Positions 1-64,000 of a stretch of 64,000 nt of DNA are shown here, in pieces (the stretch's first letter is position 1; each line of letters opens with the position of its first letter). The translations under genes and the position numbers were made by a program. The notes under the pieces were generated by a model that was given only the letters and a program-made list of their open reading frames with translations, did no database searches and had not been told where the DNA came from. The stretch spans positions 124,001 to 188,000 of the forward strand of contig NZ_JAPDDR010000005.1 in assembly GCF_025950095.1 (NCBI RefSeq). Direction: 5' to 3'. Source of the stretch: Luteolibacter rhizosphaerae (GTDB lineage Bacteria > Verrucomicrobiota > Verrucomicrobiia > Verrucomicrobiales > Akkermansiaceae).

Positions 1-2352
1 GACGAAACCGCCGCCGGGTTCCATGCTTACCGCGACCCGGTCGCCGGGCTTCACGGCGCCTTGTCCGATCACCAGCTTGGTTTTGGATTCGTGTGAGTCG
101 GAGTAACTCGTTTGTTTCCAGTCTCCGGATCCGATAAAGTCGAGAGCGAGGGGATATTCTTTCCGTGAGTCGGTCCCGTTGATCACGGCAATCCACCATT
201 GGCCGCCCGAGCGGCGGGCAAGCGCGGCGATTTCGCCAATCTTGCTCCCCGGCAGGACGCGGAGTTCGTCCCAGATCACCGGCTTAGTGCGAATGAAAGT
301 CTGAATCTCCTCAGGCTGGGCCAAGTAAGATTTCGCGCTATCCGCCCAGTGGTTCAAAGGCGAGTTGTAGGCCACCGCGGTGGCCATCTGGGATCCGGCG
401 GTGGTCTTGCCCATCGGGCCGCTGCGGAAGGCCATCGGGGTGAAGTCCGCAGGACCCGTGACGAGGCGGGTGAAGGGTAGGGCTGCGAGATGGTAGCGGG
501 CGATATTGCCGCCCTGCTCCATCCCGTAAATCGCCTCGCGGGTCATCCAGTGCGGGTAGGTGCGTTCCTCTCCTGCGGGTTTGTTGGCGCCATGGAAGTT
601 GATGAGGATCTTGTGCCTTGCTCCGATCTCGAGACAGGACTTGAAGAAGGCGAGGCGCTCCTGGCTCTCGCTATCCATGAAGTCGATCTTCACGCCGACG
701 GCACCGGCCTCCGATACCTTCCTGAAAAACTCCTCACGGTTGGTTGGTTCGCGAAGGCGCTCCCAGTGCTCCCAGACCATGATCTTCACCTTCTTGGTCG
801 CGGCGTAGTCGCAGACCTCCTTGAGCCCTGCCCACTCGTCCTTGCCATTGCGGTGCCAGCCCATCTTCGGCTCCCGCCACGGGTCATCGATGGTGTAGTA
901 TTCGCAGCCCAGTTTCGCCGCGTCGTCCACGAAGCCCCTGATACGATCCCATTGCGCGGTGTCCCACTGGCCGAAGCCCCAAGTCCAGAAGGCACGGCCG
1001 GGTTTGATCCAATCCGTCTTCGCTCCTTGCGGGAATAGCCCGGGGTCCGGGACGGGGGCGACGTTGTAAACGATGCTCTGGTTGACCAGGTCGGTCAGGT
1101 CCTTCGCGGCGATGACGATGCGCCAAGGGCTGGTGATTTCTCCCTCCACCGTCCAGCCCTTCGGGTCGTCTTCGAAGATGGCGCTGAGGATCCGCCCGCG
1201 CGGTCCGAGAGTCATGCCGCTGTAGCCGAACATGTCCGCCTCGGTGATGCAGGCGTATCCGCCGCCGGGCAACTCGACGGTCACCGGCATGGTGATCTGC
1301 CGTGTCGGGGCATTGTTCTCCGTCGTGAAGCGCAGGTAATTCGCTTCGTAGTTGCCGGTATTATGATGACTCCAGTAGGTGGCCCCTTCCGGCAGCAGGA
1401 AGGAAGTGGCTTCCCCGTTTACCTTGCGAGGGCCGCTGCCGGGCACGATGTAACGCCACGCGATGCCATCATTGTAGGCCCGGAGGTCGAGGAGCCAGGT
1501 CCCGGGAAAGCCCTCCGATTTAAGGCGGACCTTCAAGCCCTTGAAGTGGTCGCGCAGGGTCCGTGTATTGCCGATCCAAGGATAGGTGCTGTCGCCAGTG
1601 TACTCGTCCATGCCGACGATCTTAGCCTTCTTACCGACTTCGTGTCCTCCCACGGTGAGGCCGATCAGAGAGGGAAGGAGGATGGGGCGCTTCGCGAGCG
1701 TTGCTTGGAGCATGAGTTGATCGCCTTCCAGCACGCCCGCCGCCACCTGGCCGTCAGGACTTGCGAGAGCTTGATTGAGCGCCAGCAAGGGTAGGCGGTC
1801 GTTGACCGAGGTGTGATGAGGTAGCTCCATCACCCAGCGAGGCGACATCAAGGGAGGCTTGCCGCCGTGAACGAACTTCGCCTCCGCCCAGTCCGCGTGG
1901 TCGTAGTTCTTGCCATCGCCGCCGTCCGTGACGCGGAGCTCGATCACCTTCTTACCGCTGAGATCGACGTCGATCTTCCTGGCGGCTTCGCCTTTGCGGA
2001 TGACTCCGGTATCGTGGACCACTTGGTTGTCAGCCACCACTTGGAAGGCGACGGAACCGGGGCCGCTGGCGGAATCGGCGATGCCGACGGATGCTTGGAA
2101 GCGGAGCGGGCCTGCTGCTTCATTCAGGAAGTAAGCTTGGCTCGGGGCGTGGGTGCCGATACCCCGGGTGTAAGTGGTTTCTCCGATCTTCAGCGGCTCC
2201 TGTTTGAGCGAGCGATTCTTCTGCGCGCTGCCGAAGCCGGTGACGATCTCGCTCACATCGTAGTCATCGAGCCATGCGATTTTCTCTTGGGCAGAGGCAC
2301 TAAGAAGCGAGGCGAGGACGTAGGGTAGGATGAAGCGGGTTGCGAGAGTCAT
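1..2352 (-). CDS. GH97 glycoside hydrolase with N-terminal NPCBM domain (3' partial)
   Basis: Secreted glycoside hydrolase, probably an alpha-galactosidase/alpha-glucosidase of family GH97. The reading frame is open to the window edge: 784 codons are visible and, judging by the family, only a few C-terminal residues are missing after GGGFV. The start at 2352 is followed by a signal peptide ending near ASAQE. Residues about 25-150 look like an NPCBM carbohydrate-binding module (GIGTHAPS, YDHADWAEAKF). The GH97 beta-sandwich follows, then the TIM barrel. VGVKIDFMD at about residue 555 places an Asp where retaining GH97b enzymes have their nucleophile, and YGMEQGG at about 612 holds a candidate acid/base Glu. 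Family assignment is firm; substrate is inferred. It lies 76 bp downstream of the M16 peptidase gene on the same strand. Confidence 0.9.
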   Translation of the reverse strand, partial: MTLATRFILPYVLASLLSASAQEKIAWLDDYDVSEIVTGFGSAQKNRSLKQEPLKIGETTYTRGIGTHAPSQAYFLNEAAGPLRFQASVGIADSASGPGSVAFQVVADNQVVHDTGVIRKGEAARKIDVDLSGKKVIELRVTDGGDGKNYDHADWAEAKFVHGGKPPLMSPRWVMELPHHTSVNDRLPLLALNQALASPDGQVAAGVLEGDQLMLQATLAKRPILLPSLIGLTVGGHEVGKKAKIVGMDEYTGDSTYPWIGNTRTLRDHFKGLKVRLKSEGFPGTWLLDLRAYNDGIAWRYIVPGSGPRKVNGEATSFLLPEGATYWSHHNTGNYEANYLRFTTENNAPTRQITMPVTVELPGGGYACITEADMFGYSGMTLGPRGRILSAIFEDDPKGWTVEGEITSPWRIVIAAKDLTDLVNQSIVYNVAPVPDPGLFPQGAKTDWIKPGRAFWTWGFGQWDTAQWDRIRGFVDDAAKLGCEYYTIDDPWREPKMGWHRNGKDEWAGLKEVCDYAATKKVKIMVWEHWERLREPTNREEFFRKVSEAGAVGVKIDFMDSESQERLAFFKSCLEIGARHKILINFHGANKPAGEERTYPHWMTREAIYGMEQGGNIARYHLAALPFTRLVTGPADFTPMAFRSGPMGKTTAGSQMATAVAYNSPLNHWADSAKSYLAQPEEIQTFIRTKPVIWDELRVLPGSKIGEIAALARRSGGQWWIAVINGTDSRKEYPLALDFIGSGDWKQTSYSDSHESKTKLVIGQGAVKPGDRVAVSMEPGGGFV

Positions 2353-2428
2353 CGGGAAGAGAACATCGAGTATTCACGATCCGGCAGCATGGCACATCCC
2401 CCGATGGAGTGAAGGTCTGGAAGTGTCT

Positions 2429-3655
2429 TCAGCCCGGCCGGATCTCGGCGATGGCGCGGTCCTTCGCGAAGAATTCGTTCACGAGGACCTGAATCTCCTC
2501 CGCGGTGACCGCTTGCCAGATGGCGAGGGCTTCGGCGGGAGTGATGATGCGGTTGTATTGCAGCAGGCTATCGCCCGCCCATGAGGCGTGGGAGCCGGTG
2601 CTTTCCATGGCCATCTTGCTCTGACTGGCGGCGAGGCGTTTGGCGCGGGCGAGCTCCTCAGGGCGAGGGCCATTTTTGGCGAGATCTTCGAGCTCGCGTT
2701 CGATGCAGCCGAGGGCCTCGGCGCGTCCCTTCGGGGAGAGGCCGGTGTGGATCTCGAAAGAGCCGACCTCATCGAAGAAGCTGGCATCGCAAGAGACATG
2801 GTAGCAGAGGCCGCGCTTCTCACGCAGTTCTTGGAAGAGACGGGAGCCCGCGCTCTCACCAAGAATCATGGAGAGCAGGCGGAAGGCATGGCGGCGTTCG
2901 TCGAAGCGGCCGGGAGTGCGCCATGCCAGCGCGAGCTGGAGTTGATCGGTATCGCGCTCGTCGATCACGTGCCCGGGCTTCGGCAGCTCCTGCACGGGAG
3001 TCGTGGCCACGACGTCCTTCGACTGCGGTAGGTGGGCGGTCAGAATCTCGGCAACGGCGGATGCGGCAAAGGGCCCAGCGACGGCGATCACGGTATCCTT
3101 GCGGAAATGGTGGCGATCGCGGAAGGCGGTGAGCTCCGTCTTCTTGATGGCGGCGATGCTTTCCTCGCTGCCAGAGACGGACTCGCCCAGCGGATGCGGG
3201 TTCCACAGGGCGGCGGAGATCAGATCGCCGATGTGGTCGCCCGGGGACTCGCGATACATCACGATTTCCTCCGCGATGACCTCGCGCTCGAGCTTGATCT
3301 CCTTTGCGGGGAAGACGGCGTTCCAGACGATGTCCGCGGTGATATCCGCCAGCAGCGGCAGCGACTCGGCATCGCCGCGGGCTTCGTAGACGACTTGGTC
3401 CTCGGTGGTGCAGGCATTCAGCGAACCGCCGACATCCTCGACCTCCAGGCTGATGGCGCGGGCATCGCGACGGGCCGTGCCTTTGAAGACCATGTGCTCC
3501 ACGAAGTGGGCGGTGCCGGCGAGACCGGGGAGGTCATCGCGGCTGCCGGCAGGAACATGGATCGAGAAGGCGGCGCACTCGCTCTGGGGCAAGGTGGCGA
3601 CGGCCAGGCGGAAGCCGGATGGCAGCTCGAGCGACTCGTAGGTGGCCGGATTCAT
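2429..3655 (-). CDS. M16 family zinc peptidase (insulinase/processing-peptidase type)
   Basis: A 408-residue metallopeptidase. The inverted zinc motif HFVEH is present near residue 47 (AHFVEHMVFKGT), with the downstream acidic stretch (REVIAEE) that normally supplies the third zinc ligand. This is the active-subunit pattern of the M16B family, which cleaves small peptides or signal remnants. No signal peptide is evident, so it is probably cytoplasmic. Its ATG overlaps the ispD stop codon as ATGA, so it is likely translationally coupled and is the last gene of the YqeY-ispD-M16 operon. Its length fits single-repeat M16 proteins; no second, inactive M16 gene is adjacent. Confidence 0.92.
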   Translation of the reverse strand: MNPATYESLELPSGFRLAVATLPQSECAAFSIHVPAGSRDDLPGLAGTAHFVEHMVFKGTARRDARAISLEVEDVGGSLNACTTEDQVVYEARGDAESLPLLADITADIVWNAVFPAKEIKLEREVIAEEIVMYRESPGDHIGDLISAALWNPHPLGESVSGSEESIAAIKKTELTAFRDRHHFRKDTVIAVAGPFAASAVAEILTAHLPQSKDVVATTPVQELPKPGHVIDERDTDQLQLALAWRTPGRFDERRHAFRLLSMILGESAGSRLFQELREKRGLCYHVSCDASFFDEVGSFEIHTGLSPKGRAEALGCIERELEDLAKNGPRPEELARAKRLAASQSKMAMESTGSHASWAGDSLLQYNRIITPAEALAIWQAVTAEEIQVLVNEFFAKDRAIAEIRPG

Positions 3656-4302
3656 TTCAGGAGTGCCTCGGCCAATTCGATGTCCGCGGGCACGGTGATT
3701 TTCAGATTGGGGGAAGGGGAGGCGATCAGCTTCACCGGGATGCCGATGGTCTCCACGGCGGAGACTTCGTCGGTAACCACGAGCTCGCGCTTGCTGACTT
3801 CCGCATAGGCCTCGCGCAAAAGGTCGGAGCGGAAGATCTGCGGGGTCTCCATGAACCAGAGATTCTCGCGGCTGACGCTCTCGCGTGAAAAGGCATCCGC
3901 ATCCGAGCGCTTGATCGTCTCCGTGACCTGGCGGGCGAGGGTGGCGGCACCGTGCTCACGGGCGGCGAGGATGCAGGCGGCGATGGTCTCCGGCTTCACC
4001 AAGGGGCGCGCACCATCGTGAACGGCCACGAGCTCCTCCATGACGAGGGACAGGCCGTTCTCGACCGAGTTCTGCCGTTCCTTACCGCCATCCATGCGCA
4101 GCAGCGGTTTCGGGAAATCACTGCCGAGGCTGGCGAAGCGATCCTCCGGAGCGACGACGATGACGCGGGTGATGCCCTCCGTGGCCATGAAGGCATCCAC
4201 GCTGCGGCGCAGCACGGAGCTGCCGCGGATCTCCGCCGCGAGCTTGTCGAAGCCCATGCGGCGGCTGCTGCCAGCGGCGACGATGATGGCGGCGCAGCGC
4301 AT
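3652..4302 (-). CDS. ispD: 2-C-methyl-D-erythritol 4-phosphate cytidylyltransferase
   Basis: Third step of the MEP isoprenoid pathway: transfers CMP from CTP to methylerythritol phosphate. The N-terminal nucleotide-binding loop AAGSSRRMGFDK and the VHDGARPLV motif are diagnostic of IspD. I chose the ATG at 4302 (about 216 residues), which lies 1 bp after the upstream YqeY stop and begins MRCAAIIVAAG. An earlier in-frame start at 4323 would add seven residues and overlap YqeY. The 3' end overlaps the M16 peptidase start (ATGA). No ispF is fused or adjacent. Confidence 0.95.
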   Translation of the reverse strand: MRCAAIIVAAGSSRRMGFDKLAAEIRGSSVLRRSVDAFMATEGITRVIVVAPEDRFASLGSDFPKPLLRMDGGKERQNSVENGLSLVMEELVAVHDGARPLVKPETIAACILAAREHGAATLARQVTETIKRSDADAFSRESVSRENLWFMETPQIFRSDLLREAYAEVSKRELVVTDEVSAVETIGIPVKLIASPSPNLKITVPADIELAEALLK

Positions 4303-4303
4303 C

Positions 4304-4759
4304 TCAGGACAGGCGCTTGGCAACTTCCTGCGAGAGGGTCTTGCCGTCGGCGCGGCCTGCGGTGCGCTCTTGGGCGAGCTTCATGACCTTGCCCATATCG
4401 GCCTTCGAGGATGCGCCGGTCTCGGCGATGGCGGCTTCGATGATAGCGGCGATCTCTTCCGCGGAGAGATTGGCGGGCAGATACTTCTCCAGCACGGCGA
4501 CTTCCGCTTCCTCGTTCGCGGCGAGCTCGGTGCGGCCGGCATTGGTGAACTGGGTGATGGAATCCTGGCGCTGCTTGATCTGCTTGCGGATCAGGGCGGT
4601 GACTTCGGTATCGTCGAGCGGGGTGCCGAGGCCGCCCTTTTCGATCGAGGCATTGGTCATGGCGGTCTTGAGGGCGCGGATTACGGCGAGGGCGACGGTG
4701 TCCTTCGCCTTCATCGCGGCTTTCAGGTCTTCGGGGATACGGCTGGCGAGGTCACTCAT
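4304..4759 (-). CDS. GatB/YqeY domain protein
   Basis: A 151-residue cytoplasmic protein of the YqeY family, which resembles the tRNA-binding tail domain of GatB, the amidotransferase subunit. It opens with an LASRIPEDLKAAMKAKD segment, has the conserved QRQDSI region, and ends with the helical GKVMKLAQERTAGRADG segment characteristic of the family. It is the first gene of a three-gene minus-strand operon (YqeY-ispD-M16) with spacings of 1 bp or overlaps. Precise function in this family is not established; a role in tRNA-related quality control is only presumed. Confidence 0.93.
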   Translation of the reverse strand: MSDLASRIPEDLKAAMKAKDTVALAVIRALKTAMTNASIEKGGLGTPLDDTEVTALIRKQIKQRQDSITQFTNAGRTELAANEEAEVAVLEKYLPANLSAEEIAAIIEAAIAETGASSKADMGKVMKLAQERTAGRADGKTLSQEVAKRLS

Positions 4760-4865
4760 AGGGAGGACTTGGTAGCCGGGGGCGGCCCGGCGGGAAAGTG
4801 GAATCCTTGCCCGCCGGGGACGGAAAGCAGTGGCCCATCGGGCGGGGTGACGCTATGGCAGGCGC

Positions 4866-5387
4866 ATGGCCCGCGTTTCCATCGGTTCCCGTGTGTATTT
4901 GTCTTCGGTCGGGCTGGTCCTGGCCGCGGCGGGAGGGCTGTTTTTTGCCCTGATGTGGAGGAGCTTCCAGCGGGCCCGGGCGGTGGAACACTGGCCGGTG
5001 GTGCCTTGCATGATCCTGAGTTCCGGGGAAGAAGAGCGGCAAGTGGACCCGAACAGCGGGGTGGAGCGCCGTTTCGCGGTTCTCTTCGGTTACGAATGGA
5101 AGGGGCAGCCGTATGAAAGCGATCTGGTGCGGCTGCGGGGCAGCGGCTGGAGCAGCAAGGAGGACGTGGTGGAGGCCTACGTGGCGAAGTATCCCGAGGG
5201 CTCGCGGCAGGAGTGCCATGTGAACCCGGAGGACCCGGGGAAGGCGGTGCTGGAGAAGGAATCGAAGGCACCGGGCTACTCCCTGTGGTTTCCCGGGATC
5301 TTCGTGGTCGGTGGTTTGGGTATGGTGGTGGGAGCCTGGCGGAATTACTCGGCCAAGGAATCCAAGTCTCGCCAGGCCTCGACTTGA
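4866..5387 (+). CDS. DUF3592 membrane protein
   Basis: A 173-residue protein with a hydrophobic segment near each end (about residues 10-30 and 140-158) and an extracytoplasmic middle. The middle has the DUF3592 signature: W-P-V-x-P-C-x-I-L near residue 45, a Y-x-W/Y-x-G strand pair, then KYPEGSRQECHVNPEDP near 110-126. Function of DUF3592 proteins is unknown. Its last 43 bp overlap tail-to-tail with the end of the opposite-strand type A gene at 5345, so the two genes share a convergent end without a separate terminator. Confidence 0.85.
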   Translation: MARVSIGSRVYLSSVGLVLAAAGGLFFALMWRSFQRARAVEHWPVVPCMILSSGEEERQVDPNSGVERRFAVLFGYEWKGQPYESDLVRLRGSGWSSKEDVVEAYVAKYPEGSRQECHVNPEDPGKAVLEKESKAPGYSLWFPGIFVVGGLGMVVGAWRNYSAKESKSRQAST

Positions 5388-6598
5388 GCTGGGGTCCAGT
5401 CGCTCATGTCCGGCGCTTGGGAGAGGCCGGATTCCTTCCAAGCATCGTAGCTGGCGACGATGAGCTTGGCCTGATCCGCCGGGGGGCGGGTGGCGATCCA
5501 TTGCATGGTCCCGGTGCTGTTCTTCAGGATGCCGCCTTGGGCGATCGCGGCGATGCCTTTCGTTCCCTCCTCTTGGGCGTCGAGCCAAGCGGCGGCCTCG
5601 ACCGGCGAGATGGCGGCCCATTCCCGAGCAAGGGTGTAGATCTGGGACTGACGTCCGATGCCGGTGAGGTTCGTAAGGAGTGCGGCGGCGGCCTCCTCCC
5701 GATCGCCGGACGGGGTCTTGCTCCAATCCTTGGCCTTGGCGGCGAAGGCGCTGAAGTTGTCGCTCATCAGAAGATTCGCGTGAGGGGATTTGGAGAAGCC
5801 CACGGGATCCAATTCCTTCCAACGTTCGAGCAGAGACCAGGCGATCATCTGGTCCCCCTGAACGATGCCAGGCTTTAGTTGGTCGAGTCCTTTGCAGGCT
5901 TGCAGGGCTTGCTGGACCTTTTCCACAGAGTCGATCTGCTCGACCAGCTTGTAGTCGGAAGTGCTCCAGCCGCCGGATCGGTTGCGGAGATCGAGGGCGA
6001 GGTCGGGTCTTTCCTTGAGGAGCCAGCCGCTGGCTTGGCTGAGCTCCGAGTAGTCGAGAAAGGGGATATCGCTTGCAGCGGCCTTGCGGTCTTGCGCGAT
6101 CTCGTCGGACATGTCCTTGCGCGGTGAATCGAGAGTCCAGAGGTAAAAGCCCTGCGGGTCATTCCATGCCCAGCTCGGACCGATTTCGCGGAAGGCGGCG
6201 TACCACATGCCTTGCTTGTAGAACTTGGCCCAGCCCCAACGCATTGCGGCCTCACCATCGGCCTCGGCCCAGCGGATGAGGAGGGTGCGACAGGCGAGCG
6301 TGAGTCCGTTACTATCGGTGAGCGGGATGCCCTCCAAGGCGGCTTCGATCTCAGCGGCAGGGATCTTGCCGAGGCGGATGGCGGCTTCGATGCGAGCTTC
6401 GTCGCTCCCGGCTGAAGCGATGGCTGCTAGAGCGGAGGACAAGCTTGCCTCCGTCCATTGTTCGCGCGCGGCGATCGGGGGCGGAGTAGCCACCGTGACC
6501 TGGGTGCGGCTGCTGGATCTGATGAGAGCTGGCCAGACGAGTGCTCCGGCGGCAGCGCCACAGAAGAAGATCGAAAGCGTGCGGATGCCGGGCTTCAT
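5345..6598 (-). CDS. Type A partner protein A3: membrane-anchored helical-repeat protein
   Basis: A 417-residue protein with no family I recognise. Residues about 8-25 form an N-terminal signal anchor (SIFFCGAAAGALVWPAL), so the rest is predicted extracytoplasmic. The body is helical and contains repeated tryptophan-rich elements: LLIRWAEADGEAAMRWGW near 110, SWAWNDPQGFYLWTL near 140, REWAAISPVEAAAWLDAQ near 325. It is homologous to A1 (10032-11288), including the C-terminal W-x(5)-Q-x-E/Q-AWxD motif. Its ATG overlaps, as ATGA, the stop of the type B fragment at 6595, exactly as A1 and A2 overlap their type B genes. Its own sigma partner has lost its N-terminal two thirds or more, so A3 may be an orphan. 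Likely role: sensor or modulator partner of the sigma fusion; inference. Confidence 0.85.
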   Translation of the reverse strand: MKPGIRTLSIFFCGAAAGALVWPALIRSSSRTQVTVATPPPIAAREQWTEASLSSALAAIASAGSDEARIEAAIRLGKIPAAEIEAALEGIPLTDSNGLTLACRTLLIRWAEADGEAAMRWGWAKFYKQGMWYAAFREIGPSWAWNDPQGFYLWTLDSPRKDMSDEIAQDRKAAASDIPFLDYSELSQASGWLLKERPDLALDLRNRSGGWSTSDYKLVEQIDSVEKVQQALQACKGLDQLKPGIVQGDQMIAWSLLERWKELDPVGFSKSPHANLLMSDNFSAFAAKAKDWSKTPSGDREEAAAALLTNLTGIGRQSQIYTLAREWAAISPVEAAAWLDAQEEGTKGIAAIAQGGILKNSTGTMQWIATRPPADQAKLIVASYDAWKESGLSQAPDMSDWTPAQVEAWRDLDSLAE

Positions 6599-7035
6599 GG
6601 GCTCTCTCCCTCGATGAGGTTACGGAACTCCGCGGCCAGATCCTGAGGAAGCCGCGGGTGGGACAGGCTGGCGATGGCCGCATCGCGGTCATTGCCTAGC
6701 ATGCGGAGGAATGCGCCTCGGCAGATGCTGCCCCGCAATTCGGGATCGACGATCCGGGAGGCCCGGAGAATTCCGATAAGCTCGAAGCGCTCGTCTCCGA
6801 CCTTGCCATTGATGCTGACATCGCGGCGGGCCCTCGCGGCGAGCAAGGGATCGAGGTCGATCTGCTCCTGTTGCCGGTGGAGCCAGTCCATCAGTTCGTG
6901 GTGGTCGAGGATGCCGACAAGAACTCCACCCATCGATTGCAGGATCTCTTCTCGGGACAGTCCTGCATCAAGTCCGGCTTGCATGGCGGCGGCTTCGCGC
7001 CCGACGAGCGCTCGCCGGGCGGCAAATCCTTCCAC
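6595..7035 (-). pseudogene. B3' remnant: C-terminal fragment of a third ECF-sigma fusion gene
   Basis: Open frame of 146 codons from a GTG at 7035. From about residue 14 it matches the C-terminal ~130 residues of the type B proteins: AAAMQAGLDAGLSREEIL aligns with the same segment of B2 (DAMTAGLEAGLSRSEIL) and B1 (EVIQAGLAAGLTETEAV), and the end LPQDLAAEFRNLI aligns with LPEDLKAEFTRII. The sigma regions and membrane helix are absent. The upstream DNA instead encodes type A sequence in another frame. The fragment keeps the ATGA overlap with A3. I read it as the 3' remainder of a deleted sigma gene; whether it is translated is unknown. Confidence 0.8.
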
Positions 7036-7898
7036 CCATCGGCGGTGATGACTTGATGGGGCGGCTCGCTATCCGGTGCCTCCTCCAGCAGGCCGGCATG
7101 AGGCGAACGTGCAAAGTCATCCGGGTCGAGCTTCTGCCAGCGCTTGAGCAGCTGGCGCACGAGGTCACCGTCGTCGTTCTTTTTGATCTCCACCTTCTGA
7201 AAAGCCAGCAGGGCTTCGCGGATGCCTTCCGGTGAATCGATATTCATGGCCAGGTTGTCGTGGCTCCATTGGCTGCCTTTCGCGACCATCAGGTTGTAGG
7301 CCAGACCCGGCTCTTCCTTGACCAGTGCCCGGGTCGCCTTGTCGATGTCGCCGGATTCAAGCTTCGGCGCACCGGTGCGCAACGCTTCTTCCAGCGACAG
7401 GCTGTCAGAACCGGGCTTGTATCCTTTCATTTGTTCCAGGGTCCATGCGCAGAGCCCGGCAGGATCGTGCCAAGCCCATGAGGCGGCGATCTCCTTGAAT
7501 GCGTAGCTCCAGAGTCCCTCTCCGCGCAGTTGCATCCAGGACCATTGGGCCGCCGCGGCGCCGTCCATCGATGCCCATTGGATCAAGAGCATCTTGCCCG
7601 CGCGCGTGAGCTCCCTCCCTTCAAAAAGCGGCACGGAGTCGAAGGCAGCGGGGAATGCCTCGATCGGTAGATCGGCAAGCTGTTCCGTGGCGTGCAGGCT
7701 GGCTTGGTTCGAGGTCGCCGTGTTGATCTCGACGATGATGGCTGCGATACGCTTGGCATCCGGGGCGGGACGCGCGGATTCCACCGGCTCCTGTGCGGGA
7801 GCTTCGATCTGCCGTTGCGGCCAGAGGAGGCACCAAGTGCCGGCCGTGATCAGGCAAGACGCGGCGAAAGAGGTCAGGGAGAGGATCTTTGCATTCAT
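6891..7898 (-). pseudogene. A2': type A partner with a replaced, out-of-frame 3' end
   Basis: Open frame of 335 codons, of which about 1-297 match type A proteins: N-terminal anchor (residues ~8-25), LLIQWASMDGAAAAQWSW, SWAWHDPAGLCAWTLEQ, RWQKLDPDDFARSPHAGLL and WKDLPPGER (A1 has WKELDFPER). The last 38 codons resemble nothing in the family and are the wrong frame of type B DNA. The type A C-terminal third (AW-x-D end) is missing. The break falls near 6996-7007. The ATG overlaps the B2 stop as ATGA, so it is still coupled to an intact sigma gene and may yield a truncated partner with a foreign tail. Confidence 0.8.
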
Positions 7899-9952
7899 GG
7901 CGCGGAGGAGGAGATGATTCGGGTGAATTCAGCCTTCAGATCCTCCGGGAGATCCGGTTGCGAAAGGTATTCCCCGGCCCGTCCGGGTGACCCGGCGATC
8001 ATGAGTCGGAAGCCTGCGCGACAGAGCTTCATGCGAAGCTCGGGATCCTGAAGACGGGTGGCCCAAAGTAGCAATCCCCCTTCGGAGGGTGTCATGAAGC
8101 TCGGGGGAAAGTTGTCCCGCTGCATGCCAGAGATCTTTGCCAGCAAGATCGGGTCCGCGTCGAACTCACCGCGGTGCAGATCCAGCCACTCCAATGCGGT
8201 CTTGCCTTCTTCCTTCATGACGATGGCAATACCGATTTGTTGCAGGATCTCGCTGCGGGAGAGACCGGCTTCCAGCCCCGCCGTCATCGCATCGGCCTCG
8301 CCCTGGGCCGTATTATCCACCGTTTCGAAGCTCATGCTTTCGCCGCCGGGTGTCTGCACGCGGCTCACTTGCTTGCTGTATTTGCCGATGCGATGGAGGG
8401 TGGCCTCGAAGCGTTCGCGTGCATCCATCGCGGCAAGCATCGTCTCCACGTATTCCGGCTCGTTTTGGGCGAGGGTTTGCCATAGCTTCACCTTCAATTG
8501 CCCTGCCAAGACGGGATCCGGCAGGCGGGAGAACTCGCGATAGAGTTCGAGCAAGCGGTCTGGTCCGATGTTCATGTAGGCGCTCGCATGCACGGAGTCA
8601 CCGGTCATGGCCCTCATGCAGGCATTCACCGTTTTCTGATCCGGGAGAGTCCGGAGGTAAGCGAAGGCCTCCGCCGCGGAACGGTCCCGCAGCAGGACAT
8701 CCGAGATATCGATGGCAAAGTAGGTGCGGAGATCCCCCGAGAAGGTGGAATTCTTCATCGTCGGCTGCTCCCAATTCTCACCGAGCCAACGGGCAAGCGC
8801 GTCCAAGTCCCGGTTCCCCCAGCTATGGAGGAGGAAGCGGACCATGTCGGTGGATCCGAAACCCGGTGGCTTCAGCTCGGAATCGAACTTCAGGGCGAAG
8901 GCCGCGGCGGCACCGGGATCGCTCTCCAGCCAGCGCTTGAGGAGCGGAAGATAGCAGGCGTTCTGTTCCGCCAAGGTCAGCCGCTTGTTCGCCTCGGCGA
9001 TGAAGCCGGGGATCTCATCGAAGGTGATGCTGTCTAACAGGGCGCTCAAACGCAGCGTCGTCATCGCATGGTCAGGCCCTGCCTTGATACGCTTGATCCG
9101 GCTGATCAGGTCGATCGGCGCGGAATCTTCAACCCGGCGCAGGTCAGTGCGCGAGCCATTCCCGGCAGTTCGAGGGGCAGCTTGTCCATCGTGAGAGGAA
9201 GACCCACTACGGCTGGCGACCAAGGTGGCCGCGGCGACGAGCGAGGTGAGCAGAGCGCCGCCGATGAAAGGCCTGAGGATCGATGTGATTCCCGAGCCTG
9301 ATCCGACGGCGATGGACTCCATCGCCCGGGAAGAGATCTGCGAAATGACCGCGGGTGGCAGCGGCGCGCTGCCGAAGCCGGTCATGGTGCTGCCGAGCGC
9401 GGCGCTGCCCACGTTGACGCCGCGGAGTTTCAGCAAGCCGATGAGCCGCTCGAGGGCCCGGTCCACCCGCTTGCGGGCAGCTTCCTCCGTGGTGCCGAGC
9501 AAAGCTCCCACGTTCCGGAAATCCCGATCCTCGAAGTAGCGGAGGACGAGCGCATCCCGATCCTTGCCGGGCAGGGAGAACAGCGCGTCGTCGATTTCAT
9601 CTGCGATCGCCTGGCGTTCCCTTGAGGAGGATTCGGAAGAGTTCATAGCTTGCACGGAGACGAGTTCACGATGCTTGCGACGGGCTTCAGCGCGCCGGTG
9701 GTTTGATGCCCGGCGGCAGGCTTGGCGATAAAGCCAGCCCGGGAGTGATGCCTCATCGAGCCCCTTCGCCTTCCGCGCCAAGAGCGTGAAGACTTCCTGG
9801 GTGACGTCCTCCGCCGCAGCCCGGTCTCCTCCGAGGAGCCGCAAGGCACTACCGTGAACGAGCGCCGAATGCAGGCGCACAAGTTCCCGGAAGGCGGTCT
9901 CCGAGTGGTCGCGCTGGTATCGCTGGAGTGTGGTGCCCGGTTTCTCGCTCAT
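7895..9952 (-). CDS. Type B protein B2: ECF sigma factor fused to membrane helix and extracytoplasmic repeat domain
   Basis: A 685-residue protein. Sigma region 2 covers about residues 14-85 (AFRELVRLHSALVHG, AAEDVTQEVFTLLARKAKG). Region 4 covers about 120-180 (LFSLPGKDRDALVLRYFED, EEAARKRVDRALERL). A Gly/Ala-rich linker follows, then a hydrophobic helix at about 230-255 (IGGALLTSLVAAATLVAS), and about 430 residues of putative extracytoplasmic helices with LLKRWLESDPGAAAAFAL-type repeats. I start it at the ATG at 9952: the frame runs open to 10489, but that extension crosses the A1 gene, and 685 residues equals the length of B1. It lies 79 bp after A1 and overlaps A2' by ATGA. Probable role: envelope-responsive sigma factor. 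No separate anti-sigma gene of a known type is adjacent. Confidence 0.9.
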   Translation of the reverse strand: MSEKPGTTLQRYQRDHSETAFRELVRLHSALVHGSALRLLGGDRAAAEDVTQEVFTLLARKAKGLDEASLPGWLYRQACRRASNHRRAEARRKHRELVSVQAMNSSESSSRERQAIADEIDDALFSLPGKDRDALVLRYFEDRDFRNVGALLGTTEEAARKRVDRALERLIGLLKLRGVNVGSAALGSTMTGFGSAPLPPAVISQISSRAMESIAVGSGSGITSILRPFIGGALLTSLVAAATLVASRSGSSSHDGQAAPRTAGNGSRTDLRRVEDSAPIDLISRIKRIKAGPDHAMTTLRLSALLDSITFDEIPGFIAEANKRLTLAEQNACYLPLLKRWLESDPGAAAAFALKFDSELKPPGFGSTDMVRFLLHSWGNRDLDALARWLGENWEQPTMKNSTFSGDLRTYFAIDISDVLLRDRSAAEAFAYLRTLPDQKTVNACMRAMTGDSVHASAYMNIGPDRLLELYREFSRLPDPVLAGQLKVKLWQTLAQNEPEYVETMLAAMDARERFEATLHRIGKYSKQVSRVQTPGGESMSFETVDNTAQGEADAMTAGLEAGLSRSEILQQIGIAIVMKEEGKTALEWLDLHRGEFDADPILLAKISGMQRDNFPPSFMTPSEGGLLLWATRLQDPELRMKLCRAGFRLMIAGSPGRAGEYLSQPDLPEDLKAEFTRIISSSAP

Positions 9953-10031
9953 GTCACCATGGAAACACCGCAGGCCCGGCCCGAGCGGACAAAAAATCTG
10001 CCCTATTCCACCGGGAAGGTCGAGGAAGCCT

Positions 10032-11288
10032 TTATCCGCCACCCCCTTGCGCCAGCGCGGCCATGTCCTGCCATGCTTGCAGGCGGGATGCGCTCCAGCC
10101 GGCGGTATCCGGGCTTTGTCCCGGATGAGCGGTGGTCCATGCCTCATAGGCCTTGGCAATGCCTGCCGCCTCGTCGACCGGAGGAAGCGATTCGACCCAA
10201 TCCAAGGTTCCGTCCAGATCCCGGGGGGCGCGCAGGCCCGCCAAGGCGATGTATCCGCTTGCCGCTTCCGGCAGTTCGCGCAACCACCGTGCGGCCTCTT
10301 GCGGGGACTCGGCAGCCCAGCGAAGCGTGATGGTCGCGAGTTGTTTTTCCCGCGCCTCGCCGTCGAGCTTGGAGAGCAAGGAATTGGCCTGCGTGCTTCG
10401 CTCGGGGAAGTCGAGCTCCTTCCACCCGGCAAGCACTTGGGCCGGATCAGGTGCCAGAGTGTGGGCGTAGGAAGAATCAGCGAAGTCATCGGGATCGATC
10501 CTGCGCCAATGCTCGAGCAAGGCCTTGGTCGCGAGTTGGCTATCGCTCAGATCCTTCGCCTTCAGATTCCCGGGATCGGGCAACGCGGATAGGGCGTCGC
10601 GGATCTGGTCCGCGCTTTCAAAGCTCTCGGCGTAGCGGGGATAGAGTCCGTAGAACCCCCCGCCACGCTTCGCAATAAGGTCGTAGGCGAGGTAGGGGTC
10701 GATCTCGACCAGATGGTTGACCGCTTGGACGACAAAAAACATGTCGATGACGGGCATGGCGCTCTTCTGCGCAGCACCGGCCACCTGATGCCGCTCCATG
10801 TAACCGAGGTGCGGGCTGGCCAGGCACCAGCGGTGGAACCCATGCCCATCTTGCCAAGCCCAAGCCGCGATGATCTCGTGGTAGGCTTCGTTCCAATCGC
10901 GCTTCTCACGCAAGTGCGTCCATGCCCAGTTCATCGCCGCTTCCCCATCGCTGGAGGCCCAGCGGATCAGGAGTGTCTTGAAGGCCGGAAGCGCGGCGGC
11001 CCGCTCGTGGTTGAGAAAGGACTCCAAGACTGCCGGAATGTCCTTCACGGGGATCCGGGACAATTCCAAGGCTGCCCGGAGACGGGAGGGGTCATCCTCT
11101 GCTGCCTCAAGGGCCTTGACTCCGGAGACCACATTCTCCTGCGACCACGAGTCTTCGCGTGGCTTCTGCTCAATCTCGGGAACCTGGCTGTCGGTCGACG
11201 GCGGTCCACCGTGAAATAGATCCCATACAAGGAAGGTGACAGCGCAGCCGGTGAGGAAGATGGCGAGCGAGCGAGAGGAGGATTTCAT
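10032..11288 (-). CDS. Type A partner protein A1: membrane-anchored helical-repeat protein
   Basis: A 418-residue protein, the best-preserved partner together with A3. N-terminal signal anchor at about residues 7-26 (LAIFLTGCAVTFLVWDLF), then a polar linker and a helical extracytoplasmic body. Repeats include LLIRWASSDGEAAMNWAW, AWAWQDGHGFHRWCLAS, LEHWRRIDPDDFADSSYA and LRWAAESPQEAARWLREL, each placing Trp and an Ala-rich helix around a D/S-P pair. The C terminus ends with SASRLQAWQDMAALA. It overlaps the B1 stop by ATGA, so it is made with the sigma fusion. No zinc-anti-sigma or RskA-like motif is visible. A role as co-sensor or regulator of B1 is inferred from coupling and shared repeats. 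Confidence 0.87.
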   Translation of the reverse strand: MKSSSRSLAIFLTGCAVTFLVWDLFHGGPPSTDSQVPEIEQKPREDSWSQENVVSGVKALEAAEDDPSRLRAALELSRIPVKDIPAVLESFLNHERAAALPAFKTLLIRWASSDGEAAMNWAWTHLREKRDWNEAYHEIIAAWAWQDGHGFHRWCLASPHLGYMERHQVAGAAQKSAMPVIDMFFVVQAVNHLVEIDPYLAYDLIAKRGGGFYGLYPRYAESFESADQIRDALSALPDPGNLKAKDLSDSQLATKALLEHWRRIDPDDFADSSYAHTLAPDPAQVLAGWKELDFPERSTQANSLLSKLDGEAREKQLATITLRWAAESPQEAARWLRELPEAASGYIALAGLRAPRDLDGTLDWVESLPPVDEAAGIAKAYEAWTTAHPGQSPDTAGWSASRLQAWQDMAALAQGGGG

Positions 11289-13342
11289 GGTGCCTCCCGG
11301 AGGATAAGGTGGAACTCTGCGGCGAGATCGGAGAGGAGGTGGGACTGCGAGGGATAGGCGAGGGCAGCTTGGCGATTCACCACGAGCATCCGACGGAAGG
11401 CGGCGCGGGCCAGTTGCTGGCGCAGTGCCGGATCCGAGATGCCGGACGCGATGTCGACGGCTCTTTCCGGATCTCCGGCAGCGCGGGCTCCATCTGCAAG
11501 CATCTCATCGAGTCCCGGATGATCCCGATGTCGTTCCAGCCAAACCGCCAGATCTCCTCGGGAGAGGGCGGGGATGATCGACGAAGCGACTGATTCAACA
11601 GCTTCGGTCTCCGTTAGACCTGCCGCAAGGCCTGCTTGGATGACTTCCGCCTCCCGCAGCAGAGCACTCGGCTGGGCTTCCTCATCGATGTAGCTGGAGC
11701 CGGAGATTCCTTCGATGCGGACATGGGCACTGGGAACGGAGAGCTGCCGGGCCATGGCATGAAAGCGATCCGATGGGGACAGGGCGCCCATGAGATCGGA
11801 GAAGGTATGAGGTGCCTCCTTGGCCAAGGTGATGAGGAATCCATCGAGGGCCGGGGTGCGGACTTGTTCTTGGGAGACGCCCTGAATGGCTTTGAAAACC
11901 TCCACCTGCTCCTGAAGCGGTGCTCCCACCGGGGCCCGCCAGTAGAGATCCCCGGAGAAAACCCTCAGTGCGGTTATTCGGCTCTCATCGCTTGGCAGGG
12001 ACTTGAGATAGGCCAGCATTCCTTCCGATCCGCGGTTGCGCAGGTGATCGTGCGCAAGCGACATCGTGATCGAATCTCTCAGGGACCACTTGCTGTAAAG
12101 ATCTCCCATCGTTTTCGAGGGAACATACTGGAGTGACTCGTGATCCCAGTATCGACCGAGCCATTCGGCCATTGAGGCAGGATCGCTTGCAGACCAGTCG
12201 CCCAGCAAGGTGCCCCGGATGTTCTCGCCGAGGGAGATGTCGATATGCTTGGTGATGGTATCCCCCAGGATCGCGAAGGTGACTGCTGCTTCCCGGTCGG
12301 CTTCGGCCCAGCGGTGGATAAGGATAGGGTAGGCGGTGGTCTTCTCGGACGCGCTCAACTCCCTATTCCCGAGGACCACGAACTCCGGTATCTGTTCATT
12401 GGAGACGCGGCTCAAGATGGCCTTGAGGCGCAGGCTACCCAACTCGTGCCGCGGGCCGCTGCTGCTCCGCTTGATCTCCGCGATCACCGCTTCCAGAGAG
12501 CCGGTGGCAGGTAGGGAGGCAAAGCTATCGAAGCGACTGCTCTTGGCTTCCGCGACGGGGCGGTCGGATCTATTAGGGGGTCCATTGGGGATAGGCTTGT
12601 CCCCGAGAATCGCCTGAGTGGACCCGATCAGCAGCGAACTCAGCGCAACCCCTGAAAGGAAGGGCTTGAGCAAGGACAGCAAGGCTGTCCCTCCTGCGAG
12701 AGGCAGACCCTTGAGGGCCTGAGAGGTCACTTGGGAGATCAGAGCTTCCGGTACCACGGAGCGGCCCATCCCGCTCATGGTGGTGCCGAGAGAAGCTCCG
12801 CCTACGGCGATGCCGCGGCGCTTGAGAAGAGCGGCCAGCTTCTCAAGTGCACGCTCGATCCGCTTGCGTGCGGCGTCCTCGCTGATGCCGAGTCGGCTAC
12901 CGACCGTGCGCAGGTCGCGCTCTTCGAAATAACGGTGAAGCAGGATCTCGCGATCGCCGGTCGGGAGATCGAGAAGCGCCTCGTCCACCTCTGAGGCGAC
13001 CGACTCGCGGAGTTCTGGAATCTGGTGATCGGTCATGGCTTGGATGGAAACGAGCTCTCTCCTGCGCCGACGTTTCTCCGCCCGCATATGGTTGGCGGCG
13101 CGGCGGCAGGTCTGACGGTGCAGCCAGACCGGGAGGGGGGCGGAGTGCAGCGTGTCGGCCTTCCGTGCCAGCAAGGAAAAGACCTCCTGCATCACGTCCT
13201 CCGCTCCGGCGCGATCTCCGTTCAGCCGGCGTAGCGCGGTCGCGTAGACCAGAGGAGAGTGGAGCCTCACCAGATCGCGGAATGCCGCCTCCGAGCGGTT
13301 GCCCACGAAGAGCCGCAGGAGTTCCAGGGAATCGTCTGCCAT
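11285..13342 (-). CDS. Type B protein B1: ECF sigma factor fused to membrane helix and extracytoplasmic repeat domain
   Basis: A 685-residue protein, first gene of the sigma array. Sigma region 2 at about residues 18-85 (AFRDLVRLHSPLVYA, GAEDVMQEVFSLLARKAD) and region 4 at about 110-175 (LLDLPTGDREILLHRYFEE, EDAARKRIERALEKL) are intact. A linker (GASLGTTMSGMG) leads to a hydrophobic helix near 228-250, and then about 430 residues of helical repeats such as LIHRWAEADREAAVTFAI and GDWSASDPASMAEWLGRY. The predicted topology is sigma domains in the cytoplasm and repeats outside. Its stop overlaps A1 (ATGA). A 9-bp inverted repeat precedes it (13356-13408). Length is far above the ~180-200 residues of ordinary ECF sigma factors. 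Confidence 0.92.
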   Translation of the reverse strand: MADDSLELLRLFVGNRSEAAFRDLVRLHSPLVYATALRRLNGDRAGAEDVMQEVFSLLARKADTLHSAPLPVWLHRQTCRRAANHMRAEKRRRRRELVSIQAMTDHQIPELRESVASEVDEALLDLPTGDREILLHRYFEERDLRTVGSRLGISEDAARKRIERALEKLAALLKRRGIAVGGASLGTTMSGMGRSVVPEALISQVTSQALKGLPLAGGTALLSLLKPFLSGVALSSLLIGSTQAILGDKPIPNGPPNRSDRPVAEAKSSRFDSFASLPATGSLEAVIAEIKRSSSGPRHELGSLRLKAILSRVSNEQIPEFVVLGNRELSASEKTTAYPILIHRWAEADREAAVTFAILGDTITKHIDISLGENIRGTLLGDWSASDPASMAEWLGRYWDHESLQYVPSKTMGDLYSKWSLRDSITMSLAHDHLRNRGSEGMLAYLKSLPSDESRITALRVFSGDLYWRAPVGAPLQEQVEVFKAIQGVSQEQVRTPALDGFLITLAKEAPHTFSDLMGALSPSDRFHAMARQLSVPSAHVRIEGISGSSYIDEEAQPSALLREAEVIQAGLAAGLTETEAVESVASSIIPALSRGDLAVWLERHRDHPGLDEMLADGARAAGDPERAVDIASGISDPALRQQLARAAFRRMLVVNRQAALAYPSQSHLLSDLAAEFHLILREAP

Positions 13343-13355
13343 TATGTGAGGTAAA

Positions 13356-13408
13356 GCACCGCCGGAAGCCCGGACCGGACGGCTTTTCTAATGTTTTTTC
13401 GGCGGTGC
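13356..13408. promoter_or_regulatory. Perfect 9-bp inverted repeat upstream of the sigma array
   Basis: GCACCGCCG at 13356-13364 and its exact reverse complement CGGCGGTGC at 13400-13408 are separated by 35 bp containing an AT-rich stretch (TTTTCTAATGTTTTTT). The pair sits 14 bp upstream of the B1 start and about 50 bp upstream of the divergent EEP gene at 13461. It could be an operator, an autoregulatory site, or a leader hairpin; the spacing favours a looped or dimeric protein site over a terminator. Which of these it is cannot be told from one copy. Confidence 0.45.
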
Positions 13409-13460
13409 CGTGAGTTCTTGCCCACAATGGCGAAGTATGGAGGATGATAGGGGATTGCCG

Positions 13461-14375
13461 ATGCGAAAGTTTCTTCCGCTCATCACCATTGCTGCCGTTC
13501 TCGCCGGCTTACTACCCATCGCCGGGTGGGTCGCCGGGAGTTTCTGGTTCGCCGATCTCTTCAATCACTTCCAAGTCCAGTATGCTTGGTTCCTGGCGCT
13601 CTGCCTGCTGCCGCTGCTGATCGCGAAGCAGTGGAAGTCTGCGGCGCTGGCGGGAGCTCTTTTGCTCGTGCCGCTGGTGCAGCTGGCACCTTGGTTTGTG
13701 GGAGCTACGGAGATAGCGGGCGGCACCGGGTCCATCCGGCTGTGTTCTTTCAATGTGTTGGCATCGAATGGCCGCTTTGCAGACACGATCGCTTGGGTGA
13801 GGGAGAGCTCTCCGGACGCCGTCTTCTTCACCGAGGTGAATGACAATTGGTCGGATGAGCTCAAGGCGCTGGAGGACGAGTATCCGCACTGGATCAATGA
13901 AGGGCCGGACTTCGCGTTCTTCTCGAAGCTACCGATCCTGTCGAGATCCGCGGACAGGGTGAGTTCCCACAGCTATCCGATCCTGCGGGTGAGGCTGGAG
14001 ACGGCGGGTGGTCCGGTCACCTACATCGCCGGACATCCCTTGCCGCCGGTTACGGAGCACTGGGCGCGCTCCATGGACATCTTCATGGCGGAGACGGCGA
14101 AGTATGTGGAAGCCGAGCCGGGAAGGGTGGTGGTCGCAGGGGATTTCAATTCGAGCCGCTGGAGCTTCAAGTCGCAGCCCTTGGTAAAAGCAGGATTAAT
14201 CGAGGCGGCCAAAGGCAGGTCGCCGGGCCCGACCTGGAAGCGGTTGAACCCGATCTTCGGAATCCCGATCGATCGCATGCTCTATCGGGGTGCGGGATTC
14301 GGCTGCCGTAGTTTCGAGATCGGACCGGATCTCGGCTCGGATCACAGGCCGGTGACGGGGGTGTTTATTTGGTGA
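13461..14375 (+). CDS. Endonuclease/exonuclease/phosphatase (EEP) family membrane protein, copy 1
   Basis: A 304-residue protein. Two or three hydrophobic segments occupy residues about 5-85, followed by an EEP-fold hydrolase domain: CSFNVLASNGRFADTI, FFTEVN with the metal-binding Glu, VVAGDFNSS with the D-x-N pair, and the C-terminal GSDHRPV with the catalytic His. The start at ATG 13461 is preceded by AGGGGA six bases upstream; a longer frame from 13410 adds residues without similarity to copy 2. Members of this fold cleave phosphodiesters or phosphomonoesters; the substrate here is unknown. It is followed after 7 bp by a paralogue (14383), and is divergent from the sigma array. Confidence 0.88.
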   Translation: MRKFLPLITIAAVLAGLLPIAGWVAGSFWFADLFNHFQVQYAWFLALCLLPLLIAKQWKSAALAGALLLVPLVQLAPWFVGATEIAGGTGSIRLCSFNVLASNGRFADTIAWVRESSPDAVFFTEVNDNWSDELKALEDEYPHWINEGPDFAFFSKLPILSRSADRVSSHSYPILRVRLETAGGPVTYIAGHPLPPVTEHWARSMDIFMAETAKYVEAEPGRVVVAGDFNSSRWSFKSQPLVKAGLIEAAKGRSPGPTWKRLNPIFGIPIDRMLYRGAGFGCRSFEIGPDLGSDHRPVTGVFIW

Positions 14376-14382
14376 CAGAGTC

Positions 14383-15327
14383 ATGAAGTGGCGAAGCTTT
14401 CTCCTGCCAAAACCGAAGGCGCTCGTCCTGCGCCTGGCGGTGCTCGGGAGCCTTTTGCCTATCCTCGGATGGTGCGGTGGCAGTTACTGGCTGCTCGATC
14501 TCTTCAATCACTTTCAGTGGCAGTATGCCGGTCTGTTAGGAATCGCAGTGATCGCGCTGCTGCTCATGAGACAATGGCGGTTTGCTGCAGTGGCCGGGAT
14601 TCTATTGTGCATCCCACTCCTTCGCATTCACTTGGGAACCCGCAGCGTTCCGCAGAAGCCTTCACCGGGGTCACCCATGAAGTTCACCTGCTTCAACGTG
14701 CTAACCGCTAACCAAGGTTATGAAGACGTGGTGCGATGGATCCGCGAAACAGATCCGGATGTAATCTTTCTGCCGGAGGTGGATGAAGTCTGGGCAGGAA
14801 AACTCAGGCCCTTGTTAGAGTCCCATCCCCATGCCGTGGAGCACCCGGTGGAAGGGAACTTCGGCTTCGCATGCTACTCCAAGCTGCCGATCTTGCAGCG
14901 GGAGATCATTCCCTGCGGGGCGATGGAGCTGCCGCTCTTGAAGATCCGGGTGCAGGGAGAGAGCGGTTCTTTTGTCTTCCTCGGGGCGCATCCGGTGCCG
15001 CCGGCCAACGAGTTCTGGGCCGGAGAGCGGGACGAGTTCCTCCGGATCATTGCGGCCGAGATGAATGAAGAGAAGGGCCTGGTGATCGTCGCGGGTGATC
15101 TGAATGCGACGCCGTGGAGCTACGGGGTGAAGCCGCTTCGTGATGCCGGATTGAGAGGCTGGGAGGCAGTGCCGACTTGGTCGCGGAGCAATCCTCTGCT
15201 CGCCGTGCCGATCGATCATCTGCTCTACCGTGCCGGTAATGCGGGGCCGATCGAGGATCAGGGTTTCATTGTAGGGCCGGACTTGGGTTCGGACCATCGT
15301 CCGGTGACCCGGATGATCGCGTGGTAA
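14383..15327 (+). CDS. Endonuclease/exonuclease/phosphatase (EEP) family membrane protein, copy 2
   Basis: A 314-residue tandem paralogue of the preceding gene with the same plan: N-terminal membrane segments (SYWLLDLFNHFQWQYAGLL matches SFWFADLFNHFQVQYAWFL of copy 1), then the EEP domain with FTCFNVLTANQGYEDVV, FLPEVDEVW, IVAGDLNATPWS and GSDHRPVTR. All metal-binding and catalytic positions expected for the fold are present. The 7-bp gap indicates co-transcription. The domain should lie outside or at the membrane face, judged by the odd number of helices, which is uncertain. It ends 12 bp before the convergent purN. Confidence 0.88.
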   Translation: MKWRSFLLPKPKALVLRLAVLGSLLPILGWCGGSYWLLDLFNHFQWQYAGLLGIAVIALLLMRQWRFAAVAGILLCIPLLRIHLGTRSVPQKPSPGSPMKFTCFNVLTANQGYEDVVRWIRETDPDVIFLPEVDEVWAGKLRPLLESHPHAVEHPVEGNFGFACYSKLPILQREIIPCGAMELPLLKIRVQGESGSFVFLGAHPVPPANEFWAGERDEFLRIIAAEMNEEKGLVIVAGDLNATPWSYGVKPLRDAGLRGWEAVPTWSRSNPLLAVPIDHLLYRAGNAGPIEDQGFIVGPDLGSDHRPVTRMIAW

Positions 15328-15339
15328 CCCAGATGAGAG

Positions 15340-15933
15340 CTAAGACACGTGCAAACCCGACGCTACGATCCGGGCGAGAGTTTCCACGAAGAACTCGTGC
15401 TCACACTTCAGGACCCGGGCTGCCAAAGACTCGACAGTATCATCCGGTAGAACGGGAACTTCCGTTTGCGCGATGATCCGGCCTTGGTCGTATTCGTTGT
15501 TTACCAGGTGGATGGTCACCCCGGTTGTCTTCTCTCCTGCTTCGAGGACCGCGCGATGGACATGCTGGCCGAACATGCCGTGACCGCCGAACTTGGGCAG
15601 CAGGGAGGGGTGGATGTTCAGGATGCGGTCCTCGTAGGCCGCCAAGACCTCCGGGCCGATCATCTTCATGTATCCGGCGAGGATGATCAGGTCGACGCCG
15701 TGTTCTTCCAAGCTGGCGAGCATGGCACGATCCAGTTCGGCCGGATCGGGATGGGTGACCGAATTCAAAACCGTGAAGGGCATGCCCTCGCTCTGCGCTC
15801 GTGCGGTAGCCTGTGAGTTACGATTGTTCGAGATCAGCAGGGCAGGGCGAGCACTCAGGGCACCGCTCTTCGTGGCGTCGATGATGGCCTGCATGTTCGA
15901 GCCGCCGTGGGATGCGAGGAAACCGAGATTCAT
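15340..15933 (-). CDS. purN: Phosphoribosylglycinamide formyltransferase
   Basis: A 197-residue folate-dependent enzyme of de novo purine synthesis that transfers a formyl group to GAR. Conserved elements: ASHGGSNMQAI at the N terminus, ILAGYMKMIG, the catalytic NIHPSLLP motif and GGHGMFGQHVH, then TGVTIHLVNNEYDQG with the catalytic Asp. I chose the ATG at 15933 (MNLGFLASHGG). The frame extends to 16143, but the extra 70 codons run through the fusA terminator and are low-complexity. It lies about 100 bp downstream of fusA on the same strand, separated by that terminator. Confidence 0.95.
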   Translation of the reverse strand: MNLGFLASHGGSNMQAIIDATKSGALSARPALLISNNRNSQATARAQSEGMPFTVLNSVTHPDPAELDRAMLASLEEHGVDLIILAGYMKMIGPEVLAAYEDRILNIHPSLLPKFGGHGMFGQHVHRAVLEAGEKTTGVTIHLVNNEYDQGRIIAQTEVPVLPDDTVESLAARVLKCEHEFFVETLARIVASGLHVS

Positions 15934-15971
15934 GGAGAAGCTGGCGGGACTGTGAGGGCTGTGCGGTGAGC

Positions 15972-16010
15972 GAGAAAGAAAAACCCCGCCGCCCTTGCGG
16001 ACGACGGGGT
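15972..16010 (-). terminator. Rho-independent terminator of fusA
   Basis: Reading the minus strand, ACCCCG (16010-16005) pairs with CGGGGT (15988-15983), with further pairing inside, followed immediately by a T-rich run (TTTTTCTTTCTC, 15982-15972). It stands 27 bp after the fusA stop codon and before purN, so purN probably needs its own promoter or relies on read-through. Confidence 0.75.
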
Positions 16011-16036
16011 CTGGTAGAATCGGAATCCGAAGCAGC

Positions 16037-18127
<2,091 letters not shown>

Positions 18128-18249
18128 GCTCGTAGGTGTAATGCGTTGGGCACCGGCGGGATGCGCCGGGGCGCTTTCCATATTCGCCTTGCAGCAAATG
18201 GCAACCCCGGACTCGCGGATTTTCTGCCAAAAGCGGTAGGTTGTGGCTT

Positions 18250-18549
18250 TCAGGTCCCGCCTAAATGACGCCGGATCCAGGCAGGATTTCTCCGACAGTC
18301 CACAATTGCGTGAACTTGGATCCTGTCTCCCGTCATCTTGTAGTAGATGGCAAACGGGAAACGCTTTGATAGCGAACGATGTAAATCCCTGTGAACCCGT
18401 CGGTGAATGCCCGCGTGAAGCCGGAGCGAATCGATATCCGAAAACAGGCTATCCAGAAAGTAGTCGCCGAGTCCCGACTCTTGCTGCTCGTAGAAACGAT
18501 AGCCCTCGAGCAGGTCGTTCCTTGCGAGATCGAGGAGCTGGATGCTCAT
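18250..18549 (-). CDS. RelE/ParE-type toxin
   Basis: A 99-residue protein of the ParE/RelE toxin fold: an N-terminal alpha-helical hairpin ([36 protein letters not shown]), then strands with [13 protein letters not shown] and [19 protein letters not shown]. The start at 18549 overlaps the antitoxin stop as ATGA, which decides it over a longer frame to 18588. In ParE-type pairs the toxin inhibits gyrase, in RelE-type it cleaves mRNA; the lack of an obvious RelE catalytic set favours the ParE-like reading, but this is not certain. Confidence 0.87.
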
Positions 18550-18764
18550 GAAATAGAACCGCGGATTTGCTGCTTGGCTGTACTCCAATCGATAAACTCG
18601 GCCCGGCCCTCGCGAATTGCTTCCTCGCGCTCATCAAGCAAATCCTTGTGCCACTGCGGCACCTGCAGTTCGGCCTCCTCGGGAACAATTCCGTCCCAGA
18701 GGGCTTCCATGAGACGGAGCTTCTCGTGGAGCGGTAGTTGCCGGATTTCTGCCAGCTCAATCAT
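18546..18764 (-). CDS. Addiction-module antitoxin (Pfam putative addiction module component type)
   Basis: A 72-residue acidic helical protein. It has the signature of the short addiction-module component family: an N-terminal LPLHEKLRLMEALWDGI helix followed by PQWHKDLLDEREEAIREG and a short tail. Proteins of this family are always found in front of a ParE/RelE-like toxin, as here, with a 4-bp ATGA overlap. It should neutralise the toxin and perhaps repress the pair. The cassette is a stand-alone two-gene unit between fusA and the ABC ATPase. Confidence 0.87.
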   Translation of the reverse strand: MIELAEIRQLPLHEKLRLMEALWDGIVPEEAELQVPQWHKDLLDEREEAIREGRAEFIDWSTAKQQIRGSIS

Positions 18765-18850
18765 GGGCTACCGATAGCCTGATTCCGGCCCGCGAGCAAT
18801 ATGAAGGTGGCACGCCGGATTGCTTGCTGGACGCCGCCGGAATCCGCCCG

Positions 18851-19600
18851 ATGCTCCGGCGCGTGGCCGAAGTGATTCTGGATGTGGACGCCGTGGTGAA
18901 GAAATTCGACGACTTCACGGCGGTGGACGGCGTGTCGTTCAAGGTGAACGCCGGGGAGACCGTGGGGCTGCTGGGCGTGAACGGTGCTGGGAAAACGACG
19001 CTCATGAACATGATCCTAGGCCTGACCACGCCGAGCGGCGGCGCGATCCGGGCCTTCGGGATGGATCTGCAGAAGCACCGGCTCGAGATCCTGCAGCGGG
19101 CGAACTTCTGTACCACCTACGCGACTCTCCCGGGAAACCTGAAGGTCCGGAACAATCTGGAAATTTTCGCCCGGCTCTACTCGGTCCCGAAGCCCAAGCA
19201 GAAGGTGGCGGAACTGCTGGAGCTCCTTGAGATCACGAAACTCGCGGAGAAATCCACCGGCCAGCTCAGCGCGGGGGAGTCCACCCGGGTCAATCTGGCC
19301 AAGGCGCTTCTCAACGACCCGGACCTGCTCCTGCTCGACGAGCCGACCGCTTCGCTCGATCCGGATATCGCCGACAAGGTCCGGAAACTGGTCCGTCATG
19401 TTCAGCGTGAGAGACATCCGGCGATTCTCTACACCTCCCACAATATGCGGGACATTGAGGAAGTCTGCGACCGGGTGCTCTTCCTTCACGCCGGGAAGAT
19501 CCTGGCGGCAGGGACCCCGGAGGAGATCACCAAGCACTTCGAGGAAGACGATTTGGAGGACGTGTTCATCAAGATCGCCCGTTCCGGCGACGCGGTCTGA
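18851..19600 (+). CDS. ABC-2 type transporter ATP-binding protein
   Basis: A 249-residue ATPase. Walker A is GVNGAGKTT near residue 44, Q-loop region NFCTTYATLPGNL, signature LSAGESTRVNLAKAL near 140, Walker B LLLLDEPTASLD near 160, and H-loop YTSHNM near 194. The signature reads SAGES instead of SGGQ, common in ABC-2 exporters. I chose the ATG at 18851 over an upstream TTG. Its membrane partner is probably the permease at 25740-26540, the only ABC-2 permease in the window, 6.1 kb away on the same strand. Substrate unknown (drug, lipid or polysaccharide export are options). Confidence 0.92.
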   Translation: MLRRVAEVILDVDAVVKKFDDFTAVDGVSFKVNAGETVGLLGVNGAGKTTLMNMILGLTTPSGGAIRAFGMDLQKHRLEILQRANFCTTYATLPGNLKVRNNLEIFARLYSVPKPKQKVAELLELLEITKLAEKSTGQLSAGESTRVNLAKALLNDPDLLLLDEPTASLDPDIADKVRKLVRHVQRERHPAILYTSHNMRDIEEVCDRVLFLHAGKILAAGTPEEITKHFEEDDLEDVFIKIARSGDAV

Positions 19601-19605
19601 GGGGA

Positions 19606-22600
19606 CTAGGGTGCTTCGACGCGCAGCCGGGCGAAAAGGGAAGCGGCAGCGTTTTTGGGAATCGTGACTTGCACGGTCTTGCCATCGGCATCGGCAGGGA
19701 GCGTGACGATCGAGACACCGAGGACGCCATCTCGGGCGGTGGTCCATGGGGTGGAGAGGCTCGTGCTATACTCGACAAGCGGCTCAAGGTAGGCGGCTGC
19801 ATCCGCAAGCTTGAATGAGAAGACGACGTGGTCGTCCGCTTCGAGGAGGGTCGGAAGGTCCGTTGCCGACGGCTGGCCGTTCACCGAACCGAAGATGAAT
19901 TCAAGCCCATTGGGGATCCCGTCCTGATCGGGATCGGCGGAGAAGCCGGCGTCCGCCCCTTCGAGCTGCGAACCGGCGGCCCACGAACTGAAGCCATCGG
20001 CGGAAGTATAGCGGAGCAAGAGGTCATTCCCCGAGGCCTCGAGAGACCAAATACCGCTGAAGCTGAAACCGCTGGTGGAGATTGACCAATTGTCGGCGGC
20101 AAGGCCGCTGACAGGGACGGTGCCGCTTGCGAGAACAAAGGACTTGGATGAACCGTTGAAGTTCGTCAGCCCGGAGGCATTCAAGTTCACGGTGAACTTC
20201 GCGGCCGGGGTCGCCGTCAGCGCGAGAGAGGAAACCGCGAGCGTGTCGTGGCCGCTACCCGGAGTGCCGGTCCAATCGGCGAGTTGGAAATCGAGGGATG
20301 AGGCCGGGCCCATCGTGAGCCCGGCGGAAATCGTGAGGGTCCCGGTACCATCGCCGGGGGCAAGGGTGCCGGAGACGTTTACCGGCCGGCTCACGGTGCC
20401 CGTTCCGGAGAGCCTTGCCGCATTTGCAACGGTGAGTGGGTTGGTGGAGCTCGCGACGGATCCATTTACCGCGAGGGTGCCGGCACCGATGGTGATGGCT
20501 CCCGTGTGGGTGTTGGATGCGGCCAGTGCGAGCGTTCCGGTGCCGAGTTTCGTGAATGCCGCGGTACCGGCGACGGGCGCGCTGGTCGTGATCGTATGGT
20601 CCGCCGTGTCGAGCACCGTGGTAGTGCTGAGGGTGAGGGGATGCGTGAAGCCCATGCCCGAGGTGAAGCTCAGCTTCGAGCCGATGTTCGCATCGATGAC
20701 GAGCGGATTGGCCGGAGCGCCGAGCGAGGCGTTTGAATTGATCGTGAGGCTGCCCCGGTTGAGTTGGGTCTTGCCGGTGAAGGTGTTCACCCCGTTCAGG
20801 AGGAAGGTCGCGGCGGTGTCGCCGGAGAGAGAGGTATTCAGGTAGAGCGTGGTATTGGCACTGCCGCCGGAAATCACGCCATTGAGCGCGAGCTCTCGGC
20901 CGCTCCCGCCTGCCATCAGCACGGTCCGGTTCGTGGCGCTCGTATCCGCGGGCAGGATGATCGGGTTTGCCAGCGTGGTGCTGCCGGTTAGAGGAGTGGT
21001 ATTGAGGAAACCAAGGCTCGCGGTGGCGGCGACATGGAGCGTGCCGTTACCCAGCCCCGCGGCATTCCCGAGGGTGATGCTGCCCTCCGTGAGGCTGGTT
21101 CCTCCCGTGCCGCTTCCCGCCCCGTCCAGTCGCAGGGCGGCGCTGCCCCGCTTCACCATCTGGCCGGTGTAGGTCAGGGGACCGGCGATGGTATCGGCTG
21201 TGCCTTGGGTGTCGATCACCGTCTGGGAGGCAATCGTGAGCGCCCGCCCGGAGCCGAGTGTTAGGGGACCCTCCAGGACTAGGCCCGAGTTGGCGAGATT
21301 GCCGGTCACGTCCAGGAAGAGATCGTTGGCCGGGTTTCCGAGCACACCATCCGCGGTCACCACCAAGCCGCCGCGGTTGATGCGAATGCGGGAGCTGGTG
21401 AAGCTATTGGAGGCACTCGTCAGCCGGATCTTTCCTTGGTCGCTACTCGGGGAATCGTTGTCGATCAGGATCTCATGGCTGCTGCCGCCGCCGGAGATCA
21501 CGCCGCCCAAGGTGACGGTGAGGTTTGTTTCATCGGTGAGGAGCCGGGTCGTGACGGCGGTGGAAGGCGCGGGCAGCTGGATGTCGTTCGGAAGAGTGCC
21601 GCTCCCGGCTGAAGGTGGGAAATACAGCGCCGTCATGTTGGTGCTCCCGATGCTCACCGGGCCGCCGCCGAGGGCTCCGACGTTCCCGATGTGGATGGCT
21701 CCCGCGGACTGGCTGTCCGGACCGCTACCGATGCTAGTCGCGGTGAAGGCGTTTGCAGACGACAGCGTAAGGCTTCCGGAGCCGCTTTTCGCGAGCGTGC
21801 CACCGATCGGGCCGCCACCAAATCCATAGGAGCCGCTGCTTACGATGGATGCCGCGGGTATCACTCCCGCGGCATCCACGGTCACGGTCTCACCCGCGCC
21901 GGCGAAGAGTGCGTCGTTGCCATGAGTGAAGGTGGTGCCGGAACTCCAGTTCGCATCGACAGTGTTCCAGTTGTTGTTGGCATGGGAATCGTCCCATACC
22001 CGCTGCCCCGGATTCGGGACGGTGACCGATTTCTTCAAGGTCGCCTCGTTCGTGCCGCCGAGCGCGAGTTCGTAGAGGTGAATGCCCGGCAGTGCCGAGG
22101 TATCGCTGAAGGTGCTTGTGCCGAGGGGCAGGGTGGCGATGACGGAGCCATCCCGCAGGAGTTCAAAACCGCTCAAGCCGGGGATCCCGGACGTAGGCAG
22201 CGACCAGGACAGATTCACCGCTCCCTCCCCGGGCACCGCATCGAGGGAAGCGCCGGTGACAAAGCCGTCTTCGGCGAAGTTCCATGCGGTGGGCAAGCCA
22301 AGCCCGAAGTAGCGCATGACCGTAGGCGGCACGGCGGCTTGGCCCGGAGTCGCGGTGCTGAGGCCTACGGGGATACCGTCTCCTGAAACGATGAAGGGGA
22401 TGGTCCGTTCGCCATCGCTCTGGCCACCGTGAGAACCACCGGCGGTCCCGCCGTGGTCGGTGGTCAGGACGATCAGCCACTGCTCCGAGGCGCGCTCGGG
22501 CCGGGCGGCGATGGCGGCTTTGACCTCGCCGATCAAGCCATCCACCGTTTCGATCGCGTTCAAGTAGTTCGGAACCGTGGTGGAGAAGCCGTAGGAATGA

Positions 22601-23235
22601 CCGGCACCATCCACTTGATCGAAATGGAGGAAAAGGACATCGGGATCGGCGTTGGAGAGATGGGCGAGGGCCTTGGTTTTCACATCCGCATCGCGAGCGG
22701 CGTAATTCGCGCCCGTCCCCTTGGTGTGGTAGTCGAGATAGGCTGGCTGTGCGGCCACCAAGTAGTCCTCGATCCAATTCCAGCTCGTGATCGAGCTCGA
22801 ATAGGTACCGGGTGCCGCCTCTTCAAGGCGACGGGCAAAGTGGGGCGCTTGGTTCACGAGGTAGGAACCGGAAACACCGGGCTGATTGTAGGCGGGGGTG
22901 GAGTTGTCCACCACGTTGTGGAGATTGGTCCAAGTGCCGGTCAGAATGCTGGTCCAGCCCGGGCCGCTGATCGTGGGTTGCTGGGTAGGGGTGCCGAAAC
23001 GGCCTCCTGCGACGCCGCTCCATGTCACCGTGCCCTCCGTGATCAGGCCTGCGATGTTCGGGGCGTGGCCGGTCTCGACTTGGAGCTTCAAGGCATCGGA
23101 ACGAAGGCCGTCGATGCCGATCACGAGAGCCCGCTTTCCTCCGAAGGGATTGGCGCTACCCGGTCCGGCTTGGGCCGTGGCGATGAAGAGCAGAGGGACG
23201 CCAGCGAGGAGTGTGGAGGATCTCATGGTGTTCAT
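19606..23235 (-). CDS. Secreted type I phosphodiesterase/nucleotide pyrophosphatase fused to beta-strand repeats and C-terminal domain
   Basis: A 1209-residue secreted protein. After a signal peptide (cut near TAQA), residues about 35-330 are an alkaline-phosphatase-superfamily phosphodiesterase: IGIDGLRSDAL with metal Asp, GPGWTSILTG with the nucleophile Thr, FDQVDGAGHSYGF and LTTDHGG with further metal ligands. A short fibronectin-like segment (about 345-410) is followed by autotransporter-associated beta-strand repeats (about 430-1080; for example GGTLAKSGSGSLTLSSAN, TKLGTGTLALAASNTHTG). The last ~130 residues hold DPDQDGIPNGLEF and end LFARLRVEAP, as in the protein at 37756. No autotransporter barrel is present. 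It ends 5 bp from the convergent ABC ATPase and shares its upstream region with the GH128-like gene. Confidence 0.9.
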   Translation of the reverse strand: MNTMRSSTLLAGVPLLFIATAQAGPGSANPFGGKRALVIGIDGLRSDALKLQVETGHAPNIAGLITEGTVTWSGVAGGRFGTPTQQPTISGPGWTSILTGTWTNLHNVVDNSTPAYNQPGVSGSYLVNQAPHFARRLEEAAPGTYSSSITSWNWIEDYLVAAQPAYLDYHTKGTGANYAARDADVKTKALAHLSNADPDVLFLHFDQVDGAGHSYGFSTTVPNYLNAIETVDGLIGEVKAAIAARPERASEQWLIVLTTDHGGTAGGSHGGQSDGERTIPFIVSGDGIPVGLSTATPGQAAVPPTVMRYFGLGLPTAWNFAEDGFVTGASLDAVPGEGAVNLSWSLPTSGIPGLSGFELLRDGSVIATLPLGTSTFSDTSALPGIHLYELALGGTNEATLKKSVTVPNPGQRVWDDSHANNNWNTVDANWSSGTTFTHGNDALFAGAGETVTVDAAGVIPAASIVSSGSYGFGGGPIGGTLAKSGSGSLTLSSANAFTATSIGSGPDSQSAGAIHIGNVGALGGGPVSIGSTNMTALYFPPSAGSGTLPNDIQLPAPSTAVTTRLLTDETNLTVTLGGVISGGGSSHEILIDNDSPSSDQGKIRLTSASNSFTSSRIRINRGGLVVTADGVLGNPANDLFLDVTGNLANSGLVLEGPLTLGSGRALTIASQTVIDTQGTADTIAGPLTYTGQMVKRGSAALRLDGAGSGTGGTSLTEGSITLGNAAGLGNGTLHVAATASLGFLNTTPLTGSTTLANPIILPADTSATNRTVLMAGGSGRELALNGVISGGSANTTLYLNTSLSGDTAATFLLNGVNTFTGKTQLNRGSLTINSNASLGAPANPLVIDANIGSKLSFTSGMGFTHPLTLSTTTVLDTADHTITTSAPVAGTAAFTKLGTGTLALAASNTHTGAITIGAGTLAVNGSVASSTNPLTVANAARLSGTGTVSRPVNVSGTLAPGDGTGTLTISAGLTMGPASSLDFQLADWTGTPGSGHDTLAVSSLALTATPAAKFTVNLNASGLTNFNGSSKSFVLASGTVPVSGLAADNWSISTSGFSFSGIWSLEASGNDLLLRYTSADGFSSWAAGSQLEGADAGFSADPDQDGIPNGLEFIFGSVNGQPSATDLPTLLEADDHVVFSFKLADAAAYLEPLVEYSTSLSTPWTTARDGVLGVSIVTLPADADGKTVQVTIPKNAAASLFARLRVEAP

Positions 23236-23390
23236 TTCCTAGAGCCAGCTCCGGCATGCTGTTAATAGCTGAAATGCCGGTAGTCTTGGCATTTCGACAA
23301 GTCGGTGCTTCCTCGGGCAATCTCCCACGGAAGGGGGAGGGCAGAACTTGGGCTGGCATGGGTGGGCGGCGGTTCTAGAACTATCCTTCC

Positions 23391-24731
23391 ATGTTCACTC
23401 GCCCGCTTCCGCCCCTGCATTTCCTGCTGATGGTGGCCGCCTGCGCCGTCGCGGCTCCGCTCCACGCCGAACTGGATCCTGCGTCGCTAACCCGCAAGGT
23501 GATCCTGAGCGGCTCCAAGCATGTCCGGGAGAAGGGCGAGATGCTGGACAAGAGCGCCTACAATTTCGATTCGCCGGATGCATGGCTTTTCTTGGAGGGG
23601 ATTGCGCCCTCCAAGGTGATTTCTTCCTACATGGACCGGATCCTGGTGAACTACGAGCCAGCGGTGCCGGACGGGAATGTGCGTGTGACTGCCCACGAGT
23701 CCGGAACCGTCGTGATCCCGCATCGCCCTGACTACGCGGCGATGACCGTGTTCGAGAGCAAAGGGCTGAGCGGGTCATCCATGGCGCTGCAGTGCCACGT
23801 TCCCTACAACGATGCGAAGCTCGGCACGATGAAGGGAGCGATCAGTTCCTTTCGCCTGAAGCGCGGCTACATGGCGACCATCGCGGAGGAGGAGAACGGG
23901 ACCGGGATCAGCCGGAACTACGTCGCGCAGGATCAGGACATCGAGGTGAAGGACTTGGGCAAGGATCTGGACGACAAGGTGAGGTTCATCCGGATTTTCC
24001 CATGGCGCTGGACCAGCAAGAAGGGCATTGCCGGTGGCATTCACCAGAAGCTCAAGCTCGGCTGGTACTACGATTGGAACATCAGCCAGAATTCCACGCC
24101 GGATCTGGAGTATGTCCCGATCAAGCAGAAGCGCCATTGGCCGGGCCTGAACCAGAACTGGAAAGCCCGCGGATCGACCCACCTGCTCGGCTACAATGAA
24201 CCGGACCGCCCGGACCAAGCAAAGATGAGCCCGGATGAAGCAATCTCCGGCTGGCCGGAGTTGCTGGGCACCGGCCTGCGCCTGGGCTCGCCCGCGGTCT
24301 CGGATGGCGGATTGGGCTGGCTATACGAGTTCATGGGTAAGGCGGACGCCGCGAATCTGCGCGTCGATTTCGTGGCCATACACTACTACCGGGCAGTGGG
24401 AGACCCCGGTGACGGCAAGGCGGCAGCCGCCCAGTTCGAGAGCTTCCTCAAAGGCATTCACGAGCGGACCAAGCGTCCACTCTGGGTGACCGAGTGGAAT
24501 AACGGCGCGAACTGGACCGGTGGTCGCGACCCGAACGAGAAGGAGCAGGCCGACGCGATCGAGGAGATGATCAAGATGCTCGACAAGGCCCCTTATGTGG
24601 AGCGCTACGCCCTCTACAATTGGGTGGAGGACGGCCGGATGCTACAACGTAACGACGGGTCGCTGACCCCGGCCGGGGAAATCTATCGCGATAAGGTTTC
24701 GCCTCTCGGCTACAAGCAGTCGAAACCCTGA
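23391..24731 (+). CDS. Secreted GH128-like glycosyl hydrolase (Asl1-type catalytic core)
   Basis: A 446-residue secreted hydrolase. Signal peptide of about 30 residues (LLMVAACAVAAPLHA). Residues about 100-195 look like a beta/gamma-crystallin-type domain (ISSFRLKRGYMATIAEEE, VRFIRIFPWRW). The catalytic TIM barrel follows: LGYNEPDRPDQ with candidate acid/base Glu about 271, FVAIHYY, and LWVTEWNNGANW with candidate nucleophile Glu about 368. This layout matches the family of glycosyl hydrolase catalytic cores that includes GH128 beta-1,3-glucanases; substrate specificity is inferred. It is divergent from the phosphodiesterase gene (155 bp between starts) and ends 6 bp before the convergent gene at 24738. 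Confidence 0.85.
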   Translation: MFTRPLPPLHFLLMVAACAVAAPLHAELDPASLTRKVILSGSKHVREKGEMLDKSAYNFDSPDAWLFLEGIAPSKVISSYMDRILVNYEPAVPDGNVRVTAHESGTVVIPHRPDYAAMTVFESKGLSGSSMALQCHVPYNDAKLGTMKGAISSFRLKRGYMATIAEEENGTGISRNYVAQDQDIEVKDLGKDLDDKVRFIRIFPWRWTSKKGIAGGIHQKLKLGWYYDWNISQNSTPDLEYVPIKQKRHWPGLNQNWKARGSTHLLGYNEPDRPDQAKMSPDEAISGWPELLGTGLRLGSPAVSDGGLGWLYEFMGKADAANLRVDFVAIHYYRAVGDPGDGKAAAAQFESFLKGIHERTKRPLWVTEWNNGANWTGGRDPNEKEQADAIEEMIKMLDKAPYVERYALYNWVEDGRMLQRNDGSLTPAGEIYRDKVSPLGYKQSKP

Positions 24732-24737
24732 GCCGAT

Positions 24738-25598
24738 TTACTCCGCCGGCGCTTCCTCGATGGTGATCACGCTGCCCTCGTGATTGATCAGCGAGCCGGA
24801 ACTGCGTTCGTAGGTGCTGTACTGCTCCGGAGTGAGGATCGGCTTGAGGGCTTGCAAGCGGGCCTGGCGACGAGCCTTGATCTGCGCGGGGTCGATGGTC
24901 ACGCCCGCATTCCCGCCTTCCTCCTCTGTGGAGGCGATGGTAGCGAGTGCCTGATAGACCTGATCCTTCTGGGTGGGGCTCAGGGTGAGAGACTGCTGCA
25001 GGCGCGTCATCTCGCGACCGGTCGCAACCTCGATCCGATTCTCACGCTGCTCCTGGCGGAACTCGGTGAAGGCGTTCGCCTGCTCGGGTTTGAGCAGGCT
25101 GCTGATCTGATCTTCCAGCTCGGTCCTCTTCTTGACGGCTTCGCCGGGCGCCAGTGGCAATGTCGACTCCCCCGCGATGGCTTTGCTGACCATGTCGTCC
25201 TCCTCATCCCCGGCCTCCAGGAGGACTCTCACCTTCGCGGCTTGGGCTTCATCCAGATTCAAGCGCGTCTTCATCGCCGCGAGCCGCTCGTCGATCCGGC
25301 GCTGTTTGCGGGCGAGGAGCTCCTTGGTCATCGTCTCGCGGATCGCGGCCATTTCGGGGGAGTCCTCGTCATCCTCGTCGAGCACGATGGTCTCGTCGTC
25401 GTCCTCGGCCTTCGCTGTCCGTTCTGTCTTCGTTTTGCCCATCGTGCCCTTGGCATCCTCGTGGGCGGCCCGCACCGGCTTGCCAGTGCTGGTCTGCGCG
25501 GAGGGCGATTGCGCCACCGGATCCGCTTTCGGATAGGCCAGCCACATGGCCAAGGCTCCCGTGGCGGCTCCGGCGATGAATACGAGCGGCGTTTTCAT
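24738..25598 (-). CDS. Membrane-anchored LTXXQ-like helical protein
   Basis: A 286-residue protein of unknown function. An N-terminal anchor (FIAGAATGALAMWLAY) is followed by a strongly acidic linker (DDDETIVLDEDDEDSPE) and a periplasmic helical domain with two L-x-L-x(3)-Q-type helices: TRLNLDEAQAAKVRVLLEA near 110 and SLTLSPTQKDQVYQALATI near 205, plus LTPEQYSTYE near the end. This pattern resembles Spy/CpxP LTXXQ-type periplasmic proteins. It is divergent from the ABC permease. The anchor sequence resembles those of the type A partner proteins, though the body does not. Confidence 0.7.
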   Translation of the reverse strand: MKTPLVFIAGAATGALAMWLAYPKADPVAQSPSAQTSTGKPVRAAHEDAKGTMGKTKTERTAKAEDDDETIVLDEDDEDSPEMAAIRETMTKELLARKQRRIDERLAAMKTRLNLDEAQAAKVRVLLEAGDEEDDMVSKAIAGESTLPLAPGEAVKKRTELEDQISSLLKPEQANAFTEFRQEQRENRIEVATGREMTRLQQSLTLSPTQKDQVYQALATIASTEEEGGNAGVTIDPAQIKARRQARLQALKPILTPEQYSTYERSSGSLINHEGSVITIEEAPAE

Positions 25599-25739
25599 GA
25601 GTTCACCGGACTATCGGCGCGGGTGCCCGCACTCGTCCAGCAAAGTGCGATGTGCCGGGGGCGCTGTTTCTTTTTGACGCCGCACGGATCCTCGCTGGAT
25701 TCTCCCCGCACGCGGAGGGCTCACTCGCGCGCCTCCGCC

Positions 25740-26540
25740 ATGTTCAAGCCATCCGTCATCCGCGCGCTGCTGACGCGCTACGTCCTGCTCTACGCGAAGA
25801 ATCCGATGCGGACCTTCGAGCTCTTCTTCTGGCCGCTGGTCCAGTTGCTCGTCTGGGGCTTCCTGACGATGTATTTGCAGAAGCAGGGCGGGGGAGCTTT
25901 CCCCCAATACATCACCTTCCTCATCGCTTCGATCATCCTCTGGGATGCCCTTTTCCGCGCCCAGCAAGGCGTTTCGATTTCCTTCCTGGAAGACGTCTGG
26001 ACCCGCAACCTGCTGAACATCTTCGCGGCACCGGTGAGGATGACCGACTACATCGCCGCGACCTTCGGCGTGGGGCTCCTGCGGGTGGGGATCACTGCTG
26101 TGATGCTGATCGTGGTGGCGGCCACTGCTTACTCTTTCAATCTATTCCAGCTCCACTTCGGCCTGATCGCCTACTACGCGAACCTGATGATCTTCGGCTG
26201 GGCGCTCGGGATCGTCTCGATCGCCCTGATCCTGCGCTGGGGGCACGGTGCGGAGTCCCTCGCGTGGGCGCTGCCTTTCATGGTGCAGCCCTTCTCCTGC
26301 GTCTTCTATCCGATGAGCGAGTTGCCGGGCTGGATGCAGGGCGTGGCCATGGCTCTGCCGCCGTCCCACGTGTTCGAGGGAATGCGCGCCTCGATCCTGG
26401 ATGGCAGCTTCGACTTCCGGCAGTTCGGCATCGCCCTGGGGCTGAACGGTGTCTACCTCACCCTTGCCGGCTTGCTATTCTCGAAGGTGCTGCGCACCGC
26501 TCGGGATAAGGGCCTGCTGGTGAAAACATCGTCTTCCTAA
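25740..26540 (+). CDS. ABC-2 type transporter permease
   Basis: A 266-residue integral membrane protein with six predicted helices (for example LFFWPLVQLLVWGFLTMY near 28, YITFLIASIILWDALF near 58, LGIVSIALILRWGHG near 160, GVYLTLAGLLFSKVL near 240). The conserved ABC-2 patch at FYPMSELPGWMQ near 195 identifies it. The ATG at 25740 is chosen; the same frame is open far upstream but overlaps the opposite-strand gene at 24738. It probably forms an exporter with the ATPase at 18851. Its last 4 bp overlap the convergent aldo/keto reductase end. Confidence 0.9.
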   Translation: MFKPSVIRALLTRYVLLYAKNPMRTFELFFWPLVQLLVWGFLTMYLQKQGGGAFPQYITFLIASIILWDALFRAQQGVSISFLEDVWTRNLLNIFAAPVRMTDYIAATFGVGLLRVGITAVMLIVVAATAYSFNLFQLHFGLIAYYANLMIFGWALGIVSIALILRWGHGAESLAWALPFMVQPFSCVFYPMSELPGWMQGVAMALPPSHVFEGMRASILDGSFDFRQFGIALGLNGVYLTLAGLLFSKVLRTARDKGLLVKTSSS

Positions 26541-27436
26541 GCCAGCGCCGCCGCGGCGATCTCAGCGCGCATCTTCTCGTCGGGCATCGCACCGCGTCCC
26601 GCCGCCATATTGTCGCGAAGGTGCCCGATCTTCGAGGTGGCCGGGATCGCACAGGTCATCGCAGGATGGGAGACCACCCATTTCAGGAGCAGTTGTGCCC
26701 AAGTCGTGCAACCGAGCTCGCCAGCCCAGTCCGGCAGCGGTTTCTTGGTGAGGCCCTTGATGAGTTCTCCACCCGCGAAGGGGCGGTTGGCGATCACCGC
26801 CACCCCCCGGTCCTTGGCGAGGGGTAAGAGGCGTTTTTCTGCATCCCGCTCCCCGACCGAGTAGTTGATCTGCACGAAGTCGAGCGTTTCGGATTCCAAG
26901 AGTTTCTCCACCGCCCCGTGCTGGCTGGCAGTGTAGTGGGTGATCCCCAGATAGCGGACCAAGCCGTCCTTTCTCCAATCGCGCAGGGTTTGAAGATGAG
27001 TCGCGACATCCTGAAGGTTGTGGACCTGCATCAGATCCAGAGGCTTGGCGACAAGCTTCTCCATCGAAGATTCCATCTGCTTGATGCCCTCCTGCTTCCC
27101 GGTGGTCCACACCTTGGTGGCGACGAACAGTTTGTCCCATAGGCGGAATTTCCGGATCATCGCACCGGCCACTTCCTCGGAGCGACCGTACATCGGGGAC
27201 GAATCGAGCAGCTTTCCTCCCCGGGAGGCAAACTCTTGCAAAATGATCTCCAAGGGTGCGGCTTCCTTCGGCCCGACATCGAAGGTCTGCCAAGTGCCCA
27301 TCCCGATCACCGGGAGTTTCTCGCCGCTGGATGGGATCGCGCGGGTATTCATCTGCGGGGAAGCATCGTCCGCCGCGATCGCGGGCATGCTGGTAGCGCC
27401 TGCGGCCAAGACTCGGATGCTGTCTCGTCGGGTCAT
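26537..27436 (-). CDS. Aldo/keto reductase with Tat-type signal
   Basis: About 299 residues. The N terminus MTRRDSIRVLAAGATSMPA is a twin-arginine-type signal, suggesting export of a folded enzyme; I prefer this ATG at 27436 to one 18 bases upstream. The AKR tetrad is visible: Asp and Tyr in LLDSSPMYGRSEE, Lys in FVATKVW, His in LMQVHNL. Later elements GITHYTASQ, QINYSVGERDAE and IPATSKIGHLRDN fit the cofactor-binding side of the barrel. Exported AKRs with this layout are annotated widely in Verrucomicrobia and Planctomycetes; the substrate is unknown. It is divergent from mnmA. Confidence 0.9.
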   Translation of the reverse strand: MTRRDSIRVLAAGATSMPAIAADDASPQMNTRAIPSSGEKLPVIGMGTWQTFDVGPKEAAPLEIILQEFASRGGKLLDSSPMYGRSEEVAGAMIRKFRLWDKLFVATKVWTTGKQEGIKQMESSMEKLVAKPLDLMQVHNLQDVATHLQTLRDWRKDGLVRYLGITHYTASQHGAVEKLLESETLDFVQINYSVGERDAEKRLLPLAKDRGVAVIANRPFAGGELIKGLTKKPLPDWAGELGCTTWAQLLLKWVVSHPAMTCAIPATSKIGHLRDNMAAGRGAMPDEKMRAEIAAAALA

Positions 27437-27547
27437 AAGGGGGAAAGCTGGCATGTTCCGGTCCGCTTGTCGAATGGCCCTTGGCGAAATTCCGTATCCG
27501 GGAATTTGGGGCTTGGCACTTGGGGTCTGGAGCTTCCCATTCCCCGC

Positions 27548-28630
27548 ATGGCGAAGGTGCTGGTGGGACTCTCCGGCGGAGTGGATAGCTCCGCTGCGGC
27601 GGCCCTATTGATTGAACAGGGCCACGAGGTGGCGGGAGCCTTCATGAAGAACTGGATCAACGCTGAGGGCCTGCCCGGCGACTGCCCGTGGGAGACGGAT
27701 CTCGAGGATGCGCTGGCCGTCGCGCGGAAACTTGGGATCGAGTTCCGGGTGGTCGACCTGATCGACCAATACAAGGAGCGCATCGTCGATTACCTCGTGG
27801 AAGGATACCGCCAAGGCATCACGCCGAATCCGGACGTGTGGTGCAACCGCGAGATGAAGTTTGGTGTCTTCCTGGACTACGCGCTGGAGCAGGGCTTCGA
27901 AGCCGTGGCCACGGGACATTATGCGCGGAAAAGGACTCTCTCCGACGGACATGCGGCGATTCTCCGCGGTGCCGATCCAAACAAGGATCAGAGCTACTTC
28001 CTCGCGCTAATGACCGCCTTCCAAGCGGATCATGCGATGTTTCCGGCGGGCGAGTTGCTCAAGCCGGAAGTTCGGGAGGTGGCGAAGCGCTTCGACCTGC
28101 CGACGGCGGCCAAGAAGGACAGTCAAGGGATCTGCTTCATCGGGGATATCAAGATGAGCGATTTCATCAGCCACTACATTCCCGATAATCCGGGTGAGAT
28201 CGTGGACCTGAGTGGCCGGGTGATGGGAACTCACCGCGGGCTGCATCTCTACACCCTCGGCCAGCGCAAGGGCCATGGTGTGGCTTCCCCGCGTGAAGGC
28301 ATGGCCTACGTGGTCGTCGGAAAGGATCTGGAGAAGAACCGTTTGGTGGTCGGTTGGGACGAGAGCGAGACGCCCGGGCTCTATGCCAGCGAGTGCATCA
28401 TCGGGAATGTCTCGACACCCGGAGTCCACTTCGACGCACCGCGGCGCTTGGAAGCGCAACCTCGCTACCGGGCCAAGGCGGAACGGGCTGAGATCACACC
28501 GCTGGAAGAAGGGAAACTGCACCTGCGCTTCCGGACACCGCAGCGCGCGGTGGCCGTCGGTCAGATCTGCGCCTTTTACGATGGCGGTCGCCTGCTCGGT
28601 GGCGGAGTCTTCGAGTCGGTCGAAGCCTAG
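27548..28630 (+). CDS. mnmA: tRNA-specific 2-thiouridylase
   Basis: A 360-residue enzyme that puts sulfur on U34 of tRNA Lys/Glu/Gln. PP-loop GLSGGVDSS at residue ~8, NPDVWCNREMKFG with the first catalytic Cys near 98, ATGHYAR, DQSYFLALM, and GICFIG with the second catalytic Cys near 195. The C-terminal beta-barrel includes LGQRKGHGV. ATG 27548 is chosen from the MAKVLVGLSGG start; the frame is open upstream but that part runs against the divergent reductase gene. FMKNWINAEG lacks the more usual MRN/KNW-D pattern but this region varies. Confidence 0.96.
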   Translation: MAKVLVGLSGGVDSSAAAALLIEQGHEVAGAFMKNWINAEGLPGDCPWETDLEDALAVARKLGIEFRVVDLIDQYKERIVDYLVEGYRQGITPNPDVWCNREMKFGVFLDYALEQGFEAVATGHYARKRTLSDGHAAILRGADPNKDQSYFLALMTAFQADHAMFPAGELLKPEVREVAKRFDLPTAAKKDSQGICFIGDIKMSDFISHYIPDNPGEIVDLSGRVMGTHRGLHLYTLGQRKGHGVASPREGMAYVVVGKDLEKNRLVVGWDESETPGLYASECIIGNVSTPGVHFDAPRRLEAQPRYRAKAERAEITPLEEGKLHLRFRTPQRAVAVGQICAFYDGGRLLGGGVFESVEA

Positions 28631-28962
28631 CCATCAGTACAAGAGAAACCGCTGTGCCGTCCTAGGCTTTGTGAGCCACGTTCCAGTTGCTCAACAAGTG
28701 GGAGTGCCGGTTCTGTTAAGCCGTCCTAAAAAGGCATGGCTGTAGTTACGAACTCGGTTTTTTCTCCCCGTTTTAATACATCGGTCCGGGCACGCTGCCT
28801 TAGCGGACGCACACAGCAGTCGGGGGAGATTGTATGCCTGCAGCCGTTGCTGGCAATGCATTTCAGAGCGACCAATGGTAATTTGATCCCGCAGAATCAG
28901 CGGTCCTTTCTTGCTTTTCTGGAAAGCCGCCAGTGGCAAGGACTTGGGTGCGGAGGAAGTGC
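28631..28962. other. 332-bp intergenic stretch, no gene recognised
   Basis: Between mnmA and the convergent hypothetical gene at 28963. It is less GC-rich than its surroundings (for example TTTTTTCTCCCCGTTTTAATAC near 28760). The 9-mer GCCGTCCTA occurs twice about 65 bp apart (near 28657 and 28721). No tRNA cloverleaf, strong terminator hairpin or convincing ORF was seen. Confidence 0.5.
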
Positions 28963-29460
28963 CTAGAAGGTAAGTTGCAAAACCCCGAAGCGCTCCTTGG
29001 AAATCTTGCCGAGCCAGTGCTTGAGGGTTTCATGCGTCTCGCGCAGGAGCACCGCATGCTCCTTCGGTGACTGAGCACCATGCTGGTCGGCGAAGCTCTC
29101 CAAGGCCTTGCCGTCGGGAGGATTGGATTCCAAGAAGCCTGCCACACGCTCGGCCATCCGGCCGGGGATGGCGTAGTAGTTGGCGTCGATCGCCGCCGCG
29201 GCGAAGTCGGTTTGGATCGGCTCCGCGCCTTCGAGGAAGGTGAAGAGGTAGTCGATCATGATGAACCCGGAGTAGGGGAATTCGATCCGCTCTTCCGCAG
29301 CTTCGTCGAGATACTCCCAGAGAAAGCGCTCGCCGGTCACGACTTCCTTGGTTCGGAAAAACCCCCGCTTGTAGGTGATCGTCTTCTCGTTCCGCTTCGC
29401 TTCCTCAAACTCGTTCCGGGCGGATTCCCGCATGAGATAGAAAGTAGCGATGCTGGACAT
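28963..29460 (-). CDS. Hypothetical cytoplasmic protein
   Basis: A 165-residue protein that I do not recognise. I take the ATG at 29460 (MSSIATFYLMRES); an open frame reaches 29607, but the extra part is Arg-rich and low in similarity to coding sequence. The protein is mixed charged and hydrophobic with no signal peptide or membrane helix. Aromatic-rich stretches FLWEYLDEAAEERIEFPYS and FIMIDYLFTFLEG, and the C-terminal HETLKHWLGKISKERFG helix, suggest an alpha/beta globular fold. Such size and layout are seen in DUF1877/immunity-type proteins, but I cannot support a family. Divergent from the ClC gene across about 340 bp. Confidence 0.6.
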   Translation of the reverse strand: MSSIATFYLMRESARNEFEEAKRNEKTITYKRGFFRTKEVVTGERFLWEYLDEAAEERIEFPYSGFIMIDYLFTFLEGAEPIQTDFAAAAIDANYYAIPGRMAERVAGFLESNPPDGKALESFADQHGAQSPKEHAVLLRETHETLKHWLGKISKERFGVLQLTF

Positions 29461-29799
29461 GGCTGGACGATTTCCGTGACAGGCCGGGGTAGCCGCACCG
29501 TGCCGACGCCTCCCACGTAGTGCGATCATCAGATCGGAACGGCGTTTCCGGGGGAGAAAGACGGTCGAGGTGCCGGAGGCAACCGGCCTTTTCAACGCTT
29601 TCATCATGGCCTTCCGCGTCCCCCCTGCGTCAAGCCGAGATAGCAGAATCGCGACGATGATCTAACATTGTGTAAAGGAATTGTAAGAAATTCGGACCTT
29701 TCATCCTGAATCTCTGCAGCTCTCCGTGAGCAAGGCAGCGCCTTGACGATAGCGGCTCCGGTCTGTTGCCTTCTCCCTGCGGAGTGACCGCCACCGCGG
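29461..29799. other. Divergent intergenic region upstream of the ClC gene
   Basis: 339 bp between a minus-strand hypothetical gene and the plus-strand ClC channel gene, so promoters for both must lie here. An AT-richer patch around 29660-29690 (ACATTGTGTAAAGGAATTG and following) is the best promoter candidate, but I do not see a clear -35/-10 pair. No RNA gene seen. Confidence 0.4.
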
Positions 29800-31074
29800 A
29801 TGAACACGGATCAAGAAAGCATCGGGCGGCAGGTTTCTGCCCCGAAGCTCATCGCCCTTACTCTTTCGGGTAGCATCTTGATCGGTGTGGCTTGTGCCGG
29901 ATTTCTCTGGAGCCTTGAAGCCGTGACCAAGCTGCGTTTCGGGCATCCGTGGTTGCTCTTCCTCCTACCCTTGGCCGGGGTGGCAGTGGCATGGCTTTAC
30001 CAGCGCCATGGCGGGGAATCGGAAGGCGGGAACAATCTGATACTCGACCGGATCCACGACCCGGGCGGTGGTGTTCCTCGGCGGATGGCACCCTTGGTGT
30101 TGTTCGGCACTCTGGCCACCCATCTCTGCGGCGGTTCTGCCGGGAGGGAGGGCACGGCAGTCCAGATGGGAGGCAGTATTGCGAGCGCGGTTGGGCGGCA
30201 TTGCCGGCTCACACCGGTACAGCTCCAAGCTCTCCTGATGACCGGGGTGGCGGCGGGGTTCGGCGCGGTCTTCGGGACGCCTTTGGCCGGAGCGGTGTTC
30301 GCGGTGGAAGTAGCGGTAGTCGGACGCCCGAAGCTTCATGCACTTCCGCTTTGCCTGCTGGCATCCTATGTGGCGGATTGGTCGTGTAGTGTGGTCGGTG
30401 CGGGGCATACTCACTACCACATCCGGGAAGTGGTGGCAGGTACGGGTTCGACCGCCGGACTGATCTTGTTAGGGAAGCTGCTCTTGGCCTCGCTGGCCTT
30501 CGGACTGATGAGCCGGATCTTCTCGCACGCGTGCCATGCGCTCTCCGCTGCCTTCAAGCGGTGGATCTCCCTGCCGCTGCTGCGGCCCGCAGTCGGCGGC
30601 TTGCTGGTCATCGGTTTGTTTTTTGCAACCGGCACCGCGGACTATCTGGGGCTGGGCGTGTGGTCGCCCGATCCGGGTGCCGTGTCCCTGATGTCTTTCT
30701 TCAACTCAGGGGAAATTCATCCTTGGAGTTGGTGGTGGAAGTTTGTCTTCACCGCCGTGACCGTGAGTTCGGGCTTCAAGGGGGGCGAGGTCACGCCGCT
30801 CTTCTTCATCGGGGCAGCGTTGGGCAATGCCTTGGCGGGCGTGATGGGAGCTCCTCCCGGCTTCTTTTCCGCCATGGGCTTCGTCGCGGTCTTCGCGGGG
30901 GCGAGCAAAACCCCGCTGGCCTGCACCTTGATGGGTATCGAGCTGTTCGGGATGGAGCACGCGCTTCCTCTCGCGATGGCTTGCTTTGTGGCCTTCCTCT
31001 GCAGCGGCCAAGTCGGAATCTACCGCTCGCAGCGCTTCCATTCTCCGCGGATGAGTAGCGGGGCGCCGGATTAG
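29800..31074 (+). CDS. ClC family chloride channel/antiporter
   Basis: A 424-residue inner-membrane protein with about 10-12 hydrophobic segments. The three ClC selectivity motifs are present: GSAGREGTAVQMG near residue 115 (GREGP-like, keeping the gating Glu but with Thr for Pro), GAVFGTPLAGAVFAVEV near 155 (GxFxP-like), and GGEVTPLFFIG near 330 (GGxFxP-like). Bacterial ClC proteins of this kind exchange chloride or fluoride for protons. There are no C-terminal CBS domains. A small membrane protein gene follows after 49 bp on the same strand. Confidence 0.9.
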   Translation: MNTDQESIGRQVSAPKLIALTLSGSILIGVACAGFLWSLEAVTKLRFGHPWLLFLLPLAGVAVAWLYQRHGGESEGGNNLILDRIHDPGGGVPRRMAPLVLFGTLATHLCGGSAGREGTAVQMGGSIASAVGRHCRLTPVQLQALLMTGVAAGFGAVFGTPLAGAVFAVEVAVVGRPKLHALPLCLLASYVADWSCSVVGAGHTHYHIREVVAGTGSTAGLILLGKLLLASLAFGLMSRIFSHACHALSAAFKRWISLPLLRPAVGGLLVIGLFFATGTADYLGLGVWSPDPGAVSLMSFFNSGEIHPWSWWWKFVFTAVTVSSGFKGGEVTPLFFIGAALGNALAGVMGAPPGFFSAMGFVAVFAGASKTPLACTLMGIELFGMEHALPLAMACFVAFLCSGQVGIYRSQRFHSPRMSSGAPD

Positions 31075-31123
31075 GGCTTGCCTCCGACTCTTTTGTTAGG
31101 GTCAGGTGGAACTCCCTTCCTAC

Positions 31124-31426
31124 ATGAAATTCGTTATTCTCGCCTATATCCTCCAAGCGGTTATCGCAGCCATCGCGATCACCGACAAGGCCAAGGCCCC
31201 CGCCTTGTCGTTCACTGACATCGCTCGCGAAGCCCCGGCTTCGGTCTTGGATCCATCCCACTCCGGGAACTGGTTGATGCTCGGACTTTTCGGGGCACTC
31301 GGAATTTTCCGCAGCGTCCTGGAGTTTATGGGGAAGGGCGATCCGATGAAGGGCGCTTGGGGCGTGATCGCTGGGCTGGTCCTTCTGGCTGTTACCTTCA
31401 TGGGTCCCGGGATCATCGGGCGCTGA
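31124..31426 (+). CDS. Small membrane protein of unknown function
   Basis: A 100-residue protein with three predicted membrane helices: ILAYILQAVIAAIAI near 5, NWLMLGLFGALGIFRSVL near 50, and GVIAGLVLLAVTFMGPGII near 80. I start it at ATG 31124; a GTG at 31106 would add six residues. I do not recognise a family. It lies 49 bp after the ClC gene and is probably co-transcribed with it. A strong GC hairpin follows at 31455. Confidence 0.65.
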   Translation: MKFVILAYILQAVIAAIAITDKAKAPALSFTDIAREAPASVLDPSHSGNWLMLGLFGALGIFRSVLEFMGKGDPMKGAWGVIAGLVLLAVTFMGPGIIGR

Positions 31427-31454
31427 AAAATTAGAGACGATCCCCTCAACACGA

Positions 31455-31480
31455 GAGGCGGGCCCAAACGGGACCGCCTC
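31455..31480. terminator. Hairpin between convergent genes
   Basis: GAGGCGG-g-CCC, loop AAAC, GGG-a-CCGCCTC forms a strong stem between the ends of the small membrane protein gene (31426) and the convergent squalene-cyclase-repeat gene (31510). It lacks a good T-run on either strand, so it is a possible bidirectional terminator or RNA-protecting hairpin. Confidence 0.5.
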
Positions 31481-31509
31481 GCGATAAAGAACAAGATCTG
31501 GTCCGCTTC

Positions 31510-32664
31510 TCAGGGTGCGTCCGGAATCGAGTAGTAGAGCTGCTCGAGCGACATCACGCAGTAGGCGGTGACGAGCACGGGATTCGACTCCATCCAGCGA
31601 CCGTTCGCGTTTGCCCACGAACCGTCCTCGCGTTGCTTCTTGAGGATGGCTCCGGCCAGATCCGTGCGCCAGTCGGCTTCCTTGCCGTCGGCAAGCTGCA
31701 GCTTGTCGATGCCGGCGGCGGAGAGCGCCTTCGACATGGTCTGGTAGTAGTAGTAGAGGCCCTCGGCACCCATGCCCGGATTCTCTTCCAGCGTGTAGTT
31801 CTTGCCGAGCCACTCCTTGACCGTCTTCACCCGCGGATCATCCGGGCCGAGCTTGGCGTAGATCAGCGAGAGCAGGCCCGCGTAGGAGATGGAACCGTAG
31901 GAGCGCAGGGCCACGCGGCCGTCCGGCAGCGTTTCCTCACCGGCCTTGGTTTCGCCGGGGCCGTAGATGAAGCCGCCCTTGTTCTTCTCGTCATCCGAGG
32001 CGTAGGGCTGGTCATTGGTTTCGGTGAGGTTCTGGCAACGGGACAGGAAGGTAACGGCGGCATCCCAGTCGAGATCCGGCTGGTTGCCGTGCTTGCCGTC
32101 TTCGATCACCTTGCGGGAAAGCGCGATTGCCTCGATGGCGAGGTAGGTGTTCGACATGTCCGAGCGGTCGTTCTTCGAGCCGTAGCCGATGCCGCCGTCG
32201 TTCTTGTTGTCGGTCTCCTTCTTTTGGCCGATGTCCCACTGCTGGTCGATCAGGTGCTTGCGACCTTTCACGATCATCGGCTCGTAGCGCTCCTTCTCGG
32301 CCCCGGTGAGCGCGGTCACGGCGGTGGCAGTGTTGTAAACGCTCAGGCCCTTGTTATAGATGCCGCCATCATCCTTCTGTTGGGCGATCAACCATTCAAA
32401 GCCCTTCGCAATGTGCGGCGGCAGGTCGGCCTTGCGATCCACGGCGGGGTCGCGGACGGCGGCGGTGAGCGCCAGCGCGGTGAAGGCGGGAAGTTCGGCA
32501 TTGTCCCAGTGTCCGTCCTCCTTTTGCTGCTTGGCCAGCCAGGCATTTCCCCGGGCGATGGCGGCCTTCATCTCGACTTGGAGCGAGAGGTAGCGGTTCT
32601 TCGAGTCCTGCGCTTGGGCGAGGACCATGGTGGAGGCTAGTGCGACACAGATGGCGGTCTTCAT
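31510..32664 (-). CDS. Secreted prenyltransferase/squalene-oxidase repeat protein
   Basis: A 384-residue protein with a signal peptide (AICVALASTMVLAQAQ). The mature part is an alpha-toroid of QW-like repeats: WLAKQQKEDGHWDN near 40, WLIAQQKDDGGIYNKG near 92, NDGGIGYGSKNDRSD near 150, ILKKQREDGSWANANG near 345. No DxDD motif of squalene-hopene cyclases is present, and export also argues against a terpene cyclase; a binding or scaffold toroid is more likely. The ATG at 32664 overlaps the YdjY gene stop (ATGA), so the pair is translationally coupled. A longer frame to 32889 is rejected because it lies inside that gene. Confidence 0.85.
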   Translation of the reverse strand: MKTAICVALASTMVLAQAQDSKNRYLSLQVEMKAAIARGNAWLAKQQKEDGHWDNAELPAFTALALTAAVRDPAVDRKADLPPHIAKGFEWLIAQQKDDGGIYNKGLSVYNTATAVTALTGAEKERYEPMIVKGRKHLIDQQWDIGQKKETDNKNDGGIGYGSKNDRSDMSNTYLAIEAIALSRKVIEDGKHGNQPDLDWDAAVTFLSRCQNLTETNDQPYASDDEKNKGGFIYGPGETKAGEETLPDGRVALRSYGSISYAGLLSLIYAKLGPDDPRVKTVKEWLGKNYTLEENPGMGAEGLYYYYQTMSKALSAAGIDKLQLADGKEADWRTDLAGAILKKQREDGSWANANGRWMESNPVLVTAYCVMSLEQLYYSIPDAP

Positions 32665-33434
32665 GGTTTTTCGGCTGCTGCTGCTTTCTTGAAGGGAGAG
32701 ATGATGACGCTGACTTTTGTTCCCTCGGGGGGAACGCGCTTCGGGAAGGGGAACCAGACTTCGTCCGATTTGTTGTCCTTGCCTGAATAGTTGATGAGCG
32801 AGGCGTTGGTGATGAAGATCGCGGCGATATCGCCCGTGGACTGGGCGAGGAAGCTCCCCGAGTAGAACATCGAACCACCGTAGACCCACGGGTCCGCAGG
32901 CATGGATTCACCGGTGGTGCCGTGCGAGATCCACTCGTGCAGTTTAGCCGTGCGGGTCTTGCCTTCTTCCTGCCATTCCACGGCGATATCGATGCGCGCA
33001 GCGTCCTTCACGTCCTGCGGAACCTGAGGGAAGCGGTTTGAAAGGCTGCCGTCTTCCTCAAAGGCGGCGTAGAACTCCGGCGAGGCCTTGTAGCGCAGGA
33101 GCTTGAAGGCCAGATTCAGTTCGGTGGCGGAGATGTTTGTGACCAGGAGCGCCTCATGCACTTTCCCGTTCTGGTGAACGATGGCGTATTCGAGGATCTC
33201 GCCGTCCCGCATGTTGACCGAGGCAGGAAAGCGGATCTCGCGGGTCTTGCGATTGAAGATGATCTCGCCGACTTGAAGTCGCTCGGCATCGAGTTCCTTC
33301 ACCGCGGGCTCGGCCTCTTCGACTTTTTGGTCCGGGGTGGGGAGCGTCTTGGGCTCTACAGGCGCGCGTTCGGCCTCCGGCTCGGCATGGAGCAGGCCGA
33401 CGGCGGCTAGAAAAAGGAGGAAACCTCGTCGCAT
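32661..33434 (-). CDS. Secreted YdjY-domain protein
   Basis: A 257-residue secreted protein. Signal peptide MRRGFLLFLAAVGLLHAEP. After an acidic/proline linker (about 22-50), the YdjY-like domain begins with LQVGEIIFNRKTREIRFPA and continues with ILEYAIVHQNGKVHEALL, a pattern typical of the family; function is unknown. It forms a two-gene, ATGA-coupled unit with the alpha-toroid protein downstream, suggesting that the two products work together in the periplasm or at the surface. Confidence 0.82.
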   Translation of the reverse strand: MRRGFLLFLAAVGLLHAEPEAERAPVEPKTLPTPDQKVEEAEPAVKELDAERLQVGEIIFNRKTREIRFPASVNMRDGEILEYAIVHQNGKVHEALLVTNISATELNLAFKLLRYKASPEFYAAFEEDGSLSNRFPQVPQDVKDAARIDIAVEWQEEGKTRTAKLHEWISHGTTGESMPADPWVYGGSMFYSGSFLAQSTGDIAAIFITNASLINYSGKDNKSDEVWFPFPKRVPPEGTKVSVIISPFKKAAAAEKP

Positions 33435-33477
33435 GCGGTAGAGTCTCCCACCGGAAACGGACAGGTCCAGCGTTGTC

Positions 33478-34410
33478 TTAGGGATGATTTCCCGGAAGCA
33501 GCGATTTTCCGAACTCCGACCAGCACAGCCGCGTGATCTTGGTTTCCAACGCCATCGATGGACTCTCTCCCTCGCTCAACGGTAGCGGTGGCGTGAAGTC
33601 GCGGGTCGCGGCGAGCTGGGAAGTAATCAGCTTGTAGGCTCCCGAGAGAATCTCCCGCCGCAGTTGATCCGGCTCCGCGGGCAGAGGGAAATCCAAGAAG
33701 CCTGTGGAGGCCCCGCCCGGCTCCTCCGCCGTGAGCTGGAGCGAGATCACCGGAGCCTGCTGGCCCTTGCGCTCGGGGCGTTCCACCCGCGGTTCGAATT
33801 TCAAGAGCCCGGAGGAATGCCGGTTCAGCTCGTGGGCGCACTTGGTGAGCACTTCCTCCAAAGCATCGGCCGGGATGCTTGCGGGGACGGTCGCTTCGAT
33901 TACCAGTGCCTTCGCGGCCAAGGGATCGATATTCCACGGTGCCACCACAGGCCGGAGGCGTTGGACTCCCGAAAGCGCGGCTTGGCGCTGGGCATCGTCC
34001 GGACGGCAGACGTCGAGCACCCGCTCCCATGCAAGCAGGGCGCGGGCATTCCCGCCCTGTTCTTCCAGGTGAACGGCAAGAATGATGAAAGCGCTAGGTC
34101 CTTCCGCCGCATGTTCGGCATAGGCATTCAAAGGGGCGGGGGAAGTCGGATCTCCGGGGTTAATTGCCGGAGCCGCACGAATCGGGCTCTCGATCGCAGC
34201 CTTTTCCTTATAGTCCCGGCCGATGGAGAAGAGACGGGATTTTTCCGCCTGGGAGGCCGTGATCCGAGCCCTTGCCCGGGCCAGCGTGGCCTCGCTCGGC
34301 GGCGTCAGGAAATCCATGTGCCGGGTGCCCTGCCACCACGGCAGAGCGATCGCCGCCGCGGAGAGGAGAATGACCACCGGAATCGGAACCCGTTTCACGG
34401 GGCGGAGCAT
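33478..34410 (-). CDS. Anchored protein of unknown function
   Basis: A 310-residue protein with an N-terminal anchor (PVVILLSAAAIALPWW near 10-25). A helical stretch around 90-150 (FIILAVHLEEQGGNARALL, RVLDVCRPDDAQRQAAL) looks TPR-like. The C-terminal half is alpha/beta with no motif that I recognise. I take the ATG at 34410 (MLRPVKRV); a start at 34434 is possible. It lies on the same strand as rplS but is separated from it by the rplS terminator, and 43 bp upstream of the YdjY gene, so it may belong to that unit. Confidence 0.65.
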   Translation of the reverse strand: MLRPVKRVPIPVVILLSAAAIALPWWQGTRHMDFLTPPSEATLARARARITASQAEKSRLFSIGRDYKEKAAIESPIRAAPAINPGDPTSPAPLNAYAEHAAEGPSAFIILAVHLEEQGGNARALLAWERVLDVCRPDDAQRQAALSGVQRLRPVVAPWNIDPLAAKALVIEATVPASIPADALEEVLTKCAHELNRHSSGLLKFEPRVERPERKGQQAPVISLQLTAEEPGGASTGFLDFPLPAEPDQLRREILSGAYKLITSQLAATRDFTPPLPLSEGESPSMALETKITRLCWSEFGKSLLPGNHP

Positions 34411-34457
34411 TCGCGAATCCCTTGCTGCCGCCAAGATTCAATGCGGGGCCCGGATAC

Positions 34458-34490
34458 GAAAAACGCGCCGCGGCAGATGCCGGGGCGCGT
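34458..34490 (-). terminator. Rho-independent terminator of rplS
   Basis: On the minus strand ACGCGCC (34490-34484) pairs with GGCGCGT (34469-34463) around an inner CGGC/GCCG stem, followed by TTTTT (34462-34458). It stands about 25 bp after the rplS stop codon, though it slightly precedes the start of the anchored protein gene at 34410. Confidence 0.75.
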
Positions 34491-34516
34491 CTCGAAAAAA
34501 ACTCTGGCGGCCGCAA

Positions 34517-34864
34517 TTACTTGTCGGCGCTCTTCACGAGCATGGCCTTCTTGCCAACGCGCTCGCGCAAGTAGTGCAGCTTGGCGCGGCGGACCTTGCC
34601 CTTGCCCACGACCTCGATCTTCGAGATGCGGGGGGAGTGCAGCGGGAACACACGCTCCACACCTTCGCCGTAGGAAATCTTACGGACGGTGAAGGAAGCG
34701 TTCACGCTGGTGCCGCGGCGGGCGATCACGATGCCGGCGAAGATCTGGACGCGCTCCTTGCCGCCTTCAACGACCCGGGTGTGAACCTTCACGGAATCAC
34801 CAACGCGGAAGTCAACGACGTCCGATTTAAGCTGCTCTTGTTCGATCTTCTTGATGATGTCCAT
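34517..34864 (-). CDS. rplS: 50S ribosomal protein L19
   Basis: A 115-residue ribosomal protein at the 30S/50S interface. The sequence [23 protein letters not shown]-type N-terminal half, [27 protein letters not shown] and the basic tail [13 protein letters not shown] are diagnostic. A perfect Shine-Dalgarno AGGAGG (34875-34870) lies 5 bases before the ATG at 34864, stronger than that of most genes in this window. The usual neighbours rpsP, rimM and trmD are not adjacent, so rplS appears as a separate transcription unit with its own terminator. Confidence 0.98.
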
Positions 34865-34992
34865 GGCGTCCTCCTTACTTTGGGAAAGTGAATTAATCGC
34901 GCCCGGTGGCGCGAGGGGCGGGAGAACTAGGGGAACGATCCTCCGATTGCAACCGCGAAATTCGCCAAATTTGGGGGAATTTCAAGGAAAGT

Positions 34993-35421
34993 TCAGCCGT
35001 TTCCTTTGATGTGGCCTTCGCGAAAGCTCAGGAGGGCGCTTCCATCCTCTGCACGGCCGGTCACTTGGCGGTAAAAACAGTCGTTCCGGCCGGTGTGGCA
35101 GCAGCCGCCGCCCATCTGCTCCACGTAGACGACAAGCGCATCCTGATCGCAGTCGGTGCGGATCTCCACGACCTTCTGGACTTGTCCGGAGGTCTTGCCC
35201 TTGTGCCAGATTTCCTTGCGGCTACGGGACCAGTAGACGGCCTCGCCGAGCTCCAGAGTGAGGGCTAGGGATTCGGCGTTCATGTAGGCCAGCATGAGCG
35301 GCTCCTTGGTGGCCGCGTCGATGGCCATGGCGGGCACGAGGCCGTCGGCATCGAATTTCGGGGTGAAGACGAGGCCATCTTCGAGCTGCTTCTTGTCGCC
35401 GGGCGGTGGGAATGTGGCCAT
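34993..35421 (-). CDS. hisI: Phosphoribosyl-AMP cyclohydrolase
   Basis: A 142-residue histidine biosynthesis enzyme that opens the adenine ring of PR-AMP. Motifs: [34 protein letters not shown], the metal-binding RTDCDQDAL, and [15 protein letters not shown] with the catalytic Cys residues. I chose ATG 35421 ([11 protein letters not shown]); an open frame upstream to 35529 adds Pro/His-rich codons and would overlap the divergent proB leader. It is the stand-alone form without the HisE pyrophosphohydrolase domain. No other his genes are adjacent. Confidence 0.95.
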
Positions 35422-35561
35422 GCGCGGGGCTGTAGTGCCGCAAGCCGCCGGGGGCAAGTGCGGGCTTTGTCCCGGGTGGGGAGGGGATGCTAGCGTGTTG
35501 CCACGGTTTGCGGTGGCATCCGGCGTCATTTCCGGCCATAGCCGCGCCCGCTTTTTCCGCC

Positions 35562-36323
35562 ATGGAATCCCTGACCATCATCAAGGCCGGCACCGGCGTT
35601 CTCACCCGCACCAGCGATGGCACCCTCGACGGCGCCTCGCTGGTCCGTCTCGTCACCGCCATCGCCGGGCTTGTGGAAAGCGGCCATCGCTGCCTCTTGG
35701 TCAGCTCCGGTGCGGTGGGCGCCGGGGTCTCCGCTTTCAATCTGGAGGGCTACCCGAACGACCTGACGACCCGCCAGGCCTGCGCCGCGGTCGGGCAGGC
35801 GCGGCTGATGCACACCTACGAGAATCTCTTCCGGAACTTCGATCTGGCGGTGGCGCAGGTGCTTCTGACCGCCTCAGACCTTCAGACCCCGGAGCGCCGC
35901 CAGAACGTCTCGAACACGCTCCAGCGGCTGCTGGCTTCGCCGCGGATCGTGCCGATCATCAACGAGAATGACTCGGTGGCCGTGGAGGAGCTCCGCTTCG
36001 GTGATAATGACATGCTCTCTTCTCAAGTGGCGAAGCTGCTGGGCGCGAAGACTCTGGTGCTGCTGACTTCGGTGGACGGGCTGCTGTCTCCGGAAACCAA
36101 CGAACTGGTGGAGGAAGTGCCGGATGTGGATGCGGTGCTCGGCTTCGCCAAGGACGAGCGCGGGCGCTTCTCGATCGGCGGCATGGCCTCGAAGCTTCAG
36201 GCCGTGAAGAACTCGGTGGATTCCGGAATCACGGTGCATATCGCTCACGGGCGGAAGCCGGAGCGCTTGGGGGCAATTCTCGCGGGCGAGCGTGGCGTCT
36301 CGACCCGCTTCGTGGCGAAGTGA
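35562..36323 (+). CDS. proB: Glutamate 5-kinase (kinase domain only)
   Basis: A 253-residue amino-acid kinase that phosphorylates glutamate in proline synthesis. [10 protein letters not shown] at the N terminus, VSSGAVGAG near 45, [18 protein letters not shown] near 133 and [11 protein letters not shown] near 205 are the ProB signatures. I chose the ATG at 35562 (MESLTIIK). The C-terminal RNA-binding-like PUA domain of many ProB proteins is absent; the protein ends just after the kinase fold. It is followed after 74 bp by proA, the next enzyme, on the same strand. Confidence 0.95.
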
Positions 36324-36397
36324 CCGGGTGATCGGCCTTTGCCATCTTCGGAAATCGTGCCATGGGTGGTGTCCCGTTTGCTTTCGACTGATTGACC

Positions 36398-37660
36398 ATG
36401 ACCGAAGCCGAAGTCTTCTCTGCCGTTGAAGAACTCGCCCGCAATGCGCGGGCGGCCTCCTACAAGCTGTCCCAACTCGGCACGGATCAGAAGAACGCGA
36501 TCCTGCGTGCCATGGCTGCGGAACTCCGTGCCCGCACGGCGGAGATCGTCGCGGCCAACGCGCTCGACATCGCGGCAGGTGAAGAGAAGGATCTGTCGAA
36601 GCCGATGCTCGATCGTCTGCGCCTCGATGCGGGCAAGGTGGAAGCCATCGCCAAGGGAATCGATCAAGTGGTGGATCTTCCGGATCCGGTGGGTCAGGTG
36701 ATGGAGAAGTGGACGCGCCCGAACGGGATGCACATCCATCAGACCCGCGTGCCGATCGGGACCATCGGAATCATTTATGAAAGCCGTCCGAACGTGACGA
36801 GCGATGCGGCGGTGCTCTGCTTCAAGACGGGCAACGCGACGATCCTCCGCGGCGGCTCGGAAGCTTTTCATAGCAACACGGCCATCGCCGCGGCGCTCCA
36901 GGCCGGCGGTGAAACCGAGGGGCTTCCCGCACATTCCATCCAGCTCATTCCCTTCACGGACCGCTCCAGCGTGAGCGCGCTGTGCAAGATGGACAAGTGG
37001 CTCGACCTGATCATCCCGCGCGGTGGCAAGGGCTTGATCGAGACCGTGGTGTCCCAAGCGCGGATGCCGGTCATCAAGCACTACGACGGCATCTGCCATC
37101 TCTTCGTGGATGCGGCGGCGGACCTCGACATGTCGATCAAGCTGGCGGTCAATTCCAAGACGCAGAAGACCGGCGTGTGCAATGCGCTGGAGACCTTGCT
37201 GGTTCACTCCGCCGTGGCAGCCACGCATCTGCCTGCGATTGCCGAGGTGTTGGTCGAGAAGGGCGTGGAGATCCGCGGCTGCGAACGCACCCGGCAGATC
37301 ATCGATGCGATCCCGGCGACCGAGGAGGATTGGGAAACCGAGTATCTCGACCTGATCCTTTCGGTGAAGATCGTCGATTCGCTGCAAGAGGCGATCGATC
37401 ACATCAACACCCACGGCTCGCACCATACCGACAGCATCGTGACGGGCGATCAGGCGGCTGCTGATGCCTTCCTTTCCGGCTGCGACTCGGCCTGTGTCTT
37501 CCACAACGTGTCCACCCGCCTGGCGGATGGCGAAGAGTTCGGATTCGGCGCAGAGATCGGGATCTCCACCGACAAGCTGCACGCGCGCGGGCCGATGGGG
37601 CTGCGCGAGCTGACCAGCTACCAATATCGCGTGCGCGGGAACGGGCAGGCGAAGTGGTGA
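36398..37660 (+). CDS. proA: Glutamate-5-semialdehyde dehydrogenase (gamma-glutamyl phosphate reductase)
   Basis: A 420-residue NADPH-dependent enzyme of proline synthesis. It shows RVPIGTIGIIYESRPNVT near 125, LRGGSEAFHSN, KTGVCNALETLL with the catalytic Cys near 257, THGSHHTDSI and the C-terminal FGFGAEIGISTDKLHARG with GLRELTSYQY. ATG 36398 is chosen over a TTG two codons upstream. It is in tandem with proB, so the two give glutamate semialdehyde; proC is not in the window. Confidence 0.97.
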   Translation: MTEAEVFSAVEELARNARAASYKLSQLGTDQKNAILRAMAAELRARTAEIVAANALDIAAGEEKDLSKPMLDRLRLDAGKVEAIAKGIDQVVDLPDPVGQVMEKWTRPNGMHIHQTRVPIGTIGIIYESRPNVTSDAAVLCFKTGNATILRGGSEAFHSNTAIAAALQAGGETEGLPAHSIQLIPFTDRSSVSALCKMDKWLDLIIPRGGKGLIETVVSQARMPVIKHYDGICHLFVDAAADLDMSIKLAVNSKTQKTGVCNALETLLVHSAVAATHLPAIAEVLVEKGVEIRGCERTRQIIDAIPATEEDWETEYLDLILSVKIVDSLQEAIDHINTHGSHHTDSIVTGDQAAADAFLSGCDSACVFHNVSTRLADGEEFGFGAEIGISTDKLHARGPMGLRELTSYQYRVRGNGQAKW

Positions 37661-37700
37661 GAGGCGGATGCCTCCCGGATGTCTGGAAATGTCTGTTGAA

Positions 37701-37737
37701 AACAAAAAAGCGCCGCCCGGTTTCCCAGGCGGCGCTT
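37701..37737 (-). terminator. Terminator of the 1796-residue repeat protein gene
   Basis: AAGCGCCGCC (37708-37717) and GGCGGCGCTT (37728-37737) form a perfect 10-bp stem with a 10-base loop. On the minus strand a T-rich run (TTTTTTGTTTT) follows directly, so it terminates the gene ending at 37756. It also stands 48 bp behind proA on the plus strand, where it lacks a T-run. Confidence 0.85.
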
Positions 37738-37755
37738 GAGTTCTGATTTAGAGGG

Positions 37756-40700
37756 TCAGGGGATGTTCACGCGGAGGCGGGCGAACAACTTCGTATCCGG
37801 GGCCGCCAGCGAGCGGGGGATGCGCACGGTCACCCGGTCGGTGGTGCCGTTGTAGAAGTTGTCATCCACGGTGACGATCACGCCGTTCACCCCGTTCTGC
37901 GCCTGAGTCCATCCGCCCAAGGTGCTGCCGTATTGCACGAAGGGGTTGTAGGATGAGGACTCGTCCGTGCGGCGGAAGACGAAGTTCAGGTAGGTGGCGT
38001 CCAGCGTGGTGGTCGGGAGCAGGCCGTTCGAGGCCGAGCCCGGGCCGGAGGGATCACCGCCGATCACGAATTCGATGCCGTTCGGGATGCCGTCGCCATC
38101 GGAGTCAGCGTTGGACCCCGCACCGACAATGCCGTTGAGGGTTTCGAAGCTACCGTAAGGATCGGCACCGCCCTGAACCAAGGCGATCTGGCCGAGACCG
38201 TTGTAGTTGTAGTTCAGCGTGTAGCCGGAGGGCAGGCCGGTCACACCAGCGAAGGTGCCGTTCAGGACACCGTAGGAGGCGATAACATAGGCCGCCTGGG
38301 TCGGCGCGGCGAGGGCGGTGATGTCGAGGGTGGCCGCGCTGATGTCCAGCGAGCCTCCGACGGTCAGACGGTCCGCGCTGGCGGCATCCACTTCGATCGC
38401 GAGCGAGCCACCGATGATGGCCGGGGCCACGGTGGTGAGCGTGCCGATCGAGGTGCCCGGTGCGAGGACGGATCCGGCCACGGTGGTCAGATTGCCACCG
38501 ATCGTGCCGGTGCCGCCGAGAGTGGCTCCGGCAGCCACCGAGACGGCGCCGCTGGCGCTGCCTTGGTTGCCGTTCACGAGGAGCTTGCCCTCGCTCACCA
38601 CGGTGGTGTCCGTGTAGCTGTTGTTTCCGCTCAGGGTCCAGGTCAGCGGACCGACCTTATCGAGACCGACCGGGTTGGCGCCGGCATTGGAGACGACGCC
38701 AGCCACCGAACCCGTGCCGGCGGTGCCGCCGAGGATCAGGCGACGGCCGGCAGCATTGGCGGTGATATCGCCGTTCAGTGCGAGGCTGCCGCCGAAGACC
38801 GAGACCGCGGTGCCGCCGGCACCGGTAGTCATGGTGATCGGGCCGGAGATCACGTTGTTACCGGCGATGTTGCCGATGGCCGGTTCCGCCGGGGTGCCGT
38901 TGCTGGTGTTCAGGGCCATGTCGGCCGGCAGCGTGATGTTGCCGCCGGTGCCGTCGAGGTAGAGCTGCGGACGACCGTTGAGACCGTTCACGTTGATTGC
39001 CTTCGGGCCGGTGCCGAGGGCGCTGGCGCTGAAGATCTTCAAGCCGCCGGAGCCGACCGAGACATTGCCGGTGAAGCTGTTAGCCCCGGCCAAGGTGACC
39101 AAGGAGTTCAGCGCGCCACCATTGGCTTGGCCGATACCGACCGTGCCGGTGCCGCTGATAGCGTTGCTCACCACGTAGCTGGTGTCGCTGCGGTTGATGA
39201 CCAGGTTGCCGTTGTTGACCACCGCTCCGCTACCCAAGGTGCCGGTGGTGATCTGGGTGCCGATGGCGAGGGTTCCCGCGTTGATCGTGGTCGTGCCGGA
39301 GTAGGTGTTCTGGCCTGCCAAGGTCAGGGTGCCGGTGCCACCGGACTTCACCAGTTCACCGGTGCCGGTAGCGAGACCGTTGAAGGTCAGGTTACGGGCG
39401 GCTTCGATGTCGAAGGTGGCGATACCCGTGAGGGCCGCAGAGCCCTGAGTGCTCAGGTTGCTGCCCTGAAGGCGGACGGTGCCGCCGTTCACGGCGAAAT
39501 CCCGGTCGAAGTAGCCGGCCGTGTAGTTCTCGAAGCGCAGCAGGCCTCCGGTATTCACCGTCACCAGACCGCCCGGATTCGCGGTCAGGCGGGTGAGTGC
39601 GAGCGTGCCCTCGTTCACGATGATGTTACCCGTGTCGGACAAGGTGCTGTCGATCAGGGCGACGAGGTTCGGGCCGGTCTTGGTCAGGTTGAAACCCGCC
39701 AGATCGACGTAGCCGAGTCCTGCCGTGATCGGGCGGACATCCCAGCGCACCGCGCCACCGATGGTGGCATTGCCCGACAAGGTCAGGGACCCGAAACCGA
39801 AGAGGGTGTCGACGAAGCCGTTGTTCACGACGGCACCGGCACCATCCAGGCCGCTACCCGCGATCGTCAGGTTGTAGTCACGGTTCGAGGTAAGGGCGCT
39901 GTTGGTATCAAGCGTCGCGCCGTTGGCCACCGTGATGTTCTGGCCGATCGCACCGAGCGACTGCGGACCGAGAACGCGGAGAGTCCCTTGGTTGACGGTG
40001 ACACCGCCGGAGAAGGAGTTCGCACCCCCGAGGTGGAGAATCGAGCTACCCGTCTTGGTCAGCGGGAAGGGACCGCTGAGCGTGCCGGAGCCTTCAATGA
40101 AGTACTCGACGCTGCTGGTATCAACCGTCACCGATGCCGGTCGAAGCTCGCCGACCATCGAGATGAAGGTGTTGTTGAATCCGCTGTCATCGAAGCGGAC
40201 CGGATCGGCCCAGAAGAAGGTCAGCGGCGTGTTGCTCGCATTCTTCCAGTTCTGGGTTCCTTTCGTATCCCAGGTATTGTCGTTCGAGCCGGTCCAGGTG
40301 AGAGGAACACCGTTGCCGACGCTAAGAGAAGCGGAGGTCGCTCCCGGAGTGAACGAACTGCCGCGGTAGTTCGAGATCAGGTTGGCGGCGCCGGTGATCG
40401 AGCCGTAGTCCAGGACCACTTGGCTGCCGCTGGGGCTGGCCTCCGGCAGGACGATATTGACCGGTCCGTCGATCGACAGGGTCCCGTCGATATCCAGCGC
40501 ACGGTTCGTGTCCTCGTCCACGCGAAGCGAAAGGTTCGCAAGCGAGAGGGTGGCCGGAGCGGCGACGGTGAGATTGCTGTCGCTCGGGAAGGCACCGTCG
40601 AAGCCGAGCGTGCCTTGGCTTACCGTGGTGTCACCGGTGTAGGTCTGGGTAGGCCCTGTGAGAGTCCACTTGCCGCTGCCGGTCTTGTTAACCGAGAGCA

Positions 40701-43146
40701 GGCCGGTAGCACCCGCATTTGCCAGGGGAGCGGCGAGCGAGTTGTTCCCGGCATTCGAGCCGGTGAGGGTGAGTGCGCGGCTGATCGTGCCGGCTCCGCC
40801 AAGCGTGATCGCCACACCGGTGGTGGAAGCGGCGGAGGTCGCTTGGCTCAGCGTGACCGTGCGGGTATCAGGATTCACCGCGCTCACCGTGGTGTTCGCG
40901 AGAATGCCGGTGCCGGCGATCGTCTGGCCGACAGCGATACCGGCGGTTTCGTTCAGCACCAGTTCGGTGGCACCGAGCGCGAAGGGGGCGGCGATGGTCG
41001 CCGTGATTCCCGCGTTGTTGTTGAAGGTCGGCGAGGTGAGCTGAAGCGCTCCGCTGCCGGAGGCATCCAGCGTGCCACCGTTCGGCCACAGGCTGAGCGT
41101 GCGGTCGGAGCTGTCCCCCGCGCCATTGTAGCGGAGCGTGGCACCGAGATTGACCGTGGTGCCGGCACCGAGGGAGCTCGGCAGGGCGACGCCCGTCAGC
41201 GAGCTGATGTCCGTCGTGCCCGCGAGGAGGTTTGGCGTCTGGTCGAAGTCGTTGTCGGCACGGGTGATGGTGAGGTTGCCCGAGCCGGACTTCGTCAGGA
41301 TCAGGTTGTTGTTCCCGTTGTCCGCCAGCTTGTTGTTGATGACGAAGTTCCCGGGTCCGTAGAGGGACATCGTGCGGGTGCTGTTCGCCACCTCGTTGCG
41401 GATGACCGAGGTGGTCGCGTTGTTCGCGCCGACCGTGAGCGTGCCGGTCACCGACTCCATGGCGTAGGAACCGCCCTGGTTGAAGATGAAGACGTTTCCA
41501 TCCCAGCCGTTGTTGCCGGAGAGGTTGCGCAAGGACTGTTGCAAGCCGCTGCCGGTGGAGCCGGTCATGGCGAAGTTCTTACCCCACATGCGGAGCGTCT
41601 TGCTCGAATCGATGGTGATGTTGTTCTCGAGCTCGACCACCGAGATGCCGCGGTTGTTACCCTGGGCATTGATGTTCTTGGTTGCGCCCACGCCACCGAA
41701 GGCTTCGGCATGGGAGGCACGGATGATGCCGCCATTCACCGAGTCGCCGGTGGTGCCGAAGGTCAGGTCGCCGAGCCAGGTGCTCGCGCTCGGCAGCAGC
41801 AGCGTGGCCGCGCCGGTCTTGCTGTAGGTGAAGGCTCCGCCGCGGAGACCGCCGGTGAGTTCCACCACGTTATTCTCAAGCTGCAGGGTGCGGGCGGCAC
41901 CGTTCAGGTTGAGCGGGTTTGCAAGGGTGAGCTTGGCATTCGCCTGGGCACCGTTGAGCACGAAGATGTTCGTGTTGATCGTCCCGGGGGTGCCGGTGGT
42001 GTTGGTGGTGAAGTTGTTGAAAAACACTTCCGCACCGGCTCCGCCGAAGTTCACGGAGAGAGCACCATCGCGCGCGCTCAGGCCGAGCGGGCGGGTGGCG
42101 ACGGTGGTCTCGGCGCTGCCCAGACGGACCTCGCCGGCGTTGATGCCGAGGGCGCGGTTGAAGGTGCCGCTGGTGTGCACGGTGCCACCGGCGCTGGCTG
42201 CGATAACCAAGGATGTTGTGGCAGGCAGCGTGCCGGGCTTGAACCACAGGATGCCTTCCGAGTGGTTGGTGACGCCGCCCCAGGTGTTCCCGGTGTTTGT
42301 CACGTGGATGCCATCGTTGACCGAGGTGCGGAAGACCACACCGTTCGAGCCGCCGGTGATCGCTCCGTTCAGCACGAGCAACTTCGAGTTGTTGTTGCCG
42401 ATGCGGACGCCGGCACCATTGATGTTGATCGGGGCGTTGATGATGTTTGTCACCGTATTGCCGCCTTCGCTCCGGATCGCTCCCGGAGGACCGGCATTAC
42501 CGCCCTGCGAGGTCACGTTGATGGTTACATCGGAAGGGATCTCGATGTTGTTGCTCAGGCTCAGGTAGGGCCCAGTGGTCGGGGTCCCGTTGATGTTGAT
42601 CGTCTTCATACCACCCAGTGCCTGGGTGCCGGAGAGGCCGAGACCGGAGGCATTCGTGCCCGTGACGTTCTGAAGATTCAGGGTGCCGCTGAGGCCGCTG
42701 TTGTTCCCGGAAAGGGTGATGAAGCCCTGACCCGTCTTCGAAAGACCGTTCGTGCCGACCAGCGGGGTCGAAAGGGTGGGGGTGCGGTTGACGACGTTAA
42801 GCGCCGGTTGGCTAGCGCCGTTATCGAGAGTGAGCGGACCCGTGCCCCCGATCTGCCAGCTATTGCTGAGAGTCGTGATGTCCCCGACGGTCAGGCCCCC
42901 GATCGTGTAGGGGGCGTCCACCGTGACCGCGTGGTCGCCAGTGATGTCCAAGGTGCTGAAGTCAGCAGTGGCGCCGACCCCGGAGGCGATGACGCCGCCG
43001 GACCAGTTTGCGGGATTGCTCCAGTTCCCCGGAGCATTGGCGGTCCAAGTGCCGTTGGCAGCGTGGAGATGGCAGATCGGCGCGAACATGCCGAGGGCGA
43101 TGAGACGCCCCCGAGTTCCGCCACAGCGGAGGTCTTGGGATTTCAT
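37756..43146 (-). CDS. Giant autotransporter-associated beta-strand repeat protein
   Basis: A 1796-residue secreted protein, the longest in the window. The N terminus has an Arg-containing signal peptide (about 30 residues, ending near CHLHAA), then NGTWTANAPGNWSNPANW, typical of the start of these proteins. Residues about 130-1640 are beta-helix-like repeats: LSKTGQGFITLSGNN, SKTGAATLLLPSASTWLG, VKSGGTGTLTLAGQNTYSG, DKVGPLTWTLSGNNSYTD. The last ~130 residues carry DSDGDGIPNGIEF and end LFARLRVNIP, sharing this domain with the protein at 19606. There is no autotransporter barrel, so export or surface display must use another route. Probable role: adhesin or surface matrix; inferred. Confidence 0.92.
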   Translation of the reverse strand: MKSQDLRCGGTRGRLIALGMFAPICHLHAANGTWTANAPGNWSNPANWSGGVIASGVGATADFSTLDITGDHAVTVDAPYTIGGLTVGDITTLSNSWQIGGTGPLTLDNGASQPALNVVNRTPTLSTPLVGTNGLSKTGQGFITLSGNNSGLSGTLNLQNVTGTNASGLGLSGTQALGGMKTININGTPTTGPYLSLSNNIEIPSDVTINVTSQGGNAGPPGAIRSEGGNTVTNIINAPININGAGVRIGNNNSKLLVLNGAITGGSNGVVFRTSVNDGIHVTNTGNTWGGVTNHSEGILWFKPGTLPATTSLVIAASAGGTVHTSGTFNRALGINAGEVRLGSAETTVATRPLGLSARDGALSVNFGGAGAEVFFNNFTTNTTGTPGTINTNIFVLNGAQANAKLTLANPLNLNGAARTLQLENNVVELTGGLRGGAFTYSKTGAATLLLPSASTWLGDLTFGTTGDSVNGGIIRASHAEAFGGVGATKNINAQGNNRGISVVELENNITIDSSKTLRMWGKNFAMTGSTGSGLQQSLRNLSGNNGWDGNVFIFNQGGSYAMESVTGTLTVGANNATTSVIRNEVANSTRTMSLYGPGNFVINNKLADNGNNNLILTKSGSGNLTITRADNDFDQTPNLLAGTTDISSLTGVALPSSLGAGTTVNLGATLRYNGAGDSSDRTLSLWPNGGTLDASGSGALQLTSPTFNNNAGITATIAAPFALGATELVLNETAGIAVGQTIAGTGILANTTVSAVNPDTRTVTLSQATSAASTTGVAITLGGAGTISRALTLTGSNAGNNSLAAPLANAGATGLLSVNKTGSGKWTLTGPTQTYTGDTTVSQGTLGFDGAFPSDSNLTVAAPATLSLANLSLRVDEDTNRALDIDGTLSIDGPVNIVLPEASPSGSQVVLDYGSITGAANLISNYRGSSFTPGATSASLSVGNGVPLTWTGSNDNTWDTKGTQNWKNASNTPLTFFWADPVRFDDSGFNNTFISMVGELRPASVTVDTSSVEYFIEGSGTLSGPFPLTKTGSSILHLGGANSFSGGVTVNQGTLRVLGPQSLGAIGQNITVANGATLDTNSALTSNRDYNLTIAGSGLDGAGAVVNNGFVDTLFGFGSLTLSGNATIGGAVRWDVRPITAGLGYVDLAGFNLTKTGPNLVALIDSTLSDTGNIIVNEGTLALTRLTANPGGLVTVNTGGLLRFENYTAGYFDRDFAVNGGTVRLQGSNLSTQGSAALTGIATFDIEAARNLTFNGLATGTGELVKSGGTGTLTLAGQNTYSGTTTINAGTLAIGTQITTGTLGSGAVVNNGNLVINRSDTSYVVSNAISGTGTVGIGQANGGALNSLVTLAGANSFTGNVSVGSGGLKIFSASALGTGPKAINVNGLNGRPQLYLDGTGGNITLPADMALNTSNGTPAEPAIGNIAGNNVISGPITMTTGAGGTAVSVFGGSLALNGDITANAAGRRLILGGTAGTGSVAGVVSNAGANPVGLDKVGPLTWTLSGNNSYTDTTVVSEGKLLVNGNQGSASGAVSVAAGATLGGTGTIGGNLTTVAGSVLAPGTSIGTLTTVAPAIIGGSLAIEVDAASADRLTVGGSLDISAATLDITALAAPTQAAYVIASYGVLNGTFAGVTGLPSGYTLNYNYNGLGQIALVQGGADPYGSFETLNGIVGAGSNADSDGDGIPNGIEFVIGGDPSGPGSASNGLLPTTTLDATYLNFVFRRTDESSSYNPFVQYGSTLGGWTQAQNGVNGVIVTVDDNFYNGTTDRVTVRIPRSLAAPDTKLFARLRVNIP

Positions 43147-43410
43147 ACGGGGTAATTAGGGCTTCTCGGACGCAGGACGCCGGGCTGTGCGTCGAACACC
43201 GTTGAGATGCCAAATTGACCCAAGCCCCCCAGATAGGCAAGGGTGATTTGTCAGACAGATTTGCCGTGAAGCTCTTAGCTACGCGAAATTACGGATGCTT
43301 GTAATACAAAAGCCTGACGCTGCTGAGAGGATTACCCCGGGCTTGAGGCAGTCCGGACGACACGCAAAAGCACCCCAAATGGGGAGCGGGAGTCCTTGAG
43401 AACAGGCCGC
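43147..43410. other. Upstream region of the giant repeat protein gene
   Basis: 264 bp between the start of the repeat protein gene (43146) and the small ORF at 43411. It is AT-richer in places (GTAATACAAAAG near 43300) and should carry the minus-strand promoter. I see no conserved RNA structure or clear promoter boxes. Confidence 0.4.
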
Positions 43411-43611
43411 TTAGGCGATCGCGAAGCCGAGGACCAAAAGAGCGGAAATCAGGATCACGATCACCAAGGATGCCAAGGGGATCAGGAAGCGGGATCGTGG
43501 CTTTTGCCCGGCTCCGATCCAAGAGTCCCAAGAGGGTTCCGACTTGGAAGTGTGGCGATGATAATGGCGGACGGGGGCACGAAACCGCGCAGGCTGAGAG
43601 GGAGGCTTCAT
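43411..43611 (-). CDS. Possible small tail-anchored membrane protein
   Basis: A 66-codon ORF with a basic, Pro/Ser-rich N-terminal part (about residues 1-40) and a single C-terminal hydrophobic helix (FLIPLASLVIVILISALLVL), the layout of a small tail-anchored protein. The hydrophobic stretch is unlikely by chance, but no Shine-Dalgarno is visible before the ATG and no homologue is recognised. It lies alone between the repeat protein gene and cysJ. Confidence 0.45.
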   Translation of the reverse strand: MKPPSQPARFRAPVRHYHRHTSKSEPSWDSWIGAGQKPRSRFLIPLASLVIVILISALLVLGFAIA

Positions 43612-43856
43612 TAAGGGAGGTTACCGCTTGTGAATGAAAACCTTGGATTCGTCTATGGCGGATTTTGCGTATGTTGTGGGGTGCCACCTTCTCTCGGGGG
43701 CTCCCCGGAATTAATCCTCGCGCTTGTATGGCACAGAGCAGCCTTCCGTTGGAAAAGTGGACAAGCACGTATTGCGGGGATTTCCCTTGCACTCCGACCC
43801 GGGTCCGTGGATTGTCCCGCCCGAAACCATATAAAACTGAGCAAAGAACTAAGGTA

Positions 43857-45632
43857 ATGCTTCCCGAGCACGCTCCATTTTCTCCCGATCAACGCCGCGC
43901 GGTGGACATCGCCTTGGCCGGTCTCGATGCGGCCCAGCGCTTCTGGCTGGCTGGCTTTCTATCCGCTGCTCCGACTGCGGCAACTGCTGCCGCCGTGCCC
44001 GCGACTTCCGCCAAGCTGACGGTGCTGTATGGAACTGAATCCGGGAATTCCGAGAAGCTGGCCGACCTTTCGGCGAAGGAAGCCAAGAAGCGTGGTTTCC
44101 AGACCACGGTGAAGAACATGGCCGACATCGCGCCTGCCGATCTGGCGAAGGTGGAAAACCTGCTGGTGATCGTGAGCACTTGGGGTGACGGCGAGCCGCC
44201 GGAAAGCGCCACTTCCTTCTACAAGGAGTTCATGAACGGCTCGTCGGTGGAGCTGCCGCGCCTGCGCTATACGGTGTGCGCGCTGGGCGATACTTCCTAC
44301 GAGAAGTTCTGCCAGACAGGTAAGGATTTCGACGCGCGCTTGGAGAAGCTCGGCGGCAAGCGGGTCACGCCGCGCCAGGATTGCGATGTGGAGTATGAGG
44401 AACCCTACGCCGCCTGGCTGGATGGCGCGCTCAAGGCCTTCGCCCCGGCGGCGGCTCCTGCTGCCGCGGTGAGCGTGGTGGCTGCCGCTGCCGCTCCGGT
44501 GACGGAGGAGTATGGGAAGAAGAACCCATTCCCCTCCGAACTGCTGGAGAAGGTGATCCTGAACGGCCGTGGCACGACCAAGGAAACCTGGCACTACGAG
44601 CTTTCGCTGGATGGCTCCGGTCTGAACTACGAGGCGGGTGACGCGCTGGCGGTGATCCCGGTGAACTCGCCGGATATCGTCGAAGGGATTCTCAAGGCTT
44701 CGAAGCTCTCCGGTAGCGAGTCCGTGGAGGTAAAAGGTGTCGGACAAAAGGTGCTGGCGGATGCGCTGCGCGAAGACTTCGACATCACCGCGCTGTCGCG
44801 CGCGGTGCTGACCAAGCTGCAAGGCTATGCTTCCTCCGACAAGCTGGGTGCGCTGCTGGCAGAAGACGCGAAGGATCACCTGAAGGACTACCAATGGGGA
44901 CGCTGGATCGCCGATGCGATCGCCGACTTCGCTCCGGGCGGGCTCTCCGCCGCGGATCTCGTGACGATCTTCCGCAAGCTGCCGCCGCGTCTCTACTCGA
45001 TCGCTTCGAGCCCGCTGGCTCATCCGGGCGAGGTGCACCTGACGGTGGCATCGGTGCGCTACCAGGCGCACGGGCAGCCGCGCAAGGGAGTGGCCTCCAC
45101 CTATCTGGCCGACCTGGTGGAGAAGGGTGGCCATGTGCCGGTCTACACGCACCAGAACAAGAATTTCCGCCTGCCAGCCTCGGCCGATGTGCCGGTGATC
45201 ATGGTGGGGCCGGGCACCGGGGTCGCACCTTTCCGCGCCTTTGTGGAGCAGCGTGCGGCGCTGGGGCAGGGTGGCAAGAACTGGCTCTTCTTCGGCGACC
45301 AGCGCTACACCTACGACTTCCTCTATCAGGTCGAGTGGCAGGAGCATCTGAAGGATGGAAACCTGAGCAAGCTCGACGTGGCCTTCTCCCGCGACCAACC
45401 GGAGAAGGTGTATGTGCAGCACCGCATGCTGGAACGTGCCAAGGAGCTGTATGGCTGGCTGCAAGAGGGTGCCCACTTCTACGTCTGCGGCGATGCTTCC
45501 CGCATGGCGAGCGACGTGCACGAGGCGCTGATCTCCGTGGTCGAGAAAGAAGGCAAGCTGCCACGTGAGGCCGCCGAGGCCTACGTGGAAGACCTGAAGA
45601 AATCGAAGAGATACCAACGCGACGTTTACTGA
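43857..45632 (+). CDS. cysJ: Sulfite reductase flavoprotein subunit
   Basis: A 591-residue diflavin reductase that passes electrons from NADPH through FAD and FMN to CysI. The FMN-binding flavodoxin domain covers about residues 58-195 (VLYGTESGNSEKLAD, STWGDGEPPESA, LGDTSYEKFCQTG). An Ala/Pro-rich linker (about 200-222) joins it to the FAD/NADPH reductase half, with PRLYSIASSP near 380, GPGTGVAPFRAFVEQR near 448 and the classical C terminus RYQRDVY. I chose the ATG at 43857, preceded by AAGG; the frame is open to 43665 but that part overlaps likely promoter DNA. First gene of the cysJ-cysI-cysH-cysK group; 90 bp separate it from cysI. Confidence 0.96.
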   Translation: MLPEHAPFSPDQRRAVDIALAGLDAAQRFWLAGFLSAAPTAATAAAVPATSAKLTVLYGTESGNSEKLADLSAKEAKKRGFQTTVKNMADIAPADLAKVENLLVIVSTWGDGEPPESATSFYKEFMNGSSVELPRLRYTVCALGDTSYEKFCQTGKDFDARLEKLGGKRVTPRQDCDVEYEEPYAAWLDGALKAFAPAAAPAAAVSVVAAAAAPVTEEYGKKNPFPSELLEKVILNGRGTTKETWHYELSLDGSGLNYEAGDALAVIPVNSPDIVEGILKASKLSGSESVEVKGVGQKVLADALREDFDITALSRAVLTKLQGYASSDKLGALLAEDAKDHLKDYQWGRWIADAIADFAPGGLSAADLVTIFRKLPPRLYSIASSPLAHPGEVHLTVASVRYQAHGQPRKGVASTYLADLVEKGGHVPVYTHQNKNFRLPASADVPVIMVGPGTGVAPFRAFVEQRAALGQGGKNWLFFGDQRYTYDFLYQVEWQEHLKDGNLSKLDVAFSRDQPEKVYVQHRMLERAKELYGWLQEGAHFYVCGDASRMASDVHEALISVVEKEGKLPREAAEAYVEDLKKSKRYQRDVY

Positions 45633-45638
45633 AGTGCC

Positions 45639-45719
45639 AAGTGATCAGTGATCAGTGAGCAGTGGAAAGATCCCATTGGTCACAGACGCTGATCACCTAC
45701 TACCGATCACCGATCACTT
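45639..45719. promoter_or_regulatory. Large imperfect inverted repeat in the cysJ-cysI gap
   Basis: AAGTGATCAGTGATC (45639-45653) is complementary to GATCACCGATCACTT (45705-45719) except for one position. Pairing can be extended inwards with AGTGAGCAG against CTACTACC-type sequence. The motif TGATC(A/G)G is directly repeated within each arm. The right arm ends 3 bases before the cysI ATG, where a Shine-Dalgarno would be expected and none is seen. It may be an intercistronic hairpin that controls cysI translation or mRNA processing, or a REP-like repeat. Confidence 0.6.
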
Positions 45720-45722
45720 TCC

Positions 45723-47444
45723 ATGAGCGAAAAGAAACTCTCTGCAAACGAAGGCATCAAGACCCGGTCGAACTACCTGCGTGGTACGATTCAGGAGGGC
45801 TTGGCCGACCTATCCACCGGCTCGCTGTCGGAGGATGACCAGCAGTTGCTGAAATTCCACGGCACCTACCAGCAGGATGACCGCGACCTGCGCCCGGACC
45901 GGCGCAAGCACCGCCTGGAGAAGGCCTACTCCTTCATGATCCGGATCCGTGTGCCGGGTGGCGTGGCGACGTCGCAGCAATGGATCGAGACGGATCGTCT
46001 GGCGACCGAGTTTGCCAACGGCACGATCAAGCTGACGACCCGCCAGGCCTTCCAGTTTCACGGGATCATCAAGACGAACCTGAAGCGGACGATCAAGGAG
46101 ATCAACCAAGCGGCGATGGATACCATCGCGGCGTGCGGTGACGTGAACCGCAACGTGATGTGCAATCCCAACCCCTATCTCTCCTCGGTGCATGCCGAGG
46201 TGCTGAAGGCGGCGCAGGATATCTCCACGCACCTGACACCGGCGACGCGGGCCTATCACGAGATCTGGCTGGACGGTGAGAAAATCGAGACCAGCGAGAA
46301 GGAGGAGCAGGAGCCGATCTATGGCAAGACCTACCTGCCGCGGAAGTTCAAGATCACCATCGCGGTGCCGCCGAGCAACGACGTGGACATCTTCGCGAAC
46401 TGCTTGTCCTTCATCGCGATCGTGGAGAACGGCAAGCTGGTCGGCTACAATGTGGCCGTGGGCGGCGGCATGGGCTCGACGCACGGCAATGAAGCGACCT
46501 ACCCGCGTCTGGCCGATGTGATCGGCTTCTGCACTGCGGAGCAAGTGGTGGACGTGGCGGAGAAGGTAGTGCTGGTGCAGCGCGACTTCGGCGACCGCAC
46601 GGACCGCAAGCACTCGCGCTTCAAGTACACCGTGGACGATCGCGGTCCGGAGTGGATCCTGGCGAAGCTGAACGAGTATCTGGGCTACGAGCTTGGACCG
46701 GTGCGTCCGTATGAATTCAAGGATAACGGCGACCGCTTCGGCTGGGTGGAGGATGAGTTCGGCAACTTCCACTACACGCTCTTCGTGGAAGGCGGGCGCG
46801 TGCTGGACACGCCAGCCTATCCGATGCGGAAGGGCCTGCTGGAGATCGCGAAGATCCATGACGGCGACTTCCGACTGACGGCGAACCAGAACCTGATCAT
46901 CGCGAACATCTCGGCCAAGAAGCGCTCGGAGATCGAAGCGCTGCTGGAGAAATACGGCATGCATCATAGTCACGAACGCAGCGCGCTGCGCCTGGCCTCG
47001 ATCGCCTGCGTGGCCCTGCCAACCTGCGGTCTGGCGCTGGCGGAAGCCGAGCGCTACCTGCCGGAAGTGGTGACGGAACTGGAGGATGAACTGGAGAAGG
47101 CCGGCCTGCGCCACGACTCCATCACCATCCGCATGACCGGCTGCCCGAACGGTTGCGGCCGTCCCTTCATCTCCGAGATCGGCTTCGTCGGTCGCGGACC
47201 GGACCGGTATAACCTCTACCTCGGTGGCGGGCACGCAGGACAGCGTCTCAGCAAGCTTTACCGCCAAGATATCCACTCGAGCGAGATCCGCGCATTGCTC
47301 GCGCCGATCTTCGAACGCTACGCGAAGGAGCGAGTTGACGGCGAGCACTTCGGTGATTTCGTCATTCGTGCCGGCTACGTGGCGGCCACCCAACAGGGCT
47401 CCGACTTCCACAAGAACATCAAGGAAGAGGCGCTCAAGAGCTGA
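45723..47444 (+). CDS. cysI: Sulfite reductase hemoprotein subunit
   Basis: A 573-residue siroheme/4Fe-4S enzyme that reduces sulfite to sulfide. The N terminus [15 protein letters not shown], substrate-binding arginines in [23 protein letters not shown] and NVMCNPNP are conserved. The iron-sulfur/siroheme cysteines are in [16 protein letters not shown] (near residues 429 and 435) and [10 protein letters not shown] (near 474 and 478), which fits the spacing of E. coli CysI. Length equals the usual 570. It follows cysJ by 90 bp including the inverted repeat and precedes cysH by 125 bp. Confidence 0.97.
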
Positions 47445-47569
47445 ACCGGCGATGAACAGGGAATGTGAAACGGGATACCAGCGGTGTCGACCTTAGGCCG
47501 ACACCCGCAGCTCCGTGTTCCCGTTTCTAACTTTCATTCATTCCTTCGCGTTTATCGCGGTTTCACACC

Positions 47570-48307
47570 ATGTCCACAATCTCTTCCATCGCCGCTCCCA
47601 GCACCGAAGCCGAGGCACTCTCGGCCGAACTCGCCCGTCTGAAGGCGGGGGACCGGCTCAAGCTTCTCCACGAACGCTACGGCAAGCGGCTGGTCGCTTC
47701 AACCAGTTTCGGCCTGCAGGCGGCGGTGATGCTCGACCTCATCTCGAAGAACGCGCCGGAGATCCCGGTGATCTTCATCGATACGGGGTATCACTTCCCG
47801 GAGACCTACCGCTACGGCGCGGAACTCGTGTCCCGCCTGGGCACGGACCTGCGGGTGTATCATCCCACCCACTCGGCCGCCCGGATGGAGGCCTTGTGGG
47901 GCAAGCTCTGGGAGCAGGGCAAGGAGGGCATGGACAAGTATGGAGTGCTGACCAAGGTCGAGCCGATGGATCGTGCGCTGCGCGAGCTGGGAACCGATGT
48001 GTGGATCAGCGGCCTGCGCCGCAGCCAATCCAGCACCCGGGTCGAGCGGCCCTACGCGGAGCAGCAGAAGAAGACCCTGAAGGTCTACCCGATCCTCGAC
48101 TGGGCCGACGCCCAAGTCTCCGTCTACATGCACGAACGCGGCTTGCCGCGCCACCCGCTGGAGGAGCAGGGCTACGTGACGATGGGCGACTGGCACAGCA
48201 CGCGGCCTGCGATGAATGGGCTCTCCGCCGAGGATACCCGCTTCAACGGCGAGAAGTATGAGTGCGGCTTGCATCTTGACTCCGGGAATACGGATTTCCA
48301 AATCTAA
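47570..48307 (+). CDS. cysH: Phosphoadenylyl-sulfate (PAPS) reductase
   Basis: A 245-residue thioredoxin-dependent reductase that makes sulfite. VASTSFGLQAAVMLDLI and PVIFIDTGYHFPETYRY are the PP-loop-like nucleotide-binding motifs, WISGLRRSQSSTR follows, and the C-terminal catalytic Cys is in ECGLHLDSG near residue 232. The CC...CxxC iron-sulfur cysteines of APS reductases are absent, so PAPS is the predicted substrate, which requires an APS kinase encoded elsewhere. The gap from cysI (47445-47569) holds no hairpin that I could see. Confidence 0.93.
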   Translation: MSTISSIAAPSTEAEALSAELARLKAGDRLKLLHERYGKRLVASTSFGLQAAVMLDLISKNAPEIPVIFIDTGYHFPETYRYGAELVSRLGTDLRVYHPTHSAARMEALWGKLWEQGKEGMDKYGVLTKVEPMDRALRELGTDVWISGLRRSQSSTRVERPYAEQQKKTLKVYPILDWADAQVSVYMHERGLPRHPLEEQGYVTMGDWHSTRPAMNGLSAEDTRFNGEKYECGLHLDSGNTDFQI

Positions 48308-48357
48308 CCATCATCGGAGTGTTCGGACAGCTTGCTTCGGTAGATCCAAGTCATTCC

Positions 48358-48747
48358 ATGAGCCGGTTGATACAACTCACAGTCGCCGCTAATTGTCTGC
48401 TGGCTCTCGCGGCCTGCGCGCCAGCTTATCGCAACAGTCCCGAGAATGCCGCGAAGGTTGCTCCGCGTCCTTCCGTGACGCTTGAGAAGCAAATTGCGGT
48501 CGACGATGAATGGGCCTTGGATCCGGGCGTCTATTCACCGCTTCGCCGCATGGGTAAAGCGACGGTGTACGCCAACAAAGAGACGGACATCCGGAATCTC
48601 CGATCCGGCCGAACCTCGTCGGGCGGTTTTTTCTGGGTTGATGGGGCACCTTCTCCTGGAGGCTATTGCCGCTTCAACTACGCCCCTATGGGAGTTTCCG
48701 GCTGGTTCCCGTATGCTTCCGATGCGCTGAAACATATCAAGCGCTGA
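48358..48747 (+). CDS. Small lipoprotein of unknown function
   Basis: A 129-residue predicted lipoprotein: hydrophobic N terminus with lipobox LLALAACAPAY (Cys near residue 20). The mature part has DEWALDPGVYSPLRRMG and a Gly-rich aromatic C-terminal stretch (SSGGFFWVDGAPSPGGY). No family recognised. I start at ATG 48358; a frame from 48319 adds 13 residues before the signal. It sits between cysH and cysK on the same strand, 50 bp after cysH, but nothing in it suggests a direct part in sulfur metabolism. Confidence 0.75.
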   Translation: MSRLIQLTVAANCLLALAACAPAYRNSPENAAKVAPRPSVTLEKQIAVDDEWALDPGVYSPLRRMGKATVYANKETDIRNLRSGRTSSGGFFWVDGAPSPGGYCRFNYAPMGVSGWFPYASDALKHIKR

Positions 48748-48816
48748 TTCGCTGGAAGGCCGTATCCACCTCATTCGCCCGAACTGAATTTCCTGTAACC
48801 CCAGACTCACAAAACC

Positions 48817-49779
48817 ATGCCAATCGCACAATCCATCGCCGACACGATCGGCAATACGCCGCTGATCCGCCTGAACAAGATCTCTGCCGATACCGGTGCG
48901 GAGGTGTTGCTGAAGGCCGAATTCTTCAACCCGCTTTTCAGCGTGAAGGACCGGATCGGCAAGGCGATGATCGAAGCTGCGGAACGTGACGGCCAGCTCA
49001 AGCCGGGCGGTCTGATCATCGAGCCGACTTCCGGCAACACGGGCATCGCGCTGGCCTTCGTGGCGCGCGCGAAGGGCTACCGCTGCATCCTGACCATGCC
49101 GGAGAGCATGTCGATCGAGCGTCGCGTGCTGCTGCGCCTGCTGGGTGCGGAGATCGTGCTGACGCCGCGTGCTCGTGGTATGGGCGGGGCGATCGCGAAG
49201 GCGAAGCAACTCATCGAAGAGAACCCGGGCTCCTTCGGTCCCGGCCAGTTCGACAATCCGGCGAATCCGGAGATCCACCGCAAGACGACGGCGGAAGAGA
49301 TCTGGCGCGATACCGAAGGCAACATCGATGCTTTCGTCGCGGGCGTAGGCACCGGCGGCACGATCACGGGAGTCTCCGAGGTCATCAAGGGCCGCAACCC
49401 GGCGATGAAGACCTTCGCGGTGGAGCCCGTGGCCAGCCCGGTGATTTCCGGCGGCCAGCCCGGTCCGCACATGATCCAAGGGATCGGTGCCGGTTTCATC
49501 CCGAAGAACCTGAACGTGGACATCATCGACGAGGTGGTACTGGTCACGAATGAGGACGCCTTCGCCACGGCGCAGTTCCTCAATCAAGAGGAAGGTCTGC
49601 CGGCTGGTATCTCGACCGGAGCCAACGTGTGGGCTGCAATTCAGGTGGCGAAGCGCCCTGAGTTCCAAGGCAAGCGCATCGTTACGGTCGGTTGCTCGTC
49701 CACCGAGCGCTACCTTTCGACGCTTCTCGCCGAGAAGGTGCGCGAGGAAGTCGCGAGCCTGCCGGTGGCTGAGATCTGA
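48817..49779 (+). CDS. cysK: Cysteine synthase A (O-acetylserine sulfhydrylase)
   Basis: A 320-residue PLP enzyme that joins sulfide with O-acetylserine. [13 protein letters not shown] at the start, the Schiff-base Lys in FSVKDRIG (residue 44), substrate loop [12 protein letters not shown] near 70, PLP-phosphate loop [10 protein letters not shown] near 180, and [12 protein letters not shown] near 225. It lies 69 bp after the lipoprotein gene and closes the sulfate assimilation group; a strong terminator follows at 49807. Confidence 0.97.
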
Positions 49780-49806
49780 GCGGCTTGGCATCGTATTTTT
49801 CAAGAG

Positions 49807-49841
49807 CGCCTCGTCCCTGCCGGGACGGGGCGTCTTTATTT
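49807..49841 (+). terminator. Rho-independent terminator after cysK
   Basis: CGCCTCGTCCC, loop TGCC, GGGACGGGGCG (49807-49832, one T/G pair) followed by TCTTTATTT. It ends the cys transcription unit 28 bp after the cysK stop. Confidence 0.88.
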
Positions 49842-49923
49842 CGGGGCCTGCGCTTGTCCCCTCTTTGGGTAAATTGGTCTCCCGGCTTGAGTTGCCGGGG
49901 CAGATTTTCGCTAAGTCGGACCG

Positions 49924-51900
49924 ATGCTTTGTCGTTCACCGCTCCGGATTCTCCTGTGGATGCTCGTTCTCGCCTCTTGGGCGAGGGCCGCTCCGTTCTT
50001 CGCGATGGATACGGGGATCACGGGCGAGCCGGGGAAGGTGGCGGAAACCTTGCGGGAACTCGGCTACGATGGGATCGGTGGCAGCGGGACGGCGGTGAAG
50101 CCGTTGCGCAGCGCGGTGGAGGCCAAGGGCCTGAAGCTGTGGAATGTCTATCTGACGCTGAAGTTTGCGAAGGGGACCCCGGCCCTTACTCCGGAGTTGC
50201 GGGGGCTGATCTCGGATCTGAAACGGCACGACTCGACGCTTTGGATTGCGATCTCCGAGGTGGCTGACAAGAGTGATGAAACGGCGATCGCCGGTCTAAC
50301 AGAATTTGCCGGGGTTGCTAGCGAGTCGGGAGTGAAGATCTCCTTGTATCCACACACCGGCTTCTGGCTAGAGCGCTTCTCCGATGCCTGCAGGATCGCG
50401 GACAAGGTGGATCGGGATGATGTGGGAGTGACCTTCAACCTCTGCCATTGGCTCAAGGTCGAGGGTGACAGGGATCCGATTCCGGAAGTCCAGCGGGCTT
50501 CGAAGCGTCTGCAGTTCGTCACGATCAACGGGGCGGATGGAGGTGATACCAAGGCCATGGGGTGGGATCGCTTGATCCGGCCTCTGGGCGAGGGGAGTTA
50601 CGATGTTGGTAGCTTTTTGTCGCGATTGCATCGGGAAGCGAAGTGGGATGGTCCGATCGGATTGCAGGCGTATGGGGTGAAGGGGGACCAGCGGGAGAAT
50701 CTGGCGAAGTCGATGGCAGCTTGGAAGGGGATGAAGGGTGGCTTGGACGGGATGGTGGTGTGTGGGTATCAGGGATGGTTCCGGGCGGAAGGGGATGGAT
50801 CGGGCAATGGCTGGTTCCACTATTCGGCGGGAGGGCGCTTCGATAAGGACAGCACGCAGATCGAGATGTGGCCGGACATGAGCGAACTGGGTCCGGACGA
50901 GCGCTTTCCGACGCCACTGCGACATGCCGATGGCAGTGTGGCGGAGGTCTTCAGCTCGGTGAAGGAGGCGACGGTACTCCGGCATTTCCGCTGGATGCGC
51001 GAGTATGGAATCGATGCGGCATTCGTTCAGCGCTTCGCGGGTCTGTCGCGGAATCCCGCTCATCGAGCGTCGATGGATATGGTGCTCGGGCATTGCCGGA
51101 CGGCGGCGAATGCGGAGGGCCGCAAGTGGGTGCTGATGTATGATCTCTCTGGCTTGAAGACCGAGCATTTCGGAACGGTGTCCGATGACTGGACGCGGCT
51201 GGAGACCGAGAAGAGGATATCCCGCGATGACCCCGCTTACCTCCGCTATCGGGGCAAGCCGTTGGTTGCCTTGTGGGGCATGGGCTTCAATGATCGCGCG
51301 CCATCGCTTGCGGAATGGGAGACGCTGATCCGCTTCTTCAAGGAGAAGGACTATGCGGTGATGTTGGGAGTGCCCTGCTACTGGCGCACCCTGGATCGCG
51401 ACACGATCAACGATCCCAAGGTTCACGAATTGATCCGGATGGCGGACATCGTGAGCCCGTGGGCGGTGGGCCGTTTCGGCACGCCTCAAGATGCGGCGAA
51501 CCGCGTGGAGAAGCTGCTCAAGCCGGACATCGCCTGGTGCCGTGAGCGGGGCTTGGATTACCTGCCCGTGGGCTTCCCCGGCTTTAGCTGGTACAATCTC
51601 CAGAAGAGCCGCAAGCAGGAGGCGAAGTTCGATCAGGTTCCAAGGCTCGGGGGGCAGTTCCTTTGGAGCCAAGCCATCGCTGCCAAGGACGCGGGGGCGA
51701 AGTCGCTCTACATCGCGATGTTCGACGAGGTGGATGAGGCCACCGCGATCTTCAAGACCTCGCAGAATCCGCCGGTGGGAGAGGTGAGATTCCTGTCCGA
51801 GCCCGGGCTGAAGTCCGACCACTATCTGTGGCTGACGAGAGAGATCGGCAAGATGCTGAGAGGTGAACGGGGAGCGGATACCAAGCTTCCCCTGCGCTGA
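49924..51900 (+). CDS. Secreted two-domain protein: xylose-isomerase-like TIM barrel fused to GH99/GH71-like domain
   Basis: A 658-residue protein with a signal peptide (LLWMLVLASWARAAP). Residues about 25-265 are a xylose-isomerase/AP-endonuclease-like TIM barrel (LRELGYDGIGG, GVTFNLCHWLKVEG with a metal-type His, FVTINGADGGD). From about 270 a second barrel begins, GLDGMVVCGYQGWFRAEG, with DMSELGPDERFPTP, GIDAAFVQRF, FPGFSWYNL and YIAMFDEVDEATA; this matches GH99/GH71-like endo-glycosidase proteins. Such a secreted sugar-isomerase-like plus GH99-like fusion suggests stepwise handling of one glycan, but no substrate can be named. MalQ follows after 62 bp, possibly in one operon. Confidence 0.8.
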   Translation: MLCRSPLRILLWMLVLASWARAAPFFAMDTGITGEPGKVAETLRELGYDGIGGSGTAVKPLRSAVEAKGLKLWNVYLTLKFAKGTPALTPELRGLISDLKRHDSTLWIAISEVADKSDETAIAGLTEFAGVASESGVKISLYPHTGFWLERFSDACRIADKVDRDDVGVTFNLCHWLKVEGDRDPIPEVQRASKRLQFVTINGADGGDTKAMGWDRLIRPLGEGSYDVGSFLSRLHREAKWDGPIGLQAYGVKGDQRENLAKSMAAWKGMKGGLDGMVVCGYQGWFRAEGDGSGNGWFHYSAGGRFDKDSTQIEMWPDMSELGPDERFPTPLRHADGSVAEVFSSVKEATVLRHFRWMREYGIDAAFVQRFAGLSRNPAHRASMDMVLGHCRTAANAEGRKWVLMYDLSGLKTEHFGTVSDDWTRLETEKRISRDDPAYLRYRGKPLVALWGMGFNDRAPSLAEWETLIRFFKEKDYAVMLGVPCYWRTLDRDTINDPKVHELIRMADIVSPWAVGRFGTPQDAANRVEKLLKPDIAWCRERGLDYLPVGFPGFSWYNLQKSRKQEAKFDQVPRLGGQFLWSQAIAAKDAGAKSLYIAMFDEVDEATAIFKTSQNPPVGEVRFLSEPGLKSDHYLWLTREIGKMLRGERGADTKLPLR

Positions 51901-51962
51901 GACGGAGCTCCGGGCACGCTTCGTGCTGGATCGGAGCTACTGCCGCGGCCACCCTCCCACGC

Positions 51963-53642
51963 ATGCCAGAGCGTCTTGCAGGTCTCCTTTTGCCCGCCTT
52001 CACCCCCCGCCGCGAGGGGGATCTGGGGATTGGCGACACGCGTGCGATGAGGCACTGGATCGATATCTGCGCGAAGAGCGGCATCGGCTTCCTACAGCTC
52101 CTTCCGCTGAACGAGACCGGTGGCGACGACAGTCCCTACAATGCCATTTCATCGGTGGCTTTGGAGCCGCTCTATCTGAGCTTCGAGCCGAAGGATATCC
52201 CCGGGCTGGAAGCGGAGGATCTGGAGGTGGCGCGGGTCGAACTCGGAGATGCGCTTACCGCTAGCCGCGTGAACTACGCCGCAGTGAGGAAAGTGAAGCG
52301 CAGTCTTCTGGAGAAGGCATGGCTCAGGTTTCAGGCGGGGAAGGGAGACATCGCATTCTATCGCTTCCGTCGCGAGGAGTCGGCGTGGCTCGGCAATTAC
52401 TGCATCTATCGTTGGTTGATGGATCAGAGCGGTGGCTCCGAGGCATGGGACTGGTGGCCGGAAGATCGCAAGACGGTGGCGGGAGCGCTGGCTTATCTGG
52501 CTGGCGAGCGGAGCAAGAATCCGGCGGCGGTGGACGATCGCCTGGAATTCTACGCATGGGTCCAGTGGCTCTGCTTCCGCCAGTGGCGGGCCGTGCGCCA
52601 GCATGCGGACAACAAGGGCGTGAAGCTGATGGGAGACATTCCCATCGGGGTAAGCCGCTACTCCGCGGACGTTTTCTTCCAGCGCGAGGACTTCGATCTC
52701 GAATGGTGCGGCGGCGCGCCTCCGGAGCTGATCTTCAAGCATGACCTCTTCATCCAGAAGTGGGGCCAGAACTGGGGCATCCCGCTTTACCGGTGGGAAC
52801 GCATGCAGGCCGCTGGCTTCCCGTGGTGGCGGCAGCGTATCGCCAAGCTCACCGACATCTTCCATATCTTCCGGATCGATCACGTCCTCGGCTTCTACCG
52901 GATCTATTCTTTCCCTTGGCAGCCCCAGCGGAATGCCGAGTTCCTGCCGCTTTCCGAGAAGGAAGCTGCGAAGCTCACGGGAGGGCTGCTGCCGGAATGG
53001 GCACCGCGTCCGGATGACACGCCGGAGAACAAGGCGGCCAATCGAGCTGATGGTGACATCCGACTCCGAATGGCGATCGAAGCCGCGGGTAGCTCCGCGG
53101 TGGTGGGTGAGGATCTGGGCAGCGTGCCCGATTACGTGCGCCCGCATCTCGCATCCCTCGATGTGGCCGGCTTCCGGATTCCGCATTGGGACTCGGACGA
53201 GAAGGGTCACGTGATTCCGCCGGAAGCTCTGCCGGAGTGCTCCTTCGCCACCTACTCGACCCACGATCACGATTCCATCCCCGCGCTGTGGGCCAGCTTC
53301 CACCAACTGATTGCCGATCCCGATGCGGATCCCGACGAGCAGGAGAGGGCGGAGGAATACCTGCGTCTGATGGCCGAGTTCGCTGATGTGAAAGAAAGTG
53401 CTCCCTACGGTCCTGCTCTGAAAGAGTCCCTGCTCTCCGCGCTGCTGAGCTCACGCTCCCGATACGCCGCCTTCATGATCACGGATCTCTGCGATCTAAC
53501 AGACCGGCTCAATTCCCCGGGTACGGTGGGTCCCCACAACTGGAGCTTCCGCCTGCCCATCGAGCTGGAGGCCAAGGCAGTGCTGGAACTCGGCAAGCTC
53601 CGTCCGATTCTGGAGAAGTCCGGGCGGCTCCTAGCGCCGTGA
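51963..53642 (+). CDS. malQ: 4-alpha-glucanotransferase (amylomaltase, GH77)
   Basis: A 559-residue cytoplasmic enzyme that moves maltodextrin units between chains. GH77 elements: LGIGDTRAMRHWIDICAKSG and LPLNETGGDDSPYNAISS at the N terminus, ADVFFQREDF, FRIDHVLGFYRIY with the nucleophile Asp near 306, VGEDLGSVPDYVRP with the acid/base Glu near 382, and STHDHDS with the stabilising Asp near 435. Length is that of compact bacterial amylomaltases without starch-binding additions. Its last 12 bp overlap the convergent gene at 53631. No maltose transport or phosphorylase genes are adjacent. Confidence 0.95.
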   Translation: MPERLAGLLLPAFTPRREGDLGIGDTRAMRHWIDICAKSGIGFLQLLPLNETGGDDSPYNAISSVALEPLYLSFEPKDIPGLEAEDLEVARVELGDALTASRVNYAAVRKVKRSLLEKAWLRFQAGKGDIAFYRFRREESAWLGNYCIYRWLMDQSGGSEAWDWWPEDRKTVAGALAYLAGERSKNPAAVDDRLEFYAWVQWLCFRQWRAVRQHADNKGVKLMGDIPIGVSRYSADVFFQREDFDLEWCGGAPPELIFKHDLFIQKWGQNWGIPLYRWERMQAAGFPWWRQRIAKLTDIFHIFRIDHVLGFYRIYSFPWQPQRNAEFLPLSEKEAAKLTGGLLPEWAPRPDDTPENKAANRADGDIRLRMAIEAAGSSAVVGEDLGSVPDYVRPHLASLDVAGFRIPHWDSDEKGHVIPPEALPECSFATYSTHDHDSIPALWASFHQLIADPDADPDEQERAEEYLRLMAEFADVKESAPYGPALKESLLSALLSSRSRYAAFMITDLCDLTDRLNSPGTVGPHNWSFRLPIELEAKAVLELGKLRPILEKSGRLLAP

Positions 53643-54482
53643 GGCCAACGCGGCTTCGATCCGCCAGCCATCCAGCTCATCCGGGGAAAGCCAGCCCGGC
53701 AGCTTCGGATGCCAGAAGGGCTCGTAGACGCAGGCGTTCCGCCCGATGACCCCGCCGAGATAGCTGAAGGTGCTCTTCGCCAGGAAGAGCAGGTCGCTCT
53801 TCACGAAGTGGTGGAAGGTCTCGAAGACGTCGTCATTCAGATGCAGGTCCGCGCCGAGATCGGCGAAGGCTTGGAAGTCCGCGGGATCGCCCTCCGAGAA
53901 GAGCCGGATCTTCGCGCCTTCCTTGCCGGTGACTTGTAGCACTTTCTCCAGTCGCTCCAGCACCACCTCATCGCCGGTGTAGCGTTCGGAGAAGCGACCG
54001 CTGGAACCGACATCTCCCCGCCGGAGATGCACGGCGATCTGCACCTTGCCGTCCGCATACCCCCCCAGCCCGGGTTTCGGGGAGAGCTCATACTTCGCCG
54101 CCAGATCCGGGGCGATGGCGCTCCAAGCCGCCGGGTGATGATCCGTGACCTTGTGGCAGTGGGCGACCACATGGAGGCGCCGGGAGCGGGGAAAGAAGCG
54201 GTGGGGCTTGGCGACCGCGCGTTCGGGGTAGGGGATACTCGCGGCAGAGGCCTCCCCGGCGCCTAGATTGAAAAAGTCCTCCCAGTCCCGGGCCCAGGTT
54301 TCCTGCGCAACTCCGGCCGGGGCGTGGGCTACATCGCTCAGCGGGGTGTGGGCGTAGGTCAGGCCCTTCAGCCGGGCGAGGATCATGGTCGAAATCCGCG
54401 CGGAAACCTGCGCCCCGCCGCCATCATCGCGATCGCGGCAGGTGATGTAGGCGTCCTTGGGGCGGAAGAAGGGGAGCGGCAC
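53631..54482 (-). CDS. Fucosyltransferase-like glycosyltransferase
   Basis: A 283-residue cytoplasmic protein. The HLRRGD motif (IAVHLRRGDVGSSGRFSE near residue 150) is the GDP-sugar binding signature shared by alpha-1,2/alpha-1,6 and O-fucosyltransferases, and RLFSEGDPADF near 195, with SDLLFLAKSTFSYLGG near 235, follows the same superfamily pattern. The N-terminal ARISTMILARLKGLTYAHTP also fits. GDP-fucose as donor is inferred. It is divergent from the methyltransferase-like gene (about 98 bp between starts) and converges with malQ. Confidence 0.75.
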   Translation of the reverse strand: MPLPFFRPKDAYITCRDRDDGGGAQVSARISTMILARLKGLTYAHTPLSDVAHAPAGVAQETWARDWEDFFNLGAGEASAASIPYPERAVAKPHRFFPRSRRLHVVAHCHKVTDHHPAAWSAIAPDLAAKYELSPKPGLGGYADGKVQIAVHLRRGDVGSSGRFSERYTGDEVVLERLEKVLQVTGKEGAKIRLFSEGDPADFQAFADLGADLHLNDDVFETFHHFVKSDLLFLAKSTFSYLGGVIGRNACVYEPFWHPKLPGWLSPDELDGWRIEAALASRR

Positions 54483-54580
54483 GCGGGGAGGATGGACCGG
54501 GACCGGCCACCACCGGCAAGCCCCGAGCGCGGAAAATGCGCTTGGACCCCGGGGTATCCGCGCCTAGCCTGCCCCTGCCC

Positions 54581-55177
54581 ATGGCCTGGTTCAAGCAGCT
54601 CAAAGAGAAACGGAAATACAGCAAGTGGATCGAGGACGGACGTCCCGACCCGCCGCCGCCGCTCGCCAAGCGCGAGATGCTGCTGGACTACAAGAAGAGG
54701 CACAACCTGCAGCTCCTCGTGGAAACCGGCACCTTCAAGGGCGACACGGTGGAAGCGATGCGCGGCGAGTTCAACAAGGTCTACTCGATCGAGCTTTCCG
54801 ATAAGTTCCATGCGGAAGCGAAGAAGCGTTTCGCCAGCGCCGCGAACGTGGAGCTCCACCAAGGCGACAGCGGCAAGGTGATGCCCCAGGTGGTGGCGAA
54901 GCTGGATGCCCCGACCCTATTCTGGCTGGATGGTCACTACTCGGGCGGCGATACCGCCCAGGGAGACCTCAACTGCCCGGTTTGGGGCGAGCTGGAGGCA
55001 ATCTTCGCCGGCATGAAGCAGCCTTTCGTGGTGCTGATCGACGATGCCCGCTGCTTCCGCCATGTGGGAGCCGTGGACTATCCCGCCGTTTCGGACATCG
55101 AGAAGTGGGTCGGCGAGCGCCGACACGATCTCGGTCTGGAGGTGGCGATGGATTGCATCCGCATCGCACCGAAGTGA
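54581..55177 (+). CDS. SAM-dependent methyltransferase-like protein
   Basis: A 198-residue cytoplasmic protein. VETGTFKGDTVEAM near residue 45 matches the glycine-rich SAM-binding motif of class I methyltransferases, YSIELSDKFHAEAKKRF is the acidic strand 2 with helix, and LHQGDSGKVM and FWLDGHYSGGDT follow. The pattern resembles FkbM/cephalosporin-hydroxylase-like sugar or O-methyltransferases. I take ATG 54581 (MAWFKQLK); the frame opens at 54536. With the neighbouring fucosyltransferase-like gene it may act on a surface glycan; inference from adjacency only. Confidence 0.75.
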   Translation: MAWFKQLKEKRKYSKWIEDGRPDPPPPLAKREMLLDYKKRHNLQLLVETGTFKGDTVEAMRGEFNKVYSIELSDKFHAEAKKRFASAANVELHQGDSGKVMPQVVAKLDAPTLFWLDGHYSGGDTAQGDLNCPVWGELEAIFAGMKQPFVVLIDDARCFRHVGAVDYPAVSDIEKWVGERRHDLGLEVAMDCIRIAPK

Positions 55178-55192
55178 GCGGTCGAGCTCGGC

Positions 55193-59407
<4,215 letters not shown>

Positions 59408-59872
59408 GAGATCGGGTCGATGAAGTTTTCGCTGAAGCAGTGCTTGCAAACTTCACGGATCTGGAGATCCCCGGGACGGGAGCCATGATGCGGGTGGTGA
59501 TGAAGTTCGGGGGTGATGGGGTCGCAGGTGAGGACAACAGCTCTCCATCTCCAAAAGTCCGGAAACCTCGGAGTTGAGATGTTAGAAACACGGGTTTCCC
59601 AGTGGTGGCCGTGGGCTTTAATTGGTCCGCCGTTTGTCGCTTAGTCCCGATGGTGTCCATCGGGCATCGACCACGGATGCTTTATTGCACACCACGTGCC
59701 CGCAGCTTCGATAAAGCTGTTAGTTATTGGTAGTTATTGATCTATGGTTGCGCTCTACCCGGTCGCTGCCCTGCGGAAACTTCCCCTAAACGGGCAGGCT
59801 GCAACGCCGGGGTGGATGCATAATGCACGCAAGAGGCGCAGGACTTCGTTTGCACGAAATGCAAAAGGGACG
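59408..59872. promoter_or_regulatory. Divergent intergenic region with clustered palindromes
   Basis: 465 bp between the DUF5060 gene (minus) and the rhomboid gene (plus). Perfect stem CCCGATGG-TGT-CCATCGGG lies at 59646-59664, GCATC/GATGC at 59664-59680, AGCTT/AAGCT at 59704-59718, and TAGTTATTG is repeated directly at 59721-59729 and 59731-59739. Such density suggests operator sites or a structured leader; no RNA family was recognised. An ORF from 59744 continues in frame into the rhomboid gene, but its first part is Arg-rich and probably non-coding. Confidence 0.5.
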
Positions 59873-60742
59873 ATGATGCGGCGCATGGAGACTGGCCCTG
59901 ATCTCCCGACCTCCCCGCTGGTCACGGTGGGGGAGTGGGATTCCTTTGACGAGGCGGACGAGCATGCGCTTGTCGTCTTGGCGATGGATCGCGAATGCTG
60001 GATCGAACCGGGTGACGGGACCTTTCTGGTACTGGCAACTCCGGAGGATGCCCCTGCGATCCGGCGGGAATTCGCGCTCTATGCGGAGGAGCAAGCAGAG
60101 CGTCGCGAGCGCGTGGAGCCGCCCTTGTTTCCCGCTGGCGTGGAGTTGATGCTGCTGTGGATCATCGCGCTCACCGCTGCATTCATGGTGCAGGAGCGTT
60201 ATCCGGCCTTCACCGAGGACTTCTGCAATTCAAGCCGGGCCTTGGTGGAGAAAGGGGAATGGTGGAGGCCTTTCACGGCACTTTTCCTTCATGCGGACGG
60301 CGGCCATCTTCTGAGCAATATCGGGATCGGCGGCATCTTCTGTGTGATGGTGGCCCATACCGTGGGAGCATGGCGGGCATGGCTCTTGATTCTCGCGAGC
60401 GGAACCTTGGGCAACGCTCTGAACGCTTGGCTGCGCTATCCCTCGGACTTTGCTTCACTGGGTGCTTCGACAGCGACTTTTGGAGCCTTGGGCATTCTCA
60501 CCGGCGCTGCAGTGTCTGCCGCATGGAGGTTCCGCTCACCGAAAGAATTCCGGCCGCTCGTCGCGCCGATCTTTGCGGGTGCCATGATGCTCGGGATGTA
60601 CGGCGTGGGCGGAGAGGGGATCGATGTGTCCGGCCACTTCGCCGGGTGGGCCTGCGGTGCGGTTCTCGGGGTGCTGGGGGCGAGAAAGCTGCGTCCCGAG
60701 GTTGGGGACGAGCGCGAAAAGGCCGCGTTTGCCAGATCCTGA
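59873..60742 (+). CDS. Rhomboid family intramembrane serine protease
   Basis: A 289-residue membrane protease. The start at 59873 follows AAAGGGA. An N-terminal cytoplasmic stretch of about 85 residues contains a strand-rich DEADEHALVVLAMDRECWI region, and then six hydrophobic segments. Family motifs: TALFLHADGGHLLSNIGIGG near 140, the nucleophile Ser in LGASTATFGALG near 198, and the catalytic His in DVSGHFAGWACG near 253. The Ser motif is GAST rather than the usual GxSG, so activity should be checked. Substrates unknown. Converges with the GntR-type regulator gene. Confidence 0.85.
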   Translation: MMRRMETGPDLPTSPLVTVGEWDSFDEADEHALVVLAMDRECWIEPGDGTFLVLATPEDAPAIRREFALYAEEQAERRERVEPPLFPAGVELMLLWIIALTAAFMVQERYPAFTEDFCNSSRALVEKGEWWRPFTALFLHADGGHLLSNIGIGGIFCVMVAHTVGAWRAWLLILASGTLGNALNAWLRYPSDFASLGASTATFGALGILTGAAVSAAWRFRSPKEFRPLVAPIFAGAMMLGMYGVGGEGIDVSGHFAGWACGAVLGVLGARKLRPEVGDEREKAAFARS

Positions 60743-60792
60743 ATGCTCCCCTCGGTAAGATGAGATCCGATCCGGGCGGGCAAGCCGCCAGC

Positions 60793-61479
60793 TTAGACTG
60801 TCACGGAGTTCTCCAAATGATCCAGCGTGAGCTGCAGTGAAGTCCGGATGTGGCGGCGCATGGCTTCGGAAGCTGCGGCACCATCGCGTTTCTCCAGCGC
60901 GTTGTAGATTTCCGTGTGCTGCTGATAGGCCATCAGCAGGCGCTCGAGTTCGTGGATCCCGAGGTCGGCGAAGAAGATCCGGGATTGCACCTGGCTTTCC
61001 TCCACGGTGCGGGCGAGCGCGGTATTCCGGGCTGCCAGCAGGATGGTCTTGTGGAAAGCAAGATCGGCATCGAGGAACTCGTCCAAGGCCGTGGATTCCA
61101 GACTGAGTTGGCCGGCTTCTTCAAATCCTTCCAGCAAGCGCTGCATGACGCCCATCTGCTGCTTGAGCAGGTCCAGATGACGGGATGACAGGCGTTCCGC
61201 CGCTTTGAAGGCGGCGAAGGTTTCGATAGCCTCCCGCACCTCGAATAGCTCGGCGGCGGTATTCTGGTTCAGCGAGCGCACCACGGCACCGAGACGGGGC
61301 ACCAGTTCCACGAAGCCTTCGCTGGCGAGCTGGGTCACCGCTTCGCGCACCGGAGTGGTGGAAACCCCGAGCTCCTGGGCCAGTTGCTTGTAGTCGAGAC
61401 GGGTCCCCGGCAGGAGCGTCCCGTCCAAGAGTCGGGAACGGAGCGTGGCATGAACGCGACGCGGAAGAGGTTGTTTCAC
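60793..61479 (-). CDS. GntR family transcriptional regulator (FadR/FCD type)
   Basis: A 228-residue DNA-binding regulator. The N-terminal winged helix (about 1-70) has LLPGTRLDYKQLAQELGVS, STTPVREAVTQLASEG and FVELVPRLGAVV. The FCD effector domain (about 80-215) is all-helical with metal-type residues: Asp in EFLDADLAFHKTILLAARN, and later histidines in YQQHTEIYNAL and MRRHIRTSL. FCD regulators commonly respond to carboxylates or sugar acids; the adjacent same-strand GH2 gene 125 bp upstream suggests control of glycan use. The ATG at 61479 is used. Confidence 0.92.
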   Translation of the reverse strand: MKQPLPRRVHATLRSRLLDGTLLPGTRLDYKQLAQELGVSTTPVREAVTQLASEGFVELVPRLGAVVRSLNQNTAAELFEVREAIETFAAFKAAERLSSRHLDLLKQQMGVMQRLLEGFEEAGQLSLESTALDEFLDADLAFHKTILLAARNTALARTVEESQVQSRIFFADLGIHELERLLMAYQQHTEIYNALEKRDGAAASEAMRRHIRTSLQLTLDHLENSVTV

Positions 61480-61550
61480 CCCGCGCAGACTAGGTGAGCA
61501 GCCCGTTCCGACAAGCTACAATCTTTCATCCCAATCCGGCATAAACGAGA

Positions 61551-61573
61551 GCGGGCCTCATGATGAGGCCCGC
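61551..61573 (-). terminator. Palindromic hairpin after the GH2 gene
   Basis: GCGGGCCTC-ATGAT-GAGGCCCGC, a perfect 9-bp stem, lies 32 bp after the GH2 stop codon. The T-run on the minus strand is weak (TCTCGTTTA), so it may be an imperfect terminator or an mRNA-stabilising hairpin. Confidence 0.6.
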
Positions 61574-61604
61574 CCGGGAATTCAGGGAATGGGATCCGGG
61601 GTGA

Positions 61605-63899
61605 TCACTTCACCACCGTTTCGTCCATGATGCCGGCGTCGATATACTGGCCGCCGCGGGTCTGCTTGACCTCGATGGCGAGCAGGTTCTTGCCGGTCTT
61701 GAGAGCGGCAGCCGCCTTGTCGTCCAACTCGATCAGCACGTAGCCGCTGGTGTGGCCGCTGAGCTTGGCGATCTCTTGGCCGTTCAGGAAGACGGTGGCG
61801 TCCTCATCGTGATAGATGCGCAGCACCGGTTTGCCCTTGGGCGCGGCGGAGACGCTGAACTCACGGCGCAGCCAGATGGAGGGGCCGCTCCACTCCGTGT
61901 TCACCTTCGTGTTCGGGGTGTCGCGGGTGCCGAAGCCGCCCTTGCCTTCTTTCCAGGCCTTGTCGTCGAAGCCCGCGGCTTCCCAGCCACTGCCGGGATT
62001 CTCGGTGGTGAACTTCCACTCTTGGGCCTGTTGCTCGGAGGTAGCGACGATCGGCGCATAGGCCGCGGCGTCCGGGGTGGCGAGCAGCGAGTCGTGGATC
62101 GGCTTCAGCCAGGAGGCCGGCACCTTCTCGACGCGGTCGTAGGTCAGCAGGCCGTTAATTTCGCCCTCCACGTCCGTGGTCTGGGTGTAAACGCCGGCCG
62201 AGATGCCTTGGCGGCGGAGTCCCTTGAGCACGCCGATCGACTTGGTGTAGCGGCCCTTCCACTCGTCCAGCGACTGCGGTAGTCCGCCGTAGCCCCAGTT
62301 CTCCTTGGTTGCATCCCAAAGGTGGCCCTTCACCGGCCAGCCGTGGCCGCCGAACTCGCCCACGACTTTCACGTAGTCGTTGAAACGCTTGTCACCGAGC
62401 GGGAAGTTCGGGTCAGGGTAGGCGTGCTCGTCGGCGATGTCGCCCACGGGCCAGAAGTTACCGCCGGAAGCGATGTTGATCGGGCGGCTCTTGTCGTAGT
62501 CCGCCGCCATCTTGCCGACTTCCATGGTGCGGTGCTGGCCCCAGGCTTCGTTGAAGGGCGACCAGACCACGATGCAGGGTTGATCCTTCAGGTGATCGAC
62601 CATCCGCTTGTATTCGGTCACATACTGCGCGTGGCCTTCATCCGACCACTTGCCTTCCGGTGGATTCGGCGCCATGCGCGTCCACTCCGGGTTGGAGCCG
62701 AGCGGTTCGGTCTTCGGGCCGTAGCCTTGGCTGACCTGATCCTGCCACAGCAGCATGCCCACCTTGTCGCAGTGGTAGTAGTAGCGGCGCGGCTCGACCT
62801 TGATGTGCTTGCGGATCATGTTGAAGCCCGCAGCCTTCAGGTAATCGATGTCGGAGATCATCGCCTCGTCGGAAGGCGGCGTGAGCAGACCATCCGGCCA
62901 CCAGCCTTGGTCGAGCGGGCCCCAGTGGAAGATCGACTTGCCGTTCAGCGTGAAGCGCCAGTTGCCGTTTTTGTCCTGGGTTTTGCCAAGTTCGCGCAGC
63001 GCGGTGTAGGAGACGACTTGGTCGATGGTCTTGCCGCTGGCATCCTGTAGCTCGACCTTGATGTCGTAGAGATTCGGCGCATCTGGAGACCACAGTTGCG
63101 GTTCGGCGATTTGCAGTGCGACATTGCCGCTGCCGACGTTCTCGGCCACAGGCTTGCCCTTGAAGGCGGCGGTGACTTTCAGCTTCTCGCCCTGAACGGC
63201 GGGGCCCGAAAGCTTGGCCGTCACCGAGATCTTCCCGGTCTTGATGTCGCAGGCGTAATCGAGGTCATCGATCGCACGGGCGTTCACTTCTTCCATCCAC
63301 ACGCTCTGCCAGATGCCGGAGACGCGGGTGTACCAGATGCCGCCTGGATCGAGCTTCTGCTTGCCGACGAGCTGGTAGCCGCTGGTGGCATCATGCGCGC
63401 GCACGAGCAGTTCGTTGTCGCCGTCCTTCAGAGCATCGGTGATGTCGAAGGAGAAGGGGGTGTGGGCACCGACGTGCTTGCCGATCTCCTTGCCATTGAG
63501 CCACACGGTGGTCTCGTAGTCCACGGCTTCGAAGTGCAGGATCGTGCGCTTGCCCGCGGTCTTGGCTCCCTTGATCGAGCGCTTGTACCAGAGCGATTGG
63601 TTCGGCTCGAGCTGCTTGCCGACGCCCGAGAGCGCGGCTTCCGGCGCGAAGGGCACTAGGATCTCACCGGCCCACTCGCCCGGCTGGGCGGCGTCCTTGG
63701 CGGCGATGGCGTAGCTCCACAGACCGTTCAGATTGGTCCAGTTCTCGCGCTGCAGAAGGGGGCGGGGATACTCGTCCCAGGCATTCGCCGGGGTGACTTC
63801 CTTGGCCCACTTGGTCATGATCTTGCCCTCGACCGGCTTCCACTCGGCGTGGGCCGCGGGCAGCGTGAGCAAGAGGGCGAATAGGGGTGTGGTTCTCAT
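61605..63899 (-). CDS. Secreted glycoside hydrolase family 2 protein
   Basis: A 764-residue secreted enzyme. Signal peptide MRTTPLFALLLTLPAAHA. The GH2 order is seen: jelly-roll domain (about 40-200; WYKRSIKGAKTAGKRTILHFEAVD, TVWLNGKEIG), an immunoglobulin-like domain (about 205-300), and a TIM barrel with RKHIKVEPRRYYYHCDKVG near 350, VVWSPFNEAWGQ with acid/base Glu near 450 and VVGEFGGHGWP with candidate nucleophile Glu near 513. A C-terminal jelly-roll (about 640-764; TVFLNGQEIAKLSGHTSG) is added. Beta-galactosidase/glucuronidase-type specificity cannot be told apart. It is 21 bp downstream of the gene ending at 63921, thus probably in one operon. Confidence 0.92.
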   Translation of the reverse strand: MRTTPLFALLLTLPAAHAEWKPVEGKIMTKWAKEVTPANAWDEYPRPLLQRENWTNLNGLWSYAIAAKDAAQPGEWAGEILVPFAPEAALSGVGKQLEPNQSLWYKRSIKGAKTAGKRTILHFEAVDYETTVWLNGKEIGKHVGAHTPFSFDITDALKDGDNELLVRAHDATSGYQLVGKQKLDPGGIWYTRVSGIWQSVWMEEVNARAIDDLDYACDIKTGKISVTAKLSGPAVQGEKLKVTAAFKGKPVAENVGSGNVALQIAEPQLWSPDAPNLYDIKVELQDASGKTIDQVVSYTALRELGKTQDKNGNWRFTLNGKSIFHWGPLDQGWWPDGLLTPPSDEAMISDIDYLKAAGFNMIRKHIKVEPRRYYYHCDKVGMLLWQDQVSQGYGPKTEPLGSNPEWTRMAPNPPEGKWSDEGHAQYVTEYKRMVDHLKDQPCIVVWSPFNEAWGQHRTMEVGKMAADYDKSRPINIASGGNFWPVGDIADEHAYPDPNFPLGDKRFNDYVKVVGEFGGHGWPVKGHLWDATKENWGYGGLPQSLDEWKGRYTKSIGVLKGLRRQGISAGVYTQTTDVEGEINGLLTYDRVEKVPASWLKPIHDSLLATPDAAAYAPIVATSEQQAQEWKFTTENPGSGWEAAGFDDKAWKEGKGGFGTRDTPNTKVNTEWSGPSIWLRREFSVSAAPKGKPVLRIYHDEDATVFLNGQEIAKLSGHTSGYVLIELDDKAAAALKTGKNLLAIEVKQTRGGQYIDAGIMDETVVK

Positions 63900-63920
63900 A
63901 AGATTGATGGTGAGTCCGGC

Positions 63921-64000
63921 TCAGGGTGCGGCGGTGAGCTTCTTGTAGAGGTCGGTTTCTTCCTTATCGAAGGGCTTGCCGTCCTGATGGAAGAGTTCGT
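63921..64000 (-). CDS. C-terminal end of an unidentified protein (5' beyond window)
   Basis: The last 26 codons of a gene entering from the right edge, ending FDKEETDLYKKLTAAP before the stop at 63921. It is too short to assign a family. It lies 21 bp upstream of the GH2 start on the same strand, so it is likely the preceding gene of a carbohydrate-use operon. Confidence 0.6.
   Translation of the reverse strand, partial: ELFHQDGKPFDKEETDLYKKLTAAP

Follow-up and report, generated by a model that had tools for sequence, protein, structure and literature searches.

How might a sigma factor that appears to be tied to the membrane be controlled, and what does the gene that follows it contribute? 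The question is raised by a locus in a window of 64,000 nucleotides from Luteolibacter rhizosphaerae (the whole stretch of DNA analysed), where genes of type B encode an ECF sigma domain, a linker, a hydrophobic helix and a repeat tail in one polypeptide, and are followed by genes of type A encoding anchored proteins. We consider it probable that B is a one-piece receptor and sigma factor, that A is its homologous co-receptor or guard, and that release occurs by proteolysis. A broader proposition, conceivable and held more tentatively, is that the Verrucomicrobiota have a family in which the sigma factor would be its own transmembrane receptor, with no anti-sigma domain and silenced by tethering, while a coupled, sigma-less homologue of its ectodomain would pair with it outside the membrane and control it, a sigma-based parallel to two-component systems. 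The B-A systems suggest that outside signals are passed directly to the transcription machinery by an undescribed route. A search of titles and abstract starts in the open-licence literature found no publication on the B-A arrangement.

Organization of the locus

The features of the locus are listed in Table 1. B1 and B2 have 685 residues each, with sigma regions 2 and 4, as the original prediction stated, and in both PF04542, PF04545, PF08281 and TIGR02937 exceed the curated cut-offs. The start of B2 was taken as MSEKPG at 9952; the mechanical ORF begins at 10489. Three B/A pairs had been described, and the ATGA overlap is indeed present at all three stop/start junctions; however, only two of the B genes are intact, the third being a C-terminal remnant. 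Likewise, A genes of 417-418 residues with an N-terminal anchor had been announced, which is right for A1 and A3 but not for A2, the gene after B2. A2 is homologous to A1 and A3 up to residue ~301-309 (nt ~6995), with out-of-frame sequence beyond, and B homology begins at about 6996 in a frame other than that of A2, which points to a single deletion that fused A2 and B3. An estimated ~118 codons were lost from A2 and ~550 from B3. The A2 orthologue in genome G009 has 419 aa, and the B3 remnant matches residues 552-685 of B2 and 558-681 of B1. The inverted repeat between B1 and the divergent gene, found by reading the sequence, is a possible candidate for a regulatory hairpin or operator.

Table 1. 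Features of the B-A locus (positions in the window)
Feature	Position	Strand	Description
B1	11285..13342	(-)	685 aa: ECF sigma (residues ~20-170), Ala-rich linker, one hydrophobic helix, ~430-residue alpha-solenoid
B1 membrane helix, predicted	12644..12700	(-)	residues 215-233, best 19-residue hydropathy window, 1.38
A1	10032..11288	(-)	418 aa, N-anchored solenoid partner; ATGA overlap with B1
A1 N-terminal anchor, predicted	11226..11282	(-)	residues 3-21; internal LTGC, possible lipobox
B2	7895..9952	(-)	685 aa, second sigma-TM-solenoid protein
B2 membrane helix, predicted	9212..9268	(-)	residues 229-247, hydropathy
A2	6891..7898	(-)	truncated A, 335 aa; ATGA overlap with B2
Deletion scar, approximate	6990..7010	(-)	A2 joined to B3 remnant
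B3 remnant	6595..7035	(-)	C-terminal ~130 residues of B solenoid, without sigma domain
A3	5345..6598	(-)	417 aa, intact, N-anchored; ATGA overlap with B3 remnant
Intergenic, B1/divergent gene	13343..13409	(-)	inverted repeat GCACCGCCG / CGGCGGTGC

Conservation of the B-A pair

In the survey 143 sigma-TM ORFs were examined, 140 of which were clustered by tail (single linkage, E<=1e-6); 89 form the class with a W-x3-D-P-x2-A solenoid. An anchored partner lies immediately downstream of 74 of these 89 B genes, a count that includes the window's own damaged A2, against 1 of 19 in a solo class with a different tail (p 1.2e-10). The 4-bp overlap occurs in 43 of the 74 pairs and in 37 of 263 other codirectional neighbours in the surveyed regions (Fisher p 1.6e-13), with a start choice for pairs that favours 1- and 4-bp overlaps and a control that took any in-frame start giving 4 bp. 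The genus sample comprised 80 further regions from the sigma-profile list, chosen before their neighbours were seen. It excluded G012:C248 (contig edge), C577, C15, C65 and C12 of the fragmented G004, partial matches at E 1e-34 to 1e-39 (G004:C544 and C55, G005:C51), and ordinary ECF matches near E 1e-22. For other genera, 40 regions were hand-picked across families, their neighbours still unseen. The regions L186, L200 and L204 have no complete sigma ORF. Nine of the 89 B genes were first reached via A matches, all nine being also in the sigma-profile lists, and when they are excluded 65 of 80 are paired.

Beyond the genus of the window, 20 of 24 B genes from further genera and families within the order are paired, and pairs occur in three of its families (f1, f2 and, via L133, f3). 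A single genome can hold as many as 9 (G009) or 10 (G015) pairs, with divergent ectodomains. A phylum search with a 12-row B profile, taking the best four candidates per genome, matched 25 of 288 genomes at E<=1e-50, and among these best four the matches beyond query position 480 were confined to the window's own family. Outside that family, 13 listed profile matches picked by match extent or frame length were examined: four have solenoid-related tails, and two (L267 and L268, from family f9 of the same bacterial class) have a motif-bearing anchored partner. L277 has a flagged neighbour without the motif, and L278 has no partner. The original prediction had proposed a search for conserved pairing across many loci, and this is what was found, in 74 of 89 cases and in a further family of the class.

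The A protein could nevertheless be co-transcribed without being a regulator, B and A being outputs of an expanding solenoid family, for instance glycan- or protein-binding surface proteins, with the tail alone regulating the sigma domain. Three observations would fit such a reading: by the neighbour rule 15 of the 89 solenoid-tailed B genes lack a partner (although L193 and L198 reach contig ends, and in L252 an anchored ORF follows after a gap of 75 bp, beyond the limit), 8 loci encode an A-like anchored protein but no sigma ORF within the surveyed stretch, and the solo class manages without A. We regard it as improbable, because pairing tracks tail class and because the distances of tails and partners correlate in a mirror-tree analysis (r 0.82, 0 of 1000 permutations), also once sigma distances are removed (0.65). 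Moreover, the pairs have been kept together through rearrangement: those of the window correspond as whole units to orthologous pairs in G009 (B2/A2 66/69%, B1/A1 55/58%), where their order is reversed.

Tails and partners share a solenoid

The W-x3-D-P-x2-A repeats noted in the window proved to be a property of the family, with 100 occurrences in the 89 B tails against 2.7 expected from shuffles, and 73 in the 74 partners against 2.2. A and the B tail are homologous (best E 1.7e-35), a relation that the original prediction had missed, and 67 of 74 partners match tails. The idea that A arose recently and locally by copying the tail of its own B was rejected, since the own tail ranks first for 2 of 74 A proteins and the median rank is 28.5 of 89. 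A clean split of tails from partners was not supported: in the FastTree tree, built on a poor repeat alignment, the label changed nine times and the two groups did not separate into a clean bipartition.

Neither Pfam nor NCBIfam placed A1-A3 or the tails of B1 and B2 in a family above cut-off, and for the scanned paralogues Pfam likewise had no match above cut-off to the tails or to the solenoid partners. An 'LTxxQ' (Spy/CpxP-like) identity of the solo tail class was discarded, being without Pfam support in the four proteins scanned. A sequence search of the PDB returned no match for A and matched B only via its sigma part. Foldseek on A found nothing below E 0.001 and generic solenoids only; structural matches of the solenoid model include TPR, HEAT and PPR folds. 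The best VIA-align results (Z 9.7 with rmsd 16 for A, Z 8.5 with rmsd 15 for the B tail) are in the range usual for repeats, so that no fold is claimed for A or the B tail.

Sigma domain, linker and membrane helix

Residues 2-96 of the B structure model superpose on SigW (Z 13.6, rmsd 2.5, 93 residues), and the structural matches of the sigma part include SigW and sigmaE folds. A published numbered ECF group (Casas-Pastor 2021) may already contain this part. The Ala-rich linker, ~50 residues long, is a recurring feature of the tail classes (143 sequences); its pLDDT of about 30 means that an inhibitory contact is not visible in the B model. In B1, B2 and the scanned A proteins no anti-sigma domain could be recognised, and the FecR model is absent from the Pfam matches of B1 and B2 down to E 1. 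Neither protein has a zinc-finger, WD40 or TPR Pfam model, the B tail being modelled as a generic alpha-solenoid. Two conserved Cys that link regions 2 and 4 are a mark of ECF57, whereas in 11 B paralogues no column that is invariant or nearly so is a Cys. Across the 143 sequences the highest share of Cys is 9% (column 180), counted where it ranks in the top three residues of a listed column.

Each intact B of the window has the one hydrophobic helix foreseen from the sequence, a single segment at about residues 215-247 by hydropathy. It is conceivable, though very improbable in our estimate, that this segment does not span the membrane and that the solenoid regulates from within the cytoplasm, as a counterpart to the TPR extension of ECF42. 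The hydropathy of the segment is weak in B1 (1.38), and a simple count of K+R in 15-residue flanks does not follow the positive-inside rule (1.02 on the sigma side vs 1.63); yet a hydrophobic window of at least 1.3 lies at the same position in 88 of the 89 solenoid-tailed B proteins, and the homologous solenoids of A follow N-terminal anchors. Acidic residues are nearly absent on the sigma-side flank of the B helix (0.01 vs 1.54), and Lys makes up 56% of 119 residues at the model column just ahead of it. In A the hydrophobic anchor begins within 12 residues of the N-terminus, and 70 of 74 partners have a 19-residue N-terminal window of at least 1.3. Four partners (L027, two of L195, and L197) have leader ends that look lipoprotein-like by eye, so the solenoid looks exported in those. 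The by-eye count of four was used and A1 was classed as ambiguous; a lipobox pattern picked out 6 of the 74 partners, in four of which, A1 included, the Cys sits inside the hydrophobic helix, and missed two lipoprotein-like leaders (L195). With the helix read as a membrane span, the tail of B would lie outside, beside A.

Comparison with known systems

In SigI/RsgI systems the sensor and the sigma factor are two proteins, and the sensor is an anti-sigma. B resembles these systems in having many paralogues per genome and differs in joining sensor and sigma in one protein. In the excerpted text of PMC6056542, the SigI/RsgI arrays of cellulolytic clostridia comprise many paralogous sigma systems per genome, tied to polysaccharide degradation.

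According to excerpts of PMC5411451 and PMC8999054, IutY of Pseudomonas putida (ECF243) is a sigma/anti-sigma hybrid with an ECF sigma, a TM helix and a periplasmic domain. The former describes it as unique, with 374 aa, a periplasmic anti-sigma domain, a signal from the outer-membrane receptor IutA, and processing by Prc and RseP; the latter, as excerpted, as the sole case to date of activation via extension proteolysis. B is similar in its N-terminal ECF sigma, one predicted TM helix and predicted outer domain in one polypeptide. Unlike IutY so described, it carries a solenoid as its tail, with no match to FecR, is accompanied by a sigma-less homologue and occurs as several paralogues in a genome, and no B neighbour, read by eye, looked like a TonB-type outer-membrane receptor gene. 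The excerpt of PMC8999054 also covers ECF48, ECF52 and ECF53 of Actinobacteria (e.g. SCO4117), whose extension can reach ~400 residues and includes one or two TM helices, with a zinc finger, likely a ZAS domain, ahead of the TM helix, in SCO4117 also a carbohydrate-binding domain, and with proteolysis proposed. B shares with them the ECF sigma and a C-terminal extension with a predicted TM helix, but it has no recognisable zinc finger and another ectodomain, and a coupled partner gene goes unmentioned for those groups in that excerpt. The WD40-type ECF57 and the TPR extensions of ECF42, thought to act through protein interaction, are like B in their repeat-type C-terminal extension; the repeats of B match no Pfam/NCBIfam model, and a membrane helix is not described for those groups in the excerpt (PMC8999054).

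Proposed mechanism and release

In our model the single helix would keep the sigma domain of B on the cytoplasmic membrane, at its inner face, with the alpha-solenoid outside, and A, a sigma-less relative of the B ectodomain often made from an overlapping start codon, would be anchored beside it. The most likely role of A is to bind the solenoid of B, serving as its co-receptor or guard, and it would act mainly as a negative regulator. Without the signal, the sigma domain would stay tethered and inactive. A ligand or envelope stress at the B-A ectodomains would expose B to a periplasmic site-1 protease of the Prc type, after which an RseP-type site-2 protease would release the sigma domain to bind core RNA polymerase. 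The role proposed for A is like that of RseB/MucB, a periplasmic protein co-made with a membrane regulator and guarding against site-1 cleavage. RseB guards an anti-sigma, is soluble and is not homologous to RseA, whereas A has an anchor and is a homologue of the B ectodomain.

As to the proteases, in 3 of 3 genomes a tail-less sigma-TM paralogue adjoins an additional gene for a Prc-type protease, which is independent evidence for the tether-and-release idea of the original prediction and points to proteolytic release as in P. putida IutY. This linkage was observed for the tail-less paralogue and not for the B-A pairs, and the extra Prc copies in G008 and G009 and a third in G004 are near no listed sigma match. 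An M50 protease (484-residue frame) is present in G000, such proteases being near universal (14 of 14 controls). Alternatively, the sigma domain could work while tethered, a ligand on the B-A ectodomains shifting oligomeric state or linker conformation with no proteolysis and with A as obligate co-activator. The recurrence of the linker across the tail classes is in line with this, as is the fact that no protease gene stood out at the B-A loci that were read by eye in the window's own genome; in addition, ECF42 activity needs the C-terminal extension, according to the excerpt of PMC8999054. We judge it unlikely, given the Prc linkage of the tail-less paralogue and the activation by proteolysis of the characterised sigma-TM hybrid IutY, as excerpted from PMC5411451.

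With 89 solenoid-tailed one-piece examples in one bacterial order, 74 of them with a homologous coupled partner, and two more pairs outside, the B-A set provides a test of two ideas: that tethering is enough to silence a sigma factor, and that a receptor can be under the control of a truncated version of its ectodomain. In annotation, it would assign functions to numerous 'sigma-70 family' genes and to the unnamed genes beside them. The tail-less paralogue and the Prc gene next to it form a small system in which the release step of the proteolytic reading could be proved. Separately, a 305-residue frame in G004:C65 might be a further tail-less paralogue.

Organization of the array

As read from the sequence, the array in the window is composed of two pairs of B (an ECF sigma factor with one hydrophobic helix and a C-terminal tail) and A (a sigma-less, anchored solenoid protein encoded downstream), the second with a truncated A, and an A3 that survives downstream of what is left of a third B. 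The original prediction counted three B-A pairs; B1/A1 and B2/A2 stand, and the third B is only a remnant before A3. Its length of 417-418 residues for type A holds for A1 and A3 and not for A2; the shared ATGA overlap was read at all three junctions (B1/A1, B2/A2 and B3 remnant/A3). Beyond residue 301-309 A2 no longer resembles A1 and A3, and from about 6996, outside the A2 frame, the sequence matches B2 from its residue 552 on; a single deletion has therefore joined the first part of A2 to the last part of B3. This one deletion, estimated at roughly 2 kb from intact-copy lengths, damaged both genes. The A2 orthologue in genome G009 has 419 aa.

The inverted repeat upstream of B1 is a candidate operator or attenuator. 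By eye, the two divergent ORFs resemble membrane-anchored endonuclease/exonuclease/phosphatase-family proteins. No regulon hint was found by eye among the genes flanking the window operon, which counts against our best reading.

Coordinates of the features (window positions unless a fetched locus, L, is named)
Feature	Location	Strand	Remarks
B1	13342-11285	minus	685 aa
A1	11288-10032	minus	418 aa
B2	9952-7895	minus	685 aa
A2	7898-6891	minus	335 aa
Third-B remnant	7035-6595	minus	
A3	6598-5345	minus	417 aa
Inverted repeat (GCACCGCCG ... CGGCGGTGC)	13343-13409		gap between B1 and divergent neighbour
Two tandem related ORFs	13410-14375, 14383-15327		321 and 314 aa; divergent from B-A operon
Tail-less sigma-TM + Prc gene	L025:4877-8132, L168:2290-5740, L173:2442-5831		
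A-like without sigma ORF	L131, L132, L135, L137, L139, L142, L143, L144		weak A-profile matches

Protein architecture

Sigma regions 2 and 4, predicted for both 685-residue proteins, score above the Pfam and NCBIfam cut-offs in B1 and B2. In the B1 structure model (pLDDT 66, alignment of only three sequences), residues 2-96 superpose on SigW (Z 13.6; 93 residues aligned at rmsd 2.5). The match of residues 1-177 to sigmaE has a large rmsd of 13.7, as a different relative placement of the two sigma domains would produce. The sigma part of B is followed by an Ala-rich, charge-poor linker, one hydrophobic segment and an all-helical repeat tail. The A1 model (pLDDT 72, alignment of four sequences) has an N-terminal helix and then an all-helical solenoid. 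Structure searches return generic solenoids only (HEAT, TPR, PPR and aminopeptidase-N type); we accordingly propose no specific relative by fold.

The best hydrophobic window begins at most 12 residues from the start in 74/74 partners, leaving no space for a cytoplasmic anti-sigma domain in A. Since Pfam models also detect no recognisable anti-sigma domain in B1 and B2, and the B linker has no conserved cysteines, control must come from the tether, the linker or outside. Simple flank counts gave no positive-inside bias for B, a point against our best reading.

Family size and B-A pairing

Eleven sigma proteins of this type are encoded in the organism's own genome: B1, B2, four more solenoid-tailed (three with an anchored or lipoprotein-like downstream partner and a 4-bp overlap), four other-tailed, all without partner, and one nearly tail-less. 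A sigma-linker profile built from these 11 paralogues and run on 18 genomes of the genus gave 1 to 28 matches per genome at E<=1e-20 (ordinary short ECF sigmas make up the weak end) and 0 to 24 at E<=1e-45. Among 143 sigma ORFs analysed, 140 tails were long enough to cluster, into 89 solenoid, 19 solo, one cluster of 9 and small groups. The solo class (L024, L028, L029, L031 and 15 further ORFs) has helical, Trp-poor tails of about 250-310 residues after position 255; the four scanned have no Pfam match in the tail. By eye, solo tails resemble Spy/CpxP-like LTxxQ proteins. The sigma-TM proteins of L207, L211, L215 and L232 form another tail cluster, and these loci, with L272 and L279, have a 4-bp overlap into a lipoprotein-like or anchored gene.

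The predicted conservation of B-A pairing was borne out: 74 of the 89 solenoid-class B, including the one before truncated A2, are immediately followed on their own strand by a partner ORF of 274-636 residues whose N terminus carries a hydrophobic or lipobox-like leader. The partner overlaps the B stop by 4 bp in 43/74 pairs, ATGA in 40 of these; as a control, such an overlap is possible for 37 of the 263 remaining codirectional neighbours called within the retrieved regions. When A proteins are grouped at 50% identity, 66 groups remain, 39 with the overlap. The genus accounts for 61 solenoid B (50 with partner, 30 with overlap), and other genera and families of the order for 24 (20 and 11). 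Solenoid B and pairs number 9/9 in G009, 13/10 in G015 and 6/5 in G000, and a Verrucomicrobiaceae MAG (L038) carries a full pair. In the solo class a partner was flagged in 1/19 (L189, a doubtful case with an unusual leader). Counting against our best reading, 15/89 solenoid B are unpaired by the partner rule, and eight loci have an anchored A-like protein but lack a sigma ORF within the 4.5-9 kb retrieved.

A wider search found the same pair in 2/13 fetched loci (gaps of 4 and 12 bp), the 13 including L277 and L278, which belong to the order itself (family f4). The proteins of these two pairs, which lie outside the order, are longer (821/587 and 850/581 aa). Some other-tail B outside the order also have a coupled anchored neighbour (4-bp overlaps in L272 and L279); the coupled-partner layout extends beyond solenoid tails and beyond this order.

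Relationship of A to the B tail

Sequence comparison shows A and the B tail to be homologous: 67/74 partners are matched in tail-versus-partner searches at E<=1e-3 (best 1.7e-35). Both share a repeat pattern around Trp (D +4, P +5, A +8, W +11), each position enriched about 2 to 7-fold at near-identical frequencies. The motif W-x(2,4)-[DS]-P-x2-A occurs 100 times in tails (shuffled mean 2.7) and 73 times in partners (2.2), and is absent from all solo tails. The idea that A recently duplicated from the tail of its own B was rejected, that tail being the best match in 2/74 only.

Tail and partner distances correlate (r 0.82, reached by 0 of 1000 permutations; 0.65 with sigma distances removed). 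G009 has orthologues of both window pairs, in tandem but in reversed order (B2/A2 66/69%, B1/A1 55/58%). These comparisons indicate that B-A pairs are inherited as units.

Proteases and probable mode of control

The best clue to the mode of control is the tail-less paralogue, in which about 75-93 residues follow the sigma domain and helix. Its next gene encodes a tail-specific, Prc-type protease (Peptidase_S41, TSP_NTD and DUF3340) in 3/3 genomes of the genus where the paralogue was found (G000, G015 and G004), with a gap of 76-141 nt by the starts chosen. Because 18/18 genomes have at least one TSP_NTD protein (G000 and G015 two, G004 three), these Prc genes are extra copies. A second copy is likewise present in G008 and G009, where it lies near none of the sigma matches listed. 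An M50 protease (484-residue frame) is encoded in G000, as in nearly all bacteria.

According to PMC5411451, IutY of Pseudomonas putida, a sigma-TM-periplasmic hybrid, requires Prc once more than about 50 of its residues lie in the periplasm, and RseP is needed by those variants that have periplasmic residues. PMC8999054 names IutY as the one ECF for which activation through cleavage of the extension has been characterised experimentally, and ECF48, ECF52 and ECF53, with zinc-finger parts, as likely further cases. The B family probably works like these, but B1 and B2 show no match to their defining domains; it differs from them, as described there, in its solenoid ectodomain, its lack of a recognisable anti-sigma domain and its homologous, often translationally coupled partner. 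Relative to the open-licence literature searched, a sigma factor activated via its own extension is known; the solenoid ectodomain with a homologous partner appears to be new.

Regulated intramembrane proteolysis of B is favoured, given the tail-less/Prc linkage, the IutY precedent and the M50 protease in G000. A and the presumably exported B tail would form a putative outer complex covering the site-1 cut; a signal (ligand) would open it, and Prc-type then RseP-type proteases would release sigma. The copy-number expansion with diverging ectodomains suggests many ligands. The SigI/RsgI sets of clostridia likewise have many ligands.
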